NCBI GenBank assembly: GCA_030950185.1
Contig: JAUZRU010000161.1
Span: forward strand, 1 to 37,887
DNA length: 37,887 bases
Source of the DNA: Paracoccaceae bacterium
Lineage (GTDB): Bacteria > Pseudomonadota > Alphaproteobacteria > Rhodobacterales > Rhodobacteraceae
Reading direction: 5' to 3'
The position numbers were made by a program, and so were the translations under genes. This document shows positions 1 through 37,887 of the stretch, in pieces. Each line of letters starts with the position of its first letter. The first letter of the stretch is position 1. The notes below the pieces were generated by a model. The model did no database searches, had not been told where the DNA came from, and saw only the letters and a list, made by a program, of their open reading frames with translations.

Positions 1-18
1 ACGACGCTCTTCCGATCT
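1..18. other. Illumina adapter remnant at contig edge
   Basis: The first 18 bases, ACGACGCTCTTCCGATCT, are identical to the 3' end of the standard Illumina TruSeq/universal sequencing adapter. The gatB reading frame resumes directly after them at base 19. This is a technical sequence left by incomplete read trimming, not genome sequence, and it marks the true left end of assembled DNA. Confidence 0.93.
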
Positions 19-96
19 CAAGTGATGAAGGCCACCGGCGGCAAGGCCAACCCCAAGGCCGTGAACGAAATTGTCAGCCGCAAGCTGCAAGGCTGA
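19..96 (+). CDS. gatB: GatB, Asp/Glu-tRNA amidotransferase subunit B (C-terminal fragment)
   Basis: Only the last 25 residues and the stop are present, because the contig begins inside the gene. The tail reads QVMKATGGKANPKAVNEIVS followed by RKLQG, which is the characteristic end of the YqeY-like tail domain of GatB (conserved MKxTxGKANPxxVNxIxxxKL). GatB works with GatA and GatC to amidate Glu-tRNA(Gln) or Asp-tRNA(Asn) in organisms lacking the direct synthetase. A strong hairpin terminator follows 60 bases downstream, so gatB appears to be the last gene of its transcript. The match is a short one, but it is to a very conserved segment. Confidence 0.85.
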   Translation, partial: QVMKATGGKANPKAVNEIVSRKLQG

Positions 97-156
97 AACC
101 ACCAAATTCAACCTGAGAGTGCGCATCCCCGATAGAGACGCGATTTCCAAGGGGTC

Positions 157-180
157 AAGGCAGGGGTCGCCCCTGCCTTT
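157..180 (+). terminator. Rho-independent terminator after gatB
   Basis: A perfect 10-bp stem (AAGGCAGGGG, bases 157-166, pairing with CCCCTGCCTT, 170-179) closes a 3-base loop TCG and runs into a short T-rich tract (TTTCTTGCC, then TTATTTT from 187). It lies 60 bp after the gatB stop and is the clearest intrinsic terminator in the window. Confidence 0.85.
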
Positions 181-424
181 CTTGCCTTATTTTCGTCACT
201 TTTTACGAGATCGGCAACTATTGTTTACAACCTGAGATCAGTGCCACCACAATATATTGTAAATCGCCACACGCCATGCACTAAATCTTGAATTTGTAAA
301 TAAACAATTAACGCCGATTGTTTCCAAAATAAGGTGTTAAAATTGTGGCAATTTTGGCATGTAGTTAATCTGGGGAAAAGGAACGCAAGTTCCACGGGGA
401 GAAATTGAGGGGACAAGCCGGACC
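181..424. other. AT-rich intergenic region with palindromes, upstream of the DUF4177 gene
   Basis: The 244 bases between the gatB terminator and the next start codon are strikingly AT-rich compared with the GC-rich genes around them. They contain a perfect 12-bp palindrome ACAATATATTGT (249-260), a hairpin AAAATTG-TGG-CAATTTT (339-355), and an overlapping alternative inverted repeat CCAAAAT (324-330) / ATTTTGG (351-357). TTGTAAAT occurs twice (257-264 and 294-301). No convincing reading frame is present. It is probably the promoter and operator region of the gene at 425; TAAAAT (338-343) and TAATCT (366-371) are possible -10 elements, but neither has a good -35 partner. Confidence 0.5.
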
Positions 425-907
425 ATGGCCACCTATGAGTACAAGGTCGTTGCCGCGCCACGCAAACCCAAGGCTTTCAAGGGGGTGAGAAGCCTGGAAG
501 ACCAGTTTGCAACGGTGCTGGCAGAGCTGATGAACAAGATGGCGCGTGATGAGTGGGAGTATCTCCGCGCCGAAAGCCTGCCTTGCGAAGAACGCACCGG
601 ACTGACCGGACGGGTCGAATCCTATCAGTCGGTGCTGGTCTTCCGGCGCCGCATCCGGGCCGGGCAGAAATTCTTCGAGGTGCCGCCGACCAAACAGATC
701 GAACTGCACAACGAGCCCGAAGATGAATCGGAACACGATGTCGTTTTCGCATCGTCACATCGCCAGGCCACCGTCACACCGCTGCATGAGGCGCCGACAG
801 AGGTTGGCACCAAGGCGGGCGTTCTGGGGATTCTCAGGAATCGCAAGGCGCGCATGATGCAACAGGAAGCCGGCGAGGCCGACGAAACCAAGATGGCCGC
901 CGAATAA
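425..907 (+). CDS. DUF4177 domain-containing protein
   Basis: A 160-residue soluble protein of unknown function. The N-terminal part (about residues 4-75) has the DUF4177 pattern: an initial YEYKVV strand, an amphipathic helix, DEWEYLRAE (variant of the GWE motif) and a final VLVFRR strand. The rest (about 76-160) is polar, low in complexity and probably disordered. There is no signal peptide or membrane segment. The ATG is preceded by a GAGGGG ribosome-binding sequence. The gene stands alone on the plus strand behind a long AT-rich control region and converges on the BolA gene with only 15 bases between stops. The family call is by pattern; no biochemical role can be assigned. Confidence 0.7.
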   Translation: MATYEYKVVAAPRKPKAFKGVRSLEDQFATVLAELMNKMARDEWEYLRAESLPCEERTGLTGRVESYQSVLVFRRRIRAGQKFFEVPPTKQIELHNEPEDESEHDVVFASSHRQATVTPLHEAPTEVGTKAGVLGILRNRKARMMQQEAGEADETKMAAE

Positions 908-922
908 CGGCAGCCACCGGCA

Positions 923-1180
923 TCAGCCCGAAATATCCAGAGACAGCGCGTGGATGCGCCCGACAAGTTCGGGCGTCAGCGCCTCGTGCACCGCGCGGTG
1001 TCGTTGGATCCGGTTCATCGGGGCAAAGGCGGCTGCGCGAATAACCACCTTGAAATGGGTTTCACCCCCTTCCCTCCAGCCACCATGTCCGCGATGGGAT
1101 TCGCTTTCGTCGATGACTTCCAGATGCTCGGGTGCAAATGCCTGCACGAGTTTTTCACGAATTTCGTCTGCTACTGCCAC
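923..1180 (-). CDS. BolA family protein
   Basis: An 85-residue protein with the compact BolA fold signature: an N-terminal helix (EIREKLVQAF), the segment ESESHRGHGG, HFKVVI, and the conserved RHRAVHEAL block before a C-terminal IHALSL strand. BolA proteins bind monothiol glutaredoxins and take part in iron-sulfur cluster handling, and some act as transcription regulators. The start is GTG at 1178-1180: a perfect AGGAGG (complement of 1186-1191) sits 5 bases upstream, while the longer open frame extending upstream has no support. The gene is divergent from the J-domain gene, with 95 bases between the starts. Which BolA subclass it belongs to (BolA or IbaG/BolC-like) is not settled by sequence reading alone. 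Confidence 0.88.
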   Translation of the reverse strand: MAVADEIREKLVQAFAPEHLEVIDESESHRGHGGWREGGETHFKVVIRAAAFAPMNRIQRHRAVHEALTPELVGRIHALSLDISG

Positions 1181-1275
1181 TTTTTCCTCCTGATCGCGCG
1201 TTTGCCTCTTGGCGGCGCGCCGCAAAACACTAAACTGCTTCATCCGAGTCGGAAAGCGAAAGGATGGTCCTAGCA

Positions 1276-1917
1276 ATGGCCGGGCAGTCTCCGTTTGATT
1301 TTGACATATCCGTTTCAGCAGACAAGAAGCGGCGTTCGCGCGGCCGACGGGGGATGTCGGGCGCGTTCGAAACGTCGCGTCGCACCTGCGAACATGAAGG
1401 CTGTAACGAACCGGGCAAGTACCGTGCGCCCAAGCATCCGGACAATCTGGAAGATTTCTACTGGTTCTGCCTGAACCATGTGCGGGAATATAACCTGAAA
1501 TGGAACTTCTTCGAGAACCACTCGGAAGAAGAGCTTGAACGCCAGTTCGCTGCCGACAAGGTATGGGAACGCCCGACCAAACCCTTCGGAAAAAAGATCG
1601 ACGACGCCGAGGCGCGTGCCTGGGCGCGCCTCGGCATTGACGACCCGCATGAGGTTCTGGGTGAAAAGGCAACCCGCAATCCGGGCACGCGGCGCGGCAC
1701 CTATACAGCCCGGCGCCTGCCCCCCAACGAACGCCGCGCACTGGACATCCTGGATGTGCGCGACGACTGGACCAAGGCGGAAATCCGGTCGCAATACAAG
1801 TCTCTGGTCAAGGACCTGCACCCCGACCTGAACGGCGGCGACCGCTCTGACGAGGAACGCCTGCAAGAGGTCGTCTGGGCCTGGGAACAGATCAAGGACA
1901 GCCGCAGCTTCAAATAG
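1276..1917 (+). CDS. J-domain (DnaJ-like) protein with N-terminal Cys/His motif
   Basis: A 213-residue protein with a C-terminal J domain (about 152-210) carrying the invariant HPD tripeptide (182-184) that stimulates Hsp70/DnaK ATPase. Unlike classical DnaJ, the J domain is at the C-terminus. The N-terminal part has a possible metal-binding set, C38-x4-C43 and C65-x2-H68, within a segment rich in aromatic residues ([13 protein letters not shown]). It lacks the G/F region and the zinc-finger repeats of DnaJ, so it is a specialised co-chaperone whose client is unknown. Two in-frame ATGs exist (1264 and 1276); I prefer 1276 because AAGGATGG lies at a normal distance before it, while 1264 has no spacing to a ribosome-binding site. 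It lies between the BolA gene and cobS. Confidence 0.85.
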
Positions 1918-1925
1918 GCCGCCCA

Positions 1926-1944
1926 TGCCCCCATATATGGGGCA
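1926..1944. repeat. Short palindrome after the J-domain gene
   Basis: TGCCCCCATATATGGGGCA is nearly a perfect palindrome (one extra C on the left arm) 9 bases after the stop. It could fold into a hairpin, but there is no T-tract on either strand, so a terminator role is uncertain. The rest of the 173-base gap before cobS shows no clear promoter and no B12-box motif. Confidence 0.35.
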
Positions 1945-2090
1945 ACAGGCAGGATGAACGCGCAACAAGATGTGACACCGCGTCACCGGCGCGGGCATGT
2001 CTGTCCACTTGCGTATTTTCGGAATATGCTCCACTAAACATTGGTTGCCCGGTGGATATCCGGCGCATCCATACATATACGGAACACAAA

Positions 2091-3077
2091 ATGGCAGACG
2101 GTAACATGGACAAGGTAATCGAGCCCACAAAGCGCTTTTCGGTGCGCGAGGAATTCGGCTTTGACAGCGACATGCAAGTTTACGGCTTTGCCGAGCGCAG
2201 CGACCGTGTGCCTGAAATCGACCCCACCTACAAGTTCGATCCCGATACGACGATGGCGATCCTGGCCGGCTTTGTCTATAATCGCCGGGTGATGATCCAG
2301 GGCTATCACGGCACCGGAAAATCGACCCATATCGAACAGGTTGCGGCCCATCTGAACTGGCCCTGCGTGCGGGTCAACCTGGACAGCCATATCAGCCGTA
2401 TCGACCTGATCGGCAAGGATGCGATCAAGTTGAAGGATGGCAAGCAGGTCACTGAATTTCATGAAGGAATCCTGCCCTGGGCATTACGCAATCCTGTCGC
2501 CATCGTGTTTGACGAATATGACGCCGGCCGCGCCGACGTGATGTTTGTCATCCAGCGCGTGCTGGAACATGACGGCAAGCTGACGCTGCTCGACCAGAAC
2601 GAGATCATCACACCGCATCCGTCGTTCCGCCTGTTTGCTACCGCCAACACGGTCGGCCTTGGCGATACGACCGGGCTGTATCACGGGGTGCAGCAGATCA
2701 ACCAGGCCCAGATGGACCGCTGGTCGCTGGTGGCCACGCTGAACTATCTGTCGCATGATGCTGAAAGCGCCATCGTGTTGTCGAAAAACCCCCATTACAA
2801 CACCGATGCGGGCCGCAAGACGATCAGCCAGATGGTGACGGTTGCGGACCTTACCCGCACGGCCTTCATGAATGGCGACATCTCGACGGTGATGAGCCCG
2901 CGCACGGTGATCAACTGGGCCCAGAACGCCGAAATCTTCAAGGATGTGGGCTTTGCCTTCCGCCTGACTTTCCTGAACAAGTGCGACGAGCTGGAGCGCC
3001 AGACCGTGGCCGAGTTCTATCAGCGCTGCTTTGACGAGGAACTGCCGGAAAGCGCGGCAAGTGCAAGTCTTGGGTGA
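2091..3077 (+). CDS. cobS: Cobaltochelatase subunit CobS (AAA+ ATPase)
   Basis: A 328-residue AAA+ ATPase of the aerobic cobalamin pathway. With CobN and CobT it inserts cobalt into hydrogenobyrinic acid a,c-diamide, using ATP. Visible motifs are Walker A GYHGTGKS (71-78), a Walker B segment VAIVFDEYD (136-144), and the family block [15 protein letters not shown] (96-110). The length and opening (MADGNMDK, then the [12 protein letters not shown] segment) match known CobS proteins, which is why I place the start at 2091 and not at the in-frame GTG at 2052. cobT follows after 84 bases on the same strand. CobN is not in this window. Confidence 0.96.
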
Positions 3078-3161
3078 TCGGCCTGTGGGGGGCCGTCTGT
3101 CCCCCGCGGCCCCTGAAAGCATTTGTGCAAAGAAGAAGGGTGACGTGACAGGCATCAGGAT

Positions 3162-5045
3162 ATGACCAAACGCTCTGACAACCCGGCAGATCCATTCAAG
3201 AAGGCCCTGGCCGAGGCGACCAAGGCCATGGCAAATGATGCCGAGCTGAGTGTTGCCTACACGGTTGACCCACCCGGTATTGCCAATGATACCGTGCGCC
3301 TGCCGCAGGTCAGCCGCCGGATGACGCGCGACGAGGTGATGCTGGCCCGTGGCACGGCGGATGCCTATGCCATGCGGCTGCGTTTTCATGACGCCGCAAC
3401 GCACAACAAATACGCCCCCGAAGGGCAGCTTGCGCGCGAGCTGTACGAGGCCATGGAAACCGCCCGCTGCGAGGCGATGGGCGCGCGTGCCATGCCCGGC
3501 ACTGCCGGCAATATCGACGCCAAGATCGCGGATGATGCTGCACGCAAGGGCTATGGCCAGATCACCGAAGCCGAGAACGCGCCGCTGGCCTCGGCCGCGG
3601 GCTATCTGATCCGCCACCTTGCTACCGGCCGCGACCTGCCCCCCGACGCCGCCAATGTGATGGATCTGTGGCGCGATTTCATGGAACGTCAGGCGGGCGA
3701 TACATTGTCCAACCTGGATGAGGTGCTTGACGACCAGACCGCCTTTGCCCGCATGGCCCGCAAGGTGATCGAGGATCTGGGCTATGGCGATCAGCTGGGC
3801 GAGGATCCCGACCAGCAGGACGACCAGCAAGATCAGGACAGCGAAGAGGAAGATCAGGAAGACGACCAACCACAAGAGGATGGCGGCGAGAACGACGACA
3901 GCGACCAGGTCGAGGACAGTCGCGAAGACGAGGACAGCCAGCCCGACGACAGCGAATCCGCCGTGTCCGTTGACGACATGGAAGACATGGACATGTCGGA
4001 CGAGGCCGAGATGGCCGATGGCGAGCCGCCCGTCGAGCCCCCTGCCCCGCCGCCGCATTCCGAGGCCGACCCGAACTACAAGGTGTTCTGCGCCGATTTC
4101 GATGAAGAAATCCGCGCCGAGGACCTGGCCGAGCCGGCCGAGCTGGAACGCCTGCGGGCCTATCTGGACCAGCAGCTTGAACCTCTCAAGGGCGCCGTGG
4201 GGCGGCTGGCCAACAAGTTGCAGCGCCGCCTTCAGGCGCAGCAGAACCGTTCATGGCTGTTCGATCTGGAAGAGGGGATTCTGGATGCCGGGCGTCTGGC
4301 CCGCGTGGTCGCCAACCCGACCACGCCGCTGAGCTTCAAGCAGGAAAAGGACACCGATTTCAAGGATACGGTGGTCACGCTGCTGCTGGACAATTCCGGC
4401 TCGATGCGGGGGCGGCCAATCAGCATTGCCGCGATCTGCGCCGATGTTCTGGCGCGCACGCTGGAACGCTGCGACGTCAAGGTGGAAATCCTGGGCTTTA
4501 CCACACGGGCCTGGAAAGGGGGCCTGAGCCGCGAGAAATGGCTCGCCGAGGGGCGCGAACAGACGCCGGGGCGCCTCAATGACCTGCGCCACATCATCTA
4601 CAAGGCGGCCGATGCGCCGTGGCGACGGGCGCGGCCCAATCTGGGGCTGATGATGAAAGAGGGGCTGCTCAAGGAAAACATCGATGGCGAAGCGCTGGAA
4701 TGGGCCCATCGCCGCATGTTGGGCCGCCCCGAGGCGCGCAAGATCCTGATGGTGATTTCGGATGGCGCGCCGGTTGACGACAGCACGCTTAGCGTGAACT
4801 CGGCCAGCTATCTTGAAAAGCATCTGCGCGACGTGATCGCCATGGTGGAAAAGCGCAAGCAGGTGGAACTGATCGCCATCGGCATCGGCCATGACGTGAC
4901 CCGCTATTACGAGCGCGCCGTCACCATCACCGATGTCGAACAGCTGGCCGGCGCCATGACCGAACAGCTGGCCGCCCTGTTCGACAAGGATCCGCGCGCG
5001 CGTGCCCGCGTCATGGGCATCAACAAGGTCAGGCGGGCAGTTTGA
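3162..5045 (+). CDS. cobT: Cobaltochelatase subunit CobT (VWA-domain protein)
   Basis: A 627-residue protein, the MIDAS-containing partner of CobS in the CobNST cobaltochelatase. The N-terminal domain (1-210) is followed by a long, strongly acidic linker rich in D, E and Q (about 212-300), then a von Willebrand A domain with the metal-ion-dependent adhesion site DNSGSM at 410-415 and the later SDGAP segment. By analogy with BchI/BchD of magnesium chelatase, CobS and CobT form the ATPase motor that acts on CobN. The acidic linker is normal for CobT. The stop overlaps the region just upstream of the next gene, suggesting one transcript with cobS. Confidence 0.96.
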
Positions 5046-5071
5046 CGCGGACAGACGCGAAGGAGCCCATG

Positions 5072-6868
5072 ATGCTGCAATCATTCAAGGCAACAACTCG
5101 TCCCTCTGATGGCCCGCCGCGCTTGGCCGCCCTGCGCCGCGAAATGGCGCGCGAGGGATTGGCCGGCTTTCTGGTGCCCCGCAGCGACGCCCATCAGGGC
5201 GAGTGGGTGCCACCGCGCGACGAACGCCTTGCCTGGCTGACCGGCTTTACGGGCTCGGCCGGGTTCTGCGCCGCGCTGCTGGATATCGCGGGCGTGTTCG
5301 TTGACGGGCGCTATCGTTTGCAGGTCCGCGCGCAGGTCGATACCGATCACTTCACCCCCGTTGACTGGCCCGAAACCCGGCTGGCCGACTGGCTGCGCGC
5401 GCAGCTTCCCGAAGGGGGGATCATCGGCTTTGACCCCTGGCTGCATGTCAAACGCGAAATCGACGAACTTTCGCGCGCGCTTGAGGGCAGCAACATCACC
5501 TTGCGTCGCATCGACAATCTGGTCGATCGCATCTGGGCCGACCAACCCCCGCCCCCTGCCGGACGCATCATTGTGCATGAACTGCACCATGCAGGCGAAT
5601 CCAGCACCGAGAAACGCCGCCGCCTGGGCGACAGCCTGCGGCAGGCAGGGCATCAGGCCTGTGTGCTGAGCAAACCCGACAGCATCAACTGGCTGCTGAA
5701 CATCCGCGGCAGTGACATCGACCGCATGCCGGTGGTGCTGGGCTTTGCCATCCTTCACGCCAATGGCTGCGTGGATCTGTTTGTTGACCCGGCCAAGGCC
5801 GATGATGGGGTGCGGACGCATCTGGGCGGTGACGTCAGCATCCTTCCTCCCCAGGGCTTTGCGGCTGCGCTGACCGCGCTGGACAGCCCGGTGCGTCTGG
5901 ATGCGGCCACGGCCCCCGTCTGGGTGGGTGATCAACTGGAAAAGGCGGGCGTTGAAATCGCCTGGGAGGGCGACCCCTGCACCCTGCCCAAGGCGCGCAA
6001 GAACCCGGTCGAGATCGCTGGTGCCCGCGCCGCCCATCTGCGCGACGCGGTGCCGATCGCGCGGCTGCTGGCCTGGCTTGAAACCCCGCCAGAGGGGCTT
6101 GACGAAATCGCGGTTGTCACACGGCTTGAACAGCTGCGGCGCGAGACCGGCCAACTCGTCGATATCAGTTTCGAAACCATCTGCGGTGCCGGGCCAAACG
6201 GCGCAATCGTGCATTACCGCGTGACCGAGGAAACCAACCGCCCGCTGCGGGGTGGCAATCTGCTGCTGATCGACAGCGGCGCACAATATCGCGATGGCAC
6301 CACCGATATTACCCGTACCATCGCCATGGGCCCGCCCGCGCCAGATGCGCAAAGGGCCTTTACCCTTGTGCTGAAAGGCATGATCGCGGTTTCGATGGCG
6401 CGCTGGCCCAAGGGGCTTGCAGGGCGCGATCTTGATGCGCTGGCCCGCACGGCGCTGTGGCAGGAGGGGATGGATTACGACCACGGCACCGGTCACGGGG
6501 TCGGTTCCTTCCTGGGGGTTCACGAGGGGCCACAGGGCCTTTCGCGCCGGGCCACCACGCCGCTTGAGCCGGGCATGATCCTGTCGAACGAGCCGGGCTA
6601 TTACCGCGAGGGCGCCTTTGGCATCCGCATCGAAAACCTTGTCGTCGTGCGCAAGGCGGCACCGGGGGCAGATGACTGGCGCGAGATGCTGGAATTCGAA
6701 ACCCTGACCTTTGCGCCCATCGACCGCCGCCTGATCCTGCCAGAGCTTCTGAGCGTGACCGAGCGCGCCTGGCTGAACCGCTATCACGCGCAGGTGTTGG
6801 AAAAAACCGCCCCGAACTGCCCGCCTGACGTGGCGGAATGGCTGGAAAGGGCCTGCGCGCCGATCTGA
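5072..6868 (+). CDS. Xaa-Pro aminopeptidase (M24 family, three-domain type)
   Basis: A 598-residue cytoplasmic metallopeptidase that removes N-terminal residues preceding proline. It has two creatinase-like N-terminal domains (about 20-300) and a C-terminal pita-bread M24 catalytic domain. All five expected metal ligands are visible: D401 and D412 (spaced 11 apart as in E. coli AMPP), H475 in GTGHGVG, E507 in NEPGYY and E521 in RIEN. The length fits the three-domain type resembling eukaryotic XPNPEP1, not the shorter E. coli PepP. AAGGAG (5060-5065) fits the ATG at 5072 (6-base spacing) better than the ATG at 5069; an in-frame TTG at 5042 overlaps the cobT stop but is less likely. Confidence 0.92.
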   Translation: MLQSFKATTRPSDGPPRLAALRREMAREGLAGFLVPRSDAHQGEWVPPRDERLAWLTGFTGSAGFCAALLDIAGVFVDGRYRLQVRAQVDTDHFTPVDWPETRLADWLRAQLPEGGIIGFDPWLHVKREIDELSRALEGSNITLRRIDNLVDRIWADQPPPPAGRIIVHELHHAGESSTEKRRRLGDSLRQAGHQACVLSKPDSINWLLNIRGSDIDRMPVVLGFAILHANGCVDLFVDPAKADDGVRTHLGGDVSILPPQGFAAALTALDSPVRLDAATAPVWVGDQLEKAGVEIAWEGDPCTLPKARKNPVEIAGARAAHLRDAVPIARLLAWLETPPEGLDEIAVVTRLEQLRRETGQLVDISFETICGAGPNGAIVHYRVTEETNRPLRGGNLLLIDSGAQYRDGTTDITRTIAMGPPAPDAQRAFTLVLKGMIAVSMARWPKGLAGRDLDALARTALWQEGMDYDHGTGHGVGSFLGVHEGPQGLSRRATTPLEPGMILSNEPGYYREGAFGIRIENLVVVRKAAPGADDWREMLEFETLTFAPIDRRLILPELLSVTERAWLNRYHAQVLEKTAPNCPPDVAEWLERACAPI

Positions 6869-6922
6869 CCAATTCCCCGGCGCGGTGATCTGGTGTATCC
6901 AGATGCCTCACAAGGAGGACAC

Positions 6923-7264
6923 ATGACCGATCACATCAGGATCAGACCTGCCCAGGGGATCTGGGTCGTTCGCGCGGGCGGGGCCGTTCTGGCCGAATCG
7001 AAAAATGCGCTGGAACTGCATGAGGGCGAGATGCCGCCCGTCATCTATTTCCCACGGGGCGACGTGGCCATGGCGTTTCTGGAGAAATCCGGCAAACAGT
7101 CATACTGCCCGCACAAGGGCGATGCAGCCTATTACGGCATCCACGCAAAAAGCGGGCTGATCGAGGATGCCGCCTGGTCCTATGAAGACCCCCGCGAAGA
7201 GGCGGCATTGATCCGCGAGCATCTGGCCTTTTATCCCGGCAAGGTGGTGATCGAACAGGTCTGA
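6923..7264 (+). CDS. DUF427 domain-containing protein
   Basis: A 113-residue protein with the DUF427 pattern: IRVxxxGxxVAESxNALxLxE early on, IYFPRGDVxxxFL, then SYCPHKGxAxYY and WSYEDP. DUF427 proteins are small beta-rich proteins of unknown function, widespread in Rhodobacteraceae and actinobacteria. The start at 6923 is set by AAGGAGG (6912-6918) with a 4-base spacing. It follows the aminopeptidase by 54 bases on the same strand and precedes the nrdJ promoter. No catalytic role can be assigned. Confidence 0.88.
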   Translation: MTDHIRIRPAQGIWVVRAGGAVLAESKNALELHEGEMPPVIYFPRGDVAMAFLEKSGKQSYCPHKGDAAYYGIHAKSGLIEDAAWSYEDPREEAALIREHLAFYPGKVVIEQV

Positions 7265-7314
7265 GCGGCGCGCCGTGCGAACGCGCCAAAGGGTGATCGG
7301 GGGCAACGCCGATA

Positions 7315-7343
7315 TTGACCGCTCACGGCGCAGGGCCTATTGT
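7315..7343 (+). promoter_or_regulatory. Putative sigma-70-type promoter of nrdJ
   Basis: TTGACC (7315-7320) and TATTGT (7338-7343) are separated by exactly 17 bases and lie 35 bases before the nrdJ start codon. The match is good at -35 and moderate at -10. I see neither a B12-box nor an NrdR-box-like palindrome in the 114-base spacer. Confidence 0.5.
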
Positions 7344-7378
7344 CGATTTCCCCCTGAACCCGCCCCGGAATCACCAAC

Positions 7379-9646
7379 ATGAGCCGATTTTCCGCCCCCA
7401 TCGCCGAACAGATCTGGGATATGAAATACCGCCTGAAATCGGCGGACGGCCAGCCCATCGACCAGACGGTCGAGGACAGCTGGCGCCGGGTCGCCCGCGC
7501 CCTGGCCGAGGTCGAGGATCAGCCTGACCAATGGGAAGACCGCTTTTACAGGGCGCTCGAGGATTTTCGTTTTCTGCCCGCAGGCCGCATCCTGGCGGGT
7601 GCAGGCACCGGGCGCTCGGTGACACTGTTCAACTGTTTCGTCATGGGCACCATCCCCGATAGCATGGGCGGTATCTTCGACAATCTGAAAGAGGCCGCGC
7701 TGACCATGCAGCAGGGCGGCGGAATCGGCTATGACTTCAGCACCATCCGCCCGCGCGGGGCCGATGTGAAAGGCGTTGCCGCCGATGCCAGCGGCCCGCT
7801 TTCCTTCATGGATGTGTGGGATGCCATGTGCCGCACGATCATGTCGGCGGGCAGTCGCCGCGGCGCAATGATGGCAACCATGCGCTGCGACCACCCCGAC
7901 ATCGAGGATTTCATCGAGGTCAAGCGCGACCCGGCGCGGTTGCGCATGTTCAACCTGTCGGTGCTGATCACCGATGCCTTCATGGAGGCCCTGGAACAGG
8001 ATGCCCCCTGGGATCTGGTATTCGAAGGCAAGGTCTATCGCACGATCCGCGCCCGCGACCTGTGGGATCGGATCATGCGCTCGACCTATGATTTTGCCGA
8101 GCCGGGGGTGATCTTCATCGACCGCATCAACCGCCTGAACAACCTGCGCTATTGCGAAACCATTGCCGCCACCAACCCTTGTGGCGAACAGCCCCTGCCG
8201 CCCTATGGCGCCTGCCTGCTGGGCAGCATCAACCTGGCCCGGCTGATCGAGGCGCCATTCGAGGCCGGCGCTGCGCTGAATGAGGAGGCGCTTGACGATC
8301 TGGTGGCCACCGCCGTGCGCATGATGGACAACGTGATCGACGCCTCGCGCTTTCCGCTGCCCCAGCAAGAGGAAGAGGCCCGCGCCAAGCGCCGCATCGG
8401 GCTGGGCGTGACCGGGCTGGCCGATGCCCTGCTGATGGTAGGGCTGCGCTATGGCAGCGATGACGCGGCGGCCACGGTTGAAAACTGGCTGCATCGCATC
8501 GCCCGCACCGCCTATCTGACATCGACCGAACTCGCCGCCGAAAAGGGGCCGTTTCCGCTGTTTGACACTGAGCAATACCTCGCCAGCGAAAGCCTTGCCC
8601 ATATGGACGAGGACGTGCGCGCGGCCATCCGCGACAAGGGCATCCGCAACGCCCTGCTGACCTCGATCGCGCCCACCGGCACGATCAGCCTGTACGCCGG
8701 CAATGTCAGCTCGGGGATCGAGCCGGTCTTTGCCTGGTCATATACCCGCAAGGTGCTGCAACAGGATGGCTCGCGCGCCGAGGAAGAGGTCGTCGATTAC
8801 GCCGTTGCCCTGTGGCGCGAAAAACATGGCGACGAGCCCCTGCCCGCACATTTCGTCGATGCCCAGACGTTGCAGCCGCTGGATCACGTGCGCATGCAGG
8901 CGGCGGCACAGAAATGGATCGACTCCAGCATCTCGAAAACCATCAACTGCCCCGAGGGTATTTCCTTTGACGCGTTCAAACAGGTCTATGCCGAGGCCTG
9001 GCGCAGCGGCTGCAAGGGCTGCACCACCTACCGGCCCAATGCCGTCACCGGATCGGTGCTGAGTGTCGCGGAAAATACCGAGGCCGCCCCGCAAAGCGAC
9101 CGCGGCGCCGATGTCGTCTATATTGCCGAGCCTCTGGGCCGGCCCGAAACCCTGGAAGGGCGCACCTACAAGATCAAGTGGCCCGAAAGCGAACACGCCA
9201 TCTATATCACCATCAACGACGTGCTGGTGAACGGCCACCGCCGGCCCTTCGAGGTGTTCATAAATTCCAAGAACATGGAACATTACGCCTGGACGGTGGC
9301 GCTGACCCGGATGATCAGCGCGGTGTTCCGGCGCGGGGGCGATGTCAGCTTTGTCGTCGAGGAACTCAAGGCCGTGTTCGACCCGCGCGGCGGCGCCTGG
9401 ATGGAGGGGAAATACGTGCCCTCGATCCTGGCGGCCATCGGCGGCGTGATCGAGCGCCACATGATCGAGATCGGCTTTATCGAGGAAGGCGGGCACCTGA
9501 AATCGGACCCGCACCCCAACGCGATTGCCGTCAATGCAGACGACCGCCCCCGGGGTGCTGCCTGCCCGAATTGCGGCCAATATGCGATGCAGATGGTCGA
9601 GGGCTGCAAGACCTGCCTGGAATGCGGCTATTCGAAATGCGGCTAG
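7379..9646 (+). CDS. nrdJ: Adenosylcobalamin-dependent (class II) ribonucleotide reductase
   Basis: A 755-residue reductase that makes deoxyribonucleotides using adenosylcobalamin as radical source, so it works with or without oxygen. The active-site triad is clear in NPCGE: N266, thiyl-radical C268 and E270. The two redox cysteines correspond to C in LFNCFVMG near residue 84 and C in YGACLLGSINL. SIAPTGTISL and the C-terminal zinc-ribbon-like tail with CPNCG and CKTCLECGYSKCG are typical of this group; the tail carries the cysteine pair that re-reduces the active site. The length is that of the shorter ~750-residue type, not the ~1200-residue one. It lies near cobS-cobT, which help make its cofactor. 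No ribosome-binding site is obvious. Confidence 0.95.
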   Translation: MSRFSAPIAEQIWDMKYRLKSADGQPIDQTVEDSWRRVARALAEVEDQPDQWEDRFYRALEDFRFLPAGRILAGAGTGRSVTLFNCFVMGTIPDSMGGIFDNLKEAALTMQQGGGIGYDFSTIRPRGADVKGVAADASGPLSFMDVWDAMCRTIMSAGSRRGAMMATMRCDHPDIEDFIEVKRDPARLRMFNLSVLITDAFMEALEQDAPWDLVFEGKVYRTIRARDLWDRIMRSTYDFAEPGVIFIDRINRLNNLRYCETIAATNPCGEQPLPPYGACLLGSINLARLIEAPFEAGAALNEEALDDLVATAVRMMDNVIDASRFPLPQQEEEARAKRRIGLGVTGLADALLMVGLRYGSDDAAATVENWLHRIARTAYLTSTELAAEKGPFPLFDTEQYLASESLAHMDEDVRAAIRDKGIRNALLTSIAPTGTISLYAGNVSSGIEPVFAWSYTRKVLQQDGSRAEEEVVDYAVALWREKHGDEPLPAHFVDAQTLQPLDHVRMQAAAQKWIDSSISKTINCPEGISFDAFKQVYAEAWRSGCKGCTTYRPNAVTGSVLSVAENTEAAPQSDRGADVVYIAEPLGRPETLEGRTYKIKWPESEHAIYITINDVLVNGHRRPFEVFINSKNMEHYAWTVALTRMISAVFRRGGDVSFVVEELKAVFDPRGGAWMEGKYVPSILAAIGGVIERHMIEIGFIEEGGHLKSDPHPNAIAVNADDRPRGAACPNCGQYAMQMVEGCKTCLECGYSKCG

Positions 9647-9733
9647 CGCTTCGAAATTAACCTTTTCAGAACGCATCCCTGCTTCTATGATCAAGGGGCC
9701 TGGGTGGACCTATAACAAGATCAAGGGCAGGGT

Positions 9734-10660
9734 ATGCGCGTCCACTTTCTTTTCACGGCATTGCTGATCGTCATCGCGACCCATGTGGCCACTGCGCAAG
9801 ATCGCGCGTGGCTGGGCAAGGCGCGTCTTTTCACCAATGACCAGATCGGTGACGGGCAGGATCGCTGGCGCACCGGATCCTATTCGGTCAGCGCGATTCG
9901 CGGGTCTGACTGGCGCGGCGCGTTACCCGACCGCCCCGGCAGCCTGATGGAATACCGATTCCGTTCGGAAATCATCGCACCGGCCAATCTTGCAAACCCC
10001 GTCCTTGGCGGTGATCGCCGCTATGTGGGCGCGATATCGCTGGGCGCCATCACCCATTTCAAGCTTGACCAGGCCGATGTTGCGCTGGGGCTGGACATGA
10101 TCTTTACCGGCCCACAGACCGGGCTGGGGGATTTCCAATCGCGGGTGCATCGGGCGCTTGGAATGCCTGTTCCCAAGGTTCTTGGCACGCAGATCCCCAA
10201 CGCGTTCTACCCAACGGTCAATATCGAGCTTGGCAAAAGCTTCTCTCCATCGCCCGACACCCTGCCGGAACTGTCGCTTCGCCCCTTTATCGAGGCGCAG
10301 GCGGGCGTCGAGGACTATATTCGGATCGGCGGCGACCTGACCTTTGGCCATGCAGGAAGCGGCGGCCTTCTGGTGCGTGATCCGACCACCGGCTATCGCA
10401 ATGTCGCCGTCAAGGGCGAAGACAACACCGGTCTGACATTTCTGCTGGGGGCCGATCTCGCCTATGTCGGCTCCAGCGCCTATCTGCCCTCGGCCTCGGG
10501 CTATACGCCGAACACCCCGCGCGCCCGTTTTCGTGCCGGCGTCTACAGCGAGACCAAAGACAGTTCTTTTTTCTATGGTCTGACCTGGCTGGGCAGGGAA
10601 TTCAAGGCGCAAAGCAATAGCCAGGTCGTGGGATCTGTCTCGATCAGACTGAATTTCTGA
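9734..10660 (+). CDS. LpxR-family outer-membrane lipid A deacylase (DUF2219)
   Basis: A 308-residue outer-membrane beta-barrel protein. A signal peptide is visible (hydrophobic core from residue 5, cleavage likely after A21 in VATA/QD), and the protein ends in phenylalanine, the usual signal for barrel assembly. LpxR removes the 3'-acyloxyacyl chain of lipid A. The family's catalytic pattern is present: N35-D36, the later DRWRTGS with T47, and H139 in QSRVHRALG, corresponding to N9, D10, T34 and H122 of mature Salmonella LpxR. It converges on the polysaccharide deacetylase gene with 7 bases between stops. Whether it acts on the same ester in this organism is inference; a role in remodelling LPS is likely. 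Confidence 0.8.
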   Translation: MRVHFLFTALLIVIATHVATAQDRAWLGKARLFTNDQIGDGQDRWRTGSYSVSAIRGSDWRGALPDRPGSLMEYRFRSEIIAPANLANPVLGGDRRYVGAISLGAITHFKLDQADVALGLDMIFTGPQTGLGDFQSRVHRALGMPVPKVLGTQIPNAFYPTVNIELGKSFSPSPDTLPELSLRPFIEAQAGVEDYIRIGGDLTFGHAGSGGLLVRDPTTGYRNVAVKGEDNTGLTFLLGADLAYVGSSAYLPSASGYTPNTPRARFRAGVYSETKDSSFFYGLTWLGREFKAQSNSQVVGSVSIRLNF

Positions 10661-10667
10661 GACCGGC

Positions 10668-11945
10668 CTATTTCTGCTGCAGCACCGCCGAAATAGGTGC
10701 CAGCACCACATCGGCCGGTTTTTCGGAAATGGCCCAGCTGAACAGGGCCGTTACCGTTTCGGGATAGCTGTGGCCCACAACAATGACACGGCCGCGTCGG
10801 GTGGCCTCGATCGCCGCGCGGCTGAGATAGCGTTTTATGACAATGCCCGACTCGCGCTCGCCATCAAGCAGGCGGTAAACGGCCCCGACCGGTACACCGG
10901 CGCGCCGGGCGCGGCCAAAGGCGCTGTCGTCGGCACGGTCATAGGCAACAAGGCCAACCCCCCTGCCCTTGAGAACCGGCAAGATCCTGTCAGCCAGCCC
11001 CTTGACCTTGGTAAGGCTGTGCTCCGGGCGCTCAAGCAGGGCCACGGTTTCGGGCAAGGATGCAAGGGCCTCTTCCAGCGAAGTGGCGGGATTGGCATTG
11101 CTGCCCGGCACCCCCAGTCGCGCCGGCGCCAGCGCCATGATTTCAAAGCGCCCGCCACGATAAAGCAGCTTGGCCTTGGCCGTAACCCCGTCAAGATCGG
11201 GATCCAGCGCAAAGGTCACGGGAAAATCGAAGCTGCGCAACACATCGGTTGAAAGCCCCTTGTCGCCCGCATCTATCAGGATGACCGACAGCATCGGTTT
11301 GTGATCGGGGTTTGAATAGGGCACGGCATTGCGCTCGAGCGCGGCGGGCAGGCTGTCCTGGCCGGTTGTCTTGTCTGTCGGACCACCATTACCATCAGCC
11401 CCGACTGCGGGCGAGGTATCAGCCCCGGCAACCATGCGCGGCGCCTCGACAGATGTCGCAGGCGGAGAAACCGGGTTTGCAGGCCGCGTGGGGCGCTCGG
11501 AAACCGGCGCGTCACCCGACGGCGCCCCCCCCAGAGAGGGCAGCGAAACACGGGGCGAGGCCTCGTCAACAGGGGCAGGCAGGCTTGGCCCGCTATCCCC
11601 TTGCGCCACTTGCGTCTGCAACAGCCCCTGCCCGACCGGCGCAACAGGAACGCGGGGGCGAACCGCAGAGGCAGTGTCGGCGCTGGGTGGGTTTGCCGGG
11701 GGCTCGGCCCTGGGGTGCGGCTGGCGAACGGGCGTTTTCCTGACCGTCTGGTCGGTTTCCGGCAAAACCGGCACCGTATCGCGCCGCACAGCACCGAATC
11801 CCGACCCGGCAGGCGTTTCAACCCTGGTCTGGGTTTTCTGCACCGGCATGTCCCGAGGAAGCGGCAAGATCAGCGATGCAGCCGACGCCAGCGCCAGCGA
11901 AAGCAGTGCCCCCTTGATGAAACCCGCGCCAAAGCCGCCACTCAT
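10668..11945 (-). CDS. Divergent polysaccharide deacetylase family protein (YibQ-like)
   Basis: A 425-residue protein with three parts: an N-terminal membrane anchor or uncleaved signal (residues 7-29, GFIKGALLSLALASAASLIL), a long linker rich in P, S, T, A and V (about 30-205), and a C-terminal divergent polysaccharide deacetylase domain (about 215-425) beginning LSVILIDAGDKG. The family is a NodB-fold relative of unknown substrate, commonly exported; the domain would lie in the periplasm. The linker is compositionally biased and may span the peptidoglycan layer. It is divergent from trpG, with 139 bases between the starts. The metal-binding residues of true NodB deacetylases are not conserved here, so deacetylase activity should not be assumed. 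Confidence 0.82.
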   Translation of the reverse strand: MSGGFGAGFIKGALLSLALASAASLILPLPRDMPVQKTQTRVETPAGSGFGAVRRDTVPVLPETDQTVRKTPVRQPHPRAEPPANPPSADTASAVRPRVPVAPVGQGLLQTQVAQGDSGPSLPAPVDEASPRVSLPSLGGAPSGDAPVSERPTRPANPVSPPATSVEAPRMVAGADTSPAVGADGNGGPTDKTTGQDSLPAALERNAVPYSNPDHKPMLSVILIDAGDKGLSTDVLRSFDFPVTFALDPDLDGVTAKAKLLYRGGRFEIMALAPARLGVPGSNANPATSLEEALASLPETVALLERPEHSLTKVKGLADRILPVLKGRGVGLVAYDRADDSAFGRARRAGVPVGAVYRLLDGERESGIVIKRYLSRAAIEATRRGRVIVVGHSYPETVTALFSWAISEKPADVVLAPISAVLQQK

Positions 11946-12033
11946 TTATGTGCCCCCGCCATCATTTGCCCATTATTCCTTGTGCCTGCTCTTGACCATC
12001 TTGCGTGGCTCCGGGCATTTATAGCGCGAAACA

Positions 12034-12064
12034 ATCGGGCGATCACCTTGAAAATCCGCCCGAT
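12034..12064. repeat. 8-bp inverted repeat upstream of trpG
   Basis: ATCGGGCG (12034-12041) and its exact complement CGCCCGAT (12057-12064) flank a 15-base, AT-rich centre, ending 20 bases before the trpG start codon. A TTATAG element (12019-12024) that could be a -10 box lies just upstream, so the repeat would fall in the early leader of the mRNA. It may be a leader hairpin or a pair of protein half-sites. There is no tryptophan-codon leader peptide here to support classical attenuation. Confidence 0.45.
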
Positions 12065-12084
12065 CCTGCAAGGCCGGAGCCGAC

Positions 12085-12666
12085 ATGATCCTCCTGATCG
12101 ACAACTATGACAGCTTTACCTGGAATCTGGTGCATTATCTGGGCGAGCTGGGCGCCGAAACACGGGTCGTGCGCAATGACGCGCTGACCACAGCCGAGGC
12201 ACTGGCGCTGGATCCCGATGCGATCCTGCTGTCGCCGGGGCCATGCGACCCCGATCAGGCGGGCATCTGCCTTGACCTGACCCTTGCCGCCGCCGGGGCC
12301 CGCATACCGCTTCTGGGCGTGTGCCTCGGGCATCAGACCATCGGCCAGGCCTTTGGCGGGCGGGTTGTGCGCCATGACCAGATCGTGCATGGCAAGACCG
12401 ACAAGATCGAACATGACGGCAAGGGGGTGTTTGCCGGCCTGCCGGCGCCGCTCAGGGCGACGCGCTATCACTCGCTGGTGGTGGCGCGCGACGACCTGCC
12501 CGATTGCCTGACGGTCAATGCCTGGCTGAATGATGGCACGATCATGGGGCTGCGTCATCGCGAGCTGCCAATTCACGGCGTGCAGTTCCACCCCGAAAGC
12601 ATTGCCTCGGAACATGGGCATGAATTGCTGAAAAACTTTCTGGACGAGGTGAAAGAGCCCGCATGA
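12085..12666 (+). CDS. trpG: Anthranilate synthase component II (glutamine amidotransferase)
   Basis: A 193-residue class I glutamine amidotransferase that supplies ammonia to TrpE for making anthranilate from chorismate. The catalytic triad is visible: C80 in LGVCLGHQ, H169 and E171 in GVQFHPES. The opening [20 protein letters not shown] is typical. As in many bacteria the same protein may also serve as PabA for folate synthesis. TrpE is not adjacent in this window. The stop overlaps the trpD start by 4 bases (ATGA), so the two are probably translationally coupled. It is the first gene of a five-gene run. Confidence 0.95.
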
Positions 12667-13685
12667 GCGACGATCTGAGACCGCTGATCGGCCTTGCCGC
12701 CGACCGCCCCCTGACCCGGCCCGAAGCCGAGGACGCCTTTCGCATCATTATGGACGGCGCCGCCACCCCCAGCCAGATCGGCGGCTTGCTGATGGCGCTG
12801 CGCACCCGGGGCGAAACCGTCGATGAATACGCCGCCGCGGCCGCGGTAATGCGGGCGAAATGCAACGCGGTCAAGGCGCCCGAGGGGGCAATGGATATCG
12901 TCGGCACCGGCGGCGACGGCAAGGGTACGCTGAACATTTCCACCGCCACGGCCTTTGTCGTGGCCGGCGCGGGCGTGGTGGTGGCCAAGCATGGCAACCG
13001 CAACCTTTCGTCGAAATCGGGCGCGGCCGATGCGCTGACGGAAATGGGTGTCAACGTGATGGTGGGCGTCGATGTCGTGGAACGCGCCATCAACGAAATC
13101 GGCATCGGCTTCATGATGGCGCCGATGCATCACCCGGCGGTGCGCCATGTCATGCCCTCGCGCCAGGAGCTGGGCACGCGCACCATCTTCAACATCCTCG
13201 GCCCGCTCACCAACCCGGCCGGGGTGAAACGCCAGCTGACCGGCGCCTTTTCGCGCGATGTCATCCGCCCCATGGCCGAAACCCTTGCCGCGCTGGGCAG
13301 CGAAAGGGCCTGGCTGGTGCATGGCAGCGACGGCACCGATGAAATTTCCATCGCAGGCCCGACATGGGTCGCGGCGCTTGAGGGCGGCAAGGTCTCGACA
13401 GGCGAGATCCACCCCGAGGATGCCGGCCTGCCCGTCCACCCCTTCGACGACATCATCGGCGGCAGCCCGGCGGAAAACGCCGCCGCCTTGCGCGCCCTGC
13501 TGGAAGGGATGAAATCGGCCTATCGCGATGCGGTGCTGCTGAACGCAGCGGCGGCGCTGGTGGTTGCCGAGCGCGCCGACAACCTGAAACAGGGGGTCGA
13601 GATCGCCCGCGAAAGCATCGATTCCGGTGCCGCGCGGGCCAAGGTGGAATCGCTGGCCCGCCTGACAACGGACGCCACGGGATGA
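12663..13685 (+). CDS. trpD: Anthranilate phosphoribosyltransferase
   Basis: A 340-residue enzyme that transfers phosphoribose from PRPP to anthranilate, the second step of tryptophan synthesis. The family's hallmarks are visible: the PRPP-binding loop [14 protein letters not shown] near residue 80, the [15 protein letters not shown] segment near 110-124 (usually KHGNRSxSSxSGxAD), and the [27 protein letters not shown] block. Length is normal. It overlaps trpG and trpC by 4 bases each (ATGA), which implies coupled translation in a trpGDC operon. Confidence 0.96.
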
Positions 13686-14494
13686 GCGATATTCTTGAGC
13701 GCATAAAGGCCTACAAGCTGGCCGAGGTCGCCGCCCGCAAATCGGCCCGCCCGCTGGCCGAGGTCGAATCCGCCGCGCGGACCGCACCCGCCCCGCGGGG
13801 GTTTTACAAGGCCCTGCGCGCGGCCAGCAAAACCGGCTATGGCCTGATCGCCGAGATCAAGAAGGCCAGCCCGTCAAAGGGGCTGATCCGCGCCGATTTC
13901 GACCCGCCCGCGCTGGCGCGCGCCTACGAGGAGGGCGGCGCCACCTGCCTGAGCGTGCTGACCGATACGCCCAGCTTTCAGGGCGCCGACGAATACCTGA
14001 TCGCCGCGCGCGCGGCGACCGCGCTGCCGGTACTGCGCAAGGATTTCCTTTACGACCCCTATCAGGTGGCCGAGGCCCGCGCCCTTGGCGCCGACTGCAT
14101 CCTTGTCATCATGGCGTCTGTCTCCGACGCCCAGGCGCAAGAGCTGGAATCGACCGCCTTCGAATGGGGCATGGATGTTCTGGTCGAGGTCCACGATGCG
14201 CAGGAACTGGAGCGCGCGCTGCAACTGCGCTCGCCCATGATCGGGATAAACAACCGCAATCTCAAGACCTTCGAGGTCACGCTGGAGACCACGCGCAAAC
14301 TGTCGAAAATGGTGCCACCGGATCGGATGCTGGTGGCCGAATCCGGGCTGTTCACGCCCGCCGACCTGGCCGATCTGGCGGGTCACGGCGCGCGCTGCTT
14401 TCTGATCGGCGAAAGCCTGATGCGTCAGGCGGATGTCGCTGCGGCAACGCGCGCCCTGCTGGCCAACCCCACCTCGCGAAAGGAAATGTCATGA
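13682..14494 (+). CDS. trpC: Indole-3-glycerol-phosphate synthase
   Basis: A 270-residue (beta/alpha)8-barrel enzyme that closes the indole ring from CdRP. Typical blocks are [15 protein letters not shown] (catalytic lysine of EIKKASPS), [39 protein letters not shown] and VAESGLF. It is a stand-alone TrpC without a fused TrpF. The start is at the ATGA overlap with trpD, and the stop overlaps the moaC start by 4 bases. Confidence 0.96.
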
Positions 14495-14967
14495 CCGGAC
14501 TGACCCATTTCGACCACAAGGGTGACGCGCATATGGTCGATGTCTCGGCCAAGCCGGTGACCGAGCGCATCGCCACCGCAAGGGGCCGCGTCGTCATGGC
14601 GCCCGAAACCCTGGCCATTGTGCAGCAGGGAACCGCGAAAAAGGGCGACGTTCTGGGGGTCGCGCGTCTGGCCGGTATCATGGGGGCCAAGCGCACATCC
14701 GAGCTGATCCCGCTGTGCCACCCGCTGCCCATCACCCGGGTGGCGCTGGATCTGGAGGTTGATCCCGACAGCAGCAGCGTTGTGATCACAGCAACGGTCA
14801 AGACATCCGGCCAGACCGGGGTCGAAATGGAGGCCCTGACTGCCGTCAGCATCGCCGCGCTGACGGTTTACGACATGCTCAAGGCCGTGGATCGTGCCAT
14901 GCGCATCACCGATATTCGCGTGACACTGAAAGACGGTGGAAAATCAGGACGATACGAGGCGCAATGA
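14491..14967 (+). CDS. moaC: Cyclic pyranopterin monophosphate synthase MoaC
   Basis: A 158-residue enzyme that converts the MoaA product 3',8-cyclo-GTP into cyclic pyranopterin monophosphate, the first stable precursor of molybdenum cofactor. Conserved parts are [15 protein letters not shown] at the N-terminus, [50 protein letters not shown] and the final KDGGKSG. The start is set by the ATGA overlap with trpC; the open frame extends further upstream but only as an out-of-frame shadow of trpC. It overlaps moeA at its end. Its partner moaA is not in the window. Confidence 0.96.
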
Positions 14968-16151
14968 TGATCAGAGTTCAAGAGGCCCTTGAAAAGATCC
15001 TGTCGCTGCTGACGCCGCTCGAACATGAAGTCGTGCCGCTGCGCCAAGCCGCCGGCCGCGTGCTGGCCCGCCCTGTTGCCGCGCGGCGCACGCAACCGCC
15101 CTTTGCCGCCTCGTCCATGGACGGATACGCCATGCACGGCGCCGAGGTCGCCCCTGGCGCGCGCTTTACGGTGATCGGTGAATCTGCCGCAGGCGACCGT
15201 TTCAACGGCGAGGTCGGCCCCGGCCAATGCGTGCGGATATTCACCGGTGCGCCCGTGCCCACAGGCGCCGACCGCGTGGTGATGCAGGAGGATGTCACGC
15301 GCAACGGCGATGTGATCACAATTTCCGAAAACGTCTCGGCCGGCCCCTTCATTCGCCCCGCGGGCGATGATTTTTCCGCGGGCACCGAAATCACGCCGCC
15401 GCGCCGCCTGAGTTCGGCCGATGTCGCGCTGCTGGCGGCCATGAACATTGCCGAGGTGCCGGTCTATCGCCGCCCCATTGTCGCGCTGGTCGCCACGGGG
15501 GACGAACTGGTCATGCCGGGCGAGGAACCGGGGCCCGACCAGATCGTTTCCTCGAACAATTTCGGCCTTGCCGCGCTGATCGAAACTCACGGGGGCGAGG
15601 CCCGGATGCTGCCGATCGGGCGCGACAACGCGGAATCTCTGAAACAGGTTTTCCGGCTGTGCGAAGGGGCCGATCTGATCCTGACACTGGGCGGGGCGTC
15701 GGTCGGCGACCATGACATCGTGCAGGACGTGGCCCGTGAAATGGGGCTGGAAACTGCGTTCTACAAGGTCGCGATGCGGCCAGGCAAGCCGCTCATGGCC
15801 GGGCGCATGAACGGCACCCCGATGATCGGACTGCCGGGAAATCCCGTATCATCAATGGTTTGCGGGCATATCTTTATCGTCCCCGCGCTGCGCCATATGC
15901 AAGGCTTGCCGGGCAAGGCGCGCAAGCGGCTGCACATGCCTCTGGCCACCGACCTGCCGGCCAACGGGCCACGCGAACATTATATGCGCGCGCGTATGAT
16001 CAGGCGCGACGGCGCGCTTGTCGTCGAGGCACATCCCCGCCAGGACAGCGCGCTGCTGTCGGTGCTAGCCGCGTCGGACGCGCTGATCGTGCGTGCGCCC
16101 CATGATCGCGCGCGCAAGGCGGGCGAGATGGTCGAAATCATCCATCTCTGA
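14964..16151 (+). CDS. moeA: Molybdopterin molybdenumtransferase MoeA
   Basis: A 395-residue enzyme that inserts molybdate into adenylated molybdopterin, the last step in Moco formation. It shows the MoeA domain order: N-terminal [13 protein letters not shown], then domain II with [18 protein letters not shown], the MogA-like domain with LVATGDELV and [14 protein letters not shown], the [10 protein letters not shown] and [11 protein letters not shown] loops, and a C-terminal beta domain. Two adjacent ATGs (14964, 14967) overlap the moaC stop. It closes the trpGDC-moaC-moeA run; lexA follows after 118 bases with its own promoter. Confidence 0.95.
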
Positions 16152-16174
16152 CGTTCTGGCTGTCAATCGGGCGC

Positions 16175-16203
16175 TTGACACAAAACAGGAACGATCATAG
16201 AAC
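16175..16203 (+). promoter_or_regulatory. lexA promoter with overlapping LexA (SOS) operator
   Basis: A perfect -35 TTGACA (16175-16180) is followed after 17 bases by TAGAAC (16198-16203) as -10. The -10 forms the right part of GAAC-N7-GAAC (16189-16203), the direct-repeat SOS box known for alphaproteobacterial LexA (also written GTTC-N7-GTTC on the other strand). LexA bound here would cover the -10 element and block its own gene. The lexA start codon is 66 bases downstream of the box. Confidence 0.85.
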
Positions 16204-16269
16204 GTTACATGAATAGGTGATCCGGAACAGCCGGACATACGCATTACGCCTTGGTGGGAGGACGCATTC

Positions 16270-16986
16270 ATGCTGACGCGCAAGCAATTGGAATTGCTGG
16301 ATTTGATCAACCGACGAATTCAACGCGACGGCGTGCCGCCCTCGTTTGACGAGATGAAAGACGCGCTTGACCTGCGCTCCAAGTCCGGCATCCACCGGCT
16401 GATCACGGCGCTTGAGGAACGTGGCTTTATCCGCCGACTTGCCCACAAGGCACGCGCGATCGAAATCGTCAAACTCCCCGAGGCCCTGGAACGCAGCCCG
16501 CGCCAAGGCGACAGCCGCCAGAATTTCACGCCCAAGCTGGTCAGCGAAACCCCGGCCAAGGCCCCTGCCCCGCGCGCAGCCATGCAGGTCGAACGGCTGA
16601 ACGCGCTCGAGGTGCCGATCATGGGCCGCATTGCCGCGGGCACCCCGATCGAGGCCATCAGCAACAAGACGGATTCGGTCGCCGTGCCAGGCAGCATGAT
16701 GCGCGGCAAGGGGCTGCACTATGCGCTGGAGGTCAAGGGCGATTCGATGATCGAGGCGGGCATCAATGACGGTGACATCGTGGTCATCCGCGAGCAGGAC
16801 GACGCCGAAAGCGGCGACATCGTGGTGGCCCTGATCGAGGGGCAGGAAGCGACCCTCAAGAGGCTGCGCAAACACGGCCGCTCGATCGCGCTCGAGGCGG
16901 CCAACCCGGCCTATGAAACCCGCGTCTATCGTGATGACCAGGTGCAGGTTCAGGGCAGGCTTGTGGGTTTGATCCGTACCTACTGA
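16270..16986 (+). CDS. lexA: LexA, SOS-response repressor
   Basis: A 238-residue repressor of DNA-damage genes. The N-terminal winged helix (1-70) starts [17 protein letters not shown] and has the alphaproteobacterial [11 protein letters not shown] recognition region. The C-terminal S24 peptidase domain keeps all elements for RecA-stimulated self-cleavage: scissile A123-G124 in GRIAAGTP, catalytic S159 in KGDSM and K197 in ATLKR. The linker (about 70-110) is longer than in E. coli LexA (202 residues), as is usual for this class. AGGACG before the ATG may act as ribosome-binding site. The gene carries its own SOS box and converges on comEC, the two stops overlapping by 7 bases. Confidence 0.97.
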
Positions 16987-19073
16987 AAGCCCTGTCGCAA
17001 GGTCCACAGACGTTGGCCGGCAAGCTGTCGGGCGGTGACGATCCTCAATGTCCGGCCATCGGGCGCCCCCTTGCCATTCAGCCAGACGGCAACCGCCCCG
17101 ACCCGCTGCAAATCGCCATGCGAGATGAACCCGCACCCGCCGGGTGGCCGTGGCGCGGACATGCGCGACAGGACGACCAGCCTGAAATCGGCGCAAAGAC
17201 GGGCAATATCCGTGGCCGCGATCTTGCGCCCCGTGAACAGCGCAACCCCACCACCGCCCTTGCGCCAGACGGCCCTTTTGCGTTTGCGGTAAACCCGAAC
17301 CAGCCAGCGCGGCGGCGGGCGCGCGGCGGCCTGCGGTTGTTCAACAGCGTCACCGTCACGCCGCAGCCAGCTTTGGGCAACAAACCCACTGCCCCGGCCC
17401 CGGCTGAGCCACCGCCCCTGCGGCCCCACCGCACCGACCAGCATGCCACTATCCGACAGCAGCAGATCGGGCCGCGGAGTCTGCGCCCAGATCATGAGCC
17501 CAACCACCAAGGGTATGACCCCCACCACGCGCACCCCTCCCCGCAGCAGCACCACCGCCAGCCCGGCAACCGAGATCATCACCAGCGCCGCCCCGTCACC
17601 CGCCGGAACCGGCCTGACGGCCCCCGGCCAGGATGATACCCTCGCGGCAACGCCAAGGATCCAGTCGATCCCCATGCCCATTACGGCCCAGAACGGCGCG
17701 CCCAGCCCCAGCGTATCGGCCAGCATGGCACAAACCGCCGCCGGCATCACGACCAGCCCCATCACCGGAATCGACATCAGGTTTGCCACCAGCCCGAACG
17801 CCACAAGGCGGTTGAAATGGAAGGCGGCAAAGGGCGCGGTCGCGGCCCCTGCGGTGATCGAGGAAAGAACCAGCCCGCCCCCCCAACGCAGGATCGGTGA
17901 ACGAACACGCGCCAGCGGGCTGTTCTGAAGGGCGGAAAAAACCGCTATCAGCGCGACCGTGGCGGCAAAGGACATCTGGAAGCCCACTGATAACAGGCTT
18001 TCAGGCCGGATCGCCAGCACGACCACCGCCGCAAGCGCAACCGCGCGCAGCGACAGCGCCCGACGCGACAGCATGACCGCCACAAGAAAGACCGCCAGCA
18101 TCACGAATGCCCGTTGCGTGGCGATGCTGGCGCCCGACAACACCATATAGGCCAGCCCCGCCAGCAGGGCGACGCCGGCTGCGATCTGCTTGACCGGCAG
18201 GCGCAAGGCGACGGGCGGCACCAGCGCCGCGCCATATCGCAGTGCCGCAAAGACAAAACCCGCAAGCAACCCCATATGCAGGCCGGAAATGGCCAGAAGA
18301 TGGGCGAGGTTGGAATCCCGCAGCTGTTGCAGAACCGCCGGGTCAACGGCAGATCTGTCGCCGGTCAGCAGGGCGGCGGCAAAGGCCCCGGCCTGACCGT
18401 CAAGACGGCGGCGCACCTGCCGAGCCATGTCGAACCGTTGGGCCGCCAGCCGGATTTTCCAGTCATCAAGCCGTGGCCGCGCGATCTGCCGGGGCGGGCG
18501 CCGGGCGAACCCGACCGCCCCGAGGCCGCGAAACCATGCCAGACGGCGAAAATCAAAGCCCCCGGGTTCTGCCGGTGGCGGTGGCGGCGACAGGCTGGCC
18601 GTCATGCCCACGATCTGGCCCGGTGCAAAACGGGTTTCCGTGTCATCGCCCCATATCGTCACCCGCGCCAGATGCGGTGTCACCGGCGCGTCACGCGCCA
18701 GGCGGATACGGTCCAGCAGCAGGCGCAGATGCCCGCTCGCCGACCGGTCGATGGCAACGATCCGTCCGCTGACCGGCCCGTGATAGCGCGCATCAAGCCG
18801 GGGTGCGGCGACAAGATGCGCGCGCGCTGCTGCCAGCAGGAACCCGGCCGCCACCATGAGAACGGCCAACGCGAAGGCGCGCGGATACCCCCTTGTGATC
18901 ACAGCCATCACGCCTGCGATAACGCCCCCTGCCGCGACAACCACAAGCCGCGCGGCCAAAGCTTCGCTGGACAGCCCGAAATAGGTGGCGATCCCGATTC
19001 CCATCCAGACCGGCATCCACAGCAGAAAGCTGCCGCGCTGCGCCTCGATGATATCGATCAGCCCTTGGCGCAT
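16980..19073 (-). CDS. comEC: ComEC/Rec2-family DNA-uptake membrane channel
   Basis: A 697-residue multispanning inner-membrane protein. It has several N-terminal membrane segments with a DUF4131-type soluble insert (about 95-200), then the Competence domain (about 225-500) with the typical [15 protein letters not shown] motif and a block of hydrophobic helices, and a short C-terminal soluble region that looks like a reduced relative of the metallo-beta-lactamase domain and lacks an evident HxHxDH motif. ComEC conducts single-stranded DNA into the cytoplasm in transformation; in Rhodobacterales it is also needed for gene-transfer-agent DNA uptake. The start is ATG at 19071-19073, with AAGG 7 bases upstream; a TTG two codons earlier is less likely. 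It is divergent from gltX. Confidence 0.9.
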
Positions 19074-19156
19074 GCGCAAGCCTTGCCCCCGCCTTCCTTC
19101 TTGCCTAAAGACAGGTCAATCTAGCCCTCATTCCGTTGTTCAAAGGTTACCGACCG

Positions 19157-20560
19157 ATGTCTGACTCTTCCGTCGTCACGCGTTTTGCCCCGTCACCTAC
19201 CGGATATCTGCATATCGGGGGTGCCCGCACGGCGCTGTTCAACTGGCTGTTTGCGCGACATCACGGCGGCAAATTCCTGCTGCGCATCGAGGATACCGAC
19301 AAGGCGCGTTCAACCCCCGAGGCCACCGAGGCCATCTTCGAGGGCATGCGCTGGCTGGGCCTGAACTGGGACGGTGACGCCATCAGCCAGGCCTCGCGCG
19401 CCGACCGCCATGCGAGAGCGGCACAGCAGATGCTGCAAACGGGGCACGCCTATAAATGCTTTGCCACGCCCGAGGAAATTTCCGCCGCCCGCGAACAGGC
19501 CCGCGCCGAGGGGCGCCCGACCCTGTTTTCCAGCCCCTGGCGCGATGCCGACCCGGCAACCTGCCCCGACGCGCCTTATGTCGTGCGCCTCAAGGCCCCG
19601 CGCGAGGGCGAGATCAGTATCGATGACCGCGTGCAGGGGCGCGTCAGCTGGAAATGCGAAACGCTGGATGACCTCGTGTTGCTGCGGGCCGACGGCACGC
19701 CGACCTATATGCTGGCCGTCGTCGTGGATGATCACGACATGGGTGTGACCCATGTGATCCGGGGCGATGATCACCTGTCGAATGCCGCGCGCCAAAGCCT
19801 GATCTATCGGGCGCTGGGCTGGGACGTGCCGATCTTTGCCCATATCCCGCTGATCCACGGCCCCGATGGCAAGAAACTGAGCAAACGCCACGGCGCGCTG
19901 GGGGTCGGCGAGTATCGCAAGATGGGCTATCTGCCCGAAGCCATGCGCAACTATCTGGCGCGTTTGGGGTGGAGCCACGGCGACGACGAATTCTTTACCA
20001 CCGAGCAGGCGATCAAATGGTTCGATCTGTCGGGAATCGGCAAATCGCCCGCGCGTTTCGACTTCAAGAAGCTCGACAACCTGTCGGGGCAGCATATCAG
20101 GGCGGCAGAAGACTCGCGCCTTGTGACGGCTGTTGCGGATTACCTCGCGTCAAATGACCTGCCGCCGCTGAGCGCGCAGCAGCAAGTTGCGCTGGAACGC
20201 GCCATGCCCGTTCTTAAAGACAGGGCAAAGAAGATACCGGAAATATTTGAAAAGGCGCACTTTATACTGGGAGAGAGGCCTTTCGAGCCGGACGAGAAGG
20301 CCTCACGCGTTCTTGATATTGTATCCCGTGGTATGCTGAAACGTTTGACGCCGCTTTTGCAAAATGCTAGCTGGGACCGTGACAGTCTGGAGGCCGTCGT
20401 CAAACGCTTTGCCGAGGAAGAATCGACCAAGCTCGGCGCGGTGGCACAGGTTCTCCGGGCGGCGTTGACAGGGCGCACGGTGTCGCCAAGCGTCTTTGAT
20501 GTCATGGTACTGATCGGCCGCAGCGAAACCATCGCACGACTTGAAGACGCCGCCGCCTGA
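19157..20560 (+). CDS. gltX: Glutamyl-tRNA synthetase
   Basis: A 467-residue class I aminoacyl-tRNA synthetase charging tRNA(Glu) (and, with GatCAB, probably tRNA(Gln) by misacylation). The HIGH-type motif is in [16 protein letters not shown] (about 10-25), the KMSKS-type motif in [12 protein letters not shown]. The C-terminal helical anticodon-binding region is complete. An in-frame start exists 7 codons upstream (19136), but [16 protein letters not shown] at 19157 is the usual beginning. Many alphaproteobacteria carry two GltX paralogs; which this is cannot be told here. The end of GatB at the left edge fits the indirect Gln-tRNA route. Confidence 0.95.
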
Positions 20561-20588
20561 CACCCCGGTGCAACCGGCACATCCTTGC

Positions 20589-20617
20589 CTGGTCCCCCGA
20601 TCCTCGGGTCGGGCCAG
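20589..20617 (+). other. Hairpin in the gltX-gltA spacer
   Basis: CTGGTCC and GGGCCAG (one G-U pair) with inner CCCGA/TCGGG arms can fold into a bulged stem with a TCC loop, 28 bases after the gltX stop. There is no T-tract, so it is either a Rho-dependent or weak terminator or an element in the 173-base gltA leader. The rest of the spacer shows no clear promoter. Confidence 0.35.
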
Positions 20618-20733
20618 ATCATGAAACCTTCACATGCCCCGCCTATCCTGGCGGCCGCCTGGGAATGGTTGGTGGCGTGATGTGCCTGCACCGGCGAAAC
20701 AACGAAATGAAACGTAACGAGAGGTAGAACAAA

Positions 20734-22029
20734 ATGGCAGACGCGAACAAGACGGCAACCCTGAGCTTTGACGGAAAATCGCTGGAATTGCCGATGCTTT
20801 CGCCATCTGCCGGGCCCGACGTGATCGACATTCGCCGACTTTACGCCGACGGGGGCGTATTCACCTTTGATCCCGGCTTTACCTCGACCGCATCCTGCGA
20901 GTCGACCATCACCTTTATCGACGGCGACAAGGGCGAACTGCTTTATCGCGGCTATCCCATCGACCAGCTGGCGGAAAAATCGCACTTCCTCGAGGTCTGC
21001 TATCTGCTGCTTTATGGCGAGCTGCCCACAGCCGAGGAACAGGAAGATTTCGAAAGCCGCATCACCAACCACACCATGGTGCATGAACAGATGCACAATT
21101 TCTTTCGGGGTTTCCGGCGCGATGCGCACCCGATGGCAACCATGGTGGGGGTGGTCGGCGCGATGTCGGCATTCTACCATGACTCGACCGACATCAATGA
21201 CCCCTATCAGCGCGAGGTCGCCTCGATCCGTCTGATCGCCAAGATGCCGACGATTGCCGCCATGGCCTATAAATATTCGATCGGCCAGCCCTTTGTGTAT
21301 CCGCGCAACGATCTGGACTACGCCAGCAACTTTCTGCGCATGTGCTTTTCGGTCCCGGCCGAGGATTACGAGGTCAACCCGATCCTCAGCCGCGCCATGG
21401 ACCGCATCTTTACCCTGCATGCGGATCACGAACAGAACGCCTCGACCTCGACGGTGCGCCTGGCGGGCAGCTCGGGCGCGAACCCGTTCGCCTGTATCGC
21501 CGCCGGCATCGCCTGCCTGTGGGGGCCGGCCCATGGCGGCGCCAACGAGGCCGCGCTCAACATGCTGCGCGAGATCGGCACGGTCGATCGCATCCCCGAA
21601 TACATCAAGCGCGCCAAGGACAAGAACGACCCATTCCGCCTGATGGGCTTTGGTCACCGGGTCTACAAGAATTTCGACCCCCGCGCGCGCGTGATGAAGC
21701 AGTCGGCCGACGAGGTTCTGGATCTTCTGGGCATTCACGACAACCCGACGCTGCAGGTCGCCAAGGAGCTGGAAAAGATCGCCCTGAACGACGACTATTT
21801 CATCAGCAAGAAGCTGTATCCGAATGTCGATTTCTATTCGGGCATCATCCTGGATGCGATGGGCTTCCCGACCTCGATGTTCACCCCGATCTTTGCGCTC
21901 AGCCGCACCGTTGGCTGGATTGCACAGTGGAAGGAAATGATCGGCGACCCGACGCAAAAGATCGGCCGTCCGCGCCAGCTTTATACCGGGGAAACCCGCC
22001 GCGACTATGTAGATGTGGAAAAGCGCTGA
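20734..22029 (+). CDS. gltA: Citrate synthase (type II)
   Basis: A 431-residue hexameric-type citrate synthase condensing oxaloacetate and acetyl-CoA at the entry to the TCA cycle. Typical features are [15 protein letters not shown] near the N-terminus, [13 protein letters not shown], the [14 protein letters not shown] block with the active-site histidine, the signature [14 protein letters not shown], and the aspartate in the NVDFYSG segment. GAGAGG 11 bases before the ATG serves as ribosome-binding site. It is followed by a strong bidirectional terminator. Expression is probably from its own promoter in the gap after gltX. Confidence 0.97.
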
Positions 22030-22084
22030 CGCCAGTTGAAACGGCAATGGCCTCTGGCCGCGTATTTCCACAAGGAAGAAACAC

Positions 22085-22114
22085 AGCCGGCCCCACAGAC
22101 GGGGCCGGCTTTTC
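22085..22114. terminator. Rho-independent terminator after gltA
   Basis: A perfect 10-bp GC-rich stem AGCCGGCCCC (22085-22094) / GGGGCCGGCT (22101-22110) with loop ACAGAC runs into TTTCT on the plus strand. It ends gltA. On the minus strand the hairpin is followed by GTGTTTCTT, so it may also serve the convergent DUF2189 gene. Confidence 0.85.
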
Positions 22115-22136
22115 TGTCAACAGGTGACAGGCAGGA

Positions 22137-22916
22137 TCACTCTGGCTCCAGCACCCGGCGATACAGATGCCAGGTTGCATGGCCGAAGACCGGCAGCACC
22201 ACCAGCAGCCCCAGGAACATGGGGATCATGGCAAGCAGGGTCAGCACACCGATCAGTGCGGCCCAGACCAGCATGACGGGGAAATTCCGGGCGACCGCCT
22301 GAACGCTGGTGATCATGCCGGTTACAAAGTCGATTTCCCGATCGACCAGCAGCGGCAGCGACACAACCGTCAGCGAGAACAGCAACAGCGCAAGCATCCC
22401 GCCAACGACCGTTCCCACAGCCAGCATGGTCAGGCCCTGCGTTGTCAGCAACACCTCGGGCGACGACGAAATGTTGGTCATGGCAGACAGGCCCATAAAC
22501 AGCGCAAAGACCAGATGCGCCAGAAAGAACCAGATGCCCGCGAAAAAGATCATAACAAAGGCGATGGAAGGGATCTGGCGATCTTTCTGGCGGATGATCC
22601 GGTCGAACACGCCAGCCCATGTCGGGCGTTCCCCATTTTCAAGCTCGTGCGAGACCTCGTAAAGGCCAACCACCACGAACGGGCCGATCAGTGGAAAGGT
22701 CACGGCAATGGGCAGGATCAGCCACGCGGTGTTTTCCATGTAAAGCAGCAGCCAGATGGCCATTCCCCCGGCGACAAACAGCCCGGCGATGACCAGCCCG
22801 AAAAGGGGGCATGCCAGGAAGTCGCGTATTCCCTGAACCAGTGCGAATTTGAGATCGTCGAAACCGATCCTGCGAACGACGGGCGTCGCAGAACCGGCCA
22901 ATGCAGTTTGCTGCAT
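22137..22916 (-). CDS. DUF2189 integral membrane protein
   Basis: A 259-residue inner-membrane protein of unknown function. The N-terminal cytoplasmic stretch (1-35) includes VRRIGFDDLKFALVQGIRDF, which is the conserved opening of DUF2189. About six hydrophobic segments follow (near 37-63, 66-90, 118-144, 155-185, 205-225 and 226-245). The start is ATG at 22914-22916, preceded by GGGAGG with an 8-base spacing; the open frame continues upstream but is not supported. It lies back to back with ctaD (306 bases between starts). That arrangement suggests, but does not show, a link to respiration. Confidence 0.85.
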   Translation of the reverse strand: MQQTALAGSATPVVRRIGFDDLKFALVQGIRDFLACPLFGLVIAGLFVAGGMAIWLLLYMENTAWLILPIAVTFPLIGPFVVVGLYEVSHELENGERPTWAGVFDRIIRQKDRQIPSIAFVMIFFAGIWFFLAHLVFALFMGLSAMTNISSSPEVLLTTQGLTMLAVGTVVGGMLALLLFSLTVVSLPLLVDREIDFVTGMITSVQAVARNFPVMLVWAALIGVLTLLAMIPMFLGLLVVLPVFGHATWHLYRRVLEPE

Positions 22917-23222
22917 GGGTATTTCCTCCCTGATTTGTTTCTCGGCCGATCGTTTTCGCCGGCCTGCGGGCGGATGTTGCGCGAAAATGGCAGCGTCGTT
23001 CAAGAGCAATTTGCAGCCAGGACCGATGCAAGACAGCGCTGCGCACGCCCTCCGCGACACAAAAGAGCAGTGAATTGTCCTGATTTTGGCGAAAATTCCG
23101 GCGCTGCGGCATATGAGGCTATTGAGGCGAAGCAGCGCGTCGTTTACGAGTTGGGCCATAAGCCCTGCATGTCCGTCATCGGATTCGGCGGGGAAAGGGA
23201 AGATGTGTCAGGAGAACAATAA
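22917..23222. other. Intergenic region between the divergent DUF2189 gene and ctaD
   Basis: This 306-base stretch must hold the promoters of both divergent genes. Only their ribosome-binding sites are clear (complement of 22925-22930 for DUF2189; AGGAGA before ctaD near 23210-23215). A minor GGCCG/CGGCC inverted repeat lies near 22945. I see no convincing -35/-10 pair, no FnrL-type TTGAT-N4-ATCAA box, and no small gene. Confidence 0.4.
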
Positions 23223-24896
23223 ATGGCAGACGCAGCCGCACACTCGCATGAGGGACATGCGAAAAAGGGGTTCTTTACCCGCTGGTTCATGTCCACCAAC
23301 CACAAGGACATCGGTATTCTTTACCTGTTCACGGCAGCAACGCTTGGCTTTGTCTCGGTGCTGTTCACAGTTTACATGCGCCTCGAGCTCATGGAGCCGG
23401 GTGTTCAGTACATGTGCGCCGAGGGCCTGCGCTTTGTTGCTGACAGCAGCAGGGAATGCACCCCGAACGGCCATATGTGGAACGTGCTGATCACGGGCCA
23501 CGGCATCATCATGATGTTCTTTGTGGTCATCCCCGCCCTGTTTGGCGGTTTCGGCAACTATTTCATGCCGCTGATGATCGGCGCGCCGGACATGGCGTTT
23601 CCGCGGATGAACAACCTCAGCTACTGGATGTATGTCGCGGGTTCTTCGCTGGCGGTCATCTCGCTTCTGGTTCCGGGCGGCGAAGGCGGCAACGGTTCCG
23701 GTGTCGGCTGGGTTCTGTATGCGCCGCTTTCCACCAAGGAAGCGGGCATGTCGATGGATTTCGCGATCTTTGCCGTGCACCTGTCGGGGGCCAGCTCGAT
23801 CCTGGGCGCGATCAACATGATCACCACCTTCCTGAACATGCGCGCGCCGGGCATGACACTGCACAAGACACCGCTGTTTCCGTGGTCGATCTTTGTCACG
23901 GCCTTCCTGATCCTGCTGTCGCTGCCGGTTCTGGCAGGCGCCATCACCATGCTGCTGACCGACCGCAATTTCGGCACCACCTTCTTTGATGCCGCAGGCG
24001 GCGGGGATCCGGTTCTGTATATCCACCTGCTGTGGTTCTTCGGCCACCCCGAGGTGTACATGATCATCGTGCCGGGTTTCGGCATCATCAGCCATGTGAT
24101 TTCGACCTTCTCGAAAAAGCCGATCTTCGGCTATCTGCCGATGGTCTATGCCATGGTGGCAATCGGTGGTCTGGGCTTTGTCGTCTGGGCGCACCACATG
24201 TACACCACCGGCATGTCGATAACGCAGCAGAGCTATTTCATGCTGGCGACCATGGTGATCGCGGTGCCCACCGGCATCAAGATCTTCAGCTGGATCGCCA
24301 CCATGTGGGGCGGCTCGATCGAGTTCAAGACGCCTATGCTGTTTGCCTTCGGCTTCCTGTTCCTGTTCACCATCGGTGGCGTGACCGGCATCGTCCTGTC
24401 GCAAGCAGGCATCGACCGGGTCTATCACAACACCTATTACGTGATCGCCCACTTCCACTATGTGATGTCGATCGGTGCCGCCATGTGCATCTTTGCGGGC
24501 ATCTATTACTGGATCGGCAAGATGTCGGGCCGTCAGTACCCGGAATGGGCTGGCAAGCTGCACTTCTGGCTGTTTTTCATCGGCACGAACGTGACGTTCT
24601 TCCCGCAGCACTTTCTGGGTCGTCAGGGCATGCCGCGCCGTTACATCGACTATCCCGAGGCATTCGCCTACTGGAACAAGATCTCGTCGATCGGTGCGTT
24701 CATTTCCTTCACCTCTTTCGTGCTGTTCATCGGTATCGTGCTCTACACGCTGAAATTCGGCCGCCGCGTGACCGAAAACTCGTACTGGGGTGAATATGCC
24801 GACTCGCTGGAGTGGACGCTGCCCTCGCCGCCGCCGGAGCACACTTTCGAGACGCTTCCGACACCGGACATGTGGGACAAACAGCACGCACACTGA
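23223..24896 (+). CDS. ctaD: Cytochrome c oxidase subunit I (aa3 type)
   Basis: A 557-residue, 12-helix heme-copper oxidase subunit, the catalytic core of the aerobic aa3 terminal oxidase. All ligands are present with numbering one less than in Paracoccus: H93 and H412 for low-spin heme a, H410 for heme a3, H275, H324 and H325 for CuB, with Y279 crosslinked to H275 in GHPEVY. D123 (D-channel) and K353 (K-channel) mark an A-type proton-pumping enzyme. The N-terminus has the usual soluble [21 protein letters not shown] stretch cut short here to its key residues W21 and F22. Subunits II and III and the assembly genes are elsewhere, as in Paracoccus. AGGAGA lies 8 bases before the ATG. Confidence 0.97.
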
Positions 24897-25456
24897 TGCC
24901 GGCAATCTGGATGACAGAAAAAGGGGCTCCGGCGCAAACCGGGGCCCCATCGCGTTGTGGCAGGCCCGCGAGTGGGCCCGTCGTGGCACAGGTCGTGCTG
25001 CATCCGCACCGGTCGCTTTCGCAGGCCGGTCTGGCATGGGTGTTGCTGATCACGTGGATCCTGTGCCTTGTGCCCCTGATGCCCCTGCTGGGCACCAGGG
25101 CGCTGTGGGTGATGCTGCCCTTCCTGCTGGCGATATTGCTGGCGCTATGGGTGTCCATCCAGAAGAACCTCAAAGATGCCGAGCTGTGCGAAGAGCTGGT
25201 CCTCTGGCCCGACCGCATCAGGGTCATGCGCCATGACCCCAACGGGCGGATTCAAAGCTGGGAGGCCAACCCCTATTGGACGAAAATCCGCCTGCACCCC
25301 GAAGGCGGGCCGGTCGAAAACTATCTGACGCTGAAAGGCAATGGCCGCGAGATCGAACTTGGCGCCTTCCTCAGCCCGGATGAGCGCCTGCTGCTGCACC
25401 GCAACCTGGAACGCGCCCTGGCCCATGCCCGTGCGCCCGCCAACAGGGGCGCGTGA
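24896..25456 (+). CDS. DUF2244 domain-containing membrane protein
   Basis: A protein of up to 186 residues with two adjacent membrane helices (LAWVLLITWILCLVPLMPLL and ALWVMLPFLLAILLALWVSI) followed by a soluble domain with the DUF2244 markers LWPDRIRV, WEANPYWTKIRL, NYLTLKGNGREIELGAFL and SPDERLLLHRNL. The family has no established function but often neighbours cytochrome oxidase genes. The start is uncertain. The ATG at 24896 overlaps the ctaD stop (TGATG) and gives MPAIWMTE, resembling the opening of relatives, but has no ribosome-binding site and includes a strong hairpin. An alternative is GTG at 24983 (157 residues), just before the conserved VLHPHRSL segment. Confidence 0.78.
   Translation: MPAIWMTEKGAPAQTGAPSRCGRPASGPVVAQVVLHPHRSLSQAGLAWVLLITWILCLVPLMPLLGTRALWVMLPFLLAILLALWVSIQKNLKDAELCEELVLWPDRIRVMRHDPNGRIQSWEANPYWTKIRLHPEGGPVENYLTLKGNGREIELGAFLSPDERLLLHRNLERALAHARAPANRGA
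24923..24948. terminator. Terminator-like hairpin just after ctaD
   Basis: GGGGCTCCGG (24923-24932) pairs with CCGGGGCCCC (24939-24948), 10 bp with one G-U pair and loop CGCAAA, 26 bases after the ctaD stop. An A-run (GAAAAA) precedes it, giving a T-run only on the minus strand. It probably protects or ends the ctaD mRNA. It lies inside the frame assigned to the DUF2244 protein if that begins at 24896, which weakens that start. Confidence 0.5.
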
Positions 25457-25562
25457 ACGGGCAGACGCAGGTCGTCCGGCTTGCGATCGGGGCATGGGGG
25501 CGGTCACGATCATGGCCACGGCAACCACCACCGCCCAGCGTGATTACCCCTAGGCGTGCAAC

Positions 25563-26015
25563 CTATTTCAGGCGTTCCTTGACGGCTGAACCGACCTTGC
25601 CAAAATCCATCCGTCCGGCATATTTCGCCTTCAGCGCCGCCATGATCCGGCCCATGTCGCGAATGGATTCGGCGCCGACCTCTTTCATCGCCTCGGCAAT
25701 GGCCTTTTCTACTTCGTCCTCGCTCAGCTGGCGCGGCAGGAATTCCTCGATCACCTTGATTTCGGCACGTTCCTTTTCGGCCAACTCAAGACGGCCGGCC
25801 TGTTCATAGGTCGAAGCCGATTCCTGGCGTTGCTTGATCATCTTGGCCAGAATCGAAAGGATCTGCTCGTCGGTAACGCCAGTGTCGATGCCCTCGCCCC
25901 TGAGCGCGATGTCCTGATCCTTGATCGCGGCATTGATCAGCCGCAGCGTTGACAATCGTAGCGCATCCTTGGCCTTCATTGCCTCTTTCAGGCTGGCGTT
26001 GATACGGTCGCGCAT
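25563..26015 (-). CDS. GatB/YqeY domain-containing protein
   Basis: A 150-residue stand-alone YqeY protein, related to the tail domain of GatB. It starts MRDRINASLKEAMKAKD, contains TLRLINAAIKDQDIALR, ILAKMIKQRQES and EFLPRQLSEDEVEKAI, and ends GKVGSAVKERL. The role is unknown; a link to tRNA amidation is assumed from homology. The start is ATG at 26013-26015 with a G-rich stretch before it; the longer upstream frame reads through the intergenic region and is not believed. It is convergent with DUF2244 and divergent from carA. Confidence 0.9.
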   Translation of the reverse strand: MRDRINASLKEAMKAKDALRLSTLRLINAAIKDQDIALRGEGIDTGVTDEQILSILAKMIKQRQESASTYEQAGRLELAEKERAEIKVIEEFLPRQLSEDEVEKAIAEAMKEVGAESIRDMGRIMAALKAKYAGRMDFGKVGSAVKERLK

Positions 26016-26132
26016 GTGCAGTTCCCCCCGGCTATGACCGCTGTCATCCAAGCGCGCAGCATACTCCCCGCCGTGCCGCCTGACAACTGCGGCCAATCGG
26101 CCCTGCCGGGTTTCGGCGATGTTCTGCCACTC

Positions 26133-26161
26133 TTGACCACGGACCGGCGGCGCCCTAATGT
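26133..26161 (+). promoter_or_regulatory. Putative carA promoter
   Basis: TTGACC (26133-26138) and TAATGT (26156-26161) are 17 bases apart. The -10 match is only moderate. If correct, transcription would begin near 26168, which would rule out the in-frame ATG at 26158 as a carA start and supports 26197. Confidence 0.42.
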
Positions 26162-26196
26162 CCGCGCGAAACGCCCCAGGAGTGCATCTTTCCGTC

Positions 26197-27366
26197 ATGC
26201 CCTATTCCGCCAAATCCCCCGAAAAACCAACGGGTTGTCTTGTTCTGGCCGATGGAACCGTCTTTTACGGCAAGGGATTCGGCGCAACCGGCACCGCCCA
26301 GGCCGAGCTGTGTTTCAACACCGCCATGACCGGCTATCAGGAAATCATGACCGATCCGTCCTATGCCGGACAGGTCATCACATTCACATTCCCTCATATC
26401 GGCAACACCGGCACCACGCCCGAAGATGACGAGGCCCCGGCCCCGGTGGCCCGCGGCATGGTGGTGAAATGGGATCCGACCGAGCCCTCCAACTGGCGCA
26501 ACAGCCAGGATCTGGCAAGCTGGATGACACAGCACGGCCGCATTGGCATCAGCGGTATCGACACAAGGCGCCTGACGCGCGCCATCCGGCAGCAGGGCGC
26601 ACCGCATATCGCCATTGCCCATGACCCCGACGGAAATTTCGACCTCGAAGATCTTGTTGCGCAGGCGCGCGCCTTTCCGGGGCTTGAAGGGCTGGATCTG
26701 GCGCGCGAGGTCACATGCGACGCCCCCTATCAATGGGACGAAATGCGCTGGGCGTGGCCAGACGGCTATGCGCGGCGCAGCGGCAAGGGCCATCGCGTCG
26801 TGGCCATCGACTATGGCGCCAAGCGCAATATCCTGCGCTGCCTGGCCAGCGCCGGGTGCGAGGTGACAGTTCTGCCCGCCACCGCCACGGCCGAGGATGT
26901 TCTGGCGCTGAACCCCGAGGGCGTGTTCCTGTCCAACGGGCCGGGCGACCCGGCGGCGACAGGCGAATATGCCGTGCCGATGATTCGCCAGATACTGGAG
27001 CGCGACATTCCGGTTTTCGGCATCTGCCTTGGCCACCAGATGCTGGCCCTGGCATTGGGTGGGAAAACGGTCAAGATGAACCACGGCCATCACGGCGCCA
27101 ACCACCCGGTCAAGGATCTTGAAACCGGCAAGGTGGAAATCACCAGCATGAACCACGGCTTTGCGGTTGATGCTGCCACCCTGCCCGAGGGGGTCGAGGA
27201 AACGCATGTGTCGCTGTTCGATGGTTCGAATTGCGGGATTCGCGTCAAGGACCGGCCGGTCTTTTCGGTTCAGCAGCACCCCGAGGCCAGCCCCGGCCCG
27301 ATGGACAGCTATTATCTGTTCGAACGCTTCGCCCAGGCGATCGCTGACAGAAAAGCGGCCCGTTAA
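26197..27366 (+). CDS. carA: Carbamoyl-phosphate synthase small subunit
   Basis: A 389-residue glutaminase subunit that passes ammonia to CarB for carbamoyl phosphate, feeding arginine and pyrimidine synthesis. The N-terminal domain starts CLVLADGTVFYGKGFG and has FNTAMTGYQEIMTDPSYAGQ. The C-terminal amidotransferase domain carries the nucleophile C277 in GICLGHQM and the His/Glu of QQHPEASPGPMDS. I use ATG 26197 because typical CarA proteins begin about ten residues before the LADG strand and because a candidate promoter overlaps the upstream ATG. carB is not adjacent in this window. Confidence 0.95.
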   Translation: MPYSAKSPEKPTGCLVLADGTVFYGKGFGATGTAQAELCFNTAMTGYQEIMTDPSYAGQVITFTFPHIGNTGTTPEDDEAPAPVARGMVVKWDPTEPSNWRNSQDLASWMTQHGRIGISGIDTRRLTRAIRQQGAPHIAIAHDPDGNFDLEDLVAQARAFPGLEGLDLAREVTCDAPYQWDEMRWAWPDGYARRSGKGHRVVAIDYGAKRNILRCLASAGCEVTVLPATATAEDVLALNPEGVFLSNGPGDPAATGEYAVPMIRQILERDIPVFGICLGHQMLALALGGKTVKMNHGHHGANHPVKDLETGKVEITSMNHGFAVDAATLPEGVEETHVSLFDGSNCGIRVKDRPVFSVQQHPEASPGPMDSYYLFERFAQAIADRKAAR

Positions 27367-27369
27367 CTT

Positions 27370-27384
27370 TTAATCGCCTTTTAA
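27370..27384 (+). promoter_or_regulatory. CtrA-type binding site TTAA-N7-TTAA
   Basis: TTAA (27370-27373), seven bases, then TTAA (27381-27384), the second half extended to TTAACC: a perfect match to the full CtrA consensus. A further TTAA lies at 27363-27366. It stands in the short spacer after carA, 47 bases before the glycosyltransferase start, a normal place for promoter control. I found no other full-site match among the intergenic regions I inspected. Confidence 0.6.
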
Positions 27385-27431
27385 CCGTTTTGAATAATTC
27401 TGTGCCCGGCGTTAACCGCGCAGGGCACAGG

Positions 27432-29297
27432 ATGAACGAGCATTCCCACAATTTCCAGAACGGAAACCGCGCCCTGCTGCCACCGAAATGCACCCGGAGG
27501 CTTGGCGACCTCCTGCGCGACAGGCATGCCATACCGGGCGAGTGTCTAGAAAGGGCGCTCGCCCGTCAGCGAAAAAGGGCGCTGCCATTGGGGCGGCTGC
27601 TTGAACATGACGGTATCGTCAGGCAGGAAATGCTGCTTGACGCCATCGCCGAACAGTTCGCGCTGGAAATCGTCGATCTGGCCGACCGACAGGCCGACAC
27701 CGACGGGCTGGCACGTCTTGGCCCCGATTTCTGCCTGCGCCATCAGCTGGCCCCGGTGAAGGGCACCGGCGGCATTGTCGAGCTCGTCTGCGCGAATCCT
27801 GCGGGGCTGTCCACGATCCGGGATCGTCTGGCAAACAAGCTTGGCCCATTCAGGGTGTCCCTTGCCCCGGCAGAACAGATCGAGGCGCTGATCCGCACGG
27901 CCGGCAATCCGATCCTTTCGAGTCGCGCAAACGCCCTTTGCCCGCGCGAGTTCAGCTGCCGCAGCTGGGCGCGCCCGCTTGGCTGGCCCGCGCTGCTGGC
28001 CGCCACCGGCATGGCCACGGGCCTGGCGCTGGCCTTTCCGACCGCTGTCATGTGGCTGGCCTTCATCTGGGTGCTGCTCAATCTGGCACTCACATCGCTG
28101 GTGCGCCTGTCGGCCCTGGTGATGCAGGTCGCAACCCGGCTTGCGCCCGCGCAGGCGCCTGCCCCGGATCCCGACTTTCCCCTGCCAATGGTTTCGATCC
28201 TCGTGCCCCTGCACAAGGAAGACGCGATTCTTCCCACGCTGATCAAACGGTTGGGTAACACGACCTATCCGAAAGAGGTGCTTGAGGTCATCATCGTGCT
28301 GGAAGAAACCGACAGTATCACCCGCAGCGCCCTTGAAAAACTGCCCCTGCCCACCTGGATGCGGGTTGTCGTCGTTCCCCCCGGCCCCTTGCAGACCAAG
28401 CCGCGGGCGATGAATTACGCGCTGAATTTCTGCCGAGGCGATGTCATCGGCATCTATGACGCCGAAGATGCGCCCGAAGCCGATCAGATCATGCGCATCA
28501 TACGCCATTTTCACGCCACCGGCCCCGAGGTCGCCTGTATTCAGGGGTATCTCGATTTCTATAACCCGCGCGAAAACTGGCTGGCGCGTTGCTTTACCAT
28601 CGAATATGCGCTGTGGTTTCGCGTTGTCCTGCACGGGATCGAGCGCATGGGCCTGCCCGTCCCCCTGGGCGGCACCACGGTTTTCTTTCGCCGCGAGGCG
28701 CTTGAAAAGCTGGGCGCCTGGGATGCCCATAATGTCACCGAAGACGCCGATCTGGGCTTTCGTCTGGCCCGGCTTGGCTATCGCTGCGCCTTTCTGGCCA
28801 CGACGACGCGCGAAGAGGCAAATTGCCGCGCGCTGCCCTGGGTCAAGCAGCGCTCGCGCTGGCTCAAGGGCTATGCGATGACCTGGATCACCCATATGCG
28901 CCAGCCCCGCCGCCTGTGGCGCGACCTTGGCCCGAAACGATTCGTCGCCTTTCAGGTGCTGTTGCTGGGCACGATCTCGACCTTCACGCTGGCACCGATG
29001 ATCTGGTCGCTCTGGCTGATCTCGCTGGGGATCATTCCCTTCTATGTGCATTTCCTGCCCTGGACGGCCTGGAAGATCCTTGCCATCGGCTTTGTCAGCT
29101 CTGAAATCGTGTTGTTCATCAGCGGGCTGTATGCGGTATCCGGCCGCGACCACCGCCACCTGATGCCCTGGGTCGCAACGATGATGTTCTATTGGCCGCT
29201 CGGCACGCTGGCGGTTTACAAGGCGCTGTATGAACTGATACTTGCGCCCTTTTACTGGGACAAGACAAGCCACGGCCACAGCCGGCCCGCGGAATAA
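27432..29297 (+). CDS. MshEN-domain glycosyltransferase, family 2, membrane-bound
   Basis: A 621-residue protein joining three parts. Residues 23-75 form an MshEN (GspE N-terminal) domain: two 24-residue half-motifs, R23-Q46 (RLGDLL...LERALARQ) and P52-Q75 (PLGRLL...LLDAIAEQ), exactly 5 residues apart as in the cyclic-di-GMP receptor MshEN. Two membrane helices follow (about 184-232). The GT2 domain (253-480) has DAED (343-346, the DxD), TED (436-438) and QRSRW (473-477, the QxxRW motif of processive synthases such as cellulose and hyaluronan synthase). Three or more helices close the protein (508-605). It probably makes or exports a surface polysaccharide under c-di-GMP control; E. coli NfrB is a relative with similar domains. 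The start is ATG 27432; an in-frame TTG at 27390 is less likely. It converges on the GntR gene, 13 bases between stops. Confidence 0.85.
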   Translation: MNEHSHNFQNGNRALLPPKCTRRLGDLLRDRHAIPGECLERALARQRKRALPLGRLLEHDGIVRQEMLLDAIAEQFALEIVDLADRQADTDGLARLGPDFCLRHQLAPVKGTGGIVELVCANPAGLSTIRDRLANKLGPFRVSLAPAEQIEALIRTAGNPILSSRANALCPREFSCRSWARPLGWPALLAATGMATGLALAFPTAVMWLAFIWVLLNLALTSLVRLSALVMQVATRLAPAQAPAPDPDFPLPMVSILVPLHKEDAILPTLIKRLGNTTYPKEVLEVIIVLEETDSITRSALEKLPLPTWMRVVVVPPGPLQTKPRAMNYALNFCRGDVIGIYDAEDAPEADQIMRIIRHFHATGPEVACIQGYLDFYNPRENWLARCFTIEYALWFRVVLHGIERMGLPVPLGGTTVFFRREALEKLGAWDAHNVTEDADLGFRLARLGYRCAFLATTTREEANCRALPWVKQRSRWLKGYAMTWITHMRQPRRLWRDLGPKRFVAFQVLLLGTISTFTLAPMIWSLWLISLGIIPFYVHFLPWTAWKILAIGFVSSEIVLFISGLYAVSGRDHRHLMPWVATMMFYWPLGTLAVYKALYELILAPFYWDKTSHGHSRPAE

Positions 29298-29310
29298 CCG
29301 TTGCTGCGGC

Positions 29311-29976
29311 CTATTCGCCCGCCTGCCGCTGAACCCCCACCTCGCCGGCATCCAGCTTGAGCCGGGTTTCGAACGCATAGGACAAGTGCCGCCTGAGGGC
29401 CTGCGCCGCGCGCGCGCCGTCGCCTTCGCCGATGGCCCTGACGATTTCGGCATGTTCCTCCAGCGCCTGCACCCCGCGCCCGTCGGCCGCAAGCGAGGTC
29501 GTCGCCAGCAGGGCCATGGAACGATGCACCAGATCAAGCTGGTCGATCAGATAGCGGTTGTGGCTGGCCAGATGGATCTGCTTGTGAAACCGCCGGTTGG
29601 CGCGGGCCAGCTGGCCAGGGTCATTCACCAGGGCGCGGTCATGTTCGACCATACCCTGCAACACGCGCACCTCTTCCGGGGTGGCGTGCTGGGCGGCCAG
29701 CCGCGCGGCCAGGCCTTCGAGTTCCGTGCGCACAACATAAAGTTCGGCCAGCTGGTTGTGATCCAGTGATGCGACAATCAGGCTGCGGCCGGTGCGGGTC
29801 AGGATCGACTGGGTTTCAAGCCGTTGCAGGGCCTCGCGAATCGGGGTGCGCGACATGCCGAAACGCTCGGCCAGCTCGCTTTCAACCAAGCGGTCGCCAG
29901 GGCCATAAACGCCGGTGTCGATGGCATCGAGGATCAGATCATAGGCATCCCTGGGTGGCTCTTTGGCTGCGGCCAT
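29311..29976 (-). CDS. GntR-family transcriptional regulator (FCD/FadR type)
   Basis: A 221-residue regulator. The N-terminal winged helix (about 10-75) has the GntR signature RLVESELAERFGMSRTPIRE followed by ALQRLE. The C-terminal helical FCD domain (about 85-210) has the usual metal-ligand histidine pattern (FHKQIHLASHN and later HAEIVRAI, LRRHLSYA). FCD regulators respond to small organic acids. The start is ATG at 29974-29976 with GGAGA upstream; the longer frame from 30015 is not needed. The target is unknown; it is divergent from the HAD phosphatase gene. Confidence 0.92.
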   Translation of the reverse strand: MAAAKEPPRDAYDLILDAIDTGVYGPGDRLVESELAERFGMSRTPIREALQRLETQSILTRTGRSLIVASLDHNQLAELYVVRTELEGLAARLAAQHATPEEVRVLQGMVEHDRALVNDPGQLARANRRFHKQIHLASHNRYLIDQLDLVHRSMALLATTSLAADGRGVQALEEHAEIVRAIGEGDGARAAQALRRHLSYAFETRLKLDAGEVGVQRQAGE

Positions 29977-29986
29977 TTTGTTCTCC

Positions 29987-30002
29987 GTATACGATGGTCT
30001 AC
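29987..30002. promoter_or_regulatory. Possible GntR operator
   Basis: GTATAC-GATG-GTCTAC is a near-perfect inverted repeat (5 of 6 positions) 10 bases upstream of the GntR-family gene start, in the spacer shared with the divergent HAD gene. FCD-type GntR regulators commonly bind short GT...AC palindromes near their own promoter. The assignment rests on position and symmetry only. Confidence 0.3.
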
Positions 30003-30071
30003 AGCCTACAATCACCCGCGCCCGGCAATCAAGAGATTGCGCCCCCGCCTGCGGCGCTTTAGCCTGCCCAT

Positions 30072-30719
30072 ATGCCGAAACACGCCTTTTCCCATGTCCG
30101 CATCTGGGTTTTCGACCTCGATAACACGCTCTACCCGCCCTCGGCGCGGCTGTTTGACCAGATCAAGGTCAGGATGACCCGTTTCGTCATGCAGGCGCTT
30201 GGCGTCGATGAGGCCCGCGCCACCCATCTGCGCGAGGAGTACTGGCACCGATACGGCACCACGCTTGCCGGATTGATGCGCGAACATGACGTTGACCCCG
30301 GCCCCTATCTGGATGAGGTGCATGATATCTCGCTTGATCACCTGCGGCCCGCCCCGGATCTGCGCGACGCCATTGCGGCGCTGCCGGGGCGCAAGCTGGT
30401 CTATACCAACGGGCCGCGCATTCATGCCGAAAGGGTTGTCGCCGCGCGCGGGCTGGCCGCGGCCTTTGACGCCCTTTACGGGGTCGAGGATGCCGGTTTT
30501 CTGCCCAAGCCCGAGCCAGCCGCCTTTCAGCGGATCTTTCAGCGCGATGGCATCGATCCGAAACAATCGGCAATGTTCGAGGACGACCCCCGCAATCTGG
30601 AACATCCGCATGATGCCGGCATGAAAACCGTTCTTGTCGGCCCATTACGGGAAAAGGCCGCCCATATCCATCACCAGACCGAGGACCTGCCCGGTTTTCT
30701 GACCCGCCTCAGGCGCTGA
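30072..30719 (+). CDS. HAD-family pyrimidine 5'-nucleotidase-like phosphatase
   Basis: A 215-residue HAD hydrolase. Motif I is FDLDNTLYPP with nucleophile D15 and acid/base D17. Motif II is VYTNGP, motif III the lysine in FLPKPEP, motif IV FEDDPRN. The DNTLYP opening and helical cap (residues about 25-100) match the SDT1/yjjG-like pyrimidine 5'-nucleotidase group, which dephosphorylates nucleoside monophosphates. The substrate is not proven by sequence. There is no clear ribosome-binding site before the ATG, and it is divergent from the GntR gene. Confidence 0.88.
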   Translation: MPKHAFSHVRIWVFDLDNTLYPPSARLFDQIKVRMTRFVMQALGVDEARATHLREEYWHRYGTTLAGLMREHDVDPGPYLDEVHDISLDHLRPAPDLRDAIAALPGRKLVYTNGPRIHAERVVAARGLAAAFDALYGVEDAGFLPKPEPAAFQRIFQRDGIDPKQSAMFEDDPRNLEHPHDAGMKTVLVGPLREKAAHIHHQTEDLPGFLTRLRR

Positions 30720-30909
30720 GCGACCGGTTGAACCAATATCGTGCCCGGCCATTTCAGACCTTTGACATCCCTTGTGGGGTGGAAGCGCAGTTCGTATCAT
30801 TGCAAACTTCACGCAAGGCGAGGTGCGCGCCCGTCCCGGTGTTTCGCAATTCGGTTAATTCGGCGCAAAGCCCCTTTCTGTTCACACCGCGCATCTTTAT
30901 GAAGGCCAC

Positions 30910-32112
30910 ATGGACATTCTTGAAACCGATATCCTGATTTCCGGTGGCGGAGTCGCGGGGCTGTCGGCGGCCTGCACGCTGGGCGCCGCCGGGTTCAACG
31001 TGGTCTGCGTCGATCCCGCGCCGCCCGTGACCTCGGAAACCGACCCGAAGGCCGATATTCGCACGACCGCCTTTCTGCAGCCTGCGCGCAGGCTGCTGGA
31101 TCAGGCCGGGCTGTGGGAACGCCTTGCGCCATATGCAGCCCCCCTTCAGATCATGCGGATCATCGACGCCGGCGGAGAGGCAGCGATCGCCCGTGACATC
31201 CGTGACTTCGATGCAAGCGATATCTCGGACGCGCCCTTTGGCTGGAACCTGCCCAACTGGCTGCTGCGGCGCGAAATGCTGGCGCGCCTTGACGAGCTGC
31301 CGAATGTGACATTCCTGCCAGGGCTGGCAAGCGGCCGCCTGACCACGCGCGAAGCGCAGGCGCGCGTGCGTCTGAGCGACGGGCGCATGGTTTCCTGCCG
31401 GCTGTTGCTGGCCGCCGACGGACGCAATTCCAACATTCGGGCGCAGCTGGGCATCAAGGTGAAAACCTGGCGCTATGGGCAAAAGGCGCTGGCCTTCACG
31501 GTCACCCATCCCCTGCCCCACAACAATATCTCGACCGAGATCCACCGCACCGGCGGCCCCTTCACCCTTGTCCCGCTGCCCGATGCCCAAGACGGCACCC
31601 ATCGCAGCGCAATCGTCTGGATGGAGCGCGGCCCAAGGGTGCTGGAACTGGCCGCGTTGCCGGTGGCCGAATTCGAACAGGCAATCAACGAGCGCTCGAC
31701 CCTGCTGCTTGGCCCGCTGCGCCTTCAGGGGCGCCGGTCGGTCTGGCCGATCATCAGCCAGCTGGCCGCACGTCTTGACGGGCAACGCAGCGCGCTGATG
31801 GCCGAGGCCGCCCATGTGGTGCCGCCCATCGGTGCGCAGGGCTTGAACATGAGCCTGGGCGATCTGCGCATCCTGCTGGATCTGGCGACGGAAAATCCGG
31901 CGCAGCTGGGCAGCGCGGAAATGCTGCGCCGCTATCACCGTGCCCGCTGGCCCGAAATTCGGGCGCGGGTGACGGGGATCGATCTGCTGAACCGGGCCTC
32001 GATGGCCGAAAACCCGCTGCTGCGCGACCTGCGCCATGCGGGGCTGAAAACCCTGCACGGGGTCGCGCCCCTGCGCAAGGCGCTGATGAAGGCGGGCCTG
32101 GGGGCGACCTGA
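30910..32112 (+). CDS. UbiH/UbiF/COQ6-family FAD-dependent hydroxylase
   Basis: A 400-residue flavoprotein monooxygenase. Visible are the N-terminal dinucleotide fold ILISGGGVAGLSAAC, the LLLAADGRNSNIRAQLG segment (DG motif) and the second FAD motif AEAAHVVPPIGAQGLNMSLGD. Members hydroxylate the ring of ubiquinone precursors using oxygen and NAD(P)H; which carbon is modified (C1, C5 or C6) cannot be read from the sequence. A 190-base spacer precedes it; TTGACA (30762-30767) is present there but lacks a suitable -10. It converges on the aminotransferase gene, 6 bases between stops. Confidence 0.9.
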   Translation: MDILETDILISGGGVAGLSAACTLGAAGFNVVCVDPAPPVTSETDPKADIRTTAFLQPARRLLDQAGLWERLAPYAAPLQIMRIIDAGGEAAIARDIRDFDASDISDAPFGWNLPNWLLRREMLARLDELPNVTFLPGLASGRLTTREAQARVRLSDGRMVSCRLLLAADGRNSNIRAQLGIKVKTWRYGQKALAFTVTHPLPHNNISTEIHRTGGPFTLVPLPDAQDGTHRSAIVWMERGPRVLELAALPVAEFEQAINERSTLLLGPLRLQGRRSVWPIISQLAARLDGQRSALMAEAAHVVPPIGAQGLNMSLGDLRILLDLATENPAQLGSAEMLRRYHRARWPEIRARVTGIDLLNRASMAENPLLRDLRHAGLKTLHGVAPLRKALMKAGLGAT

Positions 32113-32118
32113 ACGCGC

Positions 32119-33246
32119 TCAGAGCACCTTGTCGAGAACGGCCTCGAGGCGGGCGACCGTGCCATCCACATCGCGCAGCTTGTCCAGCCCGAACAGCCCC
32201 AGCCGGAAGGTGGAAAAATCGGCCGGCTCGTCCACCATCAGCGGCACGCCGCCGGCGATCTGCACGCCTTGGGCCGCGAACTTGCTGCCATTCCTGATAT
32301 CGGGATCATCGGTATAGCTGACCACCACACCCGGCGCGCCAAAGCCCTGGGCCGCAACCGATTTCACGCCGCGGGCCGCCAGCGCCGCGCGCACCCGGTT
32401 GCCCAGCTCCCATTGGGCCTCGCACAGCTTGTCGAAACCAAATGCGCGTGATTCCAGCATGATGTCGCGCAGGCGCCGCAGGGCGTCGGTCGGCATGGTG
32501 GCGTGATAGGCATGCCCGCCATTTTCATAGGCCTGCATGATCGACAGCCATTTCTTCAAATCGATCGCAAAGCTGGTCGAACTGCTTTCCTGCACCCGTG
32601 CAAGCGCGGCCTCGTTCAGCATCACCATCCCCGCCGAGGGCGAGGCCGACCAGCCCTTTTGCGGGGCCGAGATCAGCACATCAATGCCGACATCCTTCAT
32701 ATCCACCCAGACACAGCCCGAGGCGATACAATCCAGCACGAACAGCCCGCCAACCGAATGCACGGCCTCGGCGACAGTGCGCAGATAGTCGTCGGGCAGG
32801 ATCATGCCGCTGGCGGTTTCCACATGCGGTGCGAAAACCAATGCGGGGCTTTCTGCCCTGATGCGGGCAACGACCTCGTCGATCGGAGCGGGGGCAAAGG
32901 GGGCCTGGCGTTCATTGCCTTGCGCGCGCGCCTTCATCACCTCTTCGGAAGCGGGGATGTTTCCGGCCTCGAAAATCTGGCTCCAGCGGAACGAGAAAAA
33001 GCCGTTGCGGATAACCATCACCTTCTGCCCCGTGGCCAGTTGCCGGGCGACGGCCTCCATCGCATAGGTGCCGCCGCCGGGAACCAGTGCCACCGCGTCG
33101 GCGTTATACACCTCGCGCAGCACGCCCGAGATATCGCGCATCACCTGCTGAAACTGCTGCGACATGTGGTTGAGCGAGCGATCGGTGAACACCACCGAAA
33201 ATTCAAGCAACCCGTCCGGGTCGATATCGGGCAGAAGTGCGGTCAT
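32119..33246 (-). CDS. Class V aminotransferase (alanine-glyoxylate aminotransferase family)
   Basis: A 375-residue PLP enzyme. The PLP-binding lysine is K197 in ISAPQKGWSASPSAG, and D172 in LDCIAS contacts the pyridine nitrogen. The N-terminal VPGGGTYAMEAVARQL loop binds phosphate. The family includes alanine-, serine- and phosphoserine-glyoxylate aminotransferases. The start is ATG at 33244-33246 with AAAGGA upstream. The natural substrate is uncertain. It sits next to two Lrp/AsnC regulators on the same strand, which often control amino-acid enzymes. Confidence 0.88.
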   Translation of the reverse strand: MTALLPDIDPDGLLEFSVVFTDRSLNHMSQQFQQVMRDISGVLREVYNADAVALVPGGGTYAMEAVARQLATGQKVMVIRNGFFSFRWSQIFEAGNIPASEEVMKARAQGNERQAPFAPAPIDEVVARIRAESPALVFAPHVETASGMILPDDYLRTVAEAVHSVGGLFVLDCIASGCVWVDMKDVGIDVLISAPQKGWSASPSAGMVMLNEAALARVQESSSTSFAIDLKKWLSIMQAYENGGHAYHATMPTDALRRLRDIMLESRAFGFDKLCEAQWELGNRVRAALAARGVKSVAAQGFGAPGVVVSYTDDPDIRNGSKFAAQGVQIAGGVPLMVDEPADFSTFRLGLFGLDKLRDVDGTVARLEAVLDKVL

Positions 33247-33320
33247 GGCCGTGGTCCTTTGAGAATTGAAAAACTCTGCCCCGATCAATATGCCCCGCCC
33301 CAAGCGGACGCAAGGGCAAC

Positions 33321-33794
33321 TCAGCCGCCCAGCGGGCCGGGCCGGCGCTCGTTGCTCAGTAACACATTGGCCTCGACATCCCCGACACCGGGCAGCGTCA
33401 TGATGCGCCGGCGCAGGACGCGCTCGAAATCGGGCAGGTCGCGGGCCACCACCCGCAGGCGGTAATCATAGCGCCCCAGCACATGCTGCACCAGCTGCAC
33501 CTCGGGGATGGCGGCGGCGGCGCGCTCGAAATCATTCAGCCCGACGCGCCCCTTCAGCGCCAGCTTGACCCCCAGAAACACGGTGACCCCGAAACCCAGC
33601 GCATCAAGGTTCAGCCGCACGCGGCGGCCCCTCAGAACACCCGCGTCCTGCAAGCGCCGGATCCGGCGCCAGACGGCCGGCTGCGACAGGCCCAGATCGC
33701 GCCCCAGCGCCCCGGCCGAACGCCGCGCATCCCGCATCAAGGCCCGCAGGATGCGGCGGTCGATATCATCCAGCGCGATCACGGTTCCGGTCAC
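33321..33794 (-). CDS. Lrp/AsnC-family transcriptional regulator (second of a pair)
   Basis: A 157-residue feast/famine regulator. It has an N-terminal winged helix (about 8-60: DDIDRRILRALMRDARRSAG, then LGLSQPAVWRRIRRLQDAG) and a C-terminal ligand-binding RAM domain (about 75-150). The start is GTG at 33792-33794, overlapping the upstream regulator's stop by 4 bases (GTGA) with no ribosome-binding site of its own, so translation is probably coupled. It differs clearly from its neighbour in sequence, so the pair is not a recent duplication. It lies 74 bases upstream of the aminotransferase start on the same strand. Confidence 0.92.
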   Translation of the reverse strand: MTGTVIALDDIDRRILRALMRDARRSAGALGRDLGLSQPAVWRRIRRLQDAGVLRGRRVRLNLDALGFGVTVFLGVKLALKGRVGLNDFERAAAAIPEVQLVQHVLGRYDYRLRVVARDLPDFERVLRRRIMTLPGVGDVEANVLLSNERRPGPLGG

Positions 33795-34264
33795 AGGGGC
33801 AGGCTTTCGCTGTTCTTGACGTCCGACACCAGCACCAGCGCCTCGATATCGTTGATATGGGGCAGGGCCAGAATGCGGTCGCGATAGATTTCCTGATAAT
33901 GGCGCATGTCGCGGGCAAGCACCGTCAGGCGCACGTCGACGCGGCCCAGAAATGTCTGGATGTCCATGACCTCGGGGATGTCGCGCGCGGCATCGATGAA
34001 ATCGTCAAAGGCCCGCGGCTGGGTCTTGTCAAGATTGACACGCAGGCTGACCTCGACCGCGAAACCCAGCGCACGCCAGTCGATCACGGCCTCATATCCC
34101 TCGATCACGCCGGCGTTTTCCAGTCGGGCCAGACGACGCGAGGCCGTGGCCACCGTCACGCCGCAGCGGGCCGCCAGATCCGAAAGCCCGGCATCCCCCC
34201 CCCCATCGCCAACGGCCTGAAGCTGGCGCAGCAGGCGGCGATCAGTGTCATCTAGTGTAAACAT
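33791..34264 (-). CDS. Lrp/AsnC-family transcriptional regulator (first of a pair)
   Basis: A 157-residue Lrp/AsnC protein, coincidentally the same length as its partner. The winged helix (about 4-60) includes LDDTDRRLLRQLQAVGD, an unusual Gly/Asp-rich insertion (GDGGGDAG) and LAARCGVTVATASRRLARLENAG; the RAM domain follows (about 70-150). It is divergent from ilvC, 131 bases between starts, with an AT-rich spacer as expected for an Lrp-type operator. It may regulate ilvC and the leftward operon; this is inference from position. Confidence 0.92.
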   Translation of the reverse strand: MFTLDDTDRRLLRQLQAVGDGGGDAGLSDLAARCGVTVATASRRLARLENAGVIEGYEAVIDWRALGFAVEVSLRVNLDKTQPRAFDDFIDAARDIPEVMDIQTFLGRVDVRLTVLARDMRHYQEIYRDRILALPHINDIEALVLVSDVKNSESLPL

Positions 34265-35418
<1,154 letters not shown>

Positions 35419-35426
35419 TACCGCAC

Positions 35427-35466
35427 AAAAAATGAGAGGCGACCCCGGGGAGGACGGGGCCGCCTC
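35427..35466 (-). terminator. Hairpin terminator between ilvC and the DUF1127 gene
   Basis: GAGGCG-A-CCCCG (35436-35447) pairs with CGGGG-C-CGCCTC (35455-35466), 11 pairs with one mismatch and a 7-base loop. Six A residues (35427-35432) precede it, so the T-tract appears on the minus strand, where it ends the DUF1127 transcript. It may also end ilvC from the other side without a T-tract. Confidence 0.65.
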
Positions 35467-35551
35467 ATCTCATCAGCGCCGGAAATGGGAGGAAATACGG
35501 CGCCGATTCAATTGGCTGTCAGGGAGAGAAAACAACCGCAGCTGCGGCAGA

Positions 35552-35788
35552 TCAGAGGGTCACCTTGCGGGCCTGTTCCATTGCCAGATAGCGGATGTCG
35601 CTGCGTGCAACACCGATATCATGCAATTCACGGTCGCTCAGCGAAGACAGCTCGCACAGGGTTTCGCGATAGATCTCGCGGCGCTTCAGGCCCAGACGAA
35701 CGGCGTCGCGCTCGTGCGCGATGAAATTGCGGACCCTTGCAAGCAGGTTGCCAACCGTGGCGGGGGCGTGAATGCTGGAATAGGCCAT
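35552..35788 (-). CDS. DUF1127 (YjiS-like) small protein
   Basis: A 78-residue protein with a C-terminal DUF1127 motif (about 38-72): REIYRETLCELSSLSDRELHD followed by IGVARSDIRYLA. Such small arginine-rich proteins are abundant in alphaproteobacteria; some are RNA-associated and affect phosphate or carbon metabolism and small-RNA turnover. The start is ATG at 35786-35788 with GAGGA upstream. The promoter holds two CTGC-N3-GCAG palindromes. It stands alone, with its own terminator. Confidence 0.88.
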   Translation of the reverse strand: MAYSSIHAPATVGNLLARVRNFIAHERDAVRLGLKRREIYRETLCELSSLSDRELHDIGVARSDIRYLAMEQARKVTL

Positions 35789-35805
35789 GATGTCCTCGTT
35801 TTTTT

Positions 35806-35836
35806 CTGCATCGCAGTATTTCTTGCTGCAATGCAG
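35806..35836. promoter_or_regulatory. Tandem CTGC-N3-GCAG operators (PhaR-like)
   Basis: CTGCATCGCAG (35806-35816) and CTGCAATGCAG (35826-35836) are two palindromes with identical arms and 3-base centres, their centres 20 bp apart, close to two helical turns. Both are followed by TA. They lie between the candidate -10 element and the DUF1127 start codon, a position suited to repression. The pattern equals the CTGC-N3-GCAG operator that I recall for PhaR of Rhodobacter sphaeroides. Confidence 0.6.
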
Positions 35837-35864
35837 TAATATGCATCCGAGGCGCAATCGACAA
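35836..35864 (-). promoter_or_regulatory. Putative promoter of the DUF1127 gene
   Basis: On the minus strand TTGTCG (complement of 35859-35864) and TATTAC (complement of 35836-35841) are 17 bases apart, each matching 4 of 6 consensus positions, and TGC precedes the -10 region. Transcription would begin within or beside the first palindrome. Confidence 0.4.
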
Positions 35865-35967
35865 CGCGCAAAACTGCATAGCCGCCTTGCCGAAATCGAA
35901 AGGCTGAACATCTATTGCTGGCACCAACAACAGCAACGCAACCTTTGATAGAAGCGAAACACGTCCC

Positions 35968-36909
35968 ATGCCCGAACAACACGCGCCATCATCCCCCGGA
36001 TTGCTTAACTGGTCGCTGCTGATCTTTCTTGGCGTGATCTGGGGCGGCTCGTTCCCTGCCGTGTCGGTTGCCCTTGGCGGGTTCGGGCCGGTGACCATTG
36101 CCGCCCTGCGCATCACCATCGCCGCGGTGGTTCTGCTGGCGCTGGCATGGGCAAGCGGGCACCGTCTGCCCGGAACAAGGGGGCATGTTCAGCGCAAGAT
36201 CTGGCTGCACGCGCTTGGCATGGCCCTGTTTACCAACGCCCTGCCCTTTGTCGCGCTCAGCTGGGGGCAGCAATATGTGACCTCGGGCTTTGCCGGCATC
36301 ACCATGGCGGTCGTGCCGCTGGTCATCCTGCCGCTGGCGCATTTCCTGGTGCCTGGCGAACAGATGACCCCGCGCAAGGGGGTCGGCTTTGTGATCGGCT
36401 TTGTCGGGGTGGTGATCCTGATCGGGCCCGACACGCTGTTGCTGCGGGCCACGTCCACCACCGAAACACTGGCGCGCTTTGCCTGCCTTGCCGCCACGGT
36501 CTGTTATGCGCTGGGCTCGATCGTCACACGGCTTTCGCCGCCGGTTTCGCAGATATCCTTCAGCGCCGCGGCGCTGAGCATCGCCGCCGTGATCATGCTG
36601 CCCCTTGCATGGATTGCCGAAGGCACACCGATCGCGGCGCTGTCCACGGCGCCGACAGATGCCATCCTGGCGGTTGCCTATCTGGGCCTGATCCCGACGG
36701 CGCTGGCAACCGTTATCCTGGTGCGCATCATCCGTTCGGCCGGGCCCAGTTTCATGGGGCTGGTGAACTACCAGGTGCCAGTCTGGGCGGCAATCATGGG
36801 GGTCGTGTTCCTGTCGGAAACCCTGCCAACGCAGTTCATCACCGCGCTGGCGCTGATCCTTGGCGGGCTGGCCATTTCCCAGCGAGCGCCTGCGCCCCGC
36901 CCTGCATGA
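35968..36909 (+). CDS. DMT-family transporter (EamA domains)
   Basis: A 313-residue inner-membrane protein with about ten hydrophobic helices arranged as two EamA repeats (about 15-150 and 165-303). LIFLGVIWGGSFPAVSVAL at the start and the GFVIGFVGVVILIG loop are typical. Drug/metabolite transporters of this group export amino acids, purines or other small molecules; the substrate cannot be predicted. It is divergent from the DUF1127 gene and converges on glmM with 7 bases between stops. Confidence 0.88.
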   Translation: MPEQHAPSSPGLLNWSLLIFLGVIWGGSFPAVSVALGGFGPVTIAALRITIAAVVLLALAWASGHRLPGTRGHVQRKIWLHALGMALFTNALPFVALSWGQQYVTSGFAGITMAVVPLVILPLAHFLVPGEQMTPRKGVGFVIGFVGVVILIGPDTLLLRATSTTETLARFACLAATVCYALGSIVTRLSPPVSQISFSAAALSIAAVIMLPLAWIAEGTPIAALSTAPTDAILAVAYLGLIPTALATVILVRIIRSAGPSFMGLVNYQVPVWAAIMGVVFLSETLPTQFITALALILGGLAISQRAPAPRPA

Positions 36910-36916
36910 ACGGCGC

Positions 36917-37887
36917 TCAGGCGACCTTTTCCACCGCCGCCACGATGCTGCCGATGGTTTCTTCCAGCAGCGCCGGATCCTCGCATTCGCCCATCACCCG
37001 CACCAGCGGCTCGGTTCCCGATTTTCGGATCAACAGTCGGCCCTTGTCCTTGAGGCGCGCCTCGGCCCTTGAGATGACCTTTTGCACGCCATCATCCAGC
37101 AGTGGATCATTGCCAGGGGTGTAGCGCACATTTTTCAACAGCTGCGGGCACGGCTCGAACTGGCGGGTCAGGGCGCTGGCGGGCTGGCCGGTTTCCACCA
37201 TCGCCGCCAGGAATTGCAGCGCCGCGATCAGCCCGTCGCCGGTGGTGGCAAAATCGGTCATCACGATATGACCCGACTGTTCGCCACCCAGGTTGAAGCC
37301 GCCCGCGCGCATGGCCTCGACAACATAGCGGTCACCGACCCCCGTCCGCCGCATGCGGATATTATGTGTGTCAAGAAAACGCTCCAGCCCCAGATTCGAC
37401 ATGACGGTTGTGACCAGCGTACCGCCAACCAGGCGGCCCTCGCGCGCCCAGCGGGTGGCGATCAGCCCCATGATCTGGTCGCCATCGGCCACCTCGCCAT
37501 GTTCGTCGATGATCATCACCCTGTCGGCATCCCCATCCAGGCTGATCCCCATATCGGCGCCATGTTCCAGCACCATGCGCTGCGCCAGCCGGGTATCGGT
37601 CGAGCCGCAGCCCTCGTTGATGTTGAAGCCATCCGGCGACACCCCCACCGGCACCACCTCGGCGCCCAGCTCCCACAGCACCTCGGGGGCGGCGCGGTAG
37701 GCCGCGCCATTGGCGCAATCGACCACGATCTTCAGCCCGTCCAGCCGCCCGCGCCCCGGAAATGTCGTCTTGGCATATTCCACATAGCGCCCGCGCCCGT
37801 CCTCGATGCGCTGGGCGCTGCCGATGGCGGCGGGCTGGCACAGCTCGATATCGCCGGCAATGATGCGCTCGATTTCGGCCTCTGCCT
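36917..37887 (-). CDS. glmM: Phosphoglucosamine mutase (C-terminal part)
   Basis: About 323 residues up to the stop; the N-terminus with the phosphoserine loop lies beyond the right edge. The first visible residues are AEAEIERIIAGDIEL, and the frame runs unbroken. GlmM turns glucosamine-6-phosphate into glucosamine-1-phosphate for peptidoglycan and LPS. Visible motifs are VVDCANGAAY, the metal-binding DGDADR, GGEQSGHIV (substrate loop) and the C-terminal phosphate-binding RKSGTEPLVRVMGE. It converges on the EamA gene. Confidence 0.95.
   Translation of the reverse strand, partial: AEAEIERIIAGDIELCQPAAIGSAQRIEDGRGRYVEYAKTTFPGRGRLDGLKIVVDCANGAAYRAAPEVLWELGAEVVPVGVSPDGFNINEGCGSTDTRLAQRMVLEHGADMGISLDGDADRVMIIDEHGEVADGDQIMGLIATRWAREGRLVGGTLVTTVMSNLGLERFLDTHNIRMRRTGVGDRYVVEAMRAGGFNLGGEQSGHIVMTDFATTGDGLIAALQFLAAMVETGQPASALTRQFEPCPQLLKNVRYTPGNDPLLDDGVQKVISRAEARLKDKGRLLIRKSGTEPLVRVMGECEDPALLEETIGSIVAAVEKVA

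Follow-up and report, generated by a model that had tools for sequence, protein, structure and literature searches.

One gene in the window, i.e., the whole 37,887-nucleotide stretch of Rhodobacteraceae DNA that was analysed, is best explained as encoding a c-di-GMP-gated polysaccharide synthase, a reading to which we assign a probability of roughly 60%. Its 621-residue product is a GT2 glycosyltransferase fused behind an N-terminal MshEN domain; the receptor motif, folds, and active site come from sequence and model, and from these we infer binding, gating, processivity, and export. More specifically, the MshEN domain (residues 20-160) would bind one c-di-GMP between both half-motifs, and ligand binding would alter the packing of MshEN against, or its tethering of, the attached membrane GT2, which would be released or activated by a logic analogous to that of PilZ in BcsA. 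The GT2 would then polymerise an activated sugar, and the growing chain would be pushed out to the surface by way of the enzyme's own membrane helices. In the window genome, a PleD-like REC-REC-GGDEF protein would supply the signal, and a GGDEF-EAL protein would remove it. The corresponding features are as follows.

27432..29297, + strand: MshEN-GT2 gene, with its start kept in L001 and L002 (35-row alignment A1)
27498..27569, + strand: first c-di-GMP half-motif, R23-Q46, with H32 at the Gly position (NF053729)
27585..27656, + strand: second c-di-GMP half-motif, P52-Q75, with P52 at the Arg position (NF053729)
27657..27896, + strand: MshEN C-terminal subdomain, residues 76-155 (Pfam PF05157, predicted fold)
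27981..28142, + strand: two probable membrane helices, residues 184-237 (model helices 184-201 and 203-237)
28185..28901, + strand: cytosolic GT2 catalytic domain, residues 252-490 (PF13641, PF13632, invariant residues)
28932..29243, + strand: C-terminal membrane helices, residues 501-604 (model; alignment of BcsA 4p00 with model residues 198-621)
26158..27366, + strand: presumed carA, ending 65 bases upstream of the synthase, a neighbourhood that is conserved (context, outside the system)
29311..30015, - strand: presumed GntR-type regulator gene, convergent with the synthase and conserved on its downstream side (context)
L048:1471-2859, - strand, window genome: REC-REC-GGDEF gene, PleD-like, with GGEEF signature
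L049:637-2181, - strand, window genome: GGDEF-EAL gene, with the GGDEF signature reading DGDGF

The names of the two neighbours are our assumption. The reading frame of the MshEN-GT2 gene is open upstream to a TTG at 27390, the composition of residues 184-237 makes their location in the membrane probable, and no exopolysaccharide genes adjoining the core gene were recognised upon reading the window ORFs.

By sequence comparison, the MshEN motif match is beyond chance. NCBIfam model NF053729 ("cyclic di-GMP-binding domain-containing protein, MshE-related") matches residues 23-75 (41.6 bits, cut-off 38, E 7.9e-11), Pfam MshEN (PF05157) matches residues 76-155 (38.2 bits, cut-off 23.1), and phmmer against the PDB returned PilF (6f8l, E 7.6e-13) and MshE (5htl, E 9.4e-9); a genome-wide motif search likewise places the NF053729 match at 27498-27656. 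Since the curated models match above their cut-offs, they confirm the observation of the first-pass annotation, made from the sequence alone, that the N terminus carries two MshEN half-motifs (R23-Q46 and P52-Q75) of 24 residues each, with a spacer of exactly 5. The contacts and turns described for MshE comprise R9, L10, G11, G18, L25, L29, Q32, R38, L39, G40, G47, L54, L58, and Q61 (PMC5013675), and 11 of the 14 are identical in the window protein, the exceptions being H32 (G18), P52 (R38), and I72 (L58). In addition, charged residues (R29 and E58, one per half) occupy usually hydrophobic positions.

The same annotation had correctly located H32 at the first conserved Gly and P52 at the second Arg, and had suggested that both may lower affinity. 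The relaxed search motif of Wang et al. disallows His at the Gly position, while allowing Pro at the Arg position (PMC5013675). Among 177 aligned copies, Pro is frequent at the first and the second Arg position alike (82 and 59), and the position of H32 is Gly in 136 and His in 3. A useful comparison is NfrB of E. coli, a glycosyltransferase that is activated by c-di-GMP and belongs to the phage N4 receptor system. From sequence and alignment, we read in it P489 for R9, Q498 for G18, and R512 for Q32, with 4 residues between the halves. E. coli NfrB binds c-di-GMP with a Kd of 1.0 uM (PMC8669469), and its binding-site mutants impair phage N4 infection (PMC8669469, PMC8669472), which weakens the expectation of reduced affinity. 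Judged by sequence, H32 and P52 are no more severe than the deviations of NfrB, which has more of them at these positions, and because NfrB binds despite these, H32 and P52 alone are no argument against binding. We regard c-di-GMP binding by the predicted N-terminal receptor domain as quite likely.

AlphaFold2 gave a full-length model of mean pLDDT 87.4 and pTM 0.87 from a 35-row alignment. As no MshEN chain was among the matches listed for the structure searches of this model, the N-terminal 170 residues were modelled separately (24 rows; pLDDT 82.7, pTM 0.73). The best PDB match of the N-terminal model was 5htl_B, i.e., MshE with c-di-GMP (Foldseek E 4e-9, TM 0.82 by target; VIA Z 16.8, rmsd 2.4, 137 aligned), so that the fold prediction agrees with the MshEN assignment for which it had been proposed as a check. 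PilF-GSPIIB with c-di-GMP came next (8pdk_A and 8pfa_A, Z 16.0; tied within 1), and XpsE (2d28) ranked lower (Z 13.9). XpsE is reported not to bind c-di-GMP, an example of how MshEN domains can lose binding (PMC5013675).

The window genome comprises 2.55 Mb in 167 contigs, with a stated completeness of 100%, and its c-di-GMP network is very small according to GGDEF, PilZ, and MshEN-motif searches. Profile searches found two GGDEF genes, one of them the GGDEF-EAL gene, whose GGDEF domain is probably inactive as judged from its signature, and no PilZ match in this genome; flagellin, too, gave no match there, and the sole c-di-GMP-motif match is the MshEN-GT2 gene. Across 198 genomes of the family, GGDEF was above cut-off in 186 and PilZ in 46. 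PilZ was without a match in 140 of the 186 GGDEF genomes, of which 133 carry the synthase and 60 the motif above cut-off. Likewise, a study of Dinoroseobacter shibae could identify no PilZ-domain gene, and CckA is discussed there as a c-di-GMP-controlled kinase in Rhodobacteraceae (PMC6473078). MshEN-GT2 is thus the only candidate of PilZ or MshEN type found, and other receptors may exist.

A homologue of the synthase was detected in 181 of 198 Rhodobacteraceae genomes from 197 genera (E <= 0.001). Three genomes with a weak GT match only (G017, 4.4e-13; G119, 4.9e-8; G172, 2.5e-7) were recounted as synthase-less, and G122, in which a partial copy lies next to carA where the contig stops, was retained, giving 178 synthase-bearing genomes of 198. 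When 197 fetched regions were probed with nine window genes, a GT match was obtained in 178 and carA directly before it in 166, the synthase being mostly followed by gntR and HAD. In loci from named records, carA precedes the synthase in 45 of 46, and the remaining locus starts inside the GT gene; in G083 and G149, the synthase copy does not lie beside carA. Given its wide occurrence and conserved carA neighbourhood, the carA-linked synthase is an old, mostly vertically inherited core gene.

Two records among these loci merit separate mention. JAHVJD010000005.1 (L043) is titled Nocardioides marinus and has a gene order of Rhodobacteraceae type (cox1, yqeY, carA, synthase, gntR, HAD, ubiH, agx); its title is probably wrong. 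Two contigs (L001 and L011) of the metagenome-assembled genome S012_94 each carry the synthase, whole in one and from residue 328 in the other, with 91% and 95% identity to that of the window, and this genome is probably a mixture of strains.

The synthase is missing from all 12 genomes that lack GGDEF versus 8 of 186 that have it, and from 10/10 versus 3/164 at >=90% completeness and <=5% contamination (Fisher values on this co-loss ignore relatedness). In these counts, the GGDEF match of G157 (1.5e-4) is under the cut-off and is taken as none; the raw tallies were 11 GGDEF-less genomes, in 10 of which the synthase gave no match at all, and 187 with GGDEF, in 7 of which it gave none. A proper carA match is absent from G102, G115, G119, G146, G164, and G181, two of which (G102 and G164) belong to the 12 GGDEF-less genomes, so the absence of the synthase there may be an assembly gap. 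In G109 (no GGDEF), the carA and gntR matches are ~50 bases apart, versus ~1.9 kb in the window, and in G029, G090, G033, and G172, ubiH follows carA at ~150, 110, 10, and 30 bases. Counter-examples are G176, with two GGDEF matches, from which the gene is cleanly gone (~20 bases from carA to gntR), and G001 (eight GGDEF) and G017 (sixteen), both without the synthase.

That synthase loss depends on GGDEF loss is suggested by a loss-only model on the carA tree (p 2e-8, or 7e-5 once the basal group is left out), although these p values are rough, the likelihood tests having used a single-gene FastTree with a midpoint root fixed as "both present", 163/182 rows, and lower-quality genomes dropped. 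Independent GGDEF/synthase pairs number 5 on the best carA tree and 2 on supported branches, and with two pairs, no significance is possible. Nearly even odds have to be given to the alternative that both merely disappear where lineages abandoned surface life, with no mutual dependence. Flagellin, used as a control, is missing from 10/12 GGDEF-less genomes and 27/186 GGDEF genomes, and it also reaches p 7e-5 (0.002 without the basal group) when both loss rates are free; of the 10 genomes without GGDEF that the carA tree includes, six cluster at its base; and in the fetched stretch, gntR and HAD are also gone beside carA in G029, G090, G033, G172, and G167. In contrast, 25 of the 27 flagellin-less GGDEF genomes keep the synthase, and a model in which GGDEF affects nothing but the rate at which the second gene is lost yields p 0.16 for flagellin (0.004 if the basal group is omitted), as opposed to the far lower values for the synthase. 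Moreover, G090 and G172 have flagellin and neither GGDEF nor synthase, indicating that a lineage can lose c-di-GMP synthesis and still keep motility genes. We read the evidence that synthase loss depends on GGDEF loss as suggestive.

Turning to the enzyme, the full D/DxD/TED/QxxRW set recognised at first pass is present (D294, D343-A-E-D346, T436-E-D438, Q473-R-S-R-W477), with the nuance that "DxD" reads D-A-E-D. PF13632 matches the GT2 domain with 92.5 bits, and D294, D343, E345, D346, T436, E437, D438, Q473, R476, and W477 are invariant in alignment A1. The D-A-E-D letters are identical at D169 of NfrB, a residue required for NfrB function (PMC8669469), and the function-critical D169, D267, and W330 of NfrB correspond to D343, D438, and W477 of the window protein. 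For the GT and membrane part of the model, the top VIA match was PcManGT (Z 28.7, 332 aligned), and matches were also obtained to E. coli BcsA (9fnn, Z 25.7), BcsA 4p00 (Z 23.8, 396 aligned), and the Chlorella virus hyaluronan synthase (Z 23.8). PcManGT is an archaeal mannosyltransferase that is not known to be processive and whose aligned entry, unlike the window protein, lacks a sensor domain. The modelled fold is compatible with polymer synthesis and export, yet PcManGT scores as high.

Relatives outside the family were sought in 190 genomes of the class, from which 20 loci were fetched; an MshEN-like N-terminal region was read in seven (G237, G371, G307, G206, G340, G318, and G305), and ORF reading recovered no GT in L280, L282, L290, and L295 despite an earlier match. 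Pfam MshEN was detected in both relatives tested (G237 and G206). In G237 and G371, MshEN-GT2 lies directly behind a BcsB-like gene, the product of which matches PF03170 in G371 (40.5 bits, cut-off 21) and, at 42% identity to the former, in G237 gives only 14.4 bits. Two loci outside the family (L276:5839-11447 and L277:5698-11399) each hold a compact gene trio that encodes a periplasmic BcsB-like protein, MshEN-GT2, and a hydrophobic protein of ~560 aa to which no Pfam model matched (37% identity between L276 and L277), possibly a Bcs-like system with MshEN replacing PilZ. Two small genomes of one other family (f19; G347 and G215, L292:7815-9281 and L294:8114-9013) have a GT relative without the MshEN region, split across two frames in G215, and no GGDEF match; in this class sample, the seven MshEN-type relatives are all in GGDEF genomes.

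Within the Rhodobacteraceae, a BcsB-like partner was matched in 6 of 198 genomes, the window genome not being among them, so the carA-linked copy would act without a BcsB-like protein or with another partner. In three genomes (G013, G088, and G107), the BcsB-like match adjoins a second MshEN-GT2 that is apart from the carA-linked copy, and it thus belongs with the other paralogue. These second copies are as follows.

G013:C1:712512-714670 (L243): second MshEN-GT2 beside a BcsB-like gene
G088:C3:535896-538205 (L244): second MshEN-GT2 beside a BcsB-like gene
G107:C17:80536-82599: second MshEN-GT2 beside a BcsB-like gene

The rank of PcManGT among the VIA matches and the window genome's want of a BcsB-like match would both fit a gated but non-polymerising enzyme, the GT2 adding one sugar to a lipid carrier or other glycan as PcManGT does. 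We consider this unlikely, given that the protein has the QxxRW motif and a membrane core aligned with that of BcsA over 396 residues, that the relatives in G237 and G371 sit behind a BcsB-like gene, and that the best NCBIfam match is PgaC/IcaA, though far under its cut-off. Polymer synthesis by the candidate GT2 is, in our judgement, likely.

Among known systems, NfrB resembles the window protein in joining MshEN and a membrane GT2 in a single chain with identical active-site letters, and both its c-di-GMP binding and its GT site are required for function (PMC8669469, PMC8669472). In contrast to the window protein, NfrB has its GT first and MshEN last, and the N-terminal sensor placement noted at first pass is borne out by BLASTP and profile comparison. 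The GT parts share 24% identity in one BLASTP stretch, the profile comparison aligned the MshEN parts only, and the genes have different neighbours (nfrA and ybcH versus carA and gntR). BcsA resembles the window protein in the fold of its GT2 and membrane core (Z 23.8-25.7) and is c-di-GMP-controlled through a PilZ domain at its C terminus, whereas the window protein has MshEN at its N terminus and a genome without a PilZ match. E. coli PgaC differs in having no MshEN and requiring PgaD (PMC10333796). BgsA, a mixed-linkage glucan synthase, is a c-di-GMP-activated GT2 without PilZ that, unlike the window protein, binds c-di-GMP via an unrelated C-terminal segment (PMC5567048).

Assignment to an established family was rejected in each case tried: (i) the NfrB model PRK11234 gave 40.6 of 1170 bits, with its MshEN part as the best stretch and the domain order reversed; (ii) the model for UDP-forming cellulose synthase (BcsA/CelA), TIGR03030, gave 55.5 of 699.1 bits, and a Pfam domain search found no PilZ domain in the window protein; and (iii) PgaC/IcaA (TIGR03937), the best-scoring NCBIfam GT model, gave 66.9 of 422.3 bits. 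MshEN-glycosyltransferase fusions were already noted in 2016 (PMC5013675), and NfrB is one characterised example (PMC8669469, PMC8669472). The titles and abstract openings searched contained no description of an N-terminal MshEN-GT2 or of the Rhodobacteraceae gene, nor of the N-terminal order, core status, sensor decay, or GGDEF co-loss, although the supplements of PMC5013675, which hold lists of MshEN proteins, may include the family. A term search of a 2022 survey of Rhodobacterales c-di-GMP genes found neither the word PilZ nor MshE.

The sensors of the group are far more uneven than had been assumed: in the 178 synthase-bearing genomes, the motif is above cut-off in 75, weak in 36, and without a match in 67, a split by best score per genome that is nearer 75, 34, and 69 for the core gene, as the best match in G088 and G107 is the second copy. 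In 62 aligned motif-less copies, conservation is 2% for Q46, 10% for G54, and 0% for Q75, versus 98-100% for the tested GT residues. The sensor is thus disabled in several lineages with the enzyme retained, and as the motif is lost yet the catalytic residues are kept, c-di-GMP binding is dispensable in many relatives. This decay is the main result against the c-di-GMP-gated reading and argues against a strict need for binding. Motif changes on the tree number 28 (an upper guess, on a weak tree), versus 35-52 in shuffles. Motif state did not follow GGDEF number (medians of 3 intact, 3.5 weak, and 4 none; p 0.17, intact versus none), and PilZ was matched in 15/75 intact, 7/36 weak, and 23/67 motif-less genomes (relatedness ignored), a tendency for PilZ to substitute for the lost motif.

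A vestigial sensor in the window protein, with MshEN serving as a structural or docking domain only and the synthase being constitutive or expression-controlled, is improbable: the many relatives that lost the motif, the deviating H32 and P52, and the precedent of XpsE (PMC5013675) speak for it, but the protein passes the curated cut-off with 11 of the 14 MshE letters kept, XpsE lost many more positions, and NfrB binds with comparable deviations. As for the preferred reading of a c-di-GMP-gated synthase, gating of the GT2 by c-di-GMP is, in our judgement, reasonably likely.

A broader proposal is put forward tentatively, and we think it rather less likely to hold than to fail: the carA-linked MshEN-GT2 may be the ancestral and main c-di-GMP output of the Rhodobacteraceae, filling the PilZ gap and making a family-wide surface polysaccharide. 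In small genomes like that of the window, a single PleD-type cyclase, a single GGDEF-EAL phosphodiesterase, and the synthase may together make up a minimal circuit, the gene being discarded when c-di-GMP synthesis was lost and its sensor repeatedly switched off where the enzyme was retained. Rhodobacteraceae make c-di-GMP, which has been measured in them, and PilZ receptors are mostly missing from them, so that the MshEN-synthase offers a concrete, widespread, and mostly syntenic candidate target. With the enzyme itself conserved, its sensor ranges from intact through weak to undetectable, which provides a natural series for the gain or loss of a signal input. If true, N-terminal gating of a BcsA-like core would differ mechanically from both the PilZ domain of BcsA and the C-terminal MshEN of NfrB.
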